Of a stretch of 64,000 bases of DNA, positions 1 through 64,000 are shown one piece after another. The notes beneath the pieces are model-generated. The model did no database searches. It had not been told where the DNA came from and saw only the letters and a list, made by a program, of their open reading frames with translations. This DNA comes from Allomeiothermus silvanus DSM 9946 (lineage in GTDB: Bacteria; Deinococcota; Deinococci; Deinococcales; Thermaceae): the NCBI RefSeq assembly GCF_000092125.1, contig NC_014212.1:1-64000 (forward strand), read 5' to 3'. Every line of letters begins with the position of its first letter. The stretch's first letter is position 1. Position numbers and translations under genes: made by a program.

Positions 1-20
1 ATAAGGGTTGAGCAAGGGTA

Positions 21-49
21 TTGGGTATATCCTTGGGGTGGCTTAGAAT
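21..49 (+). promoter_or_regulatory. Probable dnaA promoter
   Basis: A -35-like TTGGGT (21-26) and a -10-like TAGAAT (44-49) are separated by 17 bp, upstream of the dnaA ribosome binding site. This is motif matching only. An ATG at 21 in the dnaA frame lies inside the promoter, which argues against it as the start of dnaA. Confidence 0.5.
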
Positions 50-125
50 AATTGGGCTCTCGCGATACGGCATCAAGGGGTGCTTTTTCGCTGAACGGCG
101 CGAGAGTCGGCGGAGGGGATCAGCT

Positions 126-1445
126 TTGAGTCAGCAGACTATCTGGCAAAACGTCCTGGACTACGTACGCCAGAACATCAACGACGTGGAGTATCACACC
201 TGGTTTGAAAAGATCCGGCCCCTAGGCGTACACGGCGGGGTACTGGAACTCGGCGTGCCTACTTCCTTCGCTGGGGAGTGGATAAAGAAGCATTATGCTG
301 AGCTGATTCAAGAGGCCTTGACCCGCTTAGGAGCCCAAACCCCTCGGTTTGAACTCAAGGTAGTCCCAGGAAATCCCGTCCAGGAAGATATTTTCTCTGC
401 ACCCGTCCAAGCCCCTGCCCCCGATCCCCGATCCCGACTCAACCCCAAATACACCTTCGAAAACTTCGTGGTGGGTCAGAACAACCGCTTAGCCCACGCC
501 GCGGCCATGGCGGTTGCTGAATCGCCGGGGAAGGCGTACAATCCGCTCTTTATTTACGGGGGAGTGGGGTTAGGCAAGACGCACCTGATGCACGCCGTGG
601 GGCACTCGGTAGCGGCCCGCTTCCCTAGCTTGAGGATCGAATATGTCTCCACCGAGACCTTCACCAACGAGTTGATCAACGCCATCCGCGAGGACCGCAT
701 GACCGAGTTTCGAGAGCGCTATCGTTCGGTGGATCTGCTCCTTGTGGATGACATCCAGTTCGTAGCAGGCAAGGAGCGTACCCAGGAGGAGTTTTTTCAT
801 ACCTTCAATGCGCTTTATGAAGCGCACAAACAGATCATCCTATCCTCCGACCGCCCTCCCAAGGATATTCTCACCCTCGAGGCCCGGCTGCGGAGCCGCT
901 TCGAATGGGGACTCATTACCGATATCCAGCCACCCGAACTCGAGACCCGCATAGCTATTCTCAAAATGAATTCTGAATATCGGAGCATGCGCATCCCCGA
1001 GGAAGTGCTCGAGTATATTGCGCGTCAGGTCACCTCCAACATCCGCGAGTTGGAGGGGGCACTCATGCGGGTAATCGCCTATGCGTCGTTAAATGGAGTA
1101 GAGATCACTAAGAACGTAGCCGCCCGGGCGCTCTCAGATGTATTCACAGCCCGCGAAACCGATTTCAGCCCCGATGATATCCTGCGGGCGGTAGCGGATC
1201 ACTATGGGTTACGAACCGACGAACTCAAGGGGGCCGGTCGCCGCAAAGAGGTGGTGATCCCCCGGCAAATAGCTATGTTCCTGATCCGCGAACTCACCCA
1301 GTCCTCGCTTCCCGAGATCGGGCAGTTCTTCGATGGACGGGATCATACCACCGTGCTCTACGCTATCCAAAAAGTTCAGGAGTTGGCAGATAGCGATCCC
1401 AGCATTCAACAAACCTTACGCAGTATCAAGGAGCGGCTGGGGTAG
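126..1445 (+). CDS. dnaA: Chromosomal replication initiator DnaA
   Basis: DnaA binds DnaA boxes at oriC, oligomerises with ATP and opens the duplex. The start is placed at TTG 126 because GGAGGGG lies 7 nt upstream (112-118) and the protein then begins [11 protein letters not shown], giving 439 aa, close to the usual length. An upstream in-frame ATG at 21 would add 35 unconserved residues. Domain I is residues 1 to about 80. The AAA+ domain has Walker [10 protein letters not shown] (about 143-151) and Walker [10 protein letters not shown] (about 203-211). The C-terminal DNA-binding domain carries the signature [10 protein letters not shown] (about 404-413). It is followed by the origin and dnaN on the same strand, the common bacterial order. 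The identification is secure. Confidence 0.98.
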
Positions 1446-1462
1446 GGGAGAGGTGCTAAGGC

Positions 1463-1720
1463 TGTGGATAACTCTGTGGATAAGCTGTGGATAACCCTGT
1501 GGATATGGCTGTGGATAAAGGTCAGGAAAAGTGGCTTGTGGACAACACCTGGAGTTATTCACACTCTATCCACAGGAAGGGACGAGTTATCCACAGCACT
1601 TATCCACAGGCAACTCTCGATAACCATCTACTTTTAAGAGGTTTTCCACACTATCCACAGGCCCTACTATTACTACTACTATCTTTTTAAAGTCTTTAAG
1701 AGAAGAAGTTAGTTCTTTAA
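1463..1720. other. oriC: Chromosomal replication origin oriC (DnaA-box cluster and unwinding element)
   Basis: The whole dnaA-dnaN gap (290 bp) is an origin. Reverse-oriented TGTGGATAA-type boxes lie at 1463-1471, 1475-1483, 1486-1494, 1498-1506 (final T), 1510-1518 and 1537-1545 (TGTGGACAA). Forward TTATCCACA-type boxes lie at 1555-1563 (TTATTCACA), 1566-1574 (CTATCCACA), 1587-1595, 1600-1608, 1642-1650 (TTTTCCACA) and 1651-1659 (CTATCCACA). The orientation switches in the middle, with six boxes each way. An AT-rich stretch, about 1664-1720, follows and is the likely duplex unwinding element. It ends at the dnaN ribosome binding site. Confidence 0.93.
1664..1683 (-). other. DnaA-trio element of the unwinding region
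   Basis: On the plus strand CTA CTA TTA CTA CTA CTA runs without interruption from 1664 to 1681. Its complement is six 3'-(G/A)AT-5' trios, the single-strand DnaA-binding element defined in Bacillus subtilis. It follows the last two DnaA boxes (1642-1659) after a four-base GC-rich spacer, the geometry expected for loading of DnaA onto one melted strand. The motif is read directly; the function is inferred by analogy. Confidence 0.75.
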
Positions 1721-1735
1721 GGAGGCTAGACGCGA

Positions 1736-2836
1736 ATGGAAGTGCGTATCCCAAAAAGAACCTTGGCGGAAGGACTCGGGATCCTCGAGCGGGTCATCCC
1801 TAGCCGCAGTAGCAACCCTATCCTGACCTACCTCCCTATCGAACTGGGCAACAAAGGCCTGGTGATCAAAGGAACCAACGGTGAGATTGACCTGGAGGTA
1901 CACCTTCCTGCGGAAACTCAAGGGGAGGGACACGTGCTCGTCCCCGCGCAACCTTTTTTTCAGATCGTGCGGAGCCTGCCCGGGGAGCTAGTGGAAATGG
2001 TGATTAAGAATGTGTCATCCGCAGGGGGTGGGATGGAACTGTCTTCGGCTAATTTTCGCACCCAACTCTCCACCGCCAGCCCGGAGGGCTATCCTGAACT
2101 TTCCTTTCTCAGTCAAAGTGAGGAACGGCTCCCTGCGGCCAAGCTGGCCCAGGCTATCACCCAAGTCCGCTATGCGGCTAGCACCGAGGAGTACCGGGCT
2201 ATCTTCCGTGGGGTACAGCTCGAGCTATCCCCCAAGGGTTTACGGGCGGTGGCCTCGGACGGGTTCCGCCTCTCCCGCTACGACCTGCCGATGCACTTGG
2301 TCTCGAGCCGCAAGTTCGTGATCCCTGCTAAGAGCGCTGATGAAATCGTACGGGTGTTCAAGGATACCGAGGGCGAGGTCAGCCTGGGGGTAGGGGAGGG
2401 TAGCCTGACCCTGATTGGGGAGGCCGTGCGGATGTCGGTAAAGCTGATGGAAGGGGAGTTCCCCGACTATGGGCGGGTCATCCCCCAGAGTTTCATCCTG
2501 GAAGCTACACTCTCAGCTGAACGTTTGCGCGAGAGCCTCAAGCGAGTAGCCGTGCTCTCTGACCGGAACAACCACCGAGTGGATCTGCTGTTTGCCCAGG
2601 ACCGTCTGGAGATGGTCTCGGAGGGCGATTACGGCCAGGGGCGCGAGGAGATCGCCTTGGAGGCCGTTGGCGAGCCCCAACTGATGGTGGCCTTTAACGC
2701 CCAATACCTGATCGACGCGCTCTCTCCCATCGAAGGGACCGTCCGGCTCAAACTCTCGGGTCCAACCAGCCCCAGCGTGGTGGAGTCGGTGGAGGACCCC
2801 GGTTACTTGGCGGTAGTCGTACCGCTAAGGGTTTGA
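1736..2836 (+). CDS. dnaN: DNA polymerase III beta subunit (sliding clamp)
   Basis: The clamp forms a dimeric ring that tethers DNA polymerase III to DNA. The 366 aa protein starts MEVRIPKRTLAEGLGILERV and ends in a hydrophobic strand typical of the family (YLAVVVPLRV). Length fits three repeated clamp domains of about 120 residues. The ATG has a strong AAGGAGG at 1719-1725, 10 nt upstream. It sits immediately after oriC, in the usual dnaA-dnaN order. recF, often next in other bacteria, is instead near 55 kb. Confidence 0.97.
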   Translation: MEVRIPKRTLAEGLGILERVIPSRSSNPILTYLPIELGNKGLVIKGTNGEIDLEVHLPAETQGEGHVLVPAQPFFQIVRSLPGELVEMVIKNVSSAGGGMELSSANFRTQLSTASPEGYPELSFLSQSEERLPAAKLAQAITQVRYAASTEEYRAIFRGVQLELSPKGLRAVASDGFRLSRYDLPMHLVSSRKFVIPAKSADEIVRVFKDTEGEVSLGVGEGSLTLIGEAVRMSVKLMEGEFPDYGRVIPQSFILEATLSAERLRESLKRVAVLSDRNNHRVDLLFAQDRLEMVSEGDYGQGREEIALEAVGEPQLMVAFNAQYLIDALSPIEGTVRLKLSGPTSPSVVESVEDPGYLAVVVPLRV

Positions 2837-2861
2837 GCCTGCCTAAGGCCTGAGGGTGTAG

Positions 2862-5616
<2,755 letters not shown>

Positions 5617-5652
5617 GTCGTCCTGCCTACGACAAACCTACGCTGGAGATAC

Positions 5653-6954
5653 TTAGCTCCGCCCTCGAGCCCGCACCCGCATCTTGAGCCCCCCGCCGAC
5701 CCAGAGGGTGAAGTTGGGTTCCGGCTTGATCTGGGGGGACTGGGCCAGCTCGAGATCGAAGCGTTGCAGGGTGGTCGCCACGATGATCTTGAACTCGGTG
5801 GTGGCGAAGCTTTGCCCGGTGCAGACCCGTGGCCCCAGGCTGAAGGGGAAGTAGGCCCCGCGGGGTAGCTGCTTCTCAAACTCGGCTGTCCAGCGCTCGG
5901 GGATGAACTCGTCGGGGTGCTCGAAGAAGCGCGGATCGCGGTGGGTGGCCCATTGGCAGAGCACTATCTGGGTCTTGGGAGGGAGTTTCATCCCCCCTAG
6001 CTCGAGTTCTTCCACGGTTTCCCTGCCGATGACCCACACCGGGGGGTAGAGCCTAAGGGCTTCCTTAAACACCTGATCTAGGTAGGGGAGGCGGTGCAAG
6101 TTTTCAAAATTGGGTAACTCGCCCAGGGCGTCTACCTCGGCCTGCAGCTTAGCCTTGACCTCGGGGTGTTGGTCAAGCAGATACCAGGTCCAGATCAAAG
6201 CGTTGGCGGTGGTCTCGAGGCCCGCGGTGATGATCGTCAGCACCTCGTCACGCAGTTGCCGCTCGCTCATCTGCACGCCGGGTTGTTGCTGGGCTTCCAT
6301 CAACATCGACAGGAGGTCGTCGCCCAAATCCCCCCGTTCGCGGCGGAAGGCGATGTGCCGCTGCACCATATCGTTGAGCGCCCGCACCACCCGAACCCCC
6401 GCGCGGTTTAGAGAGGGCGTCCAGTGGGGGTCGGTGAACCATCCGTGGATCATGCGGCCCACCACCTGCTGCCCTAATACGATGGCTTGGTGCATGATCT
6501 CGCGATCATCTTTAGCTTCCACATTAAACATGCACTTGGCCACGACGCGAAGGGTGAGGGCGTTCATATCCTCGTCGATGCGGCGCACCTCCCCGTCCTG
6601 CCATTCCTCGAGCATTTCCAAAGTAAAACGGGACATCACCTCGGCGTAGCCCAAAAGGCGCTTGTAGTGGAAGGCAGGGCGGATAAGGCGGCTTTGCTGC
6701 TTCCAAAACTCACCTTCGCTTACCAAGATGCCGTGACCCATTCCCCCCGCGAAGGCCCGGGTCATCTCAGATTTGTGAAACTTATCAGCCCGTTCAATGA
6801 GCACTTCGCGGATCAGGTCGGGGTGATTGAGAAAGACGATCTCTTGGCCAGAAGCGAAGCGAAAGGTGGTGATACTGGGGCTATTGCGGGAAAGCTCAAT
6901 AAAAAATCGCAGAGGGTCTTTACGCAGCTCGAGGTCATTGGGATCAAATGCCAT
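5653..6954 (-). CDS. Cytochrome P450, possibly a carotenoid hydroxylase
   Basis: A heme-thiolate monooxygenase of 433 aa. The I-helix oxygen-activation motif AGLETT, the ExxR motif EALR within KEALRLYPP, the PERW region, and the heme-binding loop FSLGPRVCTG with ligand Cys378 are all present. Thermus has one well-known P450, CYP175A1, a beta-carotene hydroxylase of 389 aa; this protein resembles it in architecture but is about 45 residues longer, so orthology is not claimed. There is no membrane anchor and no fused reductase, so separate electron-transfer partners are needed. It is transcribed toward pyk. A prenyl synthase and dxs occur elsewhere in the window. Confidence 0.93.
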   Translation of the reverse strand: MAFDPNDLELRKDPLRFFIELSRNSPSITTFRFASGQEIVFLNHPDLIREVLIERADKFHKSEMTRAFAGGMGHGILVSEGEFWKQQSRLIRPAFHYKRLLGYAEVMSRFTLEMLEEWQDGEVRRIDEDMNALTLRVVAKCMFNVEAKDDREIMHQAIVLGQQVVGRMIHGWFTDPHWTPSLNRAGVRVVRALNDMVQRHIAFRRERGDLGDDLLSMLMEAQQQPGVQMSERQLRDEVLTIITAGLETTANALIWTWYLLDQHPEVKAKLQAEVDALGELPNFENLHRLPYLDQVFKEALRLYPPVWVIGRETVEELELGGMKLPPKTQIVLCQWATHRDPRFFEHPDEFIPERWTAEFEKQLPRGAYFPFSLGPRVCTGQSFATTEFKIIVATTLQRFDLELAQSPQIKPEPNFTLWVGGGLKMRVRARGRS

Positions 6955-6963
6955 ATCCGCATA

Positions 6964-6991
6964 AGTCTACCCTTTTGGGTATATCCCTCAA
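6964..6991 (-). promoter_or_regulatory. P450 promoter, near-leaderless
   Basis: On the minus strand TTGAGG (6986-6991) and TAGACT (6964-6969) are 16 bp apart. The -10 ends 9 nt before the ATG at 6954, so transcription should begin within a few bases of the start codon. No ribosome binding site is visible in that space, in line with a leaderless or nearly leaderless mRNA. Confidence 0.6.
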
Positions 6992-7071
6992 AGGCGATAT
7001 AGACCCTTTCACTTAGGTGGGCAATAACCTCCTGCGGGATGTGTTCCTAGAAAAACGCATCTTAGCAAAAG

Positions 7072-7096
7072 AAAAACCCGCCCCTTGCGGGACGGG
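7072..7096 (-). terminator. Intrinsic terminator of the 16S rRNA transcript
   Basis: Read on the minus strand, CCCGTCCC and GGGGCGGG pair around a GCAA loop (one G-T pair) and are followed by TTTTTC. It lies about 95 nt past the 3' end of the 16S gene, the right position and orientation to end that transcript. This supports a monocistronic 16S unit. Confidence 0.85.
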
Positions 7097-7189
7097 TCTG
7101 GAATCTTGCGCGGGTTAGGCGAGATGCTTTGAGAAGCCACCCTCAAAGCGCATAACGCATCTGCCGAAGCATTTGCGTAAGGTCTCCTT

Positions 7190-8685
<1,496 letters not shown>

Positions 8686-8735
8686 GAACGCGGTTTTTAA
8701 CCGCATTGATTACCCAAAGGATTGGGATTGTGGCT

Positions 8736-9893
8736 TTATTGGTTCCTAACCCGTGCTTTCAAGATTCCCGCATCACCTTTAGGCGACGCAAAGAAGAGGG
8801 TATCAAAGGGGAAGGGATATGTCAAGGGGTTGTAATCGGTCAACACATTTGAGACTCTTTGAGGAACCGACTCCTCTTGCATCTTAGCCAAAAACTCCAG
8901 CGGAGCAAGACCCCCCAGGGCCATGTGAGGCCTTCGGCGGTTGTAGTAGTCCAGGTAGGTATCCAGCTCTGCCTGCAGCTCGCTGAGCGGGGTGGGCAAA
9001 GGCCGGGTGTAGAACTCCTCCTTGAAGGTCCGCTGCATCCGCTCCACGTGACCATTGAGTTTAGGACTCCTCGGCGGTAGCACAAACAAGGCAATCCCCA
9101 GAGCACAGCAGGCCTCCTCAAACTCGGCCATGAACTCGCTGCCCCCATCCACCTGGATGGCCCGGATGGGAAAAGGGGCCCTGGCCAGAAGCAAGGACAA
9201 GAACCCCTCAGAAAGCTTAGCCGTGGCCCGGCTGTGCACCTCCGCCAGGACAAACCGGCTATGGAGGTCAATCGCCGAGAAGTGCTTGACCATGCTTCCC
9301 GGTCCTAAGGTCAGGGTGAGGGTGTCCACCTGGACCAGGTCCCCAGGAGCCCTGGCCTCGTATCCTCGGGGCTTCCTTTTGGCGTAGGGCCGGTTTACCC
9401 TTCGCTTTAGCTTCCCTCTTTGAGTCCGGGCCAGGTAGCCGGCCACGCTCTCGATACGTCGGTGCTTCTCCAGGTAGGCCAGGATGCGCCCCACCGTGCG
9501 TTCGCTCATCTGGAAACCCTCCTTGCGGAGGGTAAGCCAGATGGACCAGCGTCCCCAGGTGGGGTTTTCCTTGCGGAGAGTTTCTATTCTAATGAGCAGC
9601 CCTGGGGTCCAGTGGACCTTTGTGCGCAGGTGCTTAGGGCGGCGGGAGCGGGGTTTGAGTCCAGCCAGGCCCTTTTCTTTTAGGGCTTTTTGCCAGCGGT
9701 GGTAGGTGGCCCGGCTGATCCCGACCAGGTCCTGGATCTCCTTCCAGCTCTTTTTACTTTCACGCAGGGCTTTGACCAGTCGGAGCTTGCGCAGACGTTC
9801 CTGGACCTCTGGGTCGCTTGCGTTGGCCTCGGCCAGCCTCTGTGCTTGTCTAGCGCCTCTCCATATCTCTCGGCCAACGGTGGTAAACTGCAC
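8736..9893 (-). CDS. IS481-like transposase (HTH plus rve integrase core), C-terminus extended into host DNA
   Basis: The N-terminal half has helix-turn-helix segments (SWKEIQDLVGISRATYHRW) and the second half is a retroviral-type integrase core: first Asp in LVQVDTL, second Asp in IQVDGGSEF, and Glu in NGHVERMQRTFKEE. The start is GTG with GGAGG 8 nt upstream. The reading frame has no stop inside the element: it crosses the left terminal repeat, then the 16S promoter, and ends in the 16S leader, adding about 36 residues encoded by host DNA. Whether the native protein ended within the terminal repeat cannot be told without another copy. Confidence 0.88.
   Translation of the reverse strand: MQFTTVGREIWRGARQAQRLAEANASDPEVQERLRKLRLVKALRESKKSWKEIQDLVGISRATYHRWQKALKEKGLAGLKPRSRRPKHLRTKVHWTPGLLIRIETLRKENPTWGRWSIWLTLRKEGFQMSERTVGRILAYLEKHRRIESVAGYLARTQRGKLKRRVNRPYAKRKPRGYEARAPGDLVQVDTLTLTLGPGSMVKHFSAIDLHSRFVLAEVHSRATAKLSEGFLSLLLARAPFPIRAIQVDGGSEFMAEFEEACCALGIALFVLPPRSPKLNGHVERMQRTFKEEFYTRPLPTPLSELQAELDTYLDYYNRRRPHMALGGLAPLEFLAKMQEESVPQRVSNVLTDYNPLTYPFPFDTLFFASPKGDAGILKARVRNQ
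8797..8825 (-). promoter_or_regulatory. 16S rRNA promoter
   Basis: On the minus strand a perfect TTGACA (8820-8825) and TACCCT (8797-8802) are separated by exactly 17 bp. The leader of about 105 nt that follows contains a small hairpin (stem 8690-8695 with 8699-8704). The left terminal repeat of an IS481-like element begins at about 8842, only 16 bp upstream of the -35 box, so any native upstream (UP) element has been displaced by IS sequence. Confidence 0.8.
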
Positions 9894-9956
9894 CTGGGGA
9901 ACCTCCTTTCCTGGTCGGTTCCCCTCTTTTTATCCCAGCTTAGAGTCTCACATGTG

Positions 9957-11048
9957 TAGGAGTTACGCAGTTGCAGTTGACTGGACATTCTTCTGTGTGC
10001 TAGGAGGAGAGTGCTTAGCCAAGCTTCTCCAAAGGGGGTGATGCCCATGAACCCACCGAAGTGCGATGACCTGGACTACATCCACTTTCTCATCGCCGCT
10101 CAGCGGGTCTTCACCTGTACCGAGGCCGCTCGCTGTAGTCCAAAGGAGAAGAGCCCTCCCGCCCATGATGCCTTTACCCGCCTGCTGCAAAGACAGCCGC
10201 CCGACACGGCGGCGCTGTGGCAGGAGGCCAAGGCCTTCGTGAAGCTCAGGGAGGGGCTGCTGATCCTGGACGACACCACCCTGGATAAGCCCTACGCTCG
10301 GGACATGGATCTGGTGAGTTACCACTGGAGCGGCAAACACCAAAGGGTGGTTAGGGGCATCGCCCTCATGACCCTGCTGTGGACGGAGGGGCAGGCCCTG
10401 ATCCCCTGCGACTTTCGGGTCTACGACAAGCCCCAGGATGGGAAGAGCAAAAACGACCACTTTCAGACCATGCTCCAGAAAGCGAAGGAGCGGGGGTTTC
10501 AGCCGGAATATGTCCTGATGGACAGCTGGTATGCCAGCTTGGAGAACCTCAAGGCCATAGTCAGCTTTGGCTGGCGGTTTCTGACGCGGCTGAAGGGCAA
10601 CCGCCTGGTCAACCCGGAGGGGAAGGGAAATGTACCCATCCGTGAGGTGGAAATCCCTGGGGAGGGGAGGGTGGTTCATCTTCGGGGTTTTGGGTTCGTG
10701 AGGGTGTTCCGAACGCTCTCCAAGGACGGGGAGGCGGAGTACTGGGCCACGAACCATCTGGGGATGAGCGAAGAGAAGCGGGCGGAGTTAGAGCGGCAAG
10801 GATGGGGGATCGAAGTGTACCATCGGGGGCTCAAGCAGTGCTGTGGGGTGGAGCGGGCCCAGGTGAGGAAGGCGGTCTCCATCCTGCGGCACCTCCTCCT
10901 GGCTTTGCGGGCCTTCCTCCGGCTGGAGGTCTACCGGCTGCGCAGGGGGGTGAGCTGGTACGAGGCCAAGGCGTCCATTGTTCGCGAGGCAATACGAAGT
11001 TATCTCGCCCATCCCCTCCACATCCTTCAGCCAACTGCGTAAGTCCTA
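9957..11048. mobile_element. IS701/IS4-like insertion sequence, copy 1
   Basis: A 1092-bp element bounded by inverted repeats TAGGAGTTACGCAGTTG (left) and TAGGACTTACGCAGTTG (right, read inward). A 5-bp target duplication ATGTG flanks it (9952-9956 and 11049-11053). It sits within the right terminal repeat of the IS481-like element. An apparently identical copy in inverted orientation is at 20974-22065. Family placement is by the transposase and is tentative. Confidence 0.92.
10047..11042 (+). CDS. IS701/IS4-like DDE transposase, copy 1
   Basis: A transposase of 331 aa if started at ATG 10047 (MNPPKCDDLDYIHF), which has an AAAGGGGG ribosome binding site about 9 nt upstream; upstream in-frame starts (10011, 10041) are possible. 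The RNase H-like DDE core shows LILDDTTLDKPY (first Asp), VLMDSWYAS (second Asp) and GIEVYHRGLKQCCGVE (Glu region). The stop codon lies inside the right terminal repeat. Its translation is identical to that of the second copy, so movement has been recent. Confidence 0.93.
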   Translation: MNPPKCDDLDYIHFLIAAQRVFTCTEAARCSPKEKSPPAHDAFTRLLQRQPPDTAALWQEAKAFVKLREGLLILDDTTLDKPYARDMDLVSYHWSGKHQRVVRGIALMTLLWTEGQALIPCDFRVYDKPQDGKSKNDHFQTMLQKAKERGFQPEYVLMDSWYASLENLKAIVSFGWRFLTRLKGNRLVNPEGKGNVPIREVEIPGEGRVVHLRGFGFVRVFRTLSKDGEAEYWATNHLGMSEEKRAELERQGWGIEVYHRGLKQCCGVERAQVRKAVSILRHLLLALRAFLRLEVYRLRRGVSWYEAKASIVREAIRSYLAHPLHILQPTA

Positions 11049-11151
11049 ATGTGTTTGTCCGGGTTCAGGGGTGCTCGGCAGGGGTAATCTTATAAAAGCG
11101 GTCTTTGCCGGGGTTTCGTCGGGGCTGGCCTCCAGGGTTAGGATGGATGCC

Positions 11152-11874
11152 ATGGACCTGCTGGTCATTGTGCCTCACCCCGACGACGAGGTATTCGGGG
11201 CTGGAGGAACCCTCATTCAGTATGCCGAGCGGGGCCTCGAGACCGGCCTCATCACCCTGACTAAAGGTGAGGCCGGGCGTACCCTAGGGCTTTGTGCGCC
11301 GGAGAAACTCGCTGAGTTCCGGGCAGAAGAGCTGCGACGGTCGGTGGAGGTGCTCAAGATCGGTCACCTCGAGCTGTATGGCTTCCCTAACGCGCGGCCT
11401 TTGGTCGTTCGGGAAGGTGAGGCTCGCGGGGCGGGGTTTGTCACCACCGCTGGGGTAGCGGATCACCCGGAGATCGCCGATCTCTTGCTATGGCGCTTGG
11501 AGGTGCTGCGCCCCCGCGCCATCATTACCTTCGCACCTAATGGCTCTAACGGTCACCCCGATCATGTGGCCACCCACCGCTGGGTCAAACGGGCGGTGGA
11601 GCGCTCAGGCCGGAGGATTTCCCTCTTCTACTACGCCCCGCTCAAACCCTTGCCCGAATTTGCTGAAGGCTGGCTACCTCCCACCCATATTCGCCAAATT
11701 CCCCGCGAGGTACTTGTCCAAAAGCTGCGCGCGATGGCCCAGCATAAGACCCAAGCGCTCTCGGTGCTACAGTTTATGGACCGGTTTGCCGAACGCCTGT
11801 ACCTCGAGAGCTTTCACTTGGCCGGTTACGAGGGGCCTATCCAGGACGAACTGCTTTGGTACGCCAGGCCCTGA
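11152..11874 (+). CDS. PIG-L/LmbE-family deacetylase, candidate BshB
   Basis: A zinc-dependent N-acetylglucosamine deacetylase-family protein. The metal-binding motif PHPDDE is at residues 9-14 and HPDH later on; the region TKGEAGRTLG and the Asn-Ala-Arg segment fit BshB-type enzymes, which deacetylate GlcNAc-malate in bacillithiol synthesis. Bacillithiol is known from Thermus, so BshB is a reasonable but unproven assignment; other PIG-L substrates are possible. The start at 11152 (MDLLVIVPHPDDE, 240 aa) has TTAGGA upstream; in-frame ATGs at 11143 and 11071 exist. The gene lies just after the IS cluster, which may have replaced its native upstream region. Confidence 0.85.
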   Translation: MDLLVIVPHPDDEVFGAGGTLIQYAERGLETGLITLTKGEAGRTLGLCAPEKLAEFRAEELRRSVEVLKIGHLELYGFPNARPLVVREGEARGAGFVTTAGVADHPEIADLLLWRLEVLRPRAIITFAPNGSNGHPDHVATHRWVKRAVERSGRRISLFYYAPLKPLPEFAEGWLPPTHIRQIPREVLVQKLRAMAQHKTQALSVLQFMDRFAERLYLESFHLAGYEGPIQDELLWYARP

Positions 11875-12419
11875 ACTGTTCTGCTTGGGACATACCCTGA
11901 ACCCTCGAGCGTGCAAGCGTCCTTGGCTCTCAAACTCCTTAAGGTTTTCGATAATTTTCCTCATATTGGATGATTTAATGAATTGTGCGTCGGTGGATTG
12001 TCCTGATGGGAGTGCTGTGGGGCTTAGCTTTCGCCCAGGGCTTTGGGTTTGTGTATTACATGGGGTTTACCTGGACTCCGCCCACTGACCTCACCGTGGT
12101 GCAGCAGGGGTATCCCGACACGGTGGTAAGGGGGGCTGAATTCTCGGGGCGGGACTTTACCTATCCCTGGTACTACGGAGTGCGGCTATGGTACGGCGAG
12201 GCGGCAGGACTCCGCTACGAGCTCGAGCTGATCCACCACAAACTCTACTTCGAGGGCGCTGCGGAGAATGCGGGCATCTTGAATCGGTTCACGTCCACGG
12301 ATGGGTTCAACTACTTGCTTTTCAACCTGGCTTACCCGCTGATCAACAGTTCCTTGCGGGTGGTGGGCCGGGTGGGGGCAGGGGTGATGCTGCCCCACCC
12401 CGAGACCGAGGTGCGCGGA

Positions 12420-13812
12420 GAGATACCATCAAGGGGTGTGGAAATACGCTGAGGGCGGTGTATCCTTCCTCCTGGCAAAAAAGTGAGGGCTTGAAGCCCG
12501 AGGGAGGAGGCACACCGCCATGGGGAAGCGTACCAAAGTGGCTGCTTCGCCGATAGGCGAACACCTTGAGGCCCGTTCGTCATCTCCCACCTGGGAGACG
12601 TTGCGGGATTGGCTGAGGGGGAAGATCCGGGAGTTGATGCAGGGGCTGCTGGAGGAGGAAGTGACGGAATTTCTGGGCCGTGCCCGGTATGAGAGGCGGG
12701 CGGCCGTCGATGCGTGCGGTTACCGCAACGGCTACGGCAAGCCGCGGAAGCTGACGACCTCCATGGGCACCATCGAGGTGCGGCGGCCCCGGGTCCGGGG
12801 GGTGGAGGAGCGGTTCGAGAGCCGGATTCTCCCCCTGTTCGCCCGGCGCACGAGGGAGGTCTCGGAGCTGTTGCCCGAGCTGTACCTGCACGGGCTGGCC
12901 GAGGGCGACTTCGACCTGGCCCTGCGGGGGCTGCTCGGAGAGGAGGCGGCGCTTTCGGCCCGGACGGTAGCCCGCCTGAAGGAGCGGTGGCAGGCGGAGT
13001 GGGAGGCCTGGCGCACGCAGCGGCTGGACGACCGGGCGGTGGTCTACCTGTGGGTGGACGGGGTGTACGTGAAGGCGGGCTTGGAGCGCGAGCGGGCGGC
13101 GCTCTTGGTGGCCATCGCCGCCTTGTCGGATGGCCGCAAGGTGGTGGTGGCGGTCGTACCCGGGTACCGGGAGTCGGTGGAGAGCTGGTCGGAAGTGCTG
13201 CGGGACCTGCGGGAGCGGGGGATGAACGCGCCGCGGCTGGTGATCGGGGACGGGCACCTGGGGATCTGGGGGGCACTGCGCAACGTGTGGCCGGAGGCCG
13301 ACGAGCAGCGGTGCTGGAACCACAAGGTGCTCAATGTGCTGGAGCAGTTGCCGCGCCACCAGCAGGCCGTGGCCAAGCCCATGCTGGGGGCCATCGCCTA
13401 CGCGCCGACCCGGGCGGAGGCGGAACGGAAGGGCAAGGAGTTCGAGGCCTGGTGTCACCGGCACGGCTACGGCAAGGCGGCGCAGACGCTGGGGCGGGAC
13501 TGGGAGCGGATGGTGACCTTCTACCGGTACCCCAAGGAGCACTGGCGCCACCTGCGGACCACGAACGTGATCGAATCGCCCTTCGCCGCACTGCGGCTGC
13601 GGACGGATGCGGCCAAGCGGTTCAAGAAGGTGGAACGGGCCACGGCAGTGATCTGGAAGATGCTGATGGTGGCCCAAAAGAGGTTCCGGCGGTTGAATGC
13701 CCCGGAGTTGCTGGCCAAGGTCCACGCCGGGGTGCGCTACGAGGACGGCATCGAGGTCACCCAGGAGGAGGTCGCTGCCTGAGCAGGTTTACACACCTAT
13801 TGACGGAACCTC
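12420..13812. mobile_element. IS256-family insertion sequence
   Basis: A 1393-bp element with imperfect terminal repeats of roughly 26-30 bp, beginning GAGATACCATCAAGGGGTGT on the left and, read inward, GAGGTTCCGTCAATAGGTGT on the right. A perfect 9-bp target duplication GTGCGCGGA lies at 12411-12419 and 13813-13821. Repeats starting with GA and an 8-9 bp duplication are usual for IS256. Its GC content is visibly higher than that of the interrupted gene. Confidence 0.93.
12520..13782 (+). CDS. IS256-family (Mutator-type) transposase
   Basis: A full-length 420 aa transposase. Mutator-family features include the N-terminal zinc-knuckle-like region (ACGYRNGYGKPRKL), the first catalytic Asp in YLWVDGVYVKAG, the second in LVIGDGHLGIWGAL with the CWNHK segment typical of the family, and the C-terminal region around HLRTTNVIESPFAALRLRT. 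A GGAGG sequence precedes the ATG. Other long frames in this stretch are shadows produced by extreme GC at the third codon position. Confidence 0.95.
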   Translation: MGKRTKVAASPIGEHLEARSSSPTWETLRDWLRGKIRELMQGLLEEEVTEFLGRARYERRAAVDACGYRNGYGKPRKLTTSMGTIEVRRPRVRGVEERFESRILPLFARRTREVSELLPELYLHGLAEGDFDLALRGLLGEEAALSARTVARLKERWQAEWEAWRTQRLDDRAVVYLWVDGVYVKAGLERERAALLVAIAALSDGRKVVVAVVPGYRESVESWSEVLRDLRERGMNAPRLVIGDGHLGIWGALRNVWPEADEQRCWNHKVLNVLEQLPRHQQAVAKPMLGAIAYAPTRAEAERKGKEFEAWCHRHGYGKAAQTLGRDWERMVTFYRYPKEHWRHLRTTNVIESPFAALRLRTDAAKRFKKVERATAVIWKMLMVAQKRFRRLNAPELLAKVHAGVRYEDGIEVTQEEVAA

Positions 13813-14074
13813 GTGCGCGGACAAGCCTACGGTGTGGATGGGGACTGGCACTACTACCAGTTTGGCGGATTCGGGGCCCAGGTGGGAGTATCGGTAGAGC
13901 CGGTGGGCAGCGGGCCGATCGGTCTGACCGGAAACCTCGAGGGCAAGTTCACCATCGCCTCGAGCAAGTTCACCATCGCCGAGGGCTACGCCCAGGGTTT
14001 TTTCATGACCTTGCACGGAGTTTTTGGGTTAGGTCTACGTACTCCATAACATAAGCCGGATCAGTGAACCGGCC

Positions 14075-14536
14075 TTATTCCTGCATCCGCAGTTGACGGA
14101 GCGCCTCAAACAGCCCTATCCCCACCGATACTGCGAGGTTCAACGAGCGCACCTTCCCCGGCATGGGGATGGTCACGCTCGGAAATTGCTCGAGCACCTC
14201 TTTCGGCAGCCCCCGGGTCTCGGGGCCAAAAAGCAGGTAGTCGCCGGGTTGGTAAGGCACTCGGGTATAGTCCTGGGTGGCTTTGCTGCTGAAAGCCCAG
14301 ACCCTAGACTGCCTTGCTCCGGCTAGGGCTTTTTCTACAAAGGCTTCCCACGAGTCATGCAGCACGTAATGAAGGTGGTCCCAGTAGTCGAGCCCAGCTC
14401 GTTTGAGCTTGGGGTCCCCCCAGCGAAAACCCAAGGGCCGGATCAGGTGCAGCTCGGCAGCCGCTGCTGCACAGGTACGGGCTATGTTGCCCGCGTTCTG
14501 GGGGATTTCAGGTTGGTACAGCACTACCTTGAGCAC
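14075..14536 (-). CDS. trmL: tRNA (cytidine(34)-2'-O)-methyltransferase TrmL
   Basis: A SPOUT-class methyltransferase of 153 aa that methylates the wobble ribose of certain tRNAs using S-adenosylmethionine. Family signatures are the N-terminal YQPEIPQNAGNIARTCAA, the mid-protein LLFGPETRGLP, and the C-terminal trefoil-knot segment IPMPGKVRSLNLAVSVGIGL. Length equals that of other TrmL proteins. It is convergent with the disrupted gene before it and stands alone. Confidence 0.95.
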   Translation of the reverse strand: MLKVVLYQPEIPQNAGNIARTCAAAAAELHLIRPLGFRWGDPKLKRAGLDYWDHLHYVLHDSWEAFVEKALAGARQSRVWAFSSKATQDYTRVPYQPGDYLLFGPETRGLPKEVLEQFPSVTIPMPGKVRSLNLAVSVGIGLFEALRQLRMQE

Positions 14537-14732
14537 CGCGTTAGGATGCTACCCCAAAGCCTACATAAATGGAACCGACGGAGAGGGTGTAGGGGGCTAG
14601 TACCAGATATATAGCCATCTTCAGAAGACATTATCCTCAAGAAAAGGTGGCATAGGCTCATACAGAACCAGTAACCACCTCTAGTCTGAGGCCTTGCTAA
14701 ACTTTTTTATAGGGCGGTTTACCCCTAGAAAA

Positions 14733-15083
14733 CTACAAGACCGGGGTGACGGCGGCAGTGTCCTCCTCGCCGGTGCGGATCCGGTAGACCTTTTCCACCG
14801 GCAGGACAAAGATTTTACCGTCTCCCACTTCGCCGGTGCGGGCGGCTGACATGATTGCCCGCACCGTAGGCCCTACGAAGGAATCCGATACGCCAATCTC
14901 CAGGCGAACCTTCTCGTGCAGTTCCATCTTTACCGTGGTGCCCCGGTAGGTTTGCACCTCGTCGGTCTCCCCCCCGTGACCCTGCACGCGGCTGATGGAA
15001 AGCCCCCGCACCTCGGCCTTGAAAAGAGCCTCGAGCACCTCGTTGATCTTCTCCGGACGGACAATCGCGACCACCAGTTTCAT
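14733..15083 (-). CDS. glnK: Nitrogen regulatory protein P-II (GlnK)
   Basis: A trimeric P-II signal protein that senses 2-oxoglutarate and ATP/ADP and gates the ammonium channel encoded just upstream. The 116 aa protein has the start KLVVAIVRPEKINEVLEAL, the T-loop, and the C-terminal signature TGEVGDGKIFVLPVEKVYRIRTGE. Counting without gaps against E. coli GlnK, Tyr46 is conserved but position 51, the uridylylated Tyr in enterics, is Val, so control by uridylylation is unlikely. The gene follows amtB by 15 bp in the widespread operon, here in the order amtB-glnK. Confidence 0.97.
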   Translation of the reverse strand: MKLVVAIVRPEKINEVLEALFKAEVRGLSISRVQGHGGETDEVQTYRGTTVKMELHEKVRLEIGVSDSFVGPTVRAIMSAARTGEVGDGKIFVLPVEKVYRIRTGEEDTAAVTPVL

Positions 15084-15098
15084 GGCTTCTCCTAAGGG

Positions 15099-16466
15099 TC
15101 AATTCCCAGCTTGGGGCTTGGGTTTCAGAACAGCCTGTGGGAGTTCGGCCACCAAAATCGCTCCTTCTCCGCTGGAGTAGGCCTCTTCTCCGTGCTGGGT
15201 CACGTCCATGCCAGTGGCCTCTTCTTTGGAAGTGGCCCTGAGCGGGGTAATCAGGCTCACTAGCTTGAGCAGCAAGAAAGTACCCAGGCCGCTCACCAGT
15301 ACGGCGGTTCCGGCGGCCAGGGCCTGCACCAGTACCTGGTTGAAATTGCCCGCTACCAGCCCATCGAATACACCGTTTACCGATTTTTGCGCGAAGACCC
15401 CAGTTAGGATGGCCCCGGTGATCCCCCCCACCCCGTGCCCGGCGAACACGTCCAGCGAATCGTCGAGCTTGCTGCGGGCCCGCCACAACAGCACGAAGTA
15501 GCTAGGAAAGGCTGCGATGGCCCCTAGCATGATGGCGAAACCTGGCGAGATGAAACCCGCTGCCGGAGTGATGGCAACCAGGCCGATTACGATGCCGGTC
15601 GCCGCCCCTACCGCAGTGACCTTGCCGGTGCGGGTCAGGTCCAGCAGTGCCCACACCACCAGCGTGGCCATTGGGGCCAACATGGTGTTGACGAAGGCCA
15701 GGCTTCCGATGCCGTTGGCGGCCAAGGCGCTCCCGCCGTTGAAACCGAACCAGCCGAACCACAGCAGGGCCGCACCCAAGAGGGCGAAGGGGACATTATG
15801 CGGCAATAGGGCCTGCCGACCAAAGTCTTTACGCGGGCCGAGCACCAACGCGGCGACCAGAGCTGCCACCCCCGCGTTGATGTGCACCACCGTGCCTCCG
15901 GCGAAGTCCCAGGCCCCCAACTGGGCCAAAAAGCCCCCACCCCAGACCATCTTGGCCATCACCGCGTAGACCGTAAAGCTCCAAACGGTGATGAAAAGTA
16001 AATAAGCCGGGAAGCGCATACGGTCGATGACCGCTCCCGAGATAAGCGCTGCGGTGATGATGCAGAAGGTCATTTGGAAGGCCATGTAGAGCAGGTGGGG
16101 GATGGTCAGGATGCTATCCACTACTGAGCCCTTGTTCTCGAGCCCTACGTTATGCAAAAGGGCCAGCGATAAGTCGCCAATAAACTTGCTTCCCCCCGGT
16201 GATAAAGCCAGCGAGTAGCCGATCAGGGCCCAGGCGATGCCCACGAAGCCCAAAGCAGCAAAGCTCATCATCATGGTGTTGAGGGCGCTTTTGGCCCGCA
16301 CCAACCCTCCATAGAAGAAAGCCAGCCCCGGGGTCATCAACAACACCAGTGCGGTGGATATCAGCATCCAGGCGGTGTCTGCGCCCGATAGCTGGGGCGC
16401 CTCGGCGGCGAACGCCAACGAGCCTAGCGTGAGGGCTGCGAGTAGAGCCTTACTCCGAATAGCCAT
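15099..16466 (-). CDS. amtB: Ammonium transporter AmtB
   Basis: A trimeric inner-membrane ammonium channel, 455 aa, with a cleavable signal peptide (SKALLAALTLGSLAFAAEAP) and about eleven membrane segments. Family motifs include MTPGLAFFYGGLVRAK, DFAGGTVVHINAGVAALVAA with the first pore histidine, and DVFAGHGVGGITGAILTG containing the second pore-histidine region. An AGGAGGGG sequence precedes the ATG. It is cotranscribed with glnK and has its own consensus promoter upstream. Confidence 0.97.
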   Translation of the reverse strand: MAIRSKALLAALTLGSLAFAAEAPQLSGADTAWMLISTALVLLMTPGLAFFYGGLVRAKSALNTMMMSFAALGFVGIAWALIGYSLALSPGGSKFIGDLSLALLHNVGLENKGSVVDSILTIPHLLYMAFQMTFCIITAALISGAVIDRMRFPAYLLFITVWSFTVYAVMAKMVWGGGFLAQLGAWDFAGGTVVHINAGVAALVAALVLGPRKDFGRQALLPHNVPFALLGAALLWFGWFGFNGGSALAANGIGSLAFVNTMLAPMATLVVWALLDLTRTGKVTAVGAATGIVIGLVAITPAAGFISPGFAIMLGAIAAFPSYFVLLWRARSKLDDSLDVFAGHGVGGITGAILTGVFAQKSVNGVFDGLVAGNFNQVLVQALAAGTAVLVSGLGTFLLLKLVSLITPLRATSKEEATGMDVTQHGEEAYSSGEGAILVAELPQAVLKPKPQAGN

Positions 16467-16486
16467 CTGATCCCCTCCTGGGCCTG

Positions 16487-16515
16487 AGCGTACAAAAAGG
16501 TTTGCATATTGTCAA
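16487..16515 (-). promoter_or_regulatory. amtB-glnK promoter
   Basis: On the minus strand TTGACA (16510-16515) and TACGCT (16487-16492) are separated by exactly 17 bp, ending about 20 nt before the amtB start. It is a strong housekeeping-type promoter. No clear GlnR-, NtcA- or NtrC-type site was recognised. The remaining 16516-16684 region is AT-rich and holds the divergent hrcA upstream region, including a short CCCCC/GGGGG dyad at about 16656-16669. Confidence 0.75.
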
Positions 16516-16684
16516 CATAACTGTGAACGTTTATCCAAATATTGCCTAACGAAAAGCCCAGATTCCTTATGTACTGACAAAGTGTTACTGCAAATTTGGA
16601 ATCTTGAAACAAATTTTTTGAACGTCTCGTTAAACGTAACGGTCTATACCCTATACCCCCGTGGGGGTTCTAGACTAAAAGGAG

Positions 16685-17599
16685 ATGACCTCGAGGCAGC
16701 GCCAACTGCTCTACTTGCTGGTGGAGACCTACATTCACACCCAGACCCCGGTACCTTCGGGGTTGATGGCTGAGCGGATGGGGCTTTCCCCCGCAATGGC
16801 GCGGTATGAGTTGATCGAACTCGAGCAAGCTGGGCTCGTCACCAAGCCGCACGCTTCTGCGGGGCGGATTCCCACCCGACAGGGGTTTCAGACCTATGCC
16901 CTTTCGCTCTTGCCCCCCAACCCCCTACCTCAGGCCACGCAGGACCAGTTGGCGCAGGTCATCGAAGGAGCTGGAGCCCGGCGCGAGGTGCTGCTGGTAC
17001 AGGTGGCGGCCCGACTGGCCCGCTACCCGGCGGTGCTAAGGATCAAACCCCGCCGCACCCCCCGGTTGCTCCAGGTTCACCTATCGCTCCTGGGGGCCGG
17101 GCAGGTGTTGGCGGTGGCGGTGCTGGAGGGGGGCCGGGTGCGCGAAGCCCGCTTGGAGGTTTCGTTCTCGCCCAGCGAAGCCCAACTGGCCGAGGCCGAA
17201 GGGCTCCTCAAAGGGCGCTTTGCCGCCGAGGCCCTTCCCACCCCCCCTAATCCGGCCTTGCGCGACTTATTTGCGGCCTTGAGTCGGGCGTTTGCCCGAG
17301 GCGGCCTGGAGGAGTACCGCGAGGGGATGGGCCTGATCTTGAGCGAGCCTGAGGCCCAGAACCCGGCTTTCGTGCGGCAGGCTATCGAACTCTTCGAGGC
17401 TCCCAAAGACGACCCCCTCACCCCGCCTGGGGGTGTGAACCTGCGGGTAGGAGAGGGTGGGGGATTCTCGTTAGTGCAGGTGGGGATCGGGATGGGCGAG
17501 GTGGTGGGCGAGCTGACCCTGCTCGGCCCGGTGCGGATGCGCTATGGGGAGGCCCTCTCGGTGGCGCACACCCTAGGGCGGGCGTACATGCGGGGTTAA
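16685..17599 (+). CDS. hrcA: Heat-inducible transcription repressor HrcA
   Basis: HrcA represses chaperone operons by binding CIRCE elements. The N-terminal winged helix matches the family: RQRQLLYLLVETYIHTQTPV, GLSPAMARYELIELEQAGLV, then the hallmark ASAGRIPTRQGFQTY. The C-terminal half contains the GAF-like HrcA domain, ending LGPVRMRYGEALSVAHTLG. At 304 aa it is somewhat shorter than the usual 340. AAAGGAG lies directly upstream of the ATG. No CIRCE sequence (TTAGCACTC dyad) was seen in this window and no dnaK or groE gene is adjacent, so the targets lie elsewhere. Confidence 0.9.
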   Translation: MTSRQRQLLYLLVETYIHTQTPVPSGLMAERMGLSPAMARYELIELEQAGLVTKPHASAGRIPTRQGFQTYALSLLPPNPLPQATQDQLAQVIEGAGARREVLLVQVAARLARYPAVLRIKPRRTPRLLQVHLSLLGAGQVLAVAVLEGGRVREARLEVSFSPSEAQLAEAEGLLKGRFAAEALPTPPNPALRDLFAALSRAFARGGLEEYREGMGLILSEPEAQNPAFVRQAIELFEAPKDDPLTPPGGVNLRVGEGGGFSLVQVGIGMGEVVGELTLLGPVRMRYGEALSVAHTLGRAYMRG

Positions 17600-17654
17600 G
17601 CCCGCTTGACGCAAGGGAAGAATCACAGCCGGGTCCTTCCGCACGGCCCGCGTT

Positions 17655-18653
17655 CTATGCTTCGCGCCGAACCAAGCTCTCCAGCAGCCTCAGCATGGTT
17701 TGGGCAGCTTCCTGATCAGGAAGTTCGGCCAGCACCGGGCGAAGGGCCTCGAGCCCCGCTGCGAGCCGCCGCTCGGCCTCGGCTTGGGCGTAGGCCACCG
17801 CTCCGCTTTCCCGCAAACGCTGATGCAGCCAAGCCACCTCCTCGGGATGTTTGGCCTCGCGGGGGGTACGCAGCAATGTCTCGGCTCGGATGCGCTCCGG
17901 CTCGCTGGCCTGAGATAGCCAGCGCAGCAAGATCAGGGTGCGCTTGCCTTCCCAGAGGTCTCCGGCGATCTCTTTGCCGTATTTGACGGGGTCGCCCTCG
18001 AGGTTGAGCACGTCATCTACGATTTGGAAACCGATCCCCAGGTTCAACCCGGCCTCGATATAGGTAGCGGGGGGCTCCACCCCGGCGCTGAGGGCCCCCA
18101 GCCGTAGGGGGGCCACGGCCGTGTAGTAGGCGGCTTTTTGGGCGCACATCAGCAAGTAGTCTTGCTCGGTGAGATCGAAGCGGTGGGTCTGCATCCAGCT
18201 CATCTCCAGGTGCTGCCCCTGGGCGGTGAGGTCCACCACCCGTACGAACTCGTCGAGTACCAAGTAAGAGGCCCGGGCCTCGATCAGCATGGCCCACATC
18301 CGGGCATGGAGGGCATCCCCCGCGTTGAGGGCTAGCGGCATCCCGTAGAGGCGATGCAGGGCGGGTCGGCCCCGGCGTTCCTCGGAAGCGTCCTCGATAT
18401 CGTCATGGATCAAGGCCCAGTTCTGAAATAGCTCGAGTGCGGCGGCCACCGGCAAAAGCTGCTCGAGCCGGGCCCCATGAGCCAATCCGGCATATACCAG
18501 GAGCATTCCCCGCAGCATCTTGCCACCACGCTCGGGGTAATCGCGCAACATCCGGGCGTACTCAGCCAGCTCGGCCCTCACGGCTTGGTCAGGGTGGGGC
18601 AGGGCCTCGAGCATCCGGGCCTGGATTTGGGCGCGGAGGTCAATGGGGTTCAC
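17655..18653 (-). CDS. Polyprenyl (geranylgeranyl) diphosphate synthase family protein
   Basis: An all-trans prenyl diphosphate synthase that condenses isopentenyl diphosphate with an allylic primer. The 332 aa protein shows GGKMLRGMLL, the first Asp-rich motif ALIHDDIEDASEERRGRP, and the second motif GIGFQIVDDVLNLEGDPVKYGKE, where the usual final Asp of DDxxD is Asn. Product length cannot be read with certainty; a C20 product for carotenoids or C40-C45 for menaquinone are both possible. Dxs at 22.1 kb supplies precursors. It is divergent from pspA with an inverted repeat in between. Confidence 0.9.
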   Translation of the reverse strand: MNPIDLRAQIQARMLEALPHPDQAVRAELAEYARMLRDYPERGGKMLRGMLLVYAGLAHGARLEQLLPVAAALELFQNWALIHDDIEDASEERRGRPALHRLYGMPLALNAGDALHARMWAMLIEARASYLVLDEFVRVVDLTAQGQHLEMSWMQTHRFDLTEQDYLLMCAQKAAYYTAVAPLRLGALSAGVEPPATYIEAGLNLGIGFQIVDDVLNLEGDPVKYGKEIAGDLWEGKRTLILLRWLSQASEPERIRAETLLRTPREAKHPEEVAWLHQRLRESGAVAYAQAEAERRLAAGLEALRPVLAELPDQEAAQTMLRLLESLVRREA

Positions 18654-18737
18654 TCGTCCATGCTACAGGGCTAGGGCCCAGAACCTACAGCTGCCCCTAT
18701 CTGCTCACGGCGGCCCACATTTACCGCGGTGCTTTAC

Positions 18738-18766
18738 ATAATATGCGCTTACCTATAGCATATTAT
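18738..18766. promoter_or_regulatory. Operator-like inverted repeat
   Basis: ATAATATGC (18738-18746) and GCATATTAT (18758-18766) are perfect 9-bp inverted repeats with an 11-bp spacer, so centres are 20 bp apart (two helical turns). It lies in the 214-bp divergent region between the prenyl synthase and pspA genes. The geometry suits a dimeric regulator bound on one DNA face. The regulator is unknown. Confidence 0.5.
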
Positions 18767-18867
18767 TTGCACTGGCGATCGGGCCGGGGCTAAGGGTGAG
18801 CATAGCCACTGAGCCTTTTTTGTCCTGAGGTTCTAGCGGTATACTGAACACCCGTAGGAGGGAACAA

Positions 18868-19530
18868 ATGGGAATTCTTGATCGCCTTTCCCGGCTCATT
18901 CGCGCCAACATCAATGATCTAATCCGGCGGGCCGAAGACCCCGAGAAGATCATCGAACAAGCGCTGGAGGATATGCGTTCGGCCCTGCGCGATGCCCGGG
19001 TAGAGGTTGCCGAGGCGATGGCCGAGCTGAAGAAGCTCGAGCGCGACCAACAGAATTACAGCGAACAGATTGCCGCTTGGGAGAACAAAGCCGCTGAGGC
19101 CCTCCGCGCCGGTAAGGAAGACTTGGCCCGCGAGGCCCTACGCCGTAAGGCCCAAGCCCAGACACTCTCTGATGGCTTCCTCCAACAGATCGCCCAGCAG
19201 CGCAGCGTTGTGGATCAACTGATGACCCAACTCAAAGCGCTGGAGGCCAAGATTCAGGAGGCTGAGAGCAAGAAGGCCCTGCTAATAGCCCGTAAGAAAG
19301 GCGTGGAAGCAGCCGAGGCCGTGCGCCGCATGGATTCCAAAGTGGATACCCACGCCGCCGTGCAGGCCTTCGAGGAGATGGAAGACCGTATTCAGGCCAT
19401 GGAAGACAAGCACGCGGCCTTCAGCGAGATGGATAAAAGCGACATCGACAAGCAGCTCGAGGATCTGGGCTCCGACAAAGCCGTGGACGAAGACCTGGCG
19501 CGTCTCAAGAAGCAGCTCGGAATGAGCTAA
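18868..19530 (+). CDS. pspA: PspA/IM30 family membrane-stress protein
   Basis: PspA-family (ESCRT-III-like) proteins assemble on the cytoplasmic membrane and protect its integrity under stress. The 220 aa product has the amphipathic N-terminus MGILDRLSRLIRANINDLI and continuous alpha-helical coiled coil (residues about 25-180), with the family segment RRAEDPEKIIEQALEDMRSAL. A -10 TATACT at 18840-18845 and AGGAGG (18856-18861) precede the ATG. A small single-pass membrane protein follows 77 bp downstream and may act with it. No PspF or PspBC homologue is present. Confidence 0.95.
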   Translation: MGILDRLSRLIRANINDLIRRAEDPEKIIEQALEDMRSALRDARVEVAEAMAELKKLERDQQNYSEQIAAWENKAAEALRAGKEDLAREALRRKAQAQTLSDGFLQQIAQQRSVVDQLMTQLKALEAKIQEAESKKALLIARKKGVEAAEAVRRMDSKVDTHAAVQAFEEMEDRIQAMEDKHAAFSEMDKSDIDKQLEDLGSDKAVDEDLARLKKQLGMS

Positions 19531-19607
19531 CCGCAGAAGCCACAGATGAAGAAAAATCTCTGATTAGGTGCTGGAAGGGGAGTGGTCGACTTTCCCCTTC
19601 CCCTTTC

Positions 19608-20057
19608 ATGATCGCGCTTCTCGACGTTTTGATCCTCATTGCCATAGTAGCGGCAGTGTTATATTTCCTGCGGCCCGGTGTGCCCTCTGCGGAGGCTGAG
19701 CGGCTCAACAAGGTGCTGAACGAACTTCAGCGGCAGCGGCGGATGTTCAAGACGGCTCTGGCCAAACCCCTCGAGGAGGCCATCGCTTACGGCCTTGAGC
19801 TGCGTAAGCTCCTCCCGCGCATGGCAGAACTCGAGCGGCTGCTGCGCCAAGAGGGCCTCGAGCCAGCCACGATCCGGCGGCTCCAGGCTCATCGCGACGC
19901 GCTCGAGCAGACTTACCAGGAGGGGGTGCGCTTTCTCGAGAACTTTAGCGCTGAACTCGTGCTGTGGCAGGGCCCACAGATGCCGGGAGGCCTCAGCCAC
20001 CTGCAAGACTTGCGCACCGCCTTGCGCGAGACACTGAGCCAGAAGTCGCCGCAGTAA
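19608..20057 (+). CDS. Small single-pass membrane protein with coiled coil
   Basis: I do not recognise a family. The 149 aa protein has one N-terminal membrane segment (about residues 3-21, LLDVLILIAIVAAVLYFLR) followed by a charged, helical coiled-coil region rich in Leu, Glu, Arg and Gln to the end. It probably sits in the cytoplasmic membrane with the helical part in the cytoplasm. It directly follows pspA on the same strand, so a role in membrane maintenance is plausible, but nothing in the sequence proves it. No strong ribosome binding site is seen. Confidence 0.7.
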   Translation: MIALLDVLILIAIVAAVLYFLRPGVPSAEAERLNKVLNELQRQRRMFKTALAKPLEEAIAYGLELRKLLPRMAELERLLRQEGLEPATIRRLQAHRDALEQTYQEGVRFLENFSAELVLWQGPQMPGGLSHLQDLRTALRETLSQKSPQ

Positions 20058-20245
20058 TCCCCTCGATGCTCGTTCCAAAAATAACCCCTTCAGGCTCCGA
20101 TAACCGGAATAAGCGAAACGGTGAGCCACTGGCTAGGGTGGCCTCCGACGCAGCATCGAACCCGTTTGCTCCGGAAGAGATCTTGGGGTGGATTCGTGCG
20201 GGTTTCACCTGTTTCAGCCCGGGATACAGGTAAACTCAGAAAGCG

Positions 20246-20902
20246 ATGAGATCCTACTGGGCCGTATCCTTGTTGGTTGCCTTAGCTGCCTGTGCCCCCT
20301 CCGCCACTACGCCCTCCACCGTTCAGGCACGAATAGATACCCCGGTTAGCTTTTATCCAAGCGAGGTTGGGCTCGAGTGGACCTATCAGCCCCAAGGGGC
20401 CCGCAGCAACGAACCCCCGTACAAGCTCAGCGCGCTGGGAACGGGCAGTTTCGCAGGCGAGGCGGCCTTGCGCTTCCGTTTTAGTGGCCGGGGCCAGGAC
20501 CGGATCTACTACCGGCGAATCGGACCGGATGGGGTGCAGCTTTTAGGTTTTGAAGAGAACATTACCCAAACCCGGGTGCGTTTCAATCCGCCCATGCAGG
20601 AATACCCCCCGCAAGGCAACCTGAAGGTTGGGGCCACCTGGGGCGGGAAGACCAGCTTTGTGACCACCCTCACCGTGCAAAACAACGCTCGGATCGCTGA
20701 GGATAGCCTCGAGTACAGCTACACCGTGGCTGGAGAGAGTGAATTCAGCACCGCGGCCGGGAAGTTCAAAGGCTATCGCATCAACCTCGACCTCAAGGAT
20801 AGCGCAGGCCAGGTGGAACGCTATGAGATCTGGTTCGTGCCCAACGTAGGCGAAGTCCGCACCCGCGAGGGATTGCTGCTAGTGGAACGCAATTTCAAGT
20901 AG
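20246..20902 (+). CDS. Putative lipoprotein of unknown function
   Basis: A 218 aa exported protein with a lipoprotein signal peptide: MRSYWAVSLLVALAAC, lipobox LAAC with Cys16 as the lipidated residue. The mature part is predicted to be mostly beta strand (WTYQPQG, LRFRFSG, YSYTVAGESEFSTAAGKF, YEIWFVPNVGEVRTREG), a pattern seen in secreted proteins of Thermus and Deinococcus that share a G-x-V-R-T/x-E-G ending. No catalytic motif is visible. The 188 bp before it contain nothing recognisable, and the second IS701/IS4-like copy lies 71 bp downstream. Confidence 0.8.
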   Translation: MRSYWAVSLLVALAACAPSATTPSTVQARIDTPVSFYPSEVGLEWTYQPQGARSNEPPYKLSALGTGSFAGEAALRFRFSGRGQDRIYYRRIGPDGVQLLGFEENITQTRVRFNPPMQEYPPQGNLKVGATWGGKTSFVTTLTVQNNARIAEDSLEYSYTVAGESEFSTAAGKFKGYRINLDLKDSAGQVERYEIWFVPNVGEVRTREGLLLVERNFK

Positions 20903-20973
20903 ATTCTAAGCCGAACCTTGCAAAGCGTTCTATGCACGACCGGAGTTGTTGGTGCTGAAACACTTTTACAGTT

Positions 20974-22065
20974 TAGGACTTACGCAGTTGGCTGAAGGAT
21001 GTGGAGGGGATGGGCGAGATAACTTCGTATTGCCTCGCGAACAATGGACGCCTTGGCCTCGTACCAGCTCACCCCCCTGCGCAGCCGGTAGACCTCCAGC
21101 CGGAGGAAGGCCCGCAAAGCCAGGAGGAGGTGCCGCAGGATGGAGACCGCCTTCCTCACCTGGGCCCGCTCCACCCCACAGCACTGCTTGAGCCCCCGAT
21201 GGTACACTTCGATCCCCCATCCTTGCCGCTCTAACTCCGCCCGCTTCTCTTCGCTCATCCCCAGATGGTTCGTGGCCCAGTACTCCGCCTCCCCGTCCTT
21301 GGAGAGCGTTCGGAACACCCTCACGAACCCAAAACCCCGAAGATGAACCACCCTCCCCTCCCCAGGGATTTCCACCTCACGGATGGGTACATTTCCCTTC
21401 CCCTCCGGGTTGACCAGGCGGTTGCCCTTCAGCCGCGTCAGAAACCGCCAGCCAAAGCTGACTATGGCCTTGAGGTTCTCCAAGCTGGCATACCAGCTGT
21501 CCATCAGGACATATTCCGGCTGAAACCCCCGCTCCTTCGCTTTCTGGAGCATGGTCTGAAAGTGGTCGTTTTTGCTCTTCCCATCCTGGGGCTTGTCGTA
21601 GACCCGAAAGTCGCAGGGGATCAGGGCCTGCCCCTCCGTCCACAGCAGGGTCATGAGGGCGATGCCCCTAACCACCCTTTGGTGTTTGCCGCTCCAGTGG
21701 TAACTCACCAGATCCATGTCCCGAGCGTAGGGCTTATCCAGGGTGGTGTCGTCCAGGATCAGCAGCCCCTCCCTGAGCTTCACGAAGGCCTTGGCCTCCT
21801 GCCACAGCGCCGCCGTGTCGGGCGGCTGTCTTTGCAGCAGGCGGGTAAAGGCATCATGGGCGGGAGGGCTCTTCTCCTTTGGACTACAGCGAGCGGCCTC
21901 GGTACAGGTGAAGACCCGCTGAGCGGCGATGAGAAAGTGGATGTAGTCCAGGTCATCGCACTTCGGTGGGTTCATGGGCATCACCCCCTTTGGAGAAGCT
22001 TGGCTAAGCACTCTCCTCCTAGCACACAGAAGAATGTCCAGTCAACTGCAACTGCGTAACTCCTA
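20974..22065. mobile_element. IS701/IS4-like insertion sequence, copy 2 (inverted)
   Basis: Same length (1092 bp) and same terminal repeats as the copy at 9957-11048, in the opposite orientation. The 5-bp target duplication is CAGTT (20969-20973 and 22066-22070), different from copy 1, so the two result from independent insertions. The element ends only 50 bp before the dxs start codon and therefore separates dxs from whatever lay upstream. Confidence 0.95.
20980..21975 (-). CDS. IS701/IS4-like DDE transposase, copy 2
   Basis: The amino-acid sequence is identical throughout to the copy at 10047-11042, with the same preferred start (MNPPKCDDLDY) and DDE motifs (LDDTTLDK, LMDSWYAS, IEVYHRGLKQ). 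It is transcribed away from dxs. Both copies look intact, so the element is probably still active. Confidence 0.93.
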   Translation of the reverse strand: MNPPKCDDLDYIHFLIAAQRVFTCTEAARCSPKEKSPPAHDAFTRLLQRQPPDTAALWQEAKAFVKLREGLLILDDTTLDKPYARDMDLVSYHWSGKHQRVVRGIALMTLLWTEGQALIPCDFRVYDKPQDGKSKNDHFQTMLQKAKERGFQPEYVLMDSWYASLENLKAIVSFGWRFLTRLKGNRLVNPEGKGNVPIREVEIPGEGRVVHLRGFGFVRVFRTLSKDGEAEYWATNHLGMSEEKRAELERQGWGIEVYHRGLKQCCGVERAQVRKAVSILRHLLLALRAFLRLEVYRLRRGVSWYEAKASIVREAIRSYLAHPLHILQPTA

Positions 22066-22115
22066 CAGTTTTTAAAACGTCTAGAGTCAGGGATAAGTCA
22101 TCCCGGAGGCCGCCC

Positions 22116-23981
22116 GTGGTTTTAGACAAAGTAAATAGCCCTCGAGACCTCAAGACCCTCAGCGAAGAAGAGCTCCTGACCTTGGCTCAAGAACTCCGCA
22201 GCGAGATTATCCGGGTCTGTGGGCAAAACGGGGGACATCTGGCCTCGAGCCTGGGCGCCGTCGAACTCATCGTGGCCTTGCACCGGGTGTTCGACTCGCC
22301 CAAAGACCGCCTGCTTTTCGATGTGGGCCACCAGGCCTATGCCCACAAGATCCTCACCGGGCGTAAGGACGTGTTTCACACCATTCGCCAGGAGGGGGGC
22401 ATTTCGGGCTTTACCAAGGTATCCGAGTCCCCCCACGACGCCATCACCGCAGGCCACGCCAGCACCTCGCTGGCCAACGCCCTAGGCATGGCCATTGCCC
22501 GTGATGCCTTGAGGGAAGACTACCAGATCGTCAGCGTCATCGGGGACGGAGCGCTCACCGGGGGGATGGCCCTGGCGGCCCTCAACGTGATCGGCGAGCA
22601 AAGACGCAAGTTGCTGATCATCCTCAACGACAACGAGATGTCGATCAGCGAGAACGTGGGGGCCTTGAACCGCTACTTCAAGGAGTTCCAGATCAAGAAA
22701 TGGGTGCAGGACACCCAAAAGTGGGGGCGGGATGTCCTCGAGCACATCTCCCCGCGGCTTTTCAACCTGGTGGATCGGGCCAAGGAGGCCGCCAAGCTGA
22801 TGCTGCACCAGGAGAACCCTTTCTACGCCTGGGGGGTGCGCTACGTGGGGCCGGTGGACGGCCACGACCTTAAAGGCCTCATCCACCTCTTTCAAGAACT
22901 CAAGGAACTCGATGGCCCCACCATTCTGCACGTGGTTACCCAGAAGGGCAAGGGTTACAGCGTAGCGGAGGCCGACCCCATCTACTGGCATGGCCCGCCC
23001 GGGTTTAACCCGGAAAAGCCTGAGAAAGTCTCCAAGGGCTACTCCTGGTCAGCGGCGTTTGGGGATGCGGTGACGGAACTGGCCTACCAGGAACCCCGCC
23101 TCTTCGTCATCACCCCGGCCATGCGCGAGGGGAGCGGCTTGGTGCGGTATTCCCAAACCCACCCCACCCGCTACCTTGACACCGGCATCTGCGAGGATGT
23201 GGCGGCTACGGCGGCAGCGGGGATGGCCTTGCGCGGCCTCAAACCCGTACTCGCCATCTACTCTACCTTTATGCAGCGGGCTTACGACCAGATCATCCAC
23301 GACATCGCCATCGAGAACCTGGATGTAATCTTCGCCGTAGACCGTGCAGGCATCGTCGGTGGGGACGGAGCGACCCACAACGGGGTGTTTGATATCGCCT
23401 ACTTGCGCACCATCCCTAACGTTCAGATCGCGGCGCCTAAGGACGCCCTCGAGCTTCGGGCCATGCTCAAAAAAGCCCTCGAACGGGGCGGCCCGGTGGC
23501 TATCCGCTACCCCCGTGACAACGTGGAAAAAGCCCCCGAGGGCGCTTGGCCCGAGATTGAGTGGGGGCGGTGGGAGGTGCTGAAGGAAGGCTCAACAGCC
23601 TACATCCTTAGCTTTGGTAAGACCCTTAGGTATGCCCTCGAGGCCGCCGGGGAAAACCCCGAAATCGGGGTCATCAACGCCCGGTTCATCAAGCCGCTGG
23701 ATCGGGAGATGCTCGAGCGGCTCGCATTAGAGGGCTACAAGCTCGTCACCGCGGAGGATCACCAGAGGATGGGTGGGTTCGGCTCAGCGGTGCTCGAGGC
23801 CCTGAGCGAACTGGGCCTCAAGCCGGACATTCGGGTACTGGGTCTGCCCGACCGATTCTTCGACCACGGCTCGATCGCCCGGATGCACAAAGAGGCAGGA
23901 ATTGACGCAGAGGCGATTCTCAAGGCACTGGCGGAGATGGGCGTGGTCTCCAAGCCCCCGGCATTGGACAGCAAACGCTAA
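22116..23981 (+). CDS. dxs: 1-deoxy-D-xylulose-5-phosphate synthase
   Basis: A thiamine diphosphate enzyme that condenses pyruvate with glyceraldehyde 3-phosphate, the first step of the MEP isoprenoid pathway. The 621 aa product shows [32 protein letters not shown], the ThDP motif [15 protein letters not shown] through NDNEMSIS, the transketolase-type region [15 protein letters not shown], and [15 protein letters not shown] at the end. The start is GTG 22116 with GGAGG 7 nt upstream. An IS lies 50 bp before the start, so its expression may depend on sequence in or near the IS. Confidence 0.97.
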
Positions 23982-24006
23982 AAGGGCGAACCGAGGCGTT
24001 TGAGCG

Positions 24007-24648
24007 ATGCGAACCCTCCCTCTTGCGGCCAACGCCTACTTGCTCGATACCCCACAGGGTTCGCTTTTAGTGGATACGGGGATTCCTTGGGAGAGCCGCA
24101 AGCTGTTGCGCCTCCTCGCGCTGACCCAGCCTGCCGCGGTGCTGCTTACCCATCACCACCTAGACCACGTGGGGGGGGCCTGGGTGCTATGGCAGAAATA
24201 CCGGATGCCGGTTTATGCCCATCCCCTCGACATTCCCTACATCAGCGGGATTCGCCGCCGCCCGCCCTTCCCGCCGGTTCCCTGGTTGGGGGACCGCATC
24301 GCCAACAGCGCCGCTCCCGTACCCGAAGAGGCCATCACCCCCGTAGAGGAAGGATCGGACGTGATGGGGTGGAAGGTGGTGCACCTGCCGGGCCACACCG
24401 CGGGTCAGATCGGGCTGCTCAAAGACCGGGTGCTGATTGCAGCCGACGCCTTGCGGGTGGGAGCCAAAGGGCCCCACGTTCCGATACCTATGGTCAATGC
24501 CGACACTGCGCAAGCCAAGCGGACGGTAGGCAAGATCGCCGGGTTCGAGGTCCGAGAAATCTACGTTGGGCATGGTCCCAAGACCACCCTCGAGGCGGTC
24601 ATAGATCTGGCCCGAAGGCTCGGGGTGATCGCTAGATCAGCGTCCTGA
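24007..24648 (+). CDS. Metallo-beta-lactamase-fold hydrolase
   Basis: A 213 aa single-domain metallo-hydrolase. Metal ligands are visible as THHHLDHVGG (HxHxDH type), HLPGHTAGQIGL, the Asp in LIAADALR, and the late His in VGHGPKTT. This is glyoxalase II-like or general MBL architecture; the substrate cannot be named. It begins 25 bp after dxs on the same strand and is probably cotranscribed with it. Confidence 0.85.
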   Translation: MRTLPLAANAYLLDTPQGSLLVDTGIPWESRKLLRLLALTQPAAVLLTHHHLDHVGGAWVLWQKYRMPVYAHPLDIPYISGIRRRPPFPPVPWLGDRIANSAAPVPEEAITPVEEGSDVMGWKVVHLPGHTAGQIGLLKDRVLIAADALRVGAKGPHVPIPMVNADTAQAKRTVGKIAGFEVREIYVGHGPKTTLEAVIDLARRLGVIARSAS

Positions 24649-24656
24649 TCGGCCTC

Positions 24657-24737
24657 AAAGACGTGTTTGCTGCGCAAAGCAACAAAGACGTGTTTGCTGC
24701 GCAAAGCAACAAAGACGCGTTTGCTGCGCGAAGCAAC
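24657..24737. repeat. Three tandem 27-bp repeats, each with a mini-hairpin
   Basis: Units 24657-24683 and 24684-24710 are identical; 24711-24737 differs at two positions. Each contains TTTGC-TGC-GCAAA, a 5-bp stem with a three-base loop, and an alternative TTGCT/AGCAA pairing. The array starts 9 bp after the stop codon of the upstream gene, so it would lie in that mRNA's 3' region. Not CRISPR: there are no spacers. Confidence 0.9.
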
Positions 24738-24787
24738 TGCATATACCTTTGTATTTTTGTAAATCGTGCTATAATGTTTTTTGTCGA

Positions 24788-24809
24788 CGGGCGAGAAGCC
24801 CGCTTTTTT
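24788..24809 (+). terminator. Intrinsic terminator just after a TATAAT box
   Basis: CGGGC and GCCCG pair around GAGAA and are followed by CTTTTTTA, a standard rho-independent terminator on the plus strand. It can end the dxs transcript. A perfect TATAAT (24770-24775) lies only about 12 bp upstream, with a weak TTTGTA 16 bp before it; a transcript from there would be at most about 30 nt. The rest of 24649-24851 holds only the repeat array. Confidence 0.8.
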
Positions 24810-24851
24810 ATTGGGCTCGAGAAGGGCGGGGCTCGGTGAGAATCGCCGCCC

Positions 24852-25292
24852 CTAAAACCGTAACCAAGGCCGCCACCAGGGGATCGCCAGCAGGATCAGG
24901 AGCGTGCTGAGCCCGTAGAAGAGCAGGGCTTGGCGATGTTTGAGGGCCCCGCTAGCTGCCCGGCGCACCCGGGCATTCCCGATATGGGCCAGGATCACTG
25001 CAGCGAGCATGACTACTAGATGCTCGGCTACGAAGAAACGGAGCCCGGGGTTCTGCAGGGCGGCCCCCAGGTTGGCCCAGGCGTTTTGCATGAGCGGGCT
25101 GAAGACGAGCAGTAGGATGCCCAGCAAAAGCTGTAAGTCTAACGTGCTGGTGAAGGCCACCCCGCCTATGCGGTCCGGGGTCTGATAGCTTCCCGAGCGC
25201 AGACCTTGCCAGGAGCGCCAGAGGACATACACCGCCGCGATCAGGACCAGCCAGCGGGTGAAGTTGTGCAGCGAAAGGATGAGATCGTACAT
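24852..25292 (-). CDS. Four-helix membrane protein with conserved histidines
   Basis: A 146 aa integral membrane protein with four predicted membrane helices (about residues 12-27, 52-68, 88-107, 119-137). It begins MYDLILSLHNFTRWLVL and contains STLDLQLLLGILLLVFSP, RFFVAEHLVVMLAAV and HIGNAR. A widespread uncharacterised family with LHSxxRW, DLQLLLGL and EH motifs is recalled, sometimes annotated as cytochrome b-like because of the membrane histidines. Heme binding is not established. It is transcribed toward the dxs group. Confidence is high that it is a gene, low for function. Confidence 0.75.
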   Translation of the reverse strand: MYDLILSLHNFTRWLVLIAAVYVLWRSWQGLRSGSYQTPDRIGGVAFTSTLDLQLLLGILLLVFSPLMQNAWANLGAALQNPGLRFFVAEHLVVMLAAVILAHIGNARVRRAASGALKHRQALLFYGLSTLLILLAIPWWRPWLRF

Positions 25293-25512
25293 GTTCTCAA
25301 TTTAACGTGGGCGGCGTTCCGAATTTTGTGTACGCTCCCACCTAAGCCCGGGGATACCTGAGAGCTATTCCTCTTCTGTCCCCTGAAACTCCCAGGGCTT
25401 CCTCGTATGAAACCACCCCTTGCATCCCTTCGAGGGTGTTGGGCTGACTTCAGGTAGCAAACGAGTTAATTCGCAACGCTACCTCATGGAACTAGCATGC
25501 CGGCAATCCCCT

Positions 25513-25881
25513 TTACTGTCCCTGGTGGTGCGCGCCATTGGGGGCAGGGAAGGGACGATTTGATAGGGTAGAGGGATTACGTTGCTCGTTGAGCGTCGCC
25601 GCTATGATCCAGGCTTGGGCTTCTTCCTCGGTTTTGGTGGTGTTGACGGGTGTGTCGTCGCCTGTGCGCTTGTCCCAGATACCGTAAGCCCGCCGGTCGA
25701 GGAGCAACCGGTAGCCATAGGGGGCCGCCTTGAGAAAATCCTCGAGTTCCATTCCTTCGGGCAGGTGCTCCTTTAGCCAGGCCTGAAACGCGGCCTCCCG
25801 CTTGCGGTTGGCCCACAGGTTTACCAGGCCAAATAGCCCCACCAGCAAAAGAAAGACCAAAAAAACGCCGACCACCGACAT
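25513..25881 (-). CDS. Small membrane-anchored hypothetical protein
   Basis: A 122 aa protein with one N-terminal membrane helix (residues 3-23, VVGVFLVFLLLVGLFGLVNLW) then a soluble domain containing EGMELEDFLKAAPYGYRLLLDRRAYGIWDKRT. I recognise no family. The start lies 16 bp after the stop of the zinc-ribbon protein gene on the same strand, so the two probably form an operon. The 220 bp between this gene and the next one downstream (25293-25512) contain nothing I can identify. Confidence 0.65.
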   Translation of the reverse strand: MSVVGVFLVFLLLVGLFGLVNLWANRKREAAFQAWLKEHLPEGMELEDFLKAAPYGYRLLLDRRAYGIWDKRTGDDTPVNTTKTEEEAQAWIIAATLNEQRNPSTLSNRPFPAPNGAHHQGQ

Positions 25882-25897
25882 TATGGTTAGACAGCTC

Positions 25898-26620
25898 CTA
25901 CTCGCCCTTCCACAGAATGCGCCCGCAGGCCGGGCAGCGCACCACCTTGCCAGACTGGATCACCTGCTGGGCTACGTGCATCGGAAGCTGCACGTTACAG
26001 GCCCCGCAGCGATACACCGAACCGCCGCGCAGCATTTTTGCGACCCCGGTTCCCTTACGGGCTTTGCGGATGGACTCGTATTCGCGTACCAAGGTAGCCG
26101 GAATGCCTGCGGCTATTTGGTTACGCTCGGTCAGCTTTTCCTGGTAGGTGGCCTCGAGCTTAGCGATGCGGGCTTCGTTAGCGGCCTCGAGTTCCTCCAG
26201 CCGCGGCCGCTCGGCCTCGAGCTCCGCTTTAACCCGCGCCACCTCACCCTCCAGCCGCTCGATCTCGTCGAGCAGAGGGAGCATAGCCTCCTCGAGTTCC
26301 TCGATCAGCCCTTTGAACTGCTGGATCACGTTCTCGTACTGGGTCTGTTCGCGAGCGCTCTGGGCGTTGCGCTGGCTCTCTTGGGCTCGGCTGCGTTTAG
26401 CGGTGAGGTCTTTGTGCTGGAGGTCGTTGCGGCTATATTCGAGCCGGGATTCCTGCAAGCGGTCCTGCAGCCCCTCTAGCTCATCCTGTAAAGCTACCCA
26501 GCGTTTCCGGGCGACTACCAGCTCTTCGGGGATGCGGTCTTCTTCCTCTTTGATGCGATCCAGCTCGAGGTCTTTATCTTGCAGATGAAAAAGCTGTGCC
26601 AAAGAGTCCGACCCATTCAC
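25898..26620 (-). CDS. Coiled-coil protein with C-terminal C4 zinc ribbon (DUF164/CT398 type)
   Basis: Residues 10 to about 170 form a long antiparallel coiled coil rich in Glu, Arg and Leu; the C-terminus has a zinc ribbon, YRCGACNVQLP and VVRCPACGRILW (CxxC-x(n)-CxxC). This matches the widespread DUF164/CT398 family, possibly a nucleic-acid or nucleotide-pathway adaptor; function is not settled. The start is taken as GTG 26620 (VNGSDSLAQLFHLQDKD, 240 aa) because the upstream extension to 26731 looks like intergenic sequence. An extended -10 (TGtTAGACT) ends 7 nt before the GTG, so the mRNA is probably leaderless. Confidence 0.85.
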   Translation of the reverse strand: MNGSDSLAQLFHLQDKDLELDRIKEEEDRIPEELVVARKRWVALQDELEGLQDRLQESRLEYSRNDLQHKDLTAKRSRAQESQRNAQSAREQTQYENVIQQFKGLIEELEEAMLPLLDEIERLEGEVARVKAELEAERPRLEELEAANEARIAKLEATYQEKLTERNQIAAGIPATLVREYESIRKARKGTGVAKMLRGGSVYRCGACNVQLPMHVAQQVIQSGKVVRCPACGRILWKGE

Positions 26621-26777
26621 AAGCCTTAGTCTAACATTAGTCCAAGCCCTACCTCGGCTGGAGCAGCAAGCCCGAGGGCTTTGGGTGGGGATGGCGGGAC
26701 ACCCCCAACCCCAAACCAGCGGTTTACCCAAAAAAGTACGCTTCCGGCCAGCAATCCTTAGCGACGAGGGTTTGGCT

Positions 26778-27728
26778 TTATCCTCGAGCCCTTTGTCCCA
26801 CCGGCTTAGCCCCTAGGAATATCCCGATACCATAGGACAAAGCCCGCCCGGGGCGGATCAGGGTCTCTCCCTTCCAGACCAGCCCGGTGGAAGAGCCTCC
26901 GTCGAGCACGATGGCCTCTTTGGCTCCCAGCTTGGCCATCACCTTACCTAGCTCGGAGAGGGTGAGTTCCATCTTGGTGCTGACGAAGATCAGATAGCGC
27001 TCGTTGACCACCCCCACCGCACTGCGCCGGGCTCGGCCCCAGATGGCTGGGTCATTGTAGCCCTCCGCCCGGGGCGTTACCACCAACCGGCCTCTGCGCA
27101 GAATATAGGGTCCGTTGGCGATCACGGTTTCGTAGCCACGCCAGGTTTGTGGCCCTACCATCACTCGGGCCCGCTTGTCGGGGGTGATAGCGAGGGCAGT
27201 CTGGATACTTCCCTTGACTAGTTGATGCCCGCCCACTACCAAATCCCCGGCAGGCCAGAAGGTGCGGGGGTGAAAATAGCCCCCGTTGATCGCGGCTACC
27301 AATCGGGTGCGCCAAGCCAGACGTTGCAGTACCTCTCCACCCCGGCCCACCCCTGGCGGGGGAAGCAAAGACCGGATGCTCACCTCGGGGTGGGCTAAGT
27401 TGACGTGTACGGCCAGCACTGGCACCTTCAGCACTGGCCGAGTGACCAGCTTGACCGAGAACGAGGTGGCCGGGGGCCGGATCCGCAGCCTCTGCCCCGG
27501 ATGGATGGTGTTGCTGATAAGCCCGTTCCAGCGCCTGAGTTGGGCCACGCTCGCCCCATAGCGCTTGCCCAATAGGGAAAGATACTCGCCTGGTTTGACC
27601 ACTACCACGCCGGGAGGGATGCCCCTAGAGCTCACAGCCTGCGCCCCCGAGCCCCAACCCACCGCGCTTAGCGCCCCTGATACGATAACCCACTTAACCC
27701 ATCCCAGGCTCGAGCCCCGACGTCCCAT
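26778..27728 (-). CDS. Secreted LysM and phosphodiester-glycosidase (NAGPA-like) protein
   Basis: An exported 316 aa protein. The N-terminus is a signal peptide (LGWVKWVIVSGALSAVGWGSGAQA). A LysM domain follows (about residues 38-85: VVVVKPGEYLSLLGKRYGAS to IHPGQRLRIRPP), binding peptidoglycan. The rest (about 95-310) is a NAGPA/DUF2233-like phosphodiester glycosidase domain, with VAAINGGYF, RSAVGVVNERYLIFV and the hallmark AIVLDGGSSTGLVWKG. It probably acts on a cell-envelope glycan. The start at ATG 27728 has GGGGGTG upstream; an in-frame ATG at 27788 would put 20 charged residues before the signal. Confidence 0.88.
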   Translation of the reverse strand: MGRRGSSLGWVKWVIVSGALSAVGWGSGAQAVSSRGIPPGVVVVKPGEYLSLLGKRYGASVAQLRRWNGLISNTIHPGQRLRIRPPATSFSVKLVTRPVLKVPVLAVHVNLAHPEVSIRSLLPPPGVGRGGEVLQRLAWRTRLVAAINGGYFHPRTFWPAGDLVVGGHQLVKGSIQTALAITPDKRARVMVGPQTWRGYETVIANGPYILRRGRLVVTPRAEGYNDPAIWGRARRSAVGVVNERYLIFVSTKMELTLSELGKVMAKLGAKEAIVLDGGSSTGLVWKGETLIRPGRALSYGIGIFLGAKPVGQRARG

Positions 27729-27889
27729 CCAAACACCCCCACGAAAACCAAAAAGCCGGTTTGCCCGTGCTGCCTTATGGCTGAACAATTTAACTCTACT
27801 TTGTCAGGGGTGAAGTCTTGCCCAAAAAAGGCCATGTGAGCCCAAAGATTAACCCGACCCTCGATAGGACCTGTAGAACACCCTACCCG

Positions 27890-28804
27890 CTACCGGCTCA
27901 GCGAGCCTACCACCTCGGCGGTCTGCTCCTCCTCGTTGCCTTGCAGCCGTTTCCACAAGCCCCTCCACCAGTTAAGGGGAGGGCTGTCGGCGATAGTGAA
28001 CCGGGGGGTGGGCCTTTCCTTTTTCCATAGCTTCATTCGAGCTAGAAATAGCTCAAGAAAAGCGTCGCGGTACTCGGAAGTGGCGTGGCGCATGTGCAGG
28101 TGAAAGCGAATCCCCCGGTCGGGGGAGAAGGAGGCTACCATCGGCACACCCTCCGGCCCCAGCAGGGGGATTTCGATGCGGCTGGGCACCGAGGTCATCA
28201 AGGCGAATTCCTCCTCGTCTTGGATCATCTCTAGCTCGAGCAGGATCTGGGCAAAGGCGCTGGTCTCGAGGCCCGCCACCTCGTGGTAGATACGGTCGTA
28301 GATCTCATAGGTGCGCGAGAGCAAGAAACGTTCGCCGGGCCGCTCGGCCCACCACATGGCATACTGGCCTTTAGTGGGGAAAAGCGAGGCGCTTACATAA
28401 AGCCGGTCGCGCCGGGCTACCGGCTCGGCAGGGGGGTCGGGGTAGATGAGGGTTAGGTCGTCAGTACTGTAGAAGATCGGGCGGAAGCGGCCTGTCTTGC
28501 GGGCCAAGGCCTGCAAAGCCTCGTAGTGCCCGGCGGCCTCGGGGTCCGGGTCGGCGTAGAAGAATAAGTCGTATTCGCCCTCTTTATCCCGAACCCGCAG
28601 CGGTACCTGCACCGCGCCCCCCGGCGTGATGCGGATCACATCGGCCTCCAACACCTGGACCTCCGAGCCACGAAAACTGCTCTCCACCGCGGTGGCGAAG
28701 TGGAGTTGGTTGGCTTTGCGGTGCTCGGGGCGGTTGCTGGGGACAAACCCCTTGAGGCGCACCGTTGGCCAGGAAGCAGGGGCGTTGGTGATGAGTTCTT
28801 CCAT
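27890..28804 (-). CDS. Hypothetical protein
   Basis: No family recognised. The 304 aa protein has no signal peptide or membrane segment. It mixes strands and helices, with aromatic-rich stretches such as YDLFFYADPDPEAAGHYEAL, PIFYSTDDLTLIYPDPP and FPTKGQYAMWWAERPGERF, and an acidic helical part (ILLELEMIQDEEEFALMTSV). Codon use matches its neighbours. It lies between the LysM glycosidase and the nucleoside hydrolase on the same strand, with 113-bp and 161-bp gaps, so it may be its own unit. Confidence 0.75.
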   Translation of the reverse strand: MEELITNAPASWPTVRLKGFVPSNRPEHRKANQLHFATAVESSFRGSEVQVLEADVIRITPGGAVQVPLRVRDKEGEYDLFFYADPDPEAAGHYEALQALARKTGRFRPIFYSTDDLTLIYPDPPAEPVARRDRLYVSASLFPTKGQYAMWWAERPGERFLLSRTYEIYDRIYHEVAGLETSAFAQILLELEMIQDEEEFALMTSVPSRIEIPLLGPEGVPMVASFSPDRGIRFHLHMRHATSEYRDAFLELFLARMKLWKKERPTPRFTIADSPPLNWWRGLWKRLQGNEEEQTAEVVGSLSR

Positions 28805-28917
28805 GAAACAGACGTGGGGCTAAGTAGGGTTTGGGCCAGAGCGGCAAAGCCCCCGGGTCAATCCAAGTTTAATCCGGTATTTACATAGGGCTGTGATGTA
28901 TGGGCCAGGGTGCTTAT

Positions 28918-29889
28918 TTATCTATACTTGCCGATGCGCTCTACCAGCAGGTCAAACAGTCCCTCGGCATCCACCGCAAGCCCCACCTGGGCGTTGGCGG
29001 GTTGACCCAGGTTACCGGCAAAGCCGGTATGGCCTGCGGCCACTCCCTGGGTGACTCCCCACCGGTCGCAGACGGTGCGGCCAAAGTTGAGCCCCTCGTT
29101 GGTCTCGATGGCCACATACATAGCCTGGGTCTTGAAGAGTTCGGGCCGGATCAGGTAGGCCACCGTGCAGGGGTCATGCAAGGCGGCGCCTTCCCAGCCG
29201 TAGCGGGTTACATGGTGCTCGCGGAAGAACTCGAGCAGCTGGGCAGTGACCTCGCCCACCCGACTTCCCAGCGCCCGGAAGCGCTCGACCCGGCGGGGAG
29301 TAGCAATGACCTGGTGGGTCAGGTTAAGGCCCATCATCACGATGGGGATGCCCGATTCGAAGACGATCCGGGCGGCGTGAGGGTCACAGAGAATGTTGAA
29401 CTCCGCGGCGGGGGTCCAGTTGCCGGTGTCCAGCGAGCCTCCCATCAGCACGATCTGCGGGATGAGCCCGGCGATCTTGGGCTCGAGCCGCAATGCCAGC
29501 GCCAGGTTGGTGAGCGGTCCGGTGGGTACCAGCGTGACCTCGCCGGGATGGGCCAGCACCGTTTCGATGATGAAGGAAACGGCGTGCTGTTGCTCAGGTT
29601 TCCCCTGGGGTTCGCTCAGGCGTGGTCCGTCTAACCCCGAAACCCCGTGGACGGCCTCGGCGCTGATCCGCTCGCGCACCAGGGGCCGGTCGGCCCCGGC
29701 GTAGATGGGCACCTCGGCACCCAGGAGTTCCCGCACCACCAGGGCATTGCGGACGGTGCGGGCCAGGCTTACGTTACCGTGGACAACCGTCACTCCCAGC
29801 ACCTCGAGCTCCGGGCTAGCCAGGGCCAGCATCATAGCGATAGCGTCGTCGTGACCGGGGTCGCAGTCGAGGATGATCTTGCGGGGCAT
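28918..29889 (-). CDS. Inosine-uridine preferring nucleoside hydrolase family
   Basis: Cleaves the N-glycosidic bond of nucleosides, releasing base and ribose, for salvage. The 323 aa protein begins PRKIILDCDPGHDDAIAMM, the calcium-binding DxDxGxDD signature (here CDPGHDD), and contains LVPTGPLTNLALALR, IVLMGGSL, AEFNILCDPHAARIVF and the late ALHDPCTVAYLI. The start is ATG 29889; an in-frame upstream ATG at 29967 would translate a repeat-rich intergenic stretch. Specificity among nucleosides cannot be read. Confidence 0.93.
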   Translation of the reverse strand: MPRKIILDCDPGHDDAIAMMLALASPELEVLGVTVVHGNVSLARTVRNALVVRELLGAEVPIYAGADRPLVRERISAEAVHGVSGLDGPRLSEPQGKPEQQHAVSFIIETVLAHPGEVTLVPTGPLTNLALALRLEPKIAGLIPQIVLMGGSLDTGNWTPAAEFNILCDPHAARIVFESGIPIVMMGLNLTHQVIATPRRVERFRALGSRVGEVTAQLLEFFREHHVTRYGWEGAALHDPCTVAYLIRPELFKTQAMYVAIETNEGLNFGRTVCDRWGVTQGVAAGHTGFAGNLGQPANAQVGLAVDAEGLFDLLVERIGKYR

Positions 29890-29925
29890 GGGAGATAGTC
29901 TACCGTGGTCGTGCGCTGTGCGCCG

Positions 29926-29988
29926 AACGCAAGACGCAAAACGCAAGACGCAAGACGCTAAAGGCACGTCCTACGTCGTACGTCGTAC
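29926..29988. repeat. Degenerate ACGC/ACGT intergenic repeats
   Basis: Repeated words: AACGCAAGACGC, AAAACGCAAGACGC and AAGACGCTA within 29926-29959, then TACGTCGTACGTCGTAC at 29972-29988. The same vocabulary recurs between genes at about 36657-36670, 42658-42690 (reverse complement) and 47472-47540. The stretch lies between the divergent nucleoside hydrolase and oligopeptidase genes. Confidence 0.7.
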
Positions 29989-30080
29989 ACTTGGCCCCCG
30001 GCCCTCGACAGACCGCGTGCCTCCCTCTGACGGCCGACCGCTTGCCGCTAGGTCCCCTCGCCTTCGGCTAAGCTAGGCTC

Positions 30081-32138
30081 ATGTCTGAAATCAAGCCGCC
30101 TACTGCCAAGCGCATTCCGCACCCCCACACTGCCCACGGCGACACCCGTCCTGACGACTATTACTGGCTCAACGAGCGCGAAAACCCCGAGGTCATCGCG
30201 TACCTCGAGGCCGAGAACGCCTACCTCGAGGCGGTCATGGGGCCGCTGGAGCCCTTCCGGGAGCAGCTTTACCGGGAGATGCTCGGGCGCATCCAGCAGA
30301 CCGACCTCGAGGTGCCCGTGCAGCACGGGCCGTACTTCTACTACGCGCGCACCGAGGAGGGCAAACAGTACCGGATCCACTGCCGTAAGAAGGCCGCCTC
30401 GCGGGCTGAGCTCGAGGCCGCCCCCGAGGAGGTGATCCTCGACCTAGGCGCGCTGGCCGAGGGCAAGAGCTACCTCAGCGTGAGCGTGCTCAAGCCCAGC
30501 CCCGACCACCGGCTGCTGGCCTACCTGCAGAACGAGGACGGCTCCGACCGCTACACCCTCTACGTCAAGGACCTCCAGACCGGCGAGCTGCTCCCCGACC
30601 GGGTGGAGGACGTCTACCTGCATCAGAGCCTCGAGTGGGACGCCACGGGCGAGTACCTCTTCTTCACCCGCGTGGACGAGACCCAGCGGCCGTGCTACCT
30701 CTACCGCCACCGCCTGGGCCACTCCGAGCCGACCCTGCTCTACCAGGAGCCCGACGAGACCTTCCGGCTCAAGCTCTACAAATCGGCCAGCGGGCGCTTT
30801 CTCTTCGCGGCCTCGACCAGCACCCTCACCGACGAGGTGCGCTACCTCGAGGCCCTCCAGCCCGAGGGCAAGTGGCACGTCTTCACGCCCCGGCAGCGCG
30901 GGGTGAAGTACAGCCTCGAGCACCAGGGCCAGCACTTTCTGCTGCTCACCAACCAGGACGCGCTCAACTTCAAGCTGCTCAGCGCCCCCGTCCTCAGCCC
31001 CTCGCCCGACCACTGGCACGAGTTACTGCCCCACGATCCCGAGGTGTACCTGCAAGGGGTACTGCCCTTCGAGCGACATCTGCTGGTCTACGGGCGGCAG
31101 GGGGGCTCCACGCAGCTCTGGGTGTGGGACCTCATCCACGGCACCTACCGCCGCCTGGAGTGGCCCGAGCCCGTCTACACCGTGGCGCCCGCCGACAACC
31201 GCGAGTACGCCACCGACCGCGCGCTGGTCAGCTTCCAGTCGCTCCTCACCCCGCGCAAGGTGCTCGAGCTCGACCTGAACACCCTCGAGACCACCTTGCT
31301 CAAGCAAGACGAGGTGCTCGGCGGCTACGATCCCGCCGAGTACGTGCAGGAGCGGCTGTGGGCCACTGCCCGCGACGGAGTGCAGGTGCCCATCTCGCTG
31401 GTGTACAAGCGCTCGACCCCGCGGCCCGCCCCGCTCTACCTCTACGCCTACGGCTCCTACGGCATCAGCATCGACCCCGCCTTCAGCCCCACCCGGCTGG
31501 TGCTGCTCGAGCGCGGCGTGGTCTTCGCCATCGCCCACATCCGCGGCGGGGCCGAGATGGGGCGCGGCTGGTACGAGGACGGCAAGCTGCTGAAGAAGAA
31601 GAACACCTTCACCGACTTCATCGACTGCGCTATGCACCTGGTGGAGGAGGGCTACACCACACCCGAGCGCCTGATGGCCGTGGGCGGCAGCGCCGGGGGC
31701 TTGCTGATGGGCGCGGTCATCAACCTCCGCCCCGACCTCTTCCGCGCGGTGGCGGCCCACGTTCCCTTCGTGGACGTGGTCACCACCATGTCCGACCCTT
31801 CCATCCCCCTCACCACCCTCGAGTACGACGAGTGGGGCAACCCCGCCGACCCCGAGTTCTACGCCTACATGAAGTCCTACAGCCCCTACGACAACGTCGA
31901 GGCCAAGGCCTACCCCCACCTCCTGGTCACGGCCGGCATCAACGACCCCCGCGTGGGCTACTGGGAGCCCGCCAAGTGGGTCGCCCGCCTGCGCGCGCTC
32001 AAGACCGACGCCAACACCCTGCTGCTCAAGACCCACATGGGCGCGGGCCACGGCGGCAGCTCGGGCCGCTACGACCGGCTGAAGGAGGTGGCGCTGGAGT
32101 ACGCCTTCTTGCTGGACAAGGTAGGCTTGCGGGACTAA
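30081..32138 (+). CDS. ptrB: Prolyl oligopeptidase family serine peptidase (oligopeptidase B type)
   Basis: A cytosolic serine oligopeptidase, 685 aa, lacking a signal peptide. An N-terminal beta-propeller (about residues 70-400) limits access to peptides; the C-terminal alpha/beta-hydrolase domain carries the triad Ser537 (GGSAGG), Asp622 (NDPRVGYWEP) and His657 (MGAGHGGSSGR). The N-terminal HGDTRPDDYYWLNERENPEV is typical of oligopeptidase B, which prefers basic residues at P1. The third codon position is almost always G or C, higher than in surrounding genes, which produces a spurious 511-codon frame on the same strand. It converges on the Uma2 gene, sharing the stop-codon region. Confidence 0.95.
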   Translation: MSEIKPPTAKRIPHPHTAHGDTRPDDYYWLNERENPEVIAYLEAENAYLEAVMGPLEPFREQLYREMLGRIQQTDLEVPVQHGPYFYYARTEEGKQYRIHCRKKAASRAELEAAPEEVILDLGALAEGKSYLSVSVLKPSPDHRLLAYLQNEDGSDRYTLYVKDLQTGELLPDRVEDVYLHQSLEWDATGEYLFFTRVDETQRPCYLYRHRLGHSEPTLLYQEPDETFRLKLYKSASGRFLFAASTSTLTDEVRYLEALQPEGKWHVFTPRQRGVKYSLEHQGQHFLLLTNQDALNFKLLSAPVLSPSPDHWHELLPHDPEVYLQGVLPFERHLLVYGRQGGSTQLWVWDLIHGTYRRLEWPEPVYTVAPADNREYATDRALVSFQSLLTPRKVLELDLNTLETTLLKQDEVLGGYDPAEYVQERLWATARDGVQVPISLVYKRSTPRPAPLYLYAYGSYGISIDPAFSPTRLVLLERGVVFAIAHIRGGAEMGRGWYEDGKLLKKKNTFTDFIDCAMHLVEEGYTTPERLMAVGGSAGGLLMGAVINLRPDLFRAVAAHVPFVDVVTTMSDPSIPLTTLEYDEWGNPADPEFYAYMKSYSPYDNVEAKAYPHLLVTAGINDPRVGYWEPAKWVARLRALKTDANTLLLKTHMGAGHGGSSGRYDRLKEVALEYAFLLDKVGLRD

Positions 32139-32656
32139 AGCAGGGTTACTGCGTCGTTTGGAAAAGCTAGGGGAGCCAGGCTCGAGCCACGCTGGGTCAG
32201 GAATTCCTCGCCGTAGGGGTCGCGGTAGACCTCGGTGTAGCCTGCATTCAGGTTCACGATCCAGACCTCCCGAATGCCCACCCGCGCGTAGCGGCCCAGC
32301 TTCTTACCCCGGTCATGAGCCAGGGTTGTATCGGACACCTCGATCACCAAATAAACGCTCTCCGGACGAGGGTGGTGATTGCGATAGTCTAGTGCCGCAT
32401 CCAGTAAGGCGCAATCAGGCCGCACAAGATCAGCCTGGTCCAGGAAAATTGGGTTTTGAACGCGTACCCTCGCCTTGCCTGAAAACTGCTTGACCAGAAC
32501 CTCGGTCAGTTTGTCCACCACGTCGGCATGGTTCTCCCCAATTGGGATCTCGTAGACCTCGCCGTCGATGAGTTCGATGCGTTTTTCGGGGTTGAGTAGG
32601 CCAGCTTTATCCATAGCCAGTAGCTCATCCACTGTCCATTTCTTGAGCGTGACCAT
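32135..32656 (-). CDS. Uma2-family (DUF820) restriction-endonuclease-fold protein
   Basis: A 173 aa protein of the Uma2/DUF820 family, a PD-(D/E)XK nuclease-fold group abundant in cyanobacteria and Deinococcota. The signature region runs RIELIDGEVYEIPIGENHAD, then VRPDCALLD and YLVIEVSDTTLAHDRGKKLG, where Asp, the Glu of IEVS, and Lys form the likely active site. The cellular role is unknown; many copies sit near mobile DNA. The start ATG 32656 is preferred over ATG 32674. Its stop overlaps the stop of the convergent ptrB gene. Confidence 0.88.
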   Translation of the reverse strand: MVTLKKWTVDELLAMDKAGLLNPEKRIELIDGEVYEIPIGENHADVVDKLTEVLVKQFSGKARVRVQNPIFLDQADLVRPDCALLDAALDYRNHHPRPESVYLVIEVSDTTLAHDRGKKLGRYARVGIREVWIVNLNAGYTEVYRDPYGEEFLTQRGSSLAPLAFPNDAVTLL

Positions 32657-32680
32657 GAATTCAGGGTAGCGCACCCCGGC

Positions 32681-34720
32681 TCAGTCCAGGGCCTCCAGCC
32701 GCACCGGGTTGGAGTGGAAGGTGCTCCCCGCGCCCATATCGGTGAGGTGCTCGCCGGTGAGCCAGTTCACGCCCTTGCCGTCGGGGGCGTAGCGCTCCCA
32801 CCAGGTGCCCTCGAGCACCACCGTCCCCGGCATGGGGGCCTCGCTCACGCGGGCCTTGCGCACCACCGCGCCGTGGCGCGAGCGGATGCGCAGCAACATC
32901 CCGTCCTGCACGCCGTGGGCGGCAGCGTCCTGGGGATGCACCAGCAGCACCGGCTCGCCGCCTTCGCCCTGCACCAGCCGCTCGACGTGGCCGTAGGTGG
33001 AGTTGAGGAAGTGCTTGGCGGGCGGGGTCATGAGGATGAGGGGGAACTCCTCGTCGGGCTCGGTGAGGGTGACGGGCGGGGGCGGGTCGAAGCGGATCTT
33101 GCCGCTTTGGGTGTTGGCCCCGTCCTTGAAGGGCAGGAACTCGCGGGGGGTGTTGAGGCGCACGAAGCCCTCGGCCTTGAGGCGCTCGAGGGTGATCCCC
33201 TCGAGCCAGGGGTGGCCGCTGGAGAGGAGGCTTCGGGCTAAGTCCTCGGCGCTCCAGTAGAGGGTGGGCTCCTCCAGGCCCAGCCGCCGGGCGAGCTCGG
33301 CGAAGACCCAGGTGTTGGGGCGGGCCTCGCCCTGCGGGAACATCACCGGCTCGTTCCAGGAGAGGTAGAAGTGGCCGTAGGCGGTGTAGAGGTCGGGGTG
33401 CTCGAGGAAGGTGGTAGCGGGGAGCAGGTAGTCGGCGTAGCGGGCGGTCTCGGTGAGGGCCTGCTCGAGCACCACCGTGAAGAGGTCCTCCCGCGCCAGG
33501 CCCTGCTGCACCAGGGCGGTGCTGGGGGCCACCACCAGCGGGTTGGAGTTGAAGACGAACAGCGCCCGCACGGGCGGGTCGAGCCGGGTGAGCGCGCTGC
33601 CGAGCTGGCTCATGTTGACGTGGCGGGCGGCGGGGTTGGGGCGGAAGTAGCCCCCAGGCTCGTGCTCCCCACACAGCAGGTGGGCCCCGCCCAGGTAGCT
33701 GCGCTCCAGCTGGAAGGCCCCGGAGGTAGTGAGCAAAGCCCCCCCACCTCTGTACTGCCAGGCCCCGATCAAGGCCGGGAGCAGGATCACTGCCCGCTGG
33801 GCACTGGCCCCGCCGGGGTGGCGGGTCATGCCGTAGCTGGTGCGGATGAGGCTGGCCCTGGCCTGGGCGAACTCCAGCGCCAGCCGCTCGATGGTGGCTG
33901 CCGGGACGCCGGTGACGGCTTCGGCCCGCTCGGGGGTCCAGGCCTCGGCCGCGGCGCGGTACTCCGCGAAGCCCTGGGCGGCGCGCCCCAAGTAGGCCGC
34001 GTCGTGCAGCCCCTCGCGCAGGATCACGTGGGCCAGGGCATAAGCCAGCGCCCCGTCGCTGCCGGGGCGCAGCTTGACGTGCTCGTCGGCGAAGCGGGAG
34101 GTGAGGTTGGCGTAGGGGTCTACGTGGACGATCTTCGCCCCGTTGTGGCGGGCCTCCTTGAGCAGGGGCGTGAGGTGGGTGTTGGTGTGCAGGCTGTTGA
34201 TGCCCCACAGGAAGATGAAGCGGGCCTTGGGCACGTCCTCGGGGTCGATGCCGTAGCGCGGCGCGCCGTAGGTGGCCTCCCAGGCCGCGCTCCCCGCCGT
34301 GGCGCAGATGGTGGTGTCGAGGGCGCTGGCCCCGATGGCGCGGAAGAAGGCCAGGGGGTGCTCGTACTGGTGCAGCCCCATGGTGCCGGCGTAGTGATAG
34401 GGCAGCACCGCCTCGGGGCCGTGCCGGTCGATGACCTCGCGCAGCCGCTCGGCGATAGCGTCGAGGGCCTCCTCCCAGCTCACCCGCTCGAAGCGCCCCG
34501 AGCCCTTGGGCCCGGCTCGGCGCATGGGGTAGAGGGGGCGCTCGGGGTGGTGGTTGCGCTCGGGGTAGCGGTAGGTCTTCACGCAGGCGAAGCCCTGGGT
34601 GAAGGGGTGGGTGGGGTCGCCCTCCACCTGCAAAAGCCGGTTGGTCGCTTCGTCGATGGAGAGGATCAGCGAGCAGGCGTCGGGGCAGTCCAGGGGACAG
34701 GTAGCTCTGGCCCGCTTCAC
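32681..34720 (-). CDS. Molybdopterin-dependent oxidoreductase with N-terminal [4Fe-4S] site
   Basis: A 679 aa catalytic subunit of the DMSO-reductase superfamily. The N-terminus has the cluster motif CPLDCPDACSL with a fourth Cys in GFACVKTYRYPERN; the bis-MGD binding regions (FLWGINSLHTNTHLTPLL, HVDPYANLTSRFADEHVKLRPGSDGALAYAL) and the C-terminal dinucleotide-binding domain (VLLVHPQDAAAHGVQDG, HSNPVRLEALD) follow. TTICATAG contains a Cys that could be a molybdenum ligand. No Tat signal, so it is cytoplasmic. Substrate unknown. The start is GTG 34720: its GTGA overlaps the stop of the upstream gene, and GAGGA precedes it. Confidence 0.9.
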   Translation of the reverse strand: MKRARATCPLDCPDACSLILSIDEATNRLLQVEGDPTHPFTQGFACVKTYRYPERNHHPERPLYPMRRAGPKGSGRFERVSWEEALDAIAERLREVIDRHGPEAVLPYHYAGTMGLHQYEHPLAFFRAIGASALDTTICATAGSAAWEATYGAPRYGIDPEDVPKARFIFLWGINSLHTNTHLTPLLKEARHNGAKIVHVDPYANLTSRFADEHVKLRPGSDGALAYALAHVILREGLHDAAYLGRAAQGFAEYRAAAEAWTPERAEAVTGVPAATIERLALEFAQARASLIRTSYGMTRHPGGASAQRAVILLPALIGAWQYRGGGALLTTSGAFQLERSYLGGAHLLCGEHEPGGYFRPNPAARHVNMSQLGSALTRLDPPVRALFVFNSNPLVVAPSTALVQQGLAREDLFTVVLEQALTETARYADYLLPATTFLEHPDLYTAYGHFYLSWNEPVMFPQGEARPNTWVFAELARRLGLEEPTLYWSAEDLARSLLSSGHPWLEGITLERLKAEGFVRLNTPREFLPFKDGANTQSGKIRFDPPPPVTLTEPDEEFPLILMTPPAKHFLNSTYGHVERLVQGEGGEPVLLVHPQDAAAHGVQDGMLLRIRSRHGAVVRKARVSEAPMPGTVVLEGTWWERYAPDGKGVNWLTGEHLTDMGAGSTFHSNPVRLEALD

Positions 34721-35499
34721 TTTTCGTCTTCCTCGTCCCAGTCGGGGTATTGCTCGGGGGCCTGGCCCGCCGAATCCACCACTTTGGGGTAGCGCGCCCT
34801 GGGCTCGGCGGGCTCGATAGCCTTCAGCTCGACGACGAAGCGCCACTCGTCGCCGTAGTCGAAGAGAAAGAGCATCTTCTTGCCCAGCTTGGGGAAGGCC
34901 TCGCCAATGGGCACCCCCTTGACCCCCTTGGCTTCAGAGTCGTCTAGCATCAGGCTTTCCTCGAGCTCCTCCTCCGCGGGCATCATGGTCTCGATGAACT
35001 CCTGAAGGACTGGCTGAACCGCGGCGTGCTTTTCGGGGGAAATGCGCGCGAGCACCTCCTCGCGCAGGATGGTTCGGGTGGCCTCGAGGTAGCGTGCTTG
35101 AAGAACCTGGGGGTCAAGTTCCAGCGCGGCCTTGGTGACCAAAAAGGCGGGGTCGTCCTCGCCGCCGGGGACCCGCTCGGCCAGTTGCGGCAGCGGGGGG
35201 GTGAGCTCCAACTCGTCTTCTAGCTCCTCCTCCAACTCCTCCTCTTCCTCGAGGTCGGCGAACAGCTCGTAGCTCTCGGAGGAGCGGTAGGGGTTCTTGA
35301 GGTCGTTGTAGAAGCCGAAGGCATGATCGAAGTCGAAGCCGAAGGCGTCGGTGATGGCCTCGGTCAGCTCGTACAGGCTGCGCTCGGGTGGAATGGCGAT
35401 AACGCGGTAGGGTTTTCCCTTCACCCGCGCGTCCCGGTCGGTGAGAGTGGCTTTGAGGTGGTAAACCGTTTTGCCTTTACCGGGAGCCTGGGTCGCCAT
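34717..35499 (-). CDS. Plasmid pRiA4b ORF-3-family protein
   Basis: A 260 aa protein of the pRiA4b ORF-3 family. The diagnostic parts are YHLKATLTDRDARVKGKPYRVIAIP near the start (read as two adjoining blocks), FGFDFDHAFGFYND, and MLFLFDYGDEWRFVVEL near the end. Between them is a very acidic stretch (EEEEELEEELEDELEL) and a helical insert. The family is common in mobile elements and chromosomes; its function is unknown. Its TGA stop overlaps the GTG start of the molybdopterin enzyme (GTGA), so translation of the two is coupled. Confidence 0.85.
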   Translation of the reverse strand: MATQAPGKGKTVYHLKATLTDRDARVKGKPYRVIAIPPERSLYELTEAITDAFGFDFDHAFGFYNDLKNPYRSSESYELFADLEEEEELEEELEDELELTPPLPQLAERVPGGEDDPAFLVTKAALELDPQVLQARYLEATRTILREEVLARISPEKHAAVQPVLQEFIETMMPAEEELEESLMLDDSEAKGVKGVPIGEAFPKLGKKMLFLFDYGDEWRFVVELKAIEPAEPRARYPKVVDSAGQAPEQYPDWDEEDEK

Positions 35500-35579
35500 G
35501 CTCACCATAGTAATGACGTGCTTGGGCCATGTCTACCGACTACTGACTTGGTTGGGGACGGCTTTCCGACCTCGAGCTA

Positions 35580-36647
35580 TCATGGCTTCTCGAGCGTTCG
35601 GGGCGCTAGCCACCAGGAAACTCCGGCTACGCAAGCAGCCAATCCCAGCCCCACCCCGGTGCTCAGGTGCAAGAACGGTGGGTAGGCCAGACCGGCTGCC
35701 GTGCCCCCCAGATAGAACGCGGCCACATACGTGCTGCTCACCCCGCTGCCCTGCCGCCCCGAGATGGCCCCGCCCAGCCCCTGCGCGGTGAAGAGGCCCG
35801 CCATCATCACCACGAAGCCCAGTACGATGGATCCGGGCCGATCAGGAAGCTGGAATAAAAGCCCCACCGCTACCACCGCAAAGGCCAGCCGCAAGGCTCT
35901 CACTTCCCCCCAACGCTTTGTCAGCCGCCCGGTGAGGGTGCTGCCGGGAATCCCGGCTAGATAAGCTAGCATCACCCCGCCGATCTGGGACTTGGAAAGT
36001 CCTAGCGCCTCCAGCCGGTAAGGCAGCAAGTTGGCGCTAAAAAAGTTGATGAATAGCAGCGAAAACCCGACAAAGTACAGCGGCCAGGCCTTGAGGGTGT
36101 AAGTAGGGGCGGGGAGCGTGAGGGTCTGCCGCTCGCGCAGGAGCCAGAAGGCCGGGATAACTACCGGCAAGCTCAGCCATAACAGCGCTAGACGTTCGCC
36201 CAGGGCATCCCCCAACAACCCCCCCAAGGCCCTTCCCAGCCCTCCCCCTAGGACGTTTCCCGCCACCCACAACCCGGCCATCTCCTGGGAGCGGCGGGGG
36301 AAAAGTTGCGGGATGAGAGCCAGCGACAAACCCGGCACTGCCGCTGCGGCTGCGCCTTGCAGGGCCCTGGCTGTCAGCCAGACCCCAAGCCCCGGCGCAA
36401 GTGCCGCTGCTATCCCAAACAAACCCACCAGCAATAGCCCCCCGCCCAGTACCTGCCCCACCGGCAGCCGCAGCCGGGGAACGATGGGAGAAAGCAGCAC
36501 CAACGCCAGAAAGGGCAGGCTGATGCCCAGCCCCGCCGAGCCCGGTGGGCTGCCGAAGAGGCGCTCGAGGCCCGGCAGCAGCGGCACGGTGCTGTACAAA
36601 GCTGCATATAAAAGTGTTCCCGAGAGCAATACCGCCCAGCGCACCAC
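35580..36647 (-). CDS. Major facilitator superfamily transporter
   Basis: A cytoplasmic-membrane secondary carrier of 355 aa with about eleven to twelve hydrophobic helices. Typical MFS loop features are present in weakened form: helix 2-3 loop IVPRLRLPVGQVLGGGLLL and the central break after WLLRERQTLTLPAP, then a second half starting AWPLYFVGFSLLFINFF with helix 8-9 loop GRLTKRWGEVRALR. It is shorter than the usual 400 aa. The substrate cannot be inferred. The start is GTG at 36647 (MVRWAVLLSG) or the next GTG. Confidence 0.85.
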   Translation of the reverse strand: MVRWAVLLSGTLLYAALYSTVPLLPGLERLFGSPPGSAGLGISLPFLALVLLSPIVPRLRLPVGQVLGGGLLLVGLFGIAAALAPGLGVWLTARALQGAAAAAVPGLSLALIPQLFPRRSQEMAGLWVAGNVLGGGLGRALGGLLGDALGERLALLWLSLPVVIPAFWLLRERQTLTLPAPTYTLKAWPLYFVGFSLLFINFFSANLLPYRLEALGLSKSQIGGVMLAYLAGIPGSTLTGRLTKRWGEVRALRLAFAVVAVGLLFQLPDRPGSIVLGFVVMMAGLFTAQGLGGAISGRQGSGVSSTYVAAFYLGGTAAGLAYPPFLHLSTGVGLGLAACVAGVSWWLAPRTLEKP

Positions 36648-36799
36648 ATCAGGCTAAACGCAAAACGCGCCCCGCTCAACGTCGGGGCAGTCTAAGTGCC
36701 CCACGGGAAAGCTGGTTTTGGTGCCGGGCATGGGGTTGTAACGGCCAAGGGGAAAATCCGGGGAAGGGCACCTCGATACCTTGGCAAGCGGCAAATCCC

Positions 36800-38392
36800 C
36801 TACGTGAGCAAGTCACGGCAGACCCGCCATAATAGCTCAGGCAGCACCCCGAAGCTATAGGGCATATGGACCCGCTCGGTGCGCTGGTGGTAGTCGCGCC
36901 CCCAGGGACCAAGGTTCACTACCGGGACAGCGAGCCGAGCCGGTAGCCTATAGTCAAAGTGCAGGATCTTGCCGAAAGCCGGGGTGTTGGCGGCCATGGC
37001 CTCGAGCGCTGCTTTTGTGTCGCGGCAGCCCAGAAAACTCATGTCCGAAATGCCGGGAAAGAAGGGGCGCAGCCCGATGGGGGTGCCGAACTCCTGGCTC
37101 ACCTGCGTGGCTTGTCGGCTCACGATCTCCAACAAACGTTTCTCCCCAGGACTTTCCCCCAGCCGCGCCCGAGGATAGTAGAGCGAGCCGAACCCTACCA
37201 CGGCGGCAGGCCCCTCGAGCCTGGCCTGCCGCACCAACCTCTCGGTTACTTGGCGGCTAAACTCGAGCGGGTCGGCAGTCTTTAGTCCTTGGTAAGCCTC
37301 TTCTACTGCCCGACCTGCTTTTTCCCGCGCCCAGCGCTCGAGCTCAGCGAAGGTCAGCACCATGGGCCGCTGCTTGGGAACTCGCAAGCCGCGCCGCGCC
37401 GCCCGCGCCCGCAGGGTCTCCAGGGCGCTCTCTAGGGCTTGATGGGTGGCTGCCACGACCCGTTCCAGCACCTCCCGAGGGCCCCAGGTATGGGTTAGCA
37501 GGTTGAAAGCGGCAAAGGCGGTGTGCGGGGTGGTCACGTCGTAGTAGTCCTTGAAATCCCCCTGGCGCAGGTTGACCGGGGGCGGGGCTTCGGCGTCGGC
37601 GAAGTCGGGGTTGGCCTCCAGGAGCCGAATCAGCTCAGCGGCCAGGAAGTTTGCCCCTACCCCGCTGAAGGGATCTCCGGCGTGGGTCGGGGAGCCCAGG
37701 AAGAACACTGTGGGCAAAAGCTTTCCCACGCTGCCCAAAAACACGTTCTGCCCCTCCGAGCCGTCGCCCGTATCCACGTGAGCATCGAGATTGATGGCGG
37801 CCTCCGCCTCGAGTCCCCAGGCCCCCAGCAACTCCGGCAGTTGCTGCACTGCCGAGCGCATCCCATGCGAGGAGTGTTCCTCGTCCGGCACAGCGATAAA
37901 AAGCAGGTTCCCCGCGGGTTCAGAGGTGGCGAAGCGCTCAAGCACCGCTATTCCTGCCGCCAGCCCGCTTTTCATGTCCAGCGCGGCCCGCCCCGGCAGG
38001 AAATCCCCGCTCGCCAGGTCCTGGGCGGCCTGGGGGTTAGAGGTGCGGATTTCCTCGAGCAGTTTAGGCAAAAGCTCCTCAGGGTCAAAAGCCCACTCCT
38101 TCAGCAGGCCATAGTTATCTACGCTCACCACGTCGTAGTGCCCGGTGAGGATCACCGTGCGGGGGCCTTTCCCGCGCACTAAAGCGAAGAGGGTGTAGCG
38201 CTCGAGCGGATCGTCCTGGGTGCGCCGCAATTGCAGGTATTCGGGGTGGGTGGCGAAGTAGGGGAGACCTCGCAGGAGGTCGTGCAAGCGGAAGGCAAAC
38301 TCTCGTTCCCCTTCAGTTCCGCTCACGCTCTCCCAGGCCACTAGGCGCAGGGTCAGCTCCCGAACGCGGGAAAACCATTCGGATCGGGTCAC
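36800..38392 (-). CDS. M20-family metallopeptidase, RocB-like
   Basis: A zinc-dependent aminoacylase/peptidase-type hydrolase of 530 aa. Metal-site motifs are TGHYDVVSVDNYG (His, Asp), GRAALDMKSGLAAGIAVL (bridging Asp), and AVPDEEHSSHGMRSA (Glu-Glu). The long C-terminal part (SFLGCRDTKAALEAMAANTP, VPVVNLGPWGRDYHQRTERVHMPYSF) matches RocB of Bacillus, linked there to arginine degradation, though RocB's own reaction is unproven. No other arginine genes are adjacent. It is divergent from priA with a 100-bp intergenic region. Confidence 0.88.
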   Translation of the reverse strand: MTRSEWFSRVRELTLRLVAWESVSGTEGEREFAFRLHDLLRGLPYFATHPEYLQLRRTQDDPLERYTLFALVRGKGPRTVILTGHYDVVSVDNYGLLKEWAFDPEELLPKLLEEIRTSNPQAAQDLASGDFLPGRAALDMKSGLAAGIAVLERFATSEPAGNLLFIAVPDEEHSSHGMRSAVQQLPELLGAWGLEAEAAINLDAHVDTGDGSEGQNVFLGSVGKLLPTVFFLGSPTHAGDPFSGVGANFLAAELIRLLEANPDFADAEAPPPVNLRQGDFKDYYDVTTPHTAFAAFNLLTHTWGPREVLERVVAATHQALESALETLRARAARRGLRVPKQRPMVLTFAELERWAREKAGRAVEEAYQGLKTADPLEFSRQVTERLVRQARLEGPAAVVGFGSLYYPRARLGESPGEKRLLEIVSRQATQVSQEFGTPIGLRPFFPGISDMSFLGCRDTKAALEAMAANTPAFGKILHFDYRLPARLAVPVVNLGPWGRDYHQRTERVHMPYSFGVLPELLWRVCRDLLT

Positions 38393-38492
38393 GCCCCGAT
38401 TCTATGGCCTCTGAACCCCCTCTGTAAGCCGATGACTTTTAGCCCGCCTGGCCCACCCGTGTAGAGTAATCAGCGGGTCGGAACCCCTGTCT

Positions 38493-40691
38493 ATGCACAC
38501 TGTTCTCAAGGTTGCCCTTCCGCTGCCCTTGGATCCTATGTCCTACCGCCCTCCGCACGGGGATGGGCGCGAGGCTTTGGGGCGGCGGGTGGTGGTGCCT
38601 TGGCGCGGCGAACTGCGGGTGGGGATCGTTACTGCGGTGGAGCCCGATAGCAAGCAGGCTTTTGCCCTGCGCGAAGCCGTGGCCTACCTGGACGAGTACC
38701 CTTGGCTACGGCCGGAAGAACTGGGTTTCTTGCACGCCGCGGCGCGGGACCACTTTTGCCCCTTGGGTACGCTACTCGACGACCTCTTGCCGTTCCTCGA
38801 GCCCCCCCTCGCGCACCGGGTACGGCTAGTGTCAGGAGCTTCGCCCGGCGTACTCCCGGCGGGAATGGGGGATCTGCTGGAGTGGCAGGAGGCCCGGGGC
38901 TACGACCCTCGCCTCCTGGATGCGCTACGCGAGGCCGGGGTACTGGAGGAAGAGGTACGCGAGGATCGCCCGGGTCGCAAATTCCTGATCCCGCTGCGCG
39001 AGCCCGATCCGAGCCTCTCCGCCAAGGCCCAGGCGGCTTTGCACGCCCTGCTCGAGCTGGGCGAGGCCCCCAGCATGGCCGAGCTGGCCCGCCAGGCGGG
39101 GGTTGGGCCGGGGGTGATCAAGACCCTGCTGGACAAGGGCTATGCGGGTTGGGAGGAACGCGCGCTCGAGCCGCCGCCCCGCCCTCTGGGGAGCCCCCTG
39201 GAACCCCTCACCCTGCCCGAGATCCCGGCCCGGCTCAACGGGGGCCGCTTCCACGACCGCTTGCGGCTTTTGGCCGGGATTATAGCCGAGGGCCCGACCC
39301 TGGTCTTGTTCCCCGAGGTGGCCCTGCTTAAGCGCTGGCTCGAGTACTTCCCCCAGGCCCAGCCGTTTCACGGGGAACTCTCCGCTGATCTACGGCGGCA
39401 GGAGTTCCCCAAATTTCGCGGGGGCGGGGTGGTTTTCGCCACCTACCAGGGCCTTCTGCTCCCTTTCACCCCTCGGCGGATGGTGGTGGTGGAGGAAGCC
39501 AGCGAGGCCTACAAGCTCTCGGCGGGTTCGCGGGCCCATTGCGTGCGCCTAGCCGAGGGCCGCGCCGAACTTTTGGGGGTTCCCCTCACCTACTGCTCCC
39601 AGGTACCCAGCGTGGAAACCCTGGAGCGGCCTGGGCTGGCCTTTCCCCCGCCTAAGCCGCGCGTGCACCTGCTGAACCTGAACGAGGAGCGGGGTTACCC
39701 CTTGAGCGGGGCCGCGGTGGCGTTGCTGCGCCAGGTGGAGGAGAAAAAGCGCCAGGCAGTGGTGCTGGCCCATCGCCGGGGGTATAGTGCGGTCTTGCGC
39801 TGCCACCACTGCGACTGGAAGGCCATGTGTTCCAACTGCGCGGTGCCGATGCGCTACCACAAGAGCGCCCGGGCCGTCCCGCGGAGCCTGCATACCCGGG
39901 CTGGAGCATTAATCTGTCACCAGTGCGGGCTCGAGCAGATGGCCCCCCAACTCTGCCCAAAGTGCCAATCGGAGGTGTTCGACTTTCAGGGACCCGGGGT
40001 GGAGTGGGTGCAGGACGAGCTGAGGAAACACCTGCCGGGCTTACCCCTGTTCCGCTACAGCGCTGAGTTCAAGGACGACCTAAGCCCGCTGCTGAGCGGC
40101 CAGCCGGGGGTGCTGGTCGGGACCACCGCGGTATTGCGGGCCCCGGTGCTGCCCGAGCTGGCTCTAGTGCTTTTACCCTACGCCGATGGTTTCATATTTG
40201 AATCGGACTTTCGCGCCGCCGAGCGCTACCACCGGCTGTTGTGGCAGCTCACCGAACTGCACCCCCGCCGCCGCCCGCTCATCGCCTTGCAAACCTTCGA
40301 ACCCGCTCACCCGGCCCACGAGGCCCTGCAGGCCGGGGACCCGGAAGCCTTTCCCCGCAGCGAGCTGGCCTTGCGCCAGGCCCTGGGCTACCCGCCTGCC
40401 AAGCGGATGCTCAAACTCGAGGTGAGCCACGTCAAGGAGCCGGTGGCCCGCGACGCAGCGAATCAGCTAGCGTTGGCTTTAGCCCCTCGGCTCGAGCCTG
40501 GGGAGATGCTCGGGGCTGGCCCGGTCCCCGCGCCGATCCCGCGGGTGCGTAACCAATTCGTGTTCCACCTGCTGCTGCGCGGCACCACCGAGCGGCTGCG
40601 CGAGCTGATTCGCGACCTGCCCCATATCCGCGGGGCTCGAGTGCGTTTGGACCCCGACCCGCAGAGCTTCGTGGGGCTGCTCGAGGACTGA
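38493..40691 (+). CDS. priA: Primosomal protein PriA, predicted pseudohelicase
   Basis: PriA recognises stalled forks and reloads the replicative helicase. The 732 aa protein has the N-terminal DNA-binding domain (VALPLPLDPMSYRPP) and a winged-helix region. The zinc-binding insert keeps eight cysteines: CHHCDWKAMCSNC, then CHQC and CPKC. But the Walker A loop normally GxTGSGKT is absent (the stretch reads LLAGIIAEGPTLVLFPEVALL), and the DEEH box is replaced by VVEEASEAYK. Later helicase motifs are also weakened (LVGTTAVLRAP in place of GTQM). Deinococcus radiodurans PriA is reported to be inactive as a helicase for the same reason. Structural and loading roles probably remain. Confidence 0.93.
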   Translation: MHTVLKVALPLPLDPMSYRPPHGDGREALGRRVVVPWRGELRVGIVTAVEPDSKQAFALREAVAYLDEYPWLRPEELGFLHAAARDHFCPLGTLLDDLLPFLEPPLAHRVRLVSGASPGVLPAGMGDLLEWQEARGYDPRLLDALREAGVLEEEVREDRPGRKFLIPLREPDPSLSAKAQAALHALLELGEAPSMAELARQAGVGPGVIKTLLDKGYAGWEERALEPPPRPLGSPLEPLTLPEIPARLNGGRFHDRLRLLAGIIAEGPTLVLFPEVALLKRWLEYFPQAQPFHGELSADLRRQEFPKFRGGGVVFATYQGLLLPFTPRRMVVVEEASEAYKLSAGSRAHCVRLAEGRAELLGVPLTYCSQVPSVETLERPGLAFPPPKPRVHLLNLNEERGYPLSGAAVALLRQVEEKKRQAVVLAHRRGYSAVLRCHHCDWKAMCSNCAVPMRYHKSARAVPRSLHTRAGALICHQCGLEQMAPQLCPKCQSEVFDFQGPGVEWVQDELRKHLPGLPLFRYSAEFKDDLSPLLSGQPGVLVGTTAVLRAPVLPELALVLLPYADGFIFESDFRAAERYHRLLWQLTELHPRRRPLIALQTFEPAHPAHEALQAGDPEAFPRSELALRQALGYPPAKRMLKLEVSHVKEPVARDAANQLALALAPRLEPGEMLGAGPVPAPIPRVRNQFVFHLLLRGTTERLRELIRDLPHIRGARVRLDPDPQSFVGLLED

Positions 40692-40695
40692 TACC

Positions 40696-40845
40696 GGATT
40701 CAAAAAGACAGTTTGCAAAGCTAAAAACTCCAGAAGCTGTCTTTTTGAATCCTAGAGCACTCCCCTTCCAAGGGGCGGTATCGCCCTCCGCTACGCGGAT
40801 AACTTCGGTCGGGTTGATTCGTTACCGTTCGGTAACGAATCAACC
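40696..40845. repeat. Cluster of hairpins including a perfect 34-bp palindrome
   Basis: Between the convergent ends of priA and the epimerase gene lie, in order: a 16-bp perfect inverted repeat (40696-40711 with 40737-40752); CCCCTT-CC-AAGGGG (40762-40775); GGGCG-GTAT-CGCCC (40773-40786, overlapping the last two bases); TCCGC-TAC-GCGGA (40787-40799); and a perfect 34-bp palindrome, two 16-bp arms around TT (40812-40845). No open frame of interest is present. None is followed by a run of T outside its stem, so they are not standard terminators. The rest of 40692-40958 contains a TATGAT box at 40854-40859 and nothing else I can name. Confidence 0.85.
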
Positions 40846-40958
40846 GAATCTGGTATGATATCAACCCCACCCGCGGCGTATGTTTGCGGCGATAGCCGGG
40901 TAGCGCTGCCGGTAGTCCCAACCGATGAGCCTTCGCCCGCACCTAGATCCACTTCCAA

Positions 40959-41810
40959 CTACCCCAATAGGCCATATTCGCTGGCTTTTCCCCGCAAAAA
41001 CGCCAGCCCCTCCTGCACCAGGGCCTGGGGGTCGCCCACCACGTCGCGCCACATGCAGGTAGCTCGGGCGATGTCGGGGTTTAAGGCCACGAAGGATTCC
41101 ATCACCAAGTCCCCGCTAAAGCCGATCTCGCGCAGCCCGGCGAACACCGCATCCCAGTGCACGTTGCCGGTCCCTGGTGTGCCCCGGTCGCTCTCGGAGA
41201 GGTGGATGTACCCCAGGTGCGCGCCAGCCTCTACGATGGGGCCTCGGAAGCCCTTCTCCTCGATGTTCATGTGGTAGGTGTCGAGGTGGAGAAAAACGTT
41301 GGGCTCATCCAAGCGGCGGATTAGCTCGAGGCCCTGAGCCGCCAGGTTGATCAGGTAGGTTTCGTAGCGGTTGACCGGCTCGATCCCCAGCCGCATCCCC
41401 AAGGCAGCGGCGTGCCGGGCTGCGGGCTTTAGGGCTTTCACCACCGCTTGGTAGTCGGCCTCGCGGGGGGCGCGCCCGGAGAGTGTGCCCAGCGTGGCGT
41501 AAGTCACCCCGGTGAGCACCTCGCTTCCGATCTGATGGGCTACATTTAGGGCTTGGATTAAAAACCGGGTAGCCGCCTCGGGGTGTTCGGGTAAGCTCGC
41601 CTCCCGCGGCAGCCCCAGCGAGCAGGTACAGCCCACCCCGTAGCCATTGAGCAACCGGCGGGTTAGCTCAACATCAAAACTTTCCGGGTGAAGAAGGGGG
41701 ATCTCTACGAAATCCAAACCTACCCGGGTGGCTCCTTGTATGACCTTCTCTGCGGCTTCGGGGTTCCACTCGGCAGCCCAGATGAACGCGTGCGCTCCGA
41801 ATCTCGGCAT
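40959..41810 (-). CDS. Sugar phosphate isomerase/epimerase, ketose 3-epimerase type
   Basis: A TIM-barrel protein of 283 aa of the xylose-isomerase-like family that includes D-tagatose/D-psicose 3-epimerases. Likely metal ligands are Glu in LGIEPVNRYET, Asp and His in HLDTYHMNIEE, His in IHLSESDRGTPGTG, and the late Glu in LVMESF, the Glu-Asp-His-Glu set of that family. The start ATG 41810 follows GGAGGAA; an in-frame ATG at 41843 lacks this. It ends a five-gene sugar uptake cluster and probably acts on the sugar brought in by the adjacent ABC transporter. Confidence 0.88.
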   Translation of the reverse strand: MPRFGAHAFIWAAEWNPEAAEKVIQGATRVGLDFVEIPLLHPESFDVELTRRLLNGYGVGCTCSLGLPREASLPEHPEAATRFLIQALNVAHQIGSEVLTGVTYATLGTLSGRAPREADYQAVVKALKPAARHAAALGMRLGIEPVNRYETYLINLAAQGLELIRRLDEPNVFLHLDTYHMNIEEKGFRGPIVEAGAHLGYIHLSESDRGTPGTGNVHWDAVFAGLREIGFSGDLVMESFVALNPDIARATCMWRDVVGDPQALVQEGLAFLRGKASEYGLLG

Positions 41811-41869
41811 TGATTCCTCCATCTTCGGCTTCGCCCTACACAAGGGCGCTTGTGACCCGTCGCCGGCCT

Positions 41870-42613
41870 CTAGTGCGCTCCCACAATGTAGGCCACCACC
41901 TCTTGCATGCTGGTGTGTGCGGTGGGCACATCGGCCACCACCCGGCCCTGCCGCAGCACCACGATTCGGTCGGTGACAGCGAACACGTCGGGTAGGCGGT
42001 GGCTGATCAGGATCACCCCGATGCCCTGCGCTTTAAGTTCGCGTATTAGCGCCAAGACATGCTCGACTTCGCGTACCGCCAAAGCTGCGGTGGGTTCGTC
42101 CATGATCACCAGCTTGGGATTGAAAGTGAGCGCCCGGGCGATGGCTACCGACTGCTGCTGTCCACCGGAAAGCGCCCACAGTGGATAGCGCACCGACGGG
42201 ATGCGCGCCCCCAGGCGCTCGAGGGCGATCCGGGCCTCTTGCTCCATGCGGGCCTTGTCCACCATCGGCCACCACCCCAGCCAGCGATACACCGGCTCTC
42301 GGCCCAGAAAGATGTTCGCCGCCACGTCCTGCTGTTTGGCCAGGGCCAGGTCCTGGTAAATCATCTCGATGCCGAGCATGCGTGCCTGACGAGGAGTGTG
42401 CTCGGGATAGGGGATGGGTTTCCCGCCAAAGAACACCTGGCCGGAGTCGGGCTGGTAGACCCCGGTGAGGATCTTCATCAGGGTCGTCTTGCCCGCCCCG
42501 TTGTCGCCCAAAAGCCCCAGCACCGTGCCGGGCTCGAGGCTGAAGCTCACCCCCCCCAGCACCTCTACCGCGCCGAAGCGCTTGGTGACGTTCTTGACCT
42601 CAAGCAGCGACAT
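41870..42613 (-). CDS. Sugar ABC transporter ATP-binding protein, single-domain
   Basis: A 247 aa ATPase: Walker A LGLLGDNGAGKTTLMKIL, Q-loop MIYQDLAL, signature LSGGQQQSVAIARAL, Walker B LVIMDEPTAAL, and switch His in ILISHRL. The similarity is to the N-terminal half of RbsA/XylG-type carbohydrate ATPases, which usually have two fused ATPase domains in about 500 aa; this one has a single domain and should work as a homodimer. It lies between the permease and epimerase genes. Confidence 0.93.
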   Translation of the reverse strand: MSLLEVKNVTKRFGAVEVLGGVSFSLEPGTVLGLLGDNGAGKTTLMKILTGVYQPDSGQVFFGGKPIPYPEHTPRQARMLGIEMIYQDLALAKQQDVAANIFLGREPVYRWLGWWPMVDKARMEQEARIALERLGARIPSVRYPLWALSGGQQQSVAIARALTFNPKLVIMDEPTAALAVREVEHVLALIRELKAQGIGVILISHRLPDVFAVTDRIVVLRQGRVVADVPTAHTSMQEVVAYIVGAH

Positions 42614-42691
42614 GAACCGCTCCCCGGTGGTGAGGTAAAGACGGGTTCAATCTGCAAATGCGTCTTGCGTTGGGCGCTTGGCGTTTCGTGT

Positions 42692-43651
42692 TCACACCCT
42701 TCTCCGGTCGCGGATTCGGTCCAGCCACACCGCTAACACCAGAACCGTCCCGATGGCTACCTGCTGGTAAAACGAGGCCACTGCCATCAGGTTGAGGCCG
42801 TTTTGCAACACGCCCATGATGAGCGCCCCGATCAGGGTGCCAATCACCGTCCCGCGCCCGCCGAAGAGGTTGGTCCCACCGATTACCGCGGCGGTAATGG
42901 CGGAAAGCTCGTAGCCCGCCCCAGCGGTAGGATCAGCGGCGTTCACCCGGGCGGCGAAGAGGAGCCCGGCCAGCGCTGCCAGAGCGCCCGATAGCACATA
43001 CAGCCGAATGGTATGCGTGGCGACGTCGATCCCGGTAACCCGCGCGGCCATCTCGTTATCCCCGATCACCAGCGTGTAGCGCCCGAAGCGCGTCCTCGAG
43101 AGGATCAGGTGAAAAATCACCACCAGCGCCAGAAAGATCCACACCGGCATGGGAACGCCTAGCAGACGACCCTGACCCAAAAAGGTGATGGCTCCAGGCA
43201 GGCCGTATATCGGCTTGCCATCGGCAATTAGCAGGGCTAGCCCGCGCCCTACGCTGTGCATCCCTAGCGTGACAATGAAAGCGGGAATTCCGGCGCGGGC
43301 GATCAGCGCTCCGTTTACTGCTCCCAGTACCATCCCCGCCAGGATCCCGCCTGCGCCACCCACAAACCAGGGCAGCCCCAGGTGCACACATAGCACCCCG
43401 GTCACTACCCCCGCCACCGCCAACACCGAGCCCATCGAGAGGTCCAGCCCTGCGGAGGAGAGCACGAAGGTCGCGGCGATGGCTAGCACCCCGATGACCG
43501 AAGTCGCCAGCAGAATATTCAGAAAGTTGCCCAGACTGACGAAGTTCGGCGCGAACCCCGCCATCGCTAGCGAGAGCCCCGCTAACACCAGCACCGACTC
43601 CAGCCGGACTACCGGGGCCTGTGGGGCGCGGGCGGGGAGGGGAGGGTGCAT
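42692..43651 (-). CDS. Sugar ABC transporter permease (RbsC type)
   Basis: A 319 aa inner-membrane permease with about nine or ten hydrophobic helices of the RbsC/XylH (BPD_transp_2) family. Characteristic segments are LDLSMGSVLAVAGVVTGVL near the start, GIPAFIVTLGMHSVGRGLALL in the middle, and AAVIGGTNLFGGRGTVIGTLIGALIMGVLQNGLNL near the end (given as two neighbouring blocks). It starts 9 bp after the binding-protein gene and precedes the ATPase gene, with 78 bp of ACGC-repeat sequence between permease and ATPase. Confidence 0.93.
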   Translation of the reverse strand: MHPPLPARAPQAPVVRLESVLVLAGLSLAMAGFAPNFVSLGNFLNILLATSVIGVLAIAATFVLSSAGLDLSMGSVLAVAGVVTGVLCVHLGLPWFVGGAGGILAGMVLGAVNGALIARAGIPAFIVTLGMHSVGRGLALLIADGKPIYGLPGAITFLGQGRLLGVPMPVWIFLALVVIFHLILSRTRFGRYTLVIGDNEMAARVTGIDVATHTIRLYVLSGALAALAGLLFAARVNAADPTAGAGYELSAITAAVIGGTNLFGGRGTVIGTLIGALIMGVLQNGLNLMAVASFYQQVAIGTVLVLAVWLDRIRDRRRV

Positions 43652-43660
43652 AGCCCAGGC

Positions 43661-44623
43661 TTAGCGCAGGTATTGCAACAGCGGATCGCGGTTCGCCTCG
43701 AGGATCGCCTTGTCGATCACCAGCGTCGGCACGATGATCTTGGGGTCCACCTGCTCGCCCTTGATGACCTTGAGCACGTTCTCGATAGCCCTCGAGCCCA
43801 CCAGGAAGGGAAGCTGGGCCACTGAGGCGTTCAGGCGGCCCGCCCGGATGGACTTCACCGCGTCAGAGTTACCATCGGTGCCTACTACCAGGACTTTCTT
43901 GCCCGCGGCGAAGACCGCTTCCACCGCACCCAGGGCCATGGTGTCGTTGGCGCAGTAGATGGCCGCCAGGTCGGGGTGACGTTGCAGGGTGTCGTTGGTA
44001 ATGTTGGCGGCTTTGAGCCGGTCCCAATCGCCCGGAAGGGTCGCTACGATCTGGGCGTTCGGGGCTATCTGTTTGAGCCGCTCGGTGAAGCCGTCGCGCC
44101 GGGCGGCTCCGGTCACGTTCCCGGCCAGCCCCTCGATTACCAGCACCTTGCCGCTAAAGCCTTGGCCGAGCTTGCTCACCACATACTCGGCCGCCGAAGC
44201 CCCGGCCCGGCGGTTATCCGAGGAGATCGAGAAGGCGATCTTCACCCCCTCCCGCTGCAGCACTGCCGGGTCTAAATTCCCGTCGAGGTCCACGATGGGA
44301 ATGTTTTGCTGGTTGGCCTGCTTCAGGCACGGCAGCAAATTTACCGAGTTGATGGCGGCCACTACCAGCGCTTGCGGCTTGCGCTGCAAAAGGTTTAAAC
44401 AGGCGTTGAGCTGCGGCTCCACGTCGGTCTCGGAGGCTACCGCCTGCAGAATCAGGTTGACATTGCCCTTTTGCGCGGCGTCGCGAATCCCTGCCTCCAT
44501 CGCGCCCCAGAAGGGATTGGCGGTGGTCTTCATGAGTGCCGCGATGGTCAGTTGCTGGGCGAACCCCAGGGTTCCCCAGGCAAGAGCGGCCAGTACCGCA
44601 GTTGAAGCTGTGAGTAATCGCAT
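43661..44623 (-). CDS. Periplasmic sugar-binding protein (RbsB type)
   Basis: The substrate-binding component of the adjacent ABC importer, 320 aa. A signal peptide (MRLLTASTAVLAALAWGTLG, cut near FAQQ) directs export. The mature part is a type I periplasmic binding protein: LTIAALMKTTANPFWGAMEAG, the internal RRAGASAAEYVVSKLG region, and AAIYCANDTMALGAVEAV, then GTDGNSDAVKSIRAG. These match ribose/allose/xylose-type binders; the sugar is not determined. The start at ATG 44623 follows GGGGGG by 6 nt; an earlier in-frame ATG (44644) lacks a site. Confidence 0.93.
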   Translation of the reverse strand: MRLLTASTAVLAALAWGTLGFAQQLTIAALMKTTANPFWGAMEAGIRDAAQKGNVNLILQAVASETDVEPQLNACLNLLQRKPQALVVAAINSVNLLPCLKQANQQNIPIVDLDGNLDPAVLQREGVKIAFSISSDNRRAGASAAEYVVSKLGQGFSGKVLVIEGLAGNVTGAARRDGFTERLKQIAPNAQIVATLPGDWDRLKAANITNDTLQRHPDLAAIYCANDTMALGAVEAVFAAGKKVLVVGTDGNSDAVKSIRAGRLNASVAQLPFLVGSRAIENVLKVIKGEQVDPKIIVPTLVIDKAILEANRDPLLQYLR

Positions 44624-44739
44624 CCGAACCCCCCTATCGTGCATAGAAACCCAATAACCGGCTATAGGCCAGCCGAGCGGTTGACGACGAATGGAAGGCG
44701 ACCTTTTAGCTTAGGTGGACGATTTTTTGCGTTTCGCGC

Positions 44740-45732
44740 TCACCTCCTTTGCACCGATTGGCGCACCGCCAGATCGCAAGGCAAGAGCACCCGCTTGGGC
44801 GGACTGGTGTCTCCTTTGAGCCTATCCAGCAGGATCTGAGCGGCCTGGAAGCCCAATGCCTCGATGGGTTGAACCACCGCGCTCAGGTAGGGCTCGAGCA
44901 GGGTGCTCCACTCGAAATCATCAAAGCCCAGCAGGGAGATTTCCTCGGGAAACCCTAGCTTGAGGCGGCGGATGGCCTGGATGGCCAAAAGGCTAAGCCG
45001 GTTGGTGCTGGCGAAGATGGCCGTAGGCCGGTGGTGCTGGATGGCCTCGAGCACGGCTTCCAGCGAGGGGGCGTCCTTGCCGCACTCGATGACCCACTGG
45101 GGGTCTTGGGGGATCCCCGCTGCGGCGAGCGCCTGGCGGTATCCTTCGGCCCGGTCGCGGATGTTGGAAAGCTCGAGGGTGCTCACCAACAGCAGGATCT
45201 CGCGGTGCCCCTGCCGGATCAAAAACTCGGTGCCGACCCGGGCAGCTTGGAAGTTATCCACCCCCACCCGGTCCAAGTCGTCTTCCCCGCCGATGCGGTC
45301 GAGGAGTACCACCGGCAGCCCATCTGCCTTGAGCTTGCGCAGATACTCGGGGGAGTCCTGGGTGGGAATCACGATAAGGCCGTCCACCTGGCGGCTGGCC
45401 AGGGCTAAGGCCAGATCGAACTCGAGCTCAGCGTTTTCCTCGCTGTTGCATAGGAGCATCTGGTAACCCCGATCCCGCGCCGAGCGCTCGAGGGCCTGTA
45501 CCAGTCCGCTGAAGAAAGGGTTGGTGATATCCGGGACGATAAGGCCGAGGGTTTGCGTCTTACGGCTGCGCAGGCTTTGGGCGACCCCGTTGGGTACGTA
45601 GCCGAGGGTGCGGACTGCTTGCAACACCGCGCTGCGAAGCTCGGGGCTTACATACCGCCCGCCGTTGAGCACGTTGGATACGGTGGCGATGGAAACACCA
45701 GCGAGCTTGGCGACGTCCTTGATCGTTGCCAT
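44740..45732 (-). CDS. LacI-family transcriptional regulator
   Basis: A 330 aa sugar-responsive repressor. The N-terminal helix-turn-helix (TIKDVAKLAGVSIATVSNVL, NGGRYVSPELRSAVLQAV, with hinge helix NGVAQSLRSRKTQ) is followed by a periplasmic-binding-protein-like effector domain (LGLIVPDITNPFFSGLVQAL; ISLLGFDDFEWSTLLEPYL). It lies upstream of the transporter genes on the same strand, separated by 116 bp, and probably controls them and itself. An AAACGTTT-centred site lies 25 bp before its start codon. Confidence 0.95.
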   Translation of the reverse strand: MATIKDVAKLAGVSIATVSNVLNGGRYVSPELRSAVLQAVRTLGYVPNGVAQSLRSRKTQTLGLIVPDITNPFFSGLVQALERSARDRGYQMLLCNSEENAELEFDLALALASRQVDGLIVIPTQDSPEYLRKLKADGLPVVLLDRIGGEDDLDRVGVDNFQAARVGTEFLIRQGHREILLLVSTLELSNIRDRAEGYRQALAAAGIPQDPQWVIECGKDAPSLEAVLEAIQHHRPTAIFASTNRLSLLAIQAIRRLKLGFPEEISLLGFDDFEWSTLLEPYLSAVVQPIEALGFQAAQILLDRLKGDTSPPKRVLLPCDLAVRQSVQRR

Positions 45733-45750
45733 GGTTCCTCGTAAGGGATG

Positions 45751-45770
45751 TTAGTTAAACGTTTTTATAA
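45751..45770. promoter_or_regulatory. Candidate LacI-type operator
   Basis: TTAGTTAAACGTTTTTATAA is centred on the palindrome AAACGTTT (45757-45764), with the central CG usual for LacI-family sites. It lies just upstream of the lacI-type gene, so autoregulation is likely. A similar but imperfect motif (GCGAAACGC, minus strand) occurs in the gap before the sugar-binding-protein gene (44624-44739). Confidence 0.6.
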
Positions 45771-45940
45771 GGCACGGATACGGATTCTGTCAAGACCAAG
45801 GAGGAGGTTGGGAATCGGCATATAGGGGAGCAAGCGCCGCAAACCCGACCCCGACCGTCAGCAGGTAGGCGATCGGGGTGCGTTAGGTGTTCGATGGTCT
45901 TGCCCGTCTTACCCGATCTGCAGCCCTTGGGTGTGCGGCC

Positions 45941-46900
45941 TCAATTCACGTAGCTCAGCCAGGCCTCGTACTTGAGGTTTTGCCCCTGGACGGCCTCGAG
46001 ATAAGCCCTGCGCAGCCGCATGGTGTGTTCCCCAGCCACCCCCTTGCCGATAGCGCGGTGGTCTAAGTAGGAAACCGGAGTAATTTCCGCGGCAGTACCT
46101 ACCATAAACACCTCGTCGGCCATATAGAGCTGGTCCCGGGTAGCCCTACATTCGCGCACCTCATAGCCCAGGTCACGGGCGATGGCTATCACCGAATCGC
46201 GGGTGATCCCCATGAGGTTTACCGAGTGCTCGATGGCATAGAGGGTGTTGCCTTTAAAAAAGAAGATGTTCTCGCCCGAGCCCTCCGCCACGAAGCCCTC
46301 CTTGTCCAGCAGCAGAGCTTCGTCGGCCCCTTGCTGCTGAGCCTCGATGCGGGCAAGGGCGGAGTTGACGTAGTTCCCCCCGATCTTGGCCTTACCCGGC
46401 ATCACGTTGGCGGGAAAACGGGCCCAAGAGGAGGTGATCAAGCGGGCCCCCTTTCTCACTGCCTCATCGCCCAAATAGGTGCCCCACTCCCAGGCGGCCA
46501 CCATCACCTCGGCAGGGTTGTTGGGCAGAGGATTCACGCCGAGGGTATGGGCTCCCATCCAAGCTAGCGGGCGGATATAGCAGCTTTTGTAGCCATTTTC
46601 CCGCACCACCTGTTGGATGGCCTGGGAGATCTCCTGGGGGGTGAAGGGGATCTCCATCATCAGCACCTTGGCCGAGTGGAACAGGCGCTCGACGTGCTCA
46701 GGGAGGCGGAAGATGGCCGGGCCTTTAGGGGTGTCGTAAGCCCGGATACCCTCGAAGACGCTGGTGCCGTAATGTAAAGCGTGAGTGAGCACGCTCACCT
46801 TAGCCTCCTCCTGGGGCACCATCTGGCCGTTCATCCAGATCAGCCCGGCTTTGATCCTGCTATCTCCGCCGATATTTTTAGCCTTGGGTTCGGTCGCCAT
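45941..46900 (-). CDS. ilvE: Branched-chain amino acid aminotransferase
   Basis: A class IV PLP enzyme that interconverts Leu, Ile and Val with their 2-oxo acids. The 319 aa protein shows GLIWMNGQMVPQEEAKVSVL, THALHYGTSVFEGIRAYDTP, PLAWMGAHTLGVNP, the PLP-lysine region PGKAKIGGNYVNSALA, and GFVAEGSGENIFFFKGNTLY. The start ATG 46900 (MATEPKAKNI) follows AAGGAGAGG; the frame is open upstream to 47131 but that stretch overlaps nrdR. The gene follows nrdR by 73 bp. Confidence 0.97.
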   Translation of the reverse strand: MATEPKAKNIGGDSRIKAGLIWMNGQMVPQEEAKVSVLTHALHYGTSVFEGIRAYDTPKGPAIFRLPEHVERLFHSAKVLMMEIPFTPQEISQAIQQVVRENGYKSCYIRPLAWMGAHTLGVNPLPNNPAEVMVAAWEWGTYLGDEAVRKGARLITSSWARFPANVMPGKAKIGGNYVNSALARIEAQQQGADEALLLDKEGFVAEGSGENIFFFKGNTLYAIEHSVNLMGITRDSVIAIARDLGYEVRECRATRDQLYMADEVFMVGTAAEITPVSYLDHRAIGKGVAGEHTMRLRRAYLEAVQGQNLKYEAWLSYVN

Positions 46901-46973
46901 GATCCTCTCCTTACAGCAAACCCGCTGTGCTTCGCTATCATAACCGCAGTGTGCGGGTAGGGCCAGCGAACTG

Positions 46974-47471
46974 CTACGGTGATCGTAGCGCTTTGCGTTT
47001 CGTGCGGCGCTCGCCACCAGATCTATCCTCGCGCTGCTCGAGCCGCCGAATCTCGTCGATGAAATTCTCCACCGAGTTAAACTCGCGATACACCGAAGCG
47101 AAGCGGATGTAGGCCACCGGGTCTTGTTCACGCAAAAAGGCCAGCGCTTTGAGGCCGATCTCCTCGGAGGTGATCTCGGCGGTGTCCACGTTGTCCTCGA
47201 AGCTGTAGGCGAATCGCTGCAAGGCCTCGGTGTCTACCGGACGCTTCTCGCAGGCCAACAAGAGCCCGCGCAAGAGCTTTTCCGGGTTGAAAGTCTCCTT
47301 GCGGCCCGAACGCTTGAGGACCATCAAAGGCTCGACTTGAGCGCGTTCGTAAGTGGTAAAGCGCCGCCCACAGTTCTCGCATTCGCGGCGGCGGCGGATA
47401 GCCCCGCCCTCGCTAGCCGGGCGGGAGTCAATCACGCGAGTATCGGGGGCATTGCAGTAGGGGCAGGTCAT
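46974..47471 (-). CDS. nrdR: Transcriptional repressor NrdR
   Basis: NrdR is a nucleotide-sensing repressor of ribonucleotide reductase genes. The 165 aa protein has the N-terminal zinc ribbon CPYCNAPDTRVIDSRP with CENCGRRFTTYERAQ, and an ATP-cone domain (VLKRSGRKETFNPEKLLRGL through AYIRFASVYREFNSVENF). No nrd genes or NrdR boxes were noticed here, so targets lie elsewhere. Upstream is a short intergenic region with degenerate ACGC/ACGT words. Confidence 0.97.
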   Translation of the reverse strand: MTCPYCNAPDTRVIDSRPASEGGAIRRRRECENCGRRFTTYERAQVEPLMVLKRSGRKETFNPEKLLRGLLLACEKRPVDTEALQRFAYSFEDNVDTAEITSEEIGLKALAFLREQDPVAYIRFASVYREFNSVENFIDEIRRLEQREDRSGGERRTKRKALRSP

Positions 47472-47579
47472 AGGGATGCCATACGTCGAACGCCAAGCGG
47501 GGTGCGCTATGGGGATTTTGCGCTGGACATACGACGCTTAAGAGACATTCTCTCTCCTTTGTCTGCCAGTAAACGTGAC

Positions 47580-48290
47580 TCAAGGCAGTTCCCGTAGTAG
47601 GTCGTAGATTTCCGGAGGCTGGGGCGGCTCGGGTAAGAGTACCTCCAGTACCTGGCCACGAATTCCCTCCGAGACCATCGATCCCAGCCCTACCGCAGCT
47701 CGCACCAGGGCTTGGTCATACTCGCTGCTCGAGGCATCCCGGCTAGGCACGATGCCGTTGACCCGCACGTTCTCTGGAAAGATCTGGGTAGTTCCTTCGA
47801 TCAAACCCGCCACTGCGCCTCGGATGGAGAGTACGTGCGGCTGGTTACGGCCCGAGGGGGGCAGCACCACCGTTACGAAACCCCCACCCGAGAGGTAGCG
47901 CAACCCGTGCTGCATCACGTAGAGGCTGGACTTAACGTCGGCGTTCAACAGGTCATACCATTCGCTTTCCAATAGCTCGAGGAAAGGGGTCTTGCTATCG
48001 GCCCGGGTTACGTGGACGATGCCGTCCAGGGTGCCGAATAGCTCCTCCACCTTGTCGAAGGTGTTCATCACATCCAGCACCACCGCCATATCACCCCGGA
48101 TGGGGATAGCGGTGGCACCCAGTTCTTCTACCTCGGAGGCTACGCCGGTAGCCAGTTCGACATCCGGGTCTACCGCCACCACCGTGGCTCCGTTACGCCC
48201 GTAGGCATGGGCCAATGAGCGCCCGTAGCCACGCCCTGCCCCGGTGACCATGACGATTCGGCCTGATAGACCCAGCAGATCCCTTGTCAT
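47580..48290 (-). CDS. SDR-fold protein lacking the catalytic Tyr-Lys
   Basis: A short-chain dehydrogenase/reductase-fold protein of 236 aa (start MTRDLLGLSGRIVMVTG). The nucleotide-binding loop TGAGRGYGRSLA and the adenine-side Asp (VVAVDPDVEL) are kept. At the active site, however, the normal YxxxK is replaced: the matching stretch reads HVLSIRGAVAGLIEG, with Val in place of Tyr and Arg in place of Lys. It may bind NAD(P) without standard dehydrogenase activity. TAGAAT lies 8 nt before the ATG, overlapping a GGAG site. Confidence 0.8.
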   Translation of the reverse strand: MTRDLLGLSGRIVMVTGAGRGYGRSLAHAYGRNGATVVAVDPDVELATGVASEVEELGATAIPIRGDMAVVLDVMNTFDKVEELFGTLDGIVHVTRADSKTPFLELLESEWYDLLNADVKSSLYVMQHGLRYLSGGGFVTVVLPPSGRNQPHVLSIRGAVAGLIEGTTQIFPENVRVNGIVPSRDASSSEYDQALVRAAVGLGSMVSEGIRGQVLEVLLPEPPQPPEIYDLLRELP

Positions 48291-48443
48291 GCCACTCCAT
48301 TCTACGTGAAGAAGTGAACATAGTCGCAATAAACTTACCGCTTCCTTCAACCCCGCTTTAGATCTCAGAATCTTCGGCGGCGCGCGAGCTATGGAGATGG
48401 TCGCAGGTCGTTTGGGTACGATACATGCCCTACACTTGGTCCC

Positions 48444-49134
48444 ATGGCCCGTAACGCCTATGGTTGGCTTTGCGACAAGATTATAGTTTTAAAGATTACC
48501 GGGCCGAGGCTGAGGCTGTCCATGCGCGGATCCAGCAAGCCCACCCGGGAGCGAAGAACCTGCTCGAGGTAGCTTGCGGCACCGGGAAGCACCTCGAGCA
48601 CTTAAAAGCCCACTACGAGGCAGTAGGGCTCGATCTCGATGCAAAGCAGCTCGAGGAGGCCCGCCGGCGCAACCCTGAGGTTGTCTTCTACCAGGGGGAT
48701 ATGCGTACGTTCGACCTGGGGCGCACCTTCGACGCGATCACCTGCTTGTTCAGTGCCATTGGCCACGCAGGTAGCGTGGAAGGGCTCGAGGCGGCGGTAT
48801 ATACGATGGCCCGCCACTTAAACCCCGGTGGGGTATTGTTGGTGGAGCCCTGGCTCTCGCCCCAGGTCTGGCAGAATAACCGCATGCGCTGTTTGTCGAC
48901 GAGCCCGACCTCAAGGTGGCCCGTATGAACGTGAGCCGCCAGGAGGGGCGCGAGAGCGTGCTCGAGTTCCGCTACTTGATCGCTACCCCCCAAGGTGTCG
49001 AGTATTTCACCGGGGTGCGCTACCTCCGCACCAATAACCACTCGGTCAATCGGCCCATGCTCGCTATCAACGAGGCGATGGGCTTTGTCAAGGAACCGGC
49101 CTTCGTCACCTTGATACAGGAGATTTCTCAATGA
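48444..49134 (+). pseudogene. Methyltransferase gene with two frameshifts, fused to a GNAT C-terminal fragment
   Basis: Starting at ATG 48444, the frame reads MARNAYGWLCDKI and then shifts near 48483; from there a second frame encodes an S-adenosylmethionine methyltransferase (YSFKDYRAEAEAVHARI, AdoMet motif LLEVACGTGKHLEHL, RTFDLGRTFDAITCLFSAIG, GGVLLVEPWL). A second shift near 48885 moves to a third frame: HALFVDEPDLKVARMNVSR to GVEYFT. Each break is mended by adding one base. After GVEYFT the frame runs into an acetyltransferase tail (TNNHSVNRPMLAINEAMGF) like those of the GNAT genes downstream. A leaderless-type -10 TACACT ends 7 nt before the ATG. Confidence 0.8.
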
Positions 49135-49628
49135 GCGTGTACACCCGCCCCTACCACTCAGTAGACGAAGCAGCTTGCCTCGAGGTCTTCGATTCCAACG
49201 TGCCCAAGTATTTCTCGACCGAGGAGCGGGAGGAGTTCGAGACTTTCCTCAAGTTGCCCAGTTGCGTGTATCTGGTGCTCGAGCAATCAGGCCAAATCGT
49301 GGGCTGTGGCGGCTACTGCGTCCACCAGGAGAGTGGGCAGGGTGATTTGTGCTGGGGGATGGTGCGGCGTGAGTTGCACGGCACGGGTTTGGGCAAAAGG
49401 CTGCTGCTTGAGCGCCTCGGCCGCATCGTGCAAGACCCCCAGGTCACCTCCATCCGCCTCGACACCAGCCAGCACACCTGCGGCTTCTTCGCCAAGTTTG
49501 GCTTCGTCACCCTGGCCATCATCCTGAACGGCTACGGGCCGGACCTCAACCGTTACGACATGAGGCTCTGGTTGGATGAAGCTGCTCGAAGGCGCATCCA
49601 GAATGCTTACCAAGCGATCCAGGCATAA
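49131..49628 (+). CDS. GNAT-family N-acetyltransferase
   Basis: A single-domain acetyltransferase of 165 aa that moves an acetyl group from acetyl-CoA to an unknown amine. The acetyl-CoA loop is present as RELHGTGLGKRLLLERL (the R/Q-x-x-G-x-G/A pattern), with VGCGGYCVHQ as the preceding strands and QHTCGFFAKFGFVTLAI as the C-terminal part. Its ATG overlaps the TGA of the chimeric pseudogene (ATGA). It is the first intact member of a run of GNAT genes. Confidence 0.9.
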   Translation: MSVYTRPYHSVDEAACLEVFDSNVPKYFSTEEREEFETFLKLPSCVYLVLEQSGQIVGCGGYCVHQESGQGDLCWGMVRRELHGTGLGKRLLLERLGRIVQDPQVTSIRLDTSQHTCGFFAKFGFVTLAIILNGYGPDLNRYDMRLWLDEAARRRIQNAYQAIQA

Positions 49629-49710
49629 CTAAGGCAAGGCGCGCTCTCCCTCGGCGAAACTGCAGATTATCTATCCCCCGGTGCTCGCTGAGGTCTGAAA
49701 GGAAAGCTGC

Positions 49711-50730
49711 ATGAGTCTGCTCATTCGTCTCGCCCGAAAACCCCAAGATTTTCTACGCGTTGCCGAGATCCTCAATGCCGTTGAGCCGGAGTGGCCGGTC
49801 ACGGCGGGGATGCTCGAGCACTGGGACAAGAACCACGACCCCAAGTACCATCGCGCCGAGTTCGTGGCCGAGCTGGATGCTCAGATCGTGGGCCTGGGCT
49901 CCATCGGCGAAGACCGCTGGGCCTACGAACCGGGTAAGTTCGTCTTCGACATCCAGGTCCACCCCGAGTTCCAGGGACGGGGTGTAGGCCGGGCGATCTA
50001 CGACCACCTCATCGAGCACGTCCAGCTGATGAACCCCACCCTGCTGCAAGTGGGAACCCGGGAGAACCGCCCGCGGGCCCGGGCTTTCTTGGAACGCCGC
50101 GGCTTTGTAGAGACCTGGCGGCGCTACGAGTCGTGGCTCGAGACCCGAGACTTTGACTGCTCCCTCTACACCGACCTCGCCGAGCGGGTGAAAAGGGCCG
50201 GGCTCGAGATCAAGAGCTGGGGTGAACTCTCTGCCGACCCCGATGCCCCCCGCAAACTATGGGAACTCGACTGGCTCCTTTTACAGGATGTGCCGATGGG
50301 CTTGAAGTTCGTAAAGCGCGACCTCGAGCAGTGGATCAAGGAGGAGATTCAAGACCCCCACTTTGTCCCCCAGGCTTGCTTCATCGCCCTTGACCCTAAC
50401 CGGGAGGATCCACTTACCGGGAGCTACGTAGGCTACTCCCAGCTCACCCGTAACCCGGCTGGGTTCTGGGGTATCAACATGACCGGAGTGTTGCGTGAGT
50501 ACCGCGGTAAAGGGGTTGCCAAGGCCCTCAAGCTCGAGGGCATCCGCTATGTCAAGGAACATGGCGGGGAGCAGATCCGCACCACCAACGACCCGCCTAA
50601 CAGCGCTATGCTCGCCATGAACCTTGATCTGGGTTTCCGACGCCAGCCTTCGTTGTTGCGCTACCAGAAGGCGCTCGACGGGAGAAAGATCGAGCCTTTT
50701 GATGCGGAGAAGTATATGAGGGGGAGGTAG
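49711..50730 (+). CDS. Tandem-domain GNAT acetyltransferase
   Basis: A 339 aa protein with two GNAT domains. The N-terminal domain (about 1-150) has HPEFQGRGVGRAIYDHLI as its acetyl-CoA site and ends with ARAFLERRGFVETWRRYESW. The C-terminal domain (about 185-325) has TGVLREYRGKGVAKALKLEG and IRTTNDPPNSAMLAMNLDLGFRRQ (in two parts). Two-domain GNATs include mycothiol synthase, but the substrate here is unknown. A GAAAGGA stretch precedes the ATG. It is the intact counterpart of the split tandem gene at 51022-51996. Confidence 0.9.
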   Translation: MSLLIRLARKPQDFLRVAEILNAVEPEWPVTAGMLEHWDKNHDPKYHRAEFVAELDAQIVGLGSIGEDRWAYEPGKFVFDIQVHPEFQGRGVGRAIYDHLIEHVQLMNPTLLQVGTRENRPRARAFLERRGFVETWRRYESWLETRDFDCSLYTDLAERVKRAGLEIKSWGELSADPDAPRKLWELDWLLLQDVPMGLKFVKRDLEQWIKEEIQDPHFVPQACFIALDPNREDPLTGSYVGYSQLTRNPAGFWGINMTGVLREYRGKGVAKALKLEGIRYVKEHGGEQIRTTNDPPNSAMLAMNLDLGFRRQPSLLRYQKALDGRKIEPFDAEKYMRGR

Positions 50731-50733
50731 CTT

Positions 50734-50931
50734 TTACTCTTCCGTTCCGAATAGCCGCCCCACCATGTAATCGATTAACAGGAAGAGAACAACCAGCATG
50801 ATCAGCAAACCCCACCAGGGTGTGTTCACCCAGATCAGCACGAAGGTGCGCTCGAGAACTTTGTAGAGGATGAAACCGAAGATGAGCGTGGTGACCAGGG
50901 TAGCTAGCTTCTGGCGGATTTGCTTGCCCAC
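50734..50931 (-). CDS. Small two-helix membrane protein
   Basis: A 65 aa protein if begun at GTG 50931 (VGKQIRQKLATLV), with two hydrophobic segments (LVTTLIFGFILYKVLERTFV and WWGLLIMLVVLFLLIDYMVG) and a charged tail. No family recognised. A -10-like TACCCT lies 6 nt before the GTG, the same hexamer used by the 16S promoter here, so it may be leaderless. An upstream in-frame ATG (50970) would add 13 residues. It is convergent with the tandem GNAT gene, only 3 bp from its stop codon. Confidence 0.6.
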   Translation of the reverse strand: MGKQIRQKLATLVTTLIFGFILYKVLERTFVLIWVNTPWWGLLIMLVVLFLLIDYMVGRLFGTEE

Positions 50932-51021
50932 ATACCCAGGGTAGCACGGGAGCGCTTTGGCAAACCGCAACGCCCAGCGATTTTGCTGAGACTGTCGCGA
51001 TCATCCAGTAAGGGGAAAACC

Positions 51022-51996
51022 ATGACCACCCAGCTGACCATACGATCCTTTACCCAAGACGACTACCCGGCCATTGCCGAACTGCTCACTGCCGTTTGGC
51101 CCGAGTACCCCACCACCGCCGAGGCCATGGCCCATGACGACGGCACGAACCCCCAGTATATCCGCTGGAACCGCCTGGTGGCCCTGGAAGACGGCAAGAT
51201 CGTCGGGCAGGCCGAGTATACCCAGTTTCTCGGCATGTACCACCCGCAGAAGTTCGGGTTATGGGTCTCGGTGCACCCCCTGCACCGCCAACGCGGGATC
51301 GGAAAGCTGCTCTACGCCGCGGCGCTGAAGGCCCTCGAGCCCTACGACCCGATCTCGCTGCTCACTTCTACCCGCGAAGATCAAACCGGCGCGATTCACT
51401 GGCTCCACTCCCTCGGCTTCCAGGAGGTCAAACGCTAACGCTACTGGGAATCGCGGCTGGAGGTGAATAGCTTCGACCCCGCGCCCTTCGCCGGGGCCGA
51501 GGAGAAGGTACGGCAGCACGGCCTGGAGATCACCACGCTGGCCGAACTCGCCGCGCTCGAGCCGGAAACCTACCAGCGGAAGTTTTATGACCTATGGTGC
51601 GAGGTTCGAGAGGACGTCCCACGCCCCGAACCCGCCACCCCGGTGAGCTTCGAGGAGTTCCACAAGTGGATCTTCGAGAGCCCTCGGCTGTTGCCGGAAG
51701 GGACGTTCGTTGCGGTGGACCCCCGCACGGGAGCCTACGTGGGCCTGAGCCAGCTCTGGAAGCCAGCGGGCGGCGAGCACCTCGAGACCGGCCTGACCGG
51801 CGTCCGCCGAGCCTACCGCCGTAAGGGGCTGGCCTTGGCGATGAAGCTCCGCGCGGCGGAGTACGCCAAGCACGTAGGAGCCCCGGAGATCCGCACCGGG
51901 AACGAGTCCAACAACCGCCCGATGCTGGCCATCAACGAGGCCCTGGGCTTCAAGAAACAACCGGCCTGGATTGATTTTGTCAAGGTGCTGAAATGA
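51022..51996 (+). pseudogene. Tandem-domain GNAT acetyltransferase split by an in-frame stop codon
   Basis: ATG 51022 (with AAGGGG upstream) opens a first GNAT domain: TIRSFTQDDYPAIAELL, LWVSVHPLHRQRGIGKLLYA, IHWLHSLGFQEVKR, then TAA at 51436-51438. The same frame continues without shift: RYWESRLEVNSFDPAPF, followed by a full second domain with TGVRRAYRRKGLALAMKLRA and IRTGNESNNRPMLAINEALGF, ending at 51996. Aligned with the 339 aa tandem protein, the stop falls in the linker between domains (R-stop-RYWES against R-RYESW). Either the gene is broken or it now makes two separate domains; a GTG at 51463 could start the second (177 aa), though its GGAGG is too close. Confidence 0.8.
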
Positions 51997-52146
51997 TGTT
52001 CGCCTCGAGGCCCTACCAACCCGCCGAGCTCGAGCGCCCCTGCACCTTCCCTGGCTCGCTGCCACCAGATGTCAGCCGTGCCCGACGCGTTCGTTCACCC
52101 CGGAGACCTGGTCTGGCGCACGCTGCCGATGCGCAAAGCGCTCTAG
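51996..52146 (+). pseudogene. Remnant of another GNAT gene
   Basis: An ATG overlapping the previous stop opens MFASRPYQPAELER, which looks like the start of a GNAT protein. The frame then changes, and a second frame reads AFVHPGDLVWRTLPMRKAL before a TAG, like the HPGDLVW segment found early in some GNAT families. The piece is about 150 bp, lacks an acetyl-CoA site and seems to be an internally decayed N-terminal fragment. Recognition rests on two short motifs, so the call is tentative. Confidence 0.4.
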
Positions 52147-52171
52147 GGGTGAGGGGTATTATATTTGCCGG

Positions 52172-52954
52172 ATGCACTACGTGATCGGGGATATCCACGG
52201 CTGCCTGGAGGGGTTGGTCCGGCTCCTGCAGGGAACCGGGTTGATCGGGGAGGAGCGAGAGTGGACCGGTGGGAAGACCCAGCTCTGGTGTCTGGGCGAC
52301 TATACCGACCGGGGCCCTGACGGGGTGGGGGTGATCGAACTCCTGATGCGGCTGGAGCGCGAAGCCGAGGCCGCCGGGGGTGCGGTGAACGCCCTCTTGG
52401 GCAACCACGACGTGATTCTCCAGCAGGCCTATTACTTCCCCGAACGCAAGAGCGGCTTCGCCCAGGGTGGGCGCCACCTGACCTTCCACGAGATGTGGCT
52501 GCGGGCTGGGGGCCAAGAACATGACCGGGCTCGGCTGGCCCCCCGCCATATCGCCTGGCTGGCCCGCAGGCCCGCCCTGGCTCAGGTGGATGGCGTGCTG
52601 TTGATGCACTCCGACAGCGATTCCTATCTCCACTACGGCTCCAGCGTCGAGGAGATCAACGCCCGTATCAAGAAGGTGCTGCACTCCGATGACTACCGCG
52701 CCTGGGACCGCTTAGAGGAGCGCTTAGCCGCGCGGCTTGCCTTTTGGGGCGGCCTGGAGAAAGCCCTAGACTTTCTAGGCCGGATGGGGGCGGAGCGGCT
52801 CCTGCACGGGCACACCCCCATCTACAGCCTGCTGGGCTGCTCTCCAGAGGAGGTTACCGAACCCCTCGAGTACGCCGAGGGGTTGTGCGTAAACCTCGAG
52901 CACGCGATCTGGAAAGGAGGGCCAGGGTTCATCTATCGGTTGGAGGGGGCGTAA
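52172..52954 (+). CDS. Metallophosphoesterase (serine/threonine phosphatase-like)
   Basis: A calcineurin-type phosphoesterase of 260 aa with the complete metal-site series: GDIHG (residues 6-10), GDYTDRGPDG, LLGNHDVIL, a mid His in LLMHSDSDSY and LLHGHTPIYSLL. Diadenosine tetraphosphatases and PrpA/E-type protein phosphatases share this set; the substrate is not determined. A -10-like TATTAT ends 12 nt before the ATG and no ribosome binding site is visible, so the leader is very short. Confidence 0.9.
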   Translation: MHYVIGDIHGCLEGLVRLLQGTGLIGEEREWTGGKTQLWCLGDYTDRGPDGVGVIELLMRLEREAEAAGGAVNALLGNHDVILQQAYYFPERKSGFAQGGRHLTFHEMWLRAGGQEHDRARLAPRHIAWLARRPALAQVDGVLLMHSDSDSYLHYGSSVEEINARIKKVLHSDDYRAWDRLEERLAARLAFWGGLEKALDFLGRMGAERLLHGHTPIYSLLGCSPEEVTEPLEYAEGLCVNLEHAIWKGGPGFIYRLEGA

Positions 52955-53056
52955 GACGAAGTAGGGGGACAAGAGATCGGTGCTGTAAGCGGTCTGCCAG
53001 ATTCGTTTTGCCTTTTGAAGCCCACCTTAGCCCAAAGCTTAACGGAACGCTACCCC

Positions 53057-53212
53057 TGAGTACCGGCGCCAGCCGGGGGCCGATGGCCCTTCACTTGAGT
53101 ACCGGCGCCAGCCGGGGGCCGATGGCCCTTCACTTGAGTACCGGCGCCAGCCGGGGGCCGATGGCCCTTCACTTGAGTACCGGCGCCAGCCGGGGGCCGA
53201 TGGCCCTTCACT
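53057..53212. repeat. Four exact 39-bp tandem repeats
   Basis: TGAGTACCGGCGCCAGCCGG starts each 39-bp unit, at 53057, 53096, 53135 and 53174; the four appear identical. Each unit holds GGGCC-GAT-GGCCC and CCGG/CCGG pairings, so a transcript could form a row of hairpins. The period is 13 codons and open frames cross it on both strands, but neither has a plausible start or family. The remainder of the 326-bp gap 52955-53280 shows nothing else, apart from a CATAAT 7 nt before the next gene. Confidence 0.95.
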
Positions 53213-53280
53213 GCCCTGCGGTCGGCGAAACCAACCTCTGGGGTGGGGTTCGATCCTGAGCGGGAGGCATAATAAAAACC

Positions 53281-54345
53281 ATGAGCTTTCCCTATCTCCA
53301 ACTCGAGGGCGACCCCTACACCCAGGGGCTTGCCCAAGGCCAGCAACTCCAGCCGCAGATCGGGCACAATCTGGAGGTCTACTTCCGTCGCTTTGAGGTG
53401 GAGGGAAAGTTGCACCGCGAGGCCGTGCTCGAGCGCTCCGAGCGCTACCTGAGCGCCATCAGCAGCAAAAACCCCGATTACTTCGCCGGGATAGAGGGCA
53501 TCGCCGACGGCGGGGGCTTTGACCTGCTGGAGATCGGGGCCTTGAATTTCCGCTACGAGATTCTCTATCACCAGTTCGCTCATGAGCCACCCCAGGGCTG
53601 CACCGCCTTTGCTGTGCTGCCAAGCGCGAGCGCCGATGGGGCTTTGTGGATGGGGCAAAACTGGGATTGGATAGTAGACGTAAAAGGAGCCCTGCTCCAC
53701 ACCCGCCACCCCGACGGCCTCGAGACCCTCTCCTTCACCGAAGCGGGGATCTTCGGCGGGAAAATAGGAATGAACTCTGCCGGGTTAGGGCTTTGCATCA
53801 ACGGCCTGGTCTCCGCAGACGACGACTGGTCCCGCCTGGGTAAGCCTTTTCACCTGCGCACCTACGAGGTGCTGTGTTCGCGCACCCTCGAAGAGGCCAT
53901 CGCCAAAGCTACCGAGGAGCCCCGCTCGGGATCGGCCAATTTCCTCATCGGCCAGGGCGAAAAGGCCGTGAACTTAGAGACTGCCCCCCATGCGCTGATC
54001 CAGCTCGAGGGAGAGCGTTTGGTCCACGCCAACCACTTCGTCGACCCCGGCAGGTATGGGGTCCGGCTCTCGCCAGTAGAGTGGTTGGACCGCTCCCATC
54101 ACCGCCACCACCGGCTAGAAGCGCTGATTGCCCAGAAGAAGCCGGGGCTCGAGGACTTCAAAGCCGCCCTTGCCGACGGGGAAGGCCACCCCTACGCGGT
54201 TTGCCGTTACCCCAGCCCGGAGGAGTTCGAGCTGGGCGAGCCTTACCAGACGGTGGCCTCGGTGATCATGAACCTGAGTACCCGCGAGATGTGGGTCTCG
54301 GACGGGCCTCCGGACCAGAACCCATACCAGCGATACCGCTTCTAG
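53281..54345 (+). CDS. C45-family peptidase / acyl-coenzyme A:6-aminopenicillanic acid acyltransferase-like protein
   Basis: A 354 aa Ntn-hydrolase of the AAT/C45 group. The nucleophile is Cys107 in PPQGCTAFAVL; the fungal enzyme (357 aa) is cleaved before Cys103, so the position fits autoproteolytic maturation at Gly106-Cys107. Other family parts are GNNWD-like GQNWDWIVDV, KIGMNSAGLGLCINGL and NLETAP. No signal peptide, so the protein is cytoplasmic. Bacterial members usually act on unknown amides or N-acyl compounds. CATAAT ends 7 nt before the ATG, suggesting a leaderless mRNA; GGGAGG is too far away for good initiation. Confidence 0.88.
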   Translation: MSFPYLQLEGDPYTQGLAQGQQLQPQIGHNLEVYFRRFEVEGKLHREAVLERSERYLSAISSKNPDYFAGIEGIADGGGFDLLEIGALNFRYEILYHQFAHEPPQGCTAFAVLPSASADGALWMGQNWDWIVDVKGALLHTRHPDGLETLSFTEAGIFGGKIGMNSAGLGLCINGLVSADDDWSRLGKPFHLRTYEVLCSRTLEEAIAKATEEPRSGSANFLIGQGEKAVNLETAPHALIQLEGERLVHANHFVDPGRYGVRLSPVEWLDRSHHRHHRLEALIAQKKPGLEDFKAALADGEGHPYAVCRYPSPEEFELGEPYQTVASVIMNLSTREMWVSDGPPDQNPYQRYRF

Positions 54346-54370
54346 TACGTAACCCTGTCTAAGGGGGCGC

Positions 54371-54398
54371 TTGGGAAAGATTTTCCGCGGGCTACAAT
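54371..54398 (+). promoter_or_regulatory. Promoter of the macro-domain gene, leaderless type
   Basis: TTGGGA (54371-54376), a 16-bp spacer and TACAAT (54393-54398). The -10 ends 6 nt before the ATG at 54405, placing the expected transcription start at or beside the start codon. Confidence 0.6.
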
Positions 54399-54404
54399 TG
54401 GGGT

Positions 54405-54884
54405 ATGGCGCTCATCAAGATAGCCCAGGGCGACCTCACCGAGTTCACCGGGGACGCCATCGTGAACGCCGCCAACAACTATCTCCAACTCGGTGCGGGG
54501 GTAGCAGGGGCCATCCGTCGTAAGGGAGGGCCGCAGATCCAGGAGGAGTGCAACCGCATCGGCAAGATCAAGGTGGGCGAGGCCGCCGTGACCGGGGCTG
54601 GGAATCTGCCGGTCAGGTATATCCTCCACGCCGCCGTGCTGGGGGACGAACCCGCTACCCTCGAGACGGTTCGTCAGGCCACACGTAGCGCTCTGCTGCT
54701 GGCCCAGGCCAAGGGCATCGAGACTCTGGCTTTTCCCCTGCTGGGAACTGGAGTAGGGGGCTTGCCTATAGAGGCAGTGGCCAAGGTGATGCTCGAGGAG
54801 ATCAAGGCTGCCCCCGACACCCTTACCGTGACCCTGTACGGCTTTCGCCCCGAGGACGCGGAGGCCATTCGTCAGGCGCTATAG
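54405..54884 (+). CDS. Macro-domain (ADP-ribose-binding) protein
   Basis: A stand-alone macro domain of 159 aa that binds or hydrolyses ADP-ribose derivatives. The signature ligand loops are present: [34 protein letters not shown], and the phosphate loop [20 protein letters not shown]. The proteins of this length and type often act as deacetylases of O-acetyl-ADP-ribose or de-ADP-ribosylases. It is followed closely by recF (58 bp), on the same strand. Confidence 0.95.
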
Positions 54885-54942
54885 CGCCAGCTTGTTAGCT
54901 CGAGCGTTGAGCATTGGGCGGTTTGCGTATAGCCTAGGGGCT

Positions 54943-55986
54943 GTGCGCCTTTTGCGCTTGCGGCAGACCCACTTTCGCAACCTGAAGTCCCCAGAGTTCG
55001 CGCCTGCGCCGGGGCTCACCACGGTGGTGGGCGGTAACGCACAGGGCAAGAGCAACCTGCTCGAGGCCATCTACCTAGCCCTGGGCGGCGAACTCAAAAA
55101 CGGTCTCTCCGACCGGATCGCTTTCGGACAGACCGAGGCTTGGGTCTATGCCGAGGTAGAGACCCAGTTTGGGCTGAGCCGCCTGGAGAATAAGCTCTCC
55201 CTACCTCGCCCTGGCACACCGGGGGGCCGCGAATTGTGGCTCAACGAGACGAGCGCTAGCCTCAAGGAGTTTGCCCAGCTGCCGGGGGCAGTGCTGCTAG
55301 GGCCGGATGATTTGGATCTGGTGCTTGGCCCACCGGAGGGGCGCCGCCGCTTCCTTGACTTGCTGTTATCGCGCTTCTCTGCCCGTTACCGCGCGGTGCT
55401 CTCGGCGTATTCGCGGGCTTTGCAACAGCGCAATGCCCTGCTCAAAATGGGCGGCAAGGGGCTCGCGGTGTGGAACGCCGAATTGGCCAAGTACGGCACT
55501 GAGATCCTCAGCCTGCGGCGGCGGATGCTGGGGAAGCTTTCCCCGCTGGCCCGCGAGTCGTACCGCGAGCTGGCCCCTGGCGAACTCCACCTTGAGCTGG
55601 TGGAAACCACCCCACCCGACGAATTTTTACCCGCCCTCGAGGACACCGTACAACAAGACCTCGAGCGCGGGGCAACCAGCATCGGCCCACACCGCGACGA
55701 TCTGGCGATGCGCTTGGACGGGCGCGACGCCTTGAAGTTCGCTAGCCGCGGCGAAGCCCGCTCGATCGCGCTGGCCTTGCGCCTGGGCGAGCATCGCCTC
55801 TTGTGGCAGCACTACGACGAGGCTCCGCTCTTGCTGGTGGATGAGTGGCATACCGAACTTGACCCACGCCGCCGAGGGGCCCTGCTCAGCTATGCCCAGA
55901 GCCTGCCTCAGGCCATCCTGGCTGGGCTCGAGGCCCCCCCGAATGGGGGGGAAGTGGTCTGGATCGAAGCCGGGGTTTGGAGCTGA
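54943..55986 (+). CDS. recF: DNA replication and repair protein RecF
   Basis: RecF is an ABC-type ATPase that with RecO and RecR loads RecA at gaps. The 347 aa form starts at GTG 54943 (VRLLRLRQTHFRNL); an upstream TTG start (54892) would add 17 residues unlike the family. Walker A is VVGGNAQGKSNLLEAIYLA; the signature is degenerate (FASRGEARSIALAL); Walker B is LLLVDEWHTELDPRRRGALL. FRNLKSPEFAPAPGLT at the N-terminus is typical. recF is commonly beside dnaN but here lies about 52 kb away, near a DciA-type gene. Confidence 0.96.
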   Translation: MRLLRLRQTHFRNLKSPEFAPAPGLTTVVGGNAQGKSNLLEAIYLALGGELKNGLSDRIAFGQTEAWVYAEVETQFGLSRLENKLSLPRPGTPGGRELWLNETSASLKEFAQLPGAVLLGPDDLDLVLGPPEGRRRFLDLLLSRFSARYRAVLSAYSRALQQRNALLKMGGKGLAVWNAELAKYGTEILSLRRRMLGKLSPLARESYRELAPGELHLELVETTPPDEFLPALEDTVQQDLERGATSIGPHRDDLAMRLDGRDALKFASRGEARSIALALRLGEHRLLWQHYDEAPLLLVDEWHTELDPRRRGALLSYAQSLPQAILAGLEAPPNGGEVVWIEAGVWS

Positions 55987-56001
55987 GGGCTTATAGGGAT
56001 A

Positions 56002-56769
56002 TTAGGGCGGCAGGAGAAGCTGCAGCCCGCCCCACAGAGCCAAAGCAAGTACCAAGCGCTCGAACAGGGTCTGATCAATCCGATGCAAGAGCCAGCGCCC
56101 TAAAAATGCCCCGACGACCACGGCAGGGAGCAATAGCAAGTCCACCCGTAAGGACTGCCAGGTGATCAGGCCCAGACCTATCGCAAACGGGACCTTGAAC
56201 AGATTCACCGCCAGGAAGAACCAAGCGGTGGTTCCCACAAACTCGAGTTTCCCCAACTGCATCGCCAACAGGTAGAGGGTGGCAAAGGGCCCCGCCGCAT
56301 TCGCCACCATCGTGGTGATCCCGGCGGAAACGCCCATGCTGGCGACGAAGAGCCGCTTGGCCATCGCCGCGAAACCACGCCACCCGGGGGCAGGTATTGG
56401 CGAAGACGGGCGGAAACGCTGAGCCAACTGATACGTGGTCATGAGGACGATCAACCCCCCGATCACGATCCGAAGCTCTGTGTCGCTGATCATCGCCAGG
56501 ATCCCCACCCCCAACAAGATGCCCATCGCCGTCCAAGGGAAAAGCTGCCAGAGCCGCGGCCAGTTGGCGTGGCGGCGCAGTAACGTTACCGCCAGGAAGT
56601 CGCCCACGATCAGCACCGGGAGTAGTGCCCCGGTGGACTCTCTAGCCGGGAAGATTTGGGCGAAGAGGGCGACTGCCAGGACTCCCCCGCCGGGCACACC
56701 CGACTTCGAGGCCCCCACGATTAGGGCTGCAAGGGTAGCGATCAGCCAAGATGCCGGGGTCAGTTCCAC
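56002..56769 (-). CDS. TSUP (TauE/SafE) family membrane transporter
   Basis: A 255 aa carrier with about eight membrane helices of the sulfite-exporter TauE/SafE family, which moves sulfur compounds or organic anions. The paired motifs ALIVGASKSGVPGGGVLAV near the start and ASMGVSAGITTMVANAAGP in the middle are the two diagnostic GxxKxG-like segments. The start is taken as GTG 56769, 9 nt from GGGGAGG; a TTG at 56778 is closer than usual to that site. It is convergent with recF and divergent from the DciA-like gene. Confidence 0.88.
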   Translation of the reverse strand: MELTPASWLIATLAALIVGASKSGVPGGGVLAVALFAQIFPARESTGALLPVLIVGDFLAVTLLRRHANWPRLWQLFPWTAMGILLGVGILAMISDTELRIVIGGLIVLMTTYQLAQRFRPSSPIPAPGWRGFAAMAKRLFVASMGVSAGITTMVANAAGPFATLYLLAMQLGKLEFVGTTAWFFLAVNLFKVPFAIGLGLITWQSLRVDLLLLPAVVVGAFLGRWLLHRIDQTLFERLVLALALWGGLQLLLPP

Positions 56770-56781
56770 AGGGCTCAACCT

Positions 56782-56834
56782 CCCCGCTGCGCGGCGAAAG
56801 AAGCGCCACCCCGCTGCGCGGCGAAAGAAGCGCC
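56782..56834. repeat. Two direct 26-bp repeats with 27-bp period
   Basis: The unit starting CCCCGCTGCGCGGCGAAAGA occurs exactly at 56782-56807 and 56809-56834. Each contains CCGC-TGC-GCGG, a short stem with a TGC loop, like the TTTGC-TGC-GCAAA in the array at 24657-24737, which also has a 27-bp period. It lies in the divergent region between the TSUP and DciA-like genes. Confidence 0.85.
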
Positions 56835-56880
56835 TCGGCTCTCAACATACCCTGCCCCCCTCCCAGTAGACTAAGCCCCG

Positions 56881-57696
56881 ATGGCTAGGCGCAGTTCCAA
56901 CGTCCACCGGCCTGCCGAACTTTTGGGAAAAGTCCTCAAGACCCACGGCCTCGAGCACGGCTTCAAGCGGGGCAAGGTGCTGGCCCTTTGGCCCGAGATA
57001 GCCGGGGAGATGCTGGCCCAGATGAGCGAGGCGGCTGCGCTCGAGGAGGGCGTGCTCTTGGTTTACGTACCCGATTCGGCGGCAGCCTTTCACCTCAAAT
57101 TTCAGCGTGAGGAATTTCTCAAGCGCTACGAGAAACGCCTGCCTGGAGCCGTAAGCGACATTCGTTTTCGAGAAAAGCGCTTTGCCCGCAAGGGCACCGG
57201 CAAGGTCCAGGCGGCCCCTCTGCCCCCCCTCTCCCCCGAGGAGGAATCGCGCCTGCGGGCTTTGGCCGATAAGACCACCGACGAGCTCAAGGCTGCTGTG
57301 TACCGGGCGGCCCGAGCGGTCTTGCAGCGGCAGAAGCTCTCGCCACACCCTCCTTGTATGATCTGCGGCTCGCCCGAACCTGAGAACCCCTGCAAAAGCT
57401 GCCAGCGCCTCCTGGAAGACCCCGCTGTGAAGCGCGAGGCAGGTCGGCTCACCCGCAAGCCGCTCCATCCCAGGCTCGAGGGTGAACCCCTCCAGGCGGC
57501 CAAATATCTGGCACAGATGCGGCTCGAGGCCCAGCTCCGCGAGTTGCTCCCGCAAGTAGTCAAGGAGCCCGATTTGGTAGCGGTCTTGCAGGATACGGCC
57601 CGCCGTTACCTGCAACTTCGCTCGGGGCAGTCCGAAGTCAGACCCTACCTCCACCTCCTCCCCGAGACCTTGCGACAATTCCTCAAAGAGCTTTAG
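56881..57696 (+). CDS. DciA-like (DUF721) protein with zinc-ribbon extension
   Basis: DciA is the ancestral loader or assistant of the DnaB replicative helicase in many bacteria. The N-terminal ~95 residues match DUF721: PAELLGKVLKTHGLEHGFKR, LWPEIAGEMLAQM, and a strand region VLLVYVPDSAAAFHLKFQ. A C-terminal extension of about 170 residues includes CMICGSPEPENPCKSC, a likely CxxC-x8-CxxC zinc ribbon, then helical segments to the end. Total 271 aa, longer than a usual DciA (about 150). The location close to recF agrees with the recF-dciA arrangement of other bacteria. Confidence 0.75.
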   Translation: MARRSSNVHRPAELLGKVLKTHGLEHGFKRGKVLALWPEIAGEMLAQMSEAAALEEGVLLVYVPDSAAAFHLKFQREEFLKRYEKRLPGAVSDIRFREKRFARKGTGKVQAAPLPPLSPEEESRLRALADKTTDELKAAVYRAARAVLQRQKLSPHPPCMICGSPEPENPCKSCQRLLEDPAVKREAGRLTRKPLHPRLEGEPLQAAKYLAQMRLEAQLRELLPQVVKEPDLVAVLQDTARRYLQLRSGQSEVRPYLHLLPETLRQFLKEL

Positions 57697-57699
57697 GCT

Positions 57700-58416
57700 C
57701 TAAAGCTCATACTGGTGTCCGGTGAGAGCAAGCCGACGGCGGCGTTCTTCGTAGTCGGGCATGATTTTGCCCAATAGACGCCAGAAAGCGGGGGAGTGGT
57801 CGAAGATGAGCAAATGGCATACCTCGTGGGCTACCACGTAATCGAGGAGGGGAGAAGGGGCCATCATGAGCCGCCAGTTGAAGCGCAGTTCGCCCTTGAG
57901 GTTGCAACTGCCCCACCTCGAGCGCTGATCGCGGATATAGACTGCCTGGGGAGCCCAGCCCAGCTGTTGGCTGTAAAACTCCACCCGCTCGGGGATGCGC
58001 TCGAGAGCTCGGTCTTTATACCAGACCTCGAGGAGTTTGCGGGCGGTGCTGGCTTTATTGGCCCAGACCTGAAAAGTACCGCCCCATAGCCGCACGGTGG
58101 GCCCCTCTTCCTCCGGTAAGCGCTCGAGGGTGTACTGCCGTCCCAGGTATAAAAGCGGCTCCCCGGTTTCGAACTTGCGCCTAAACGGCAGGCCCATCTC
58201 GGCGAACTCGTTTTGCTTTTCCACGATCCAGGGGGCCTTGGAGAGCACGAAAGCCTCCAGGGTTTCCAGGCGAACCCGATAGGGGGCAGCCACCAACACC
58301 CGTTCAGCGTCTACCTGTAGGCCCACGGTGCGCCGCCTGGAGCTACGCCGGACCTCGAAGACGATCCGGCGCTGCCCAAACTTGACCTGGCCTCGTTCTT
58401 TATCTACTACCCGCAC
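57700..58416 (-). CDS. YgjP-type (M48-like, DUF45) metallopeptidase
   Basis: A predicted zinc peptidase of 238 aa. The active site is VVAHEVCHLLIFDHSPAFW (HExxH with a further His nearby), preceded by the family block RDQRSRWGSCNLKGELRFNWRL (given here as one motif of two parts, RSRWGSC and LRFNWRL). The N-terminal half is the usual beta-rich part (RTVGLQVDAERVLVAAPYRV). Substrate unknown. The GTG start at 58416 follows AAAGGAG by 9 nt. It ends 3 bp from the stop of the convergent DciA-like gene. Confidence 0.92.
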   Translation of the reverse strand: MRVVDKERGQVKFGQRRIVFEVRRSSRRRTVGLQVDAERVLVAAPYRVRLETLEAFVLSKAPWIVEKQNEFAEMGLPFRRKFETGEPLLYLGRQYTLERLPEEEGPTVRLWGGTFQVWANKASTARKLLEVWYKDRALERIPERVEFYSQQLGWAPQAVYIRDQRSRWGSCNLKGELRFNWRLMMAPSPLLDYVVAHEVCHLLIFDHSPAFWRLLGKIMPDYEERRRRLALTGHQYEL

Positions 58417-58483
58417 AGTTCCCGCTCCTTTGGGTCATAAAGCGTGTATGACCCCTGAGCTTAATCATTAATTACCGGATACC

Positions 58484-58508
58484 CCTCGGTGAGCCGAGGT
58501 GCTTTTTG
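58484..58508 (+). terminator. Terminator-like hairpin in an otherwise empty gap
   Basis: CCTCGG and CCGAGG pair around TGAG and are followed by TGCTTTTTG, a terminator shape on the plus strand. No plus-strand gene ends nearby, so its transcript is unknown. The remaining gap (58417-58713, 297 bp) contains a CCGATTA...TAATCGG inverted repeat (58588-58621) with a TATAAT at 58613-58618, and nothing coding that I can support. Confidence 0.55.
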
Positions 58509-58713
58509 TTCTACACCCTCCGACTTTCTCGGGCGAGAGAGAGCGCACAATTAAGACTGTATCGGCGCAGTAAGCCTAAAAAGACAGCCGATTACGCTGA
58601 AAACATAATACCTATAATCGGGGGAAATGGCAACCCCTCTCCTCCCTGAAGCCATGAAAGGGCATCACAACTCATCTCCTAAGGGGCTTTGCTAGGCCTA
58701 ATAAGCAAGCTCA

Positions 58714-59094
58714 TTAACCCTGCATCCACTCCCTCAAGTAACGGCTGACCAGATCGCTGACGTTTACCCCCTCCCGCTCGGCTTTCTCGAGCAGTTTCCT
58801 TTTCTCCTCCAGGCTCATTGGCAGCCACAGGGCGATCTTCTCCTGGCCGTCTTCTACTTTATATTCCCCCCCGAACTCGTCGAGTTGCACCTTACCCTCC
58901 TCACCGTTCTCCCCGTCCTCCCGGCTATCGCCGCGAAACCACGCCTCGAACCACTCCAGGATGCTGTGTTTGAGAAAACGCCACTCGCGCCCCACCTTCC
59001 GCCCCGGTAAATTTCCACTGCGGGCGAGTTCGTAGATGGTTTGCTCGCTCACCCGCAGCATCTTGGCGACCTCCTCGAGCGTCATCACTTCCAT
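58714..59094 (-). CDS. Excisionase-type helix-turn-helix protein with ribbon-helix-helix-like tail
   Basis: A 126 aa DNA-binding protein. Residues 4-50 form a MerR/excisionase-like helix-turn-helix (TLEEVAKMLRVSEQTIYELA, SGNLPGRKVGREWRFLKHSI). A negatively charged linker (EDGENGEEGK) leads to a C-terminal segment (IALWLPMSLEEKRKLLEKAE, REGVNVSDLVSRYL) that resembles a ribbon-helix-helix. Such proteins are often annotated as excisionase-family, but no integrase or phage gene is near. ATG 59094 follows GGGAGGAA. The promoter is given separately. Confidence 0.85.
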   Translation of the reverse strand: MEVMTLEEVAKMLRVSEQTIYELARSGNLPGRKVGREWRFLKHSILEWFEAWFRGDSREDGENGEEGKVQLDEFGGEYKVEDGQEKIALWLPMSLEEKRKLLEKAEREGVNVSDLVSRYLREWMQG

Positions 59095-59116
59095 ACTCTT
59101 CCTCCCATTTTGTACT

Positions 59117-59145
59117 AATCTACATTATCTGATGCTAAATATCAA
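59117..59145 (-). promoter_or_regulatory. Promoter of the helix-turn-helix gene
   Basis: On the minus strand TTGATA (59140-59145) and TAGATT (59117-59122) are separated by 17 bp, and the start codon is 22 nt beyond the -10. The surrounding 59095-59277 region is AT-rich compared with the rest of the window. Confidence 0.65.
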
Positions 59146-59277
59146 TATAGAATACCAAACCGTAACAGAGGAGATTAAATCAGGTCAGCCACCCCTCGCT
59201 CCGCTCGGCGAAAAAAACCCTCAAGGCTAAAGGATCCAAGCCCGGAATGCTTTATGCTTAGAACATAGGAGAAAGCT

Positions 59278-59838
59278 ATGAATCAAGCCGACCCCGAAAC
59301 CGTGAAGGCATTCGTGATCGCCGGGCACCACGACTTCGAGAAGGTGAAGGCCATACTGGAGGAGAACCCCACGCTGCTCGAGGCCAAAGCCCCCTGGAAC
59401 GAGACCGCTTTGCAGGCGGCCTGCCACATGGGGCGGCGGGATATTGCGGCCTGGCTCTTGGAGCGAGGGGCCCAGCCCGACCTCTGCTGCTGGGCGGCCA
59501 TGGGCGAAGTGGAAAAGGTGCGCCAGGCGCTCGAGGCCGACCCCGAGAGCGCCAGCTACCGGGGCGTCCATGGGATGTCGGTGCTGATGCACGCGGCCTT
59601 CGGGGGAAGCCTCGAGGTCGCCAAGCTGCTCCTCGACTACGGGGCCGATACGGTGAACGAGCCGGACGGGGCCAGCAGCCCGCTCCACGGGGCGGCGATG
59701 CGCGGAGACAAAGCCCTGGTGCAACTGCTGCTGGAGCACGGAGCCCGCAAAGACGCCAAAGGTTTCGACGGCAAGACCCCGGCAGAGGTGGCACAGGAGG
59801 CCGGAAACGTGGAGGTGGCGCGGTTGCTCTCGAGCTAA
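59278..59838 (+). CDS. Ankyrin-repeat protein
   Basis: A 186 aa cytoplasmic protein made of about five ankyrin repeats, each about 33 residues. Clear units are NETALQAACHMGRRDIAAWL, LMHAAFGGSLEVAKLLLDYG, SPLHGAAMRGDKALVQLLLE and GKTPAEVAQEAGNVEVARLL. Ankyrin stacks bind other proteins; the partner is unknown. An AGGAGA sequence precedes the ATG. It stands alone, about 100 bp from the next possible gene. Confidence 0.93.
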   Translation: MNQADPETVKAFVIAGHHDFEKVKAILEENPTLLEAKAPWNETALQAACHMGRRDIAAWLLERGAQPDLCCWAAMGEVEKVRQALEADPESASYRGVHGMSVLMHAAFGGSLEVAKLLLDYGADTVNEPDGASSPLHGAAMRGDKALVQLLLEHGARKDAKGFDGKTPAEVAQEAGNVEVARLLSS

Positions 59839-59954
59839 AACCCTTTCGGTCTTAAGACCTAGGCCGCTCTCCGCCCAGGGCATGAAGCGCCCTGGGCGCC
59901 ACTTTTCTAGGCTGGGGGAAAGTTGCCTCGGAACCCGAGGCTCAGGAGGAAGCC

Positions 59955-60179
59955 ATGCAAGACCCCCTCACGTTGCTGGTCCAAGTCCAAGCCGCTCAGA
60001 AAGCCGTCCGCGAACAGATCTGGCTTGAAATAGCCGTCCGGGAAGCTCCGCGCCCGGACTGCCTCCAGACCGGGCTATCCCTGTGGAGGCGCTTGCGGGT
60101 TCGGCTCCATCGGCGCCCGGCAGCGCAGCAGGCGGCGTCTTTTCGCGGCGGTAGCCGGGTGGATGTATGCCTCGCGTAG
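59955..60179 (+). CDS. Possible small protein
   Basis: A 74-codon frame with a good AGGAGG ribosome binding site 5 nt before its ATG. The product (MQDPLTLLVQVQAAQKAVRE at the start, Arg-rich in the second half) matches no family known to me. It overlaps the start of the following SDR-glyoxalase gene by 13 bp. The strong initiation signal is the main support; it may instead be part of that gene's leader. Confidence 0.4.
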   Translation: MQDPLTLLVQVQAAQKAVREQIWLEIAVREAPRPDCLQTGLSLWRRLRVRLHRRPAAQQAASFRGGSRVDVCLA

Positions 60180-61264
60180 CCCTCATCACCGGAGCCAGCC
60201 GGGGGTTGGGGCTGGCGCTCGCTCGAGCCCTGGCCGAGAAAGGCTGGGCGCTGGTTATCGATGCCCGGGGTGCCGAAGCGCTAGAACATGCTCGAGCCGA
60301 ACTCGCCGGAAAGGCTCAGGTGGTGTCGATCCCCGGGGACGTGTCGAATGACTGGCACCTCCAAGCCCTGGTTGAAGCCGCGCAGGAACTGGGTGGCCTC
60401 GACGTGCTCGTCAACAATGCCTCGATCCTGGGGCCGAGCCCCCAGCCGAACCTCGCCGAGTATCCCCTCGAGGTGCTCGAGCAGGTCTATCGGGTCAACG
60501 TCTTGGCTCCCTTGCGGCTGATCCAGCTCGCCTTGCCGGTGTTGAAGCCGGGAGCCCGTATCCTGAATGTCACCTCGGATGCCGGGGTGGAAGCCTACCC
60601 CGGCTGGGGCGGGTACGGCTCGAGCAAGGCTGCGCTCGAGCAGCTTTCCCACGTGTTGGCAGCGGAGCAGCCCGAATTCAAGGTCTACTGGGTGGATCCC
60701 GGTGACATGAACACCCAGATGCACCAAGAAGCCTTTCCCGGCGAGGACATCTCGGACCGGCTTCCCCCCGAGGCCAGTGTCCCGGGGTTTCTGGCCTTGC
60801 TCGAGGGCGATTTGCCGAGCGGGCGCTACAAGGCCCGTGAGATTGGCCAAAAATGGCAGGGGATCCAGGAGTTCCGCATCGCCCTCACCGTGGCAGACTT
60901 CGAGCGGGTGGCTCACTTCTACCGGGACGGGCTGGGCCTCGCGGTGCTCGAGGAGTGGGACCGACCCGATGGCCGGGGGCTGATCTTAGACGCCGGGCGG
61001 GCCACGCTCGAGCTGCTCGACGTTCTCCAGGTCGAGACGGTAGACCGGATCGAAGCTGGGAGGCGGGTCTCGGGGCCGGTGCGGTTTGCCCTTGAGGTGA
61101 GGCACTTAGAGGTGGCGGCTCAAGCCCTGCAAGAAGCCGGAGCCGAGGTGATCCATCCGCCCGTTCGCACCCCCTGGGGCGACCATAACCAGCGCTTGCG
61201 GGCCCCAGACGGGATGCAGATCACCCTCTTCCAAGTAGGGAACACCAAGGAGCCGATTTCATGA
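60167..61264 (+). CDS. SDR oxidoreductase fused to a glyoxalase/bleomycin-resistance (VOC) domain
   Basis: A 365 aa two-domain protein. Residues 1 to about 225 are a short-chain dehydrogenase: nucleotide loop TGASRGLGLALARAL, NNAS motif LVNNASILGP, catalytic Ser in ILNVTSDAG, and YGSSKAALEQL with the Tyr-Lys pair. Residues about 235-355 are a VOC domain: FRIALTVADFERVAHFYRDG, GLGLAVLEEW, and APDGMQITLFQVG, with its usual paired beta-alpha-beta units. The two are in one uninterrupted frame. Its stop overlaps the queA-type start (ATGA). Function unknown; perhaps a reduction coupled to a VOC reaction. Confidence 0.88.
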   Translation: MPRVALITGASRGLGLALARALAEKGWALVIDARGAEALEHARAELAGKAQVVSIPGDVSNDWHLQALVEAAQELGGLDVLVNNASILGPSPQPNLAEYPLEVLEQVYRVNVLAPLRLIQLALPVLKPGARILNVTSDAGVEAYPGWGGYGSSKAALEQLSHVLAAEQPEFKVYWVDPGDMNTQMHQEAFPGEDISDRLPPEASVPGFLALLEGDLPSGRYKAREIGQKWQGIQEFRIALTVADFERVAHFYRDGLGLAVLEEWDRPDGRGLILDAGRATLELLDVLQVETVDRIEAGRRVSGPVRFALEVRHLEVAAQALQEAGAEVIHPPVRTPWGDHNQRLRAPDGMQITLFQVGNTKEPIS

Positions 61265-62349
61265 CGCTGAAGGAACCTTCTCTGGATTTCGTGTTGCCTG
61301 CTGAACTGGAGGCCCGTGAACCCCCCGAGGCCCGTGGCCTGGAGCGCGACCAGGTGCGGTTGATGGTCTCGTACCGCTCGAGCGATCGCCTGGTTCATAC
61401 CCAGTTCCGTGAAATTCCCCAGCACCTCAGGGCTGGTGACGTGTTGGTCATCAACACCTCGGGCACCTTGCCCGCCGCGCTCCCGGCGACTAGGGAAGAT
61501 GGAAAGGAACTGCGGTTGCACCTCTCGAGCCGGCTTCCGGGCGGACTGTGGACGGTGGAGTTGCGGAGGGTGGAGGAGGGGGCGAGCAAACCCTTTTCTG
61601 AGGGACAGGCCGGGGAAACCTTACGCCTACCGGGGAGGGCCTCGGTAAGGCTGTTAACCCGTTACAAGCTGCAGCCAAGCGAAACGCAGGTCCCTACGCC
61701 TTCTCAGGGGAAAACACTCTCGCGCTTGTGGATCGCGACGTTTTCTTTTCCCGACCCAATTCCTTACCTCCTCGAGCACGGCCAGCCTATCCGCTACGGC
61801 TACGTGCCGCGATCCTGGCCCCTCGAGTTCTACCAGAGCGTCTACACCACCGAGATGGGCAGCGCAGAGATGCCCTCGGCGGGGCGGGCCTTCACCGCGG
61901 AGATCATCACCCGGCTGGTGGCGCAGGGGGTTCAGGTGGCCCCGCTTCTGCTGCACACCGGCGTGGCCTCGCTGGAGGACCACGAGCCGCCTTACGAAGA
62001 GTTCTACCGGGTCCCCCCGGAGACCGCCCGCGCGGTCAACCAGGCTCGAGCGGATGGCCGGCGGGTTATAGCGGTCGGTACCACTGTGGTGCGGGCTTTG
62101 GAGACCGTCACCGATGTTTACGGCGTGGTCCACCCCGGCGAGGGCTGGACCCAGCTCGTCATCACCCCCCAGCGCGGGGTACGGGCGGTGGACGGCATCC
62201 TCACCGGCTGGCACGAGCCTAAGGCGACCCACCTGATGATGTTGGAAGCGATTGCGGGGCGGGAACCCCTGGCGGTGGCGTACCGGGCGGCGCTCGAGCG
62301 TCGCTACCTCTGGCACGAGTTCGGCGACCTGCACCTGATTCTGCCTTAG
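61261..62349 (+). CDS. queA: QueA-family S-adenosylmethionine:tRNA ribosyltransferase-isomerase
   Basis: QueA transfers the ribosyl part of AdoMet to preQ1 in tRNA, making epoxyqueuosine. The 362 aa protein has LDFVLPAELEAREPPEARGL, DVLVINTSGTLPAALPA, the conserved middle YQSVYTTEMGSAEMPSAGRAF (central part), LLLHTGV, HEPPYEEFYRVPPETARAVN and AVGTTVVRALETV. The spelling of several motifs departs from E. coli QueA, for example the N-terminal pyrophosphate loop, so a specialised paralogue is possible. Its start overlaps the SDR-glyoxalase stop by ATGA, implying translational coupling. Confidence 0.85.
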   Translation: MTLKEPSLDFVLPAELEAREPPEARGLERDQVRLMVSYRSSDRLVHTQFREIPQHLRAGDVLVINTSGTLPAALPATREDGKELRLHLSSRLPGGLWTVELRRVEEGASKPFSEGQAGETLRLPGRASVRLLTRYKLQPSETQVPTPSQGKTLSRLWIATFSFPDPIPYLLEHGQPIRYGYVPRSWPLEFYQSVYTTEMGSAEMPSAGRAFTAEIITRLVAQGVQVAPLLLHTGVASLEDHEPPYEEFYRVPPETARAVNQARADGRRVIAVGTTVVRALETVTDVYGVVHPGEGWTQLVITPQRGVRAVDGILTGWHEPKATHLMMLEAIAGREPLAVAYRAALERRYLWHEFGDLHLILP

Positions 62350-62488
62350 CAATGAGGCAAGGGTCGCGACGGAAATCTGCGGACAGAAGATATCGGGGAA
62401 TGCATTTCAAACCTGCCGAGTTCATGCAGAAGCTAAGAATCGAGGGCGACATGGCACGCTATCCAGTGGACCACCCCCGGAGGTAAAG

Positions 62489-62824
62489 ATGGCCTATTAC
62501 CTGGTGCGGGCCAAAGCCAAGGGCGACCAGGCAGAACTCAAACGGCGCTTGGACGCGGGCGAGATCCGGGTTATGCGGCCTTTCGGGACCGCGCTGGACG
62601 ATTCGCTGAAGGGGGCCCGGCTCGAGCCTGACGGAACTTGGGTCTGGGAAGAACAAGACTACTGCGTGCCGCCCCTGGCGATGGAGTGGGCAGCGGTGCT
62701 CGATACCTACTTCGAGGGGATCGTGGCGTTGCCTCGCGGCGCTAGCCGGGGGGTCGAGACCGTGCAGAAGGGTCAGGGCTGGAAGCGGCTCGAGCGCTTG
62801 CCGAGCGCCTGGGGGAAGCAGTGA
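62489..62824 (+). CDS. Hypothetical protein
   Basis: A 111 aa soluble protein starting AYYLVRAKAKGDQAELKRRL, with a central TWVWEEQDYCVPPLAMEWAA. I recognise no family, but codon use is normal and a GGAGG (62478-62482) lies 6 nt before the ATG. The next gene's GTG overlaps its TGA stop, so it is a true member of the small operon. The 139 bp between queA and it carry no feature I can support. Confidence 0.7.
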   Translation: MAYYLVRAKAKGDQAELKRRLDAGEIRVMRPFGTALDDSLKGARLEPDGTWVWEEQDYCVPPLAMEWAAVLDTYFEGIVALPRGASRGVETVQKGQGWKRLERLPSAWGKQ

Positions 62825-63189
62825 CCCGCGAAGAGGTGCAAGCCTGGCTCTGCTTTCTGGGGCAGGCCTGGGAAGAAGCCGATGCCGAGAGGGCGGCTGC
62901 GCTGTTTGATCCCCGGGTCAGCTATCAGGAAAACCCCTTCGACCCACCCATTCAGGGGTTTGAGGCAGTGCGGCGCTACTGGCAGGAGAACTTGGCCACC
63001 CAAAGAGCCGTGAAATTCGAGGGGCGGGTTTTAGCGGTGGATGGCGAGGTCGCGGTGGTGAACTGGAGGGTGGGATTTGTCCGAGTGCCCGGCGGTGAGT
63101 ATGTCCGGCTGGATGGGGTGAGCGTGGGCCATTTCGGCGCCGAAGGTAAGCCGGTGCTCTGGCGCGAGTGGTGGCACCGGGGAGAATAA
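62821..63189 (+). CDS. SnoaL-like (NTF2-fold) protein
   Basis: A 122 aa cone-shaped alpha+beta-fold protein of the SnoaL/NTF2-like group. The N-terminal helix pair (VQAWLCFLGQAWEEADAERA) leads to FDPRVSYQENPFDPPIQGFE, the conserved GxxAVRRYW motif (GFEAVRRYWQEN), and strands with VDGEVAVVNWRVGF. Members bind small hydrophobic ligands or act as isomerases. Start GTG 62821 overlaps the previous stop (GTGA). The final function is unknown. Confidence 0.85.
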   Translation: MTREEVQAWLCFLGQAWEEADAERAAALFDPRVSYQENPFDPPIQGFEAVRRYWQENLATQRAVKFEGRVLAVDGEVAVVNWRVGFVRVPGGEYVRLDGVSVGHFGAEGKPVLWREWWHRGE

Positions 63190-63193
63190 GGGT

Positions 63194-63280
63194 ATGGCAG
63201 AGCGCGTTGTCATCGTTATCGGAGGCGGCCCAGGGATGGGCCGTGCGGTTGCCCAGGGTTTCGTGCAAGCTAAGAAATAG
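63194..63280 (+). pseudogene. Truncated SDR N-terminus
   Basis: A 28-codon frame, ATG 63194 to TAG 63278-63280, encodes ERVVIVIGGGPGMGRAVAQG, the start of a Rossmann-fold SDR: beta strand, GGGPGMG loop and the following helix. It stops after FVQAKK, where a full enzyme would continue for over 200 residues. Probably the remaining 5' end of a deleted gene. It lies 4 bp after the SnoaL-like gene and 6 bp before the kinase gene. Confidence 0.6.
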
Positions 63281-63286
63281 CCTTTT

Positions 63287-64000
63287 ATGGTCATCCAGTC
63301 GAATCAAAACCGCCTCGAGCGCCGCCTAGGGGAGCTTTCCACCCTTAACCGCATCCTCGAGGTGCTCAACTCTGAAGCCGATTTCGAGCGGGCCCTCGAG
63401 ACTGCCTTGCACGAACTGGTGGAACTGCTGGGCCTTAGCACGGGCTGGGTCTTTTTGACCCGGATGGAGCCGGGAGATGCCCACCAGGGCGGCTTCAGCC
63501 TAGCTGGGTTTGCCGGGCTGCCGCCCGCGCTCGATCGGGGGGAACAAGCCTGCTTGCGCGAAGCCGGTTGCGACTGCCAGTGGCTTTTCAAGAAGGGCCG
63601 CTTGGACAAGGGCGTCAACATTGTGGAGTGCAGCCGCCTGGAGAGCGCTGAGGGCGACAAAGGCGGCCTCGAGGTCCACGCCAGCGTGCCGATCCTGGCC
63701 GAGCCAGGGCCGGTGGGCATCCTGAACCTAGCCTCACCCGGGCCCGACCCCTTCGACCCCGAGACCCTGGAGTTTCTAACCGCGGTAGGCCGGGCTTTGG
63801 GGTTGGCTTTCAAACGGGCCCGACTCCAGGAGCAACGCACCCGCGAGCGCGAAGCCCTGGCCACCTTGGAGGAACGGGCCCGGCTGGCGCGGGAGATGCA
63901 CGACTCGGTGGCCCAGCTTTTGTTCGCCGCTGACCTCTCGCTGCGGGTAGCCCGAGAGGGGCCGAATGAACAGCGGGAAACAGCGCTCGAGCGCTCCGCT
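63287..64000 (+). CDS. GAF-domain sensor histidine kinase (N-terminal part, runs off the window)
   Basis: The first 238 codons are in the window. After a helical segment (RLEGELSTLNRIL-like region, about residues 9-30), residues about 35-175 form a GAF domain containing CLREAGCDCQW and IVECSRLES, four cysteines that could bind iron-sulfur or heme, and VGILNLASPGPDPFDPETLE. A dimerisation helix and the HisKA_3 phosphoacceptor REMHDSVAQLLF follow. This is the NarX/DegS-like histidine kinase class, with the ATPase domain beyond the edge. Signal and partner regulator are unknown. Confidence 0.85.
   Translation, partial: MVIQSNQNRLERRLGELSTLNRILEVLNSEADFERALETALHELVELLGLSTGWVFLTRMEPGDAHQGGFSLAGFAGLPPALDRGEQACLREAGCDCQWLFKKGRLDKGVNIVECSRLESAEGDKGGLEVHASVPILAEPGPVGILNLASPGPDPFDPETLEFLTAVGRALGLAFKRARLQEQRTREREALATLEERARLAREMHDSVAQLLFAADLSLRVAREGPNEQRETALERSA

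Follow-up and report, generated by a model that had tools for sequence, protein, structure and literature searches.

The window (the whole stretch of DNA analysed, 64,000 nucleotides, bases 1-64000 of a 3,249,394-base contig) contains a priA gene that starts with ATG and has a reading frame of 732 codons, open across exactly the interval given in Table 1, as well as dciA, which follows a recF-like gene at 54892-55986 and is not in one operon with priA. PriA helps bacteria to restart stalled DNA copying; it is nearly universal and as a rule keeps its helicase motifs. The product of the gene described here, the only PriA match returned by a genome-wide search of the 3.72-Mb genome, has the domains by which a PriA is recognised, namely the 3' DNA-binding domain (3'BD), the cysteine-rich zinc region and the C-terminal domain (Pfam PriA_3primeBD, Zn_ribbon_PriA and PriA_C), with all eight zinc cysteines in place (residues 437, 440, 446, 449, 475, 478, 488 and 491; 8/8), and neither a DEAD nor a Helicase_C domain was found by Pfam in the 732 residues. 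Against TIGR00595, the PriA helicase equivalog, the protein scores 201 bits, below the curated cut-off of 230, which is reached in just 20 of the 111 phylum genomes. The overall PriA fold is predicted by an AlphaFold2 model (mean pLDDT 91, from an alignment of 51 phylum sequences), the best matches of which, by Foldseek and VIA-align, are the PriA crystal and cryo-EM structures 8fak, 4nl4 and 6dgd (8fak_H: Z 28.8, 582 residues aligned, 3.4 Å; Foldseek E 1e-43). The preliminary description of this locus had stated that the eight zinc cysteines and the DNA-binding parts are kept, as is indeed the case, and had named a second full-length PriA as a possible explanation for a lost motor; none was found in the genome.

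Table 1. Coordinates of priA, its domains and motif sites, and dciA in the window
Feature	Position	Strand	Evidence
priA, 732-aa PriA with dead motor (predicted pseudohelicase)	38493..40691	+	ORF, Pfam, NCBIfam, structure matches
PriA 3' DNA-binding domain, residues 6-100, kept	38508..38792	+	PF17764 E 5e-15; 35% identity to E. coli
Walker A site (motif I), GGRFHDRL (250-257) vs E. coli GVTGSGKT	39240..39263	+	alignments
Walker B site (motif II), VEEA (V333-E334-E335-A336) vs E. coli DEEH	39489..39500	+	alignments
Aromatic-rich loop remnant, GSRAH (345-349) for GWRYH	39525..39539	+	alignment
Motif III site, CSQVPSVE (368-375) vs E. coli GSATPALE	39594..39617	+	alignment
Motif IV, HRRGY (427-431), kept	39771..39785	+	alignment
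Cysteine-rich region, eight zinc Cys (437-491), kept	39801..39965	+	alignment, 64/64 Deinococcota
Motif V site, GTTAVLRAPVLP (543-554) vs E. coli GTQMLAKGHHFP	40119..40154	+	alignment
Motif VI site, QLTELHPR (585-592) vs E. coli QVAGRAGR	40245..40268	+	alignment
PriA C-terminal domain, 637-723, kept	40401..40661	+	PF18074 E 7e-10
dciA, predicted DnaB loader/partner, downstream of recF-like gene	56881..57696	+	PF05258 E 5e-17

DciA, which we infer to be a candidate working partner of the window PriA, is encoded in 85/86 phylum genomes of at least 90% completeness, and in several genomes of one genus (g3) its gene lies ~4-9 kb from priA. The window DciA (271 aa) bears a CxxC...CxxC motif (CMICGSPEPENPCKSC) C-terminal to the DciA domain, a similar motif (CPVC...CRHC) is present in the DciA of a relative from family f4 (L123), and zinc binding by DciA may be characteristic of Thermales. 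No members of the DnaD/DnaB_2 and PriC families were found in the genome. A 254-residue DnaC/IstB-like AAA+ protein (C1:543995-544759; L135:496-1260), with the Walker A sequence GPPGVGKT and an N-terminal Cys cluster, adjoins a TnpB-like gene and is possibly a mobile-element helicase loader.

Helicase motifs in the window PriA and across Deinococcota

Aligned with E. coli PriA, the window protein has lost motifs I, II, III and VI, motif V is degraded and motif IV is kept, so that the features of an active SF2 DNA helicase (Walker A GxxGxGKT, Walker B DExH, motif III SAT and the motif VI arginines) are absent, the GRAGR arginine motif of motif VI included. In the aromatic-rich loop the G and R are retained and the W and Y lost. 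The position of E. coli K230 is occupied by R256, with a 5-residue deletion close by, and VEEA stands for DEEH; with motifs I and II both degenerate, the protein matches the sequence description of a pseudohelicase (Lopper, Boone and Morrow, 2015). The preliminary description, in which Walker A and DEEH were reported missing, was therefore right, the loss being larger than it had supposed. Both strings that it quoted are present, and VVEEASEAYK was rightly placed at the DEEH site, but LLAGIIAEGPTLVLFPEVALL (LLAGIIAEG..., residues 259-279), placed at Walker A, aligns to the end of the post-P-loop helix and motif Ia (E. coli LVMVPEIGLT), a misplacement that leaves the pseudohelicase conclusion unaffected. 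RecG and Mfd from the same genome retain GDVGxGKT, DEEH and QLRGRVGR, and the motif loss is thus specific to PriA.

A PriA match was obtained in all 111 Deinococcota genomes searched, and 68 Deinococcota PriAs, the window protein among them, were read at the level of individual motifs; they represent five families and 31 genera, and a few are incomplete at contig ends. Wherever the sites were covered, none of the 68 has a functional motif I, II, III or VI. Given that all 68 show the loss and that the motifs of RecG and Mfd are intact, the loss is due neither to chance nor to sequencing error. All 68 are accordingly predicted to be motor-dead, which sustains the earlier proposals of a pseudohelicase and of a trait of the phylum.

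Residue counts were taken from an alignment of 64 near-full-length Deinococcota PriAs, in which the eight zinc cysteines are complete in every sequence (64/64). At the Lys230 position 63 sequences have Arg and the remaining one Ala; G224 never varies, a second Gly comes after it in 63 sequences, and position E321 is acidic in 64/64. Erosion of motif II is graded, from E-D/E-E-G or similar (families f2 and f3) through VEEA or VEEG (Thermaceae, the window's own family, f1) to E/D-A-A-S or the like in a large part of f5. The 5-residue deletion beside the P-loop site is common to Thermaceae and the sister family f4; it aligns just after R256, with a helix of the model starting at residue 253, although its exact register is unsure. 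The idea that the P-loop itself had been deleted in Thermaceae is weakened by families f2, f3 and f5, in which K230 is Arg and the distance between G224 and the proline of motif Ia is largely that of E. coli. In a scan of named genomes with a Deinococcota profile, titled matches came only from this phylum (Meiothermus, Thermus, Calidithermus, Trueperaceae and unclassified members); that scan gave no Deinococcus-titled record, and no Deinococcus sequence was identified among the PriAs compared. Scans of viral contigs returned no relatives.

Competing explanations and the proposed role

It is unlikely that the genome encodes a second, active PriA, or a helicase dedicated to replacing it, that has taken over the motor role. 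Whether some helicase opens gapless forks in the phylum, and which, is a question raised before (PMC4504706), and the genome encodes, besides Mfd, a RecG whose motifs are intact and a UvrD/PcrA-type helicase that has kept its Walker A, to which the DnaC-like AAA+ protein described above may be added; yet a single PriA was found, and helicases such as RecG, Mfd and UvrD are widespread in bacteria, so that finding them is not in itself proof of replacement.

An alternative in which the window PriA has a remodelled pocket of non-canonical form and can still bind or hydrolyse ATP is very improbable. Conservation of Arg at Lys230 and of the acid at E321 does argue against free drift at these positions, but neither the two later glycines of the P-loop nor Thr231 remain, motif III and the arginines of motif VI have been lost, the Walker B Asp is missing from most sequences, and the K230R substitution alone abolishes the ATPase of E. 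coli PriA (a precedent cited in PMC4504706), while D. radiodurans PriA has no measurable ATPase activity (PMC4504706).

The motor lobes of the window protein are 23-31% identical to those of E. coli and Bacillus PriA, compared with 45-46% between the latter two, whereas window-E. coli and E. coli-Bacillus identities are 35% and 36% in the 3'BD, 34% and 42% in the zinc region, and 25% and 17% in the C-terminal domain. By this measure decay is limited to the motor lobes, the other three regions having no such drop against E. coli. In comparisons within two genera of Thermaceae, every PriA domain has a dN/dS of 0.11-0.27, which indicates that priA is under purifying selection and, judged by these ratios, a constrained pseudoenzyme and not a decaying gene. 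A decaying pseudogene with no function left is hardly credible, since, for all the divergence of its motor lobes, priA is an open reading frame in the sampled genomes, is constrained in every domain, has its eight cysteines in all aligned sequences and occurs in every genome searched.

Very probably, then, the sole PriA is kept as an ATP-independent pseudohelicase, a scaffold that binds forks for the reloading of DnaB without unwinding. Abandoned or repaired forks would be recognised through the 3'BD, the zinc region and the C-terminal domain, and PriA would recruit or hand over DnaB, probably together with DciA, without ATP or DNA unwinding. Restart would take place where the lagging-strand template of a fork already has a single-stranded gap or, alternatively, once another motor, for example RecG or a UvrD-family helicase, has opened the lagging arm; the DciA partnership and any stand-in helicase are parts of the scheme that we infer. 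In such a protein the Arg and acid conserved at the two Walker sites may form a fixed contact that holds the empty pocket.

Two docking sites differ from those of E. coli. The G37 column of the 3'BD pocket is Gly in 9/10 active PriAs and R or Q in 64/64 Deinococcota sequences, and recognition of the 3' end may therefore be altered in Deinococcota PriA. Trp 83, which together with other residues we take to form the SSB-Ct pocket of enteric PriA, is present in 8/10 active PriAs and is not among the common residues of its column in Deinococcota; as this pocket is not conserved in the window PriA, recruitment to SSB-coated forks may differ from that of the enteric protein. The W83 and G37 differences are leads only, hinting at changed docking.

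Origin of the loss and relation to known systems

Among the outgroup PriAs, which were drawn from E. coli and from plasmid-collection records, the helicase motifs are kept in 10 sequences from Pseudomonadota, Bacillota, Bacteroidota and one cyanobacterial plasmid, and are absent in three from Actinomycetota (Tsukamurella, L111:1940-3931; Nonomuraea, L118; Microbacterium, L119:1989-3911). In the Microbacterium protein, five or more of the eight zinc cysteines are missing too. In a 48-sequence tree the Deinococcota PriAs form one clade (100/100). The active PriAs fall on one side of this tree with a support of 97/96 when all columns are used, a grouping for which long-branch attraction is a real risk; the support is 73 with the motifs removed and 21 with the 3'BD, cysteine-rich region and C-terminal domain only, values that fit one loss shared with Actinomycetota as well as two separate ones. 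It is conceivable, though rather unlikely, that the motor-dead PriAs of Deinococcota and Actinomycetota go back to a single ancient one, and that both phyla, with DciA as the DnaB partner, restart replication by an ATP-free route; the conserved Arg and acid would in that case be a structural lock retained on the empty ATP pocket, and not debris.

Actinomycetota PriA (PRK14873) is likewise without recognisable helicase motifs and is still annotated as primosomal protein N'; its UniProt entries presumably carry a caution on the missing motifs. It is much more diverged than the window PriA and shorter (640-663 aa where annotated), the window protein scoring 53 bits against PRK14873 versus 220 against PRK05580.

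The closest precedent is D. radiodurans PriA, for which loss of helicase activity had been cited in the preliminary description and is confirmed by the published work: its unwinding is negligible (about 4% versus 56% for E. coli at 10 nM), its binding to ssDNA and forks is near-normal, and it forms a complex with DnaB (PMC4504706). Degenerate Walker A and B boxes were described in 17 aligned PriAs, and the trait was stated for the Deinococcus-Thermus phylum (Lopper, Boone and Morrow, 2015; PMC4504706), so that an extension beyond Deinococcus, put forward as new, had already been made. The central finding is thus correct but mostly known since 2015 (PMC4504706); our literature search found no later paper going further for Thermaceae. 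What the survey adds is breadth, with no exception across five families, and two residues named for testing, R256 and E334. Phyla that restart replication with a motor-dead PriA show that the protein can be retained for recognising forks and recruiting DnaB, and not for unwinding.

The window PriA shares with D. radiodurans PriA orthology, phylum, degenerate Walker A and B sites and the Lys-to-Arg change at the catalytic lysine. The same biochemistry is presumed for the window protein by analogy. The D. radiodurans protein is the one that has been assayed, whereas the window protein is described here from its sequence and a model, and the PriAs of Thermaceae and f4 additionally have the 5-residue deletion next to the P-loop site. 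In comparison with the PriAs of E. coli and Klebsiella (6dgd, 4nl4 and 8fak), which unlike the window PriA have an active SF2 motor with all motifs, and which have DnaT, PriB and PriC as partners and an SSB-Ct pocket, the window protein shares the domain order, the fold, the zinc region, the 3'BD and the C-terminal domain.
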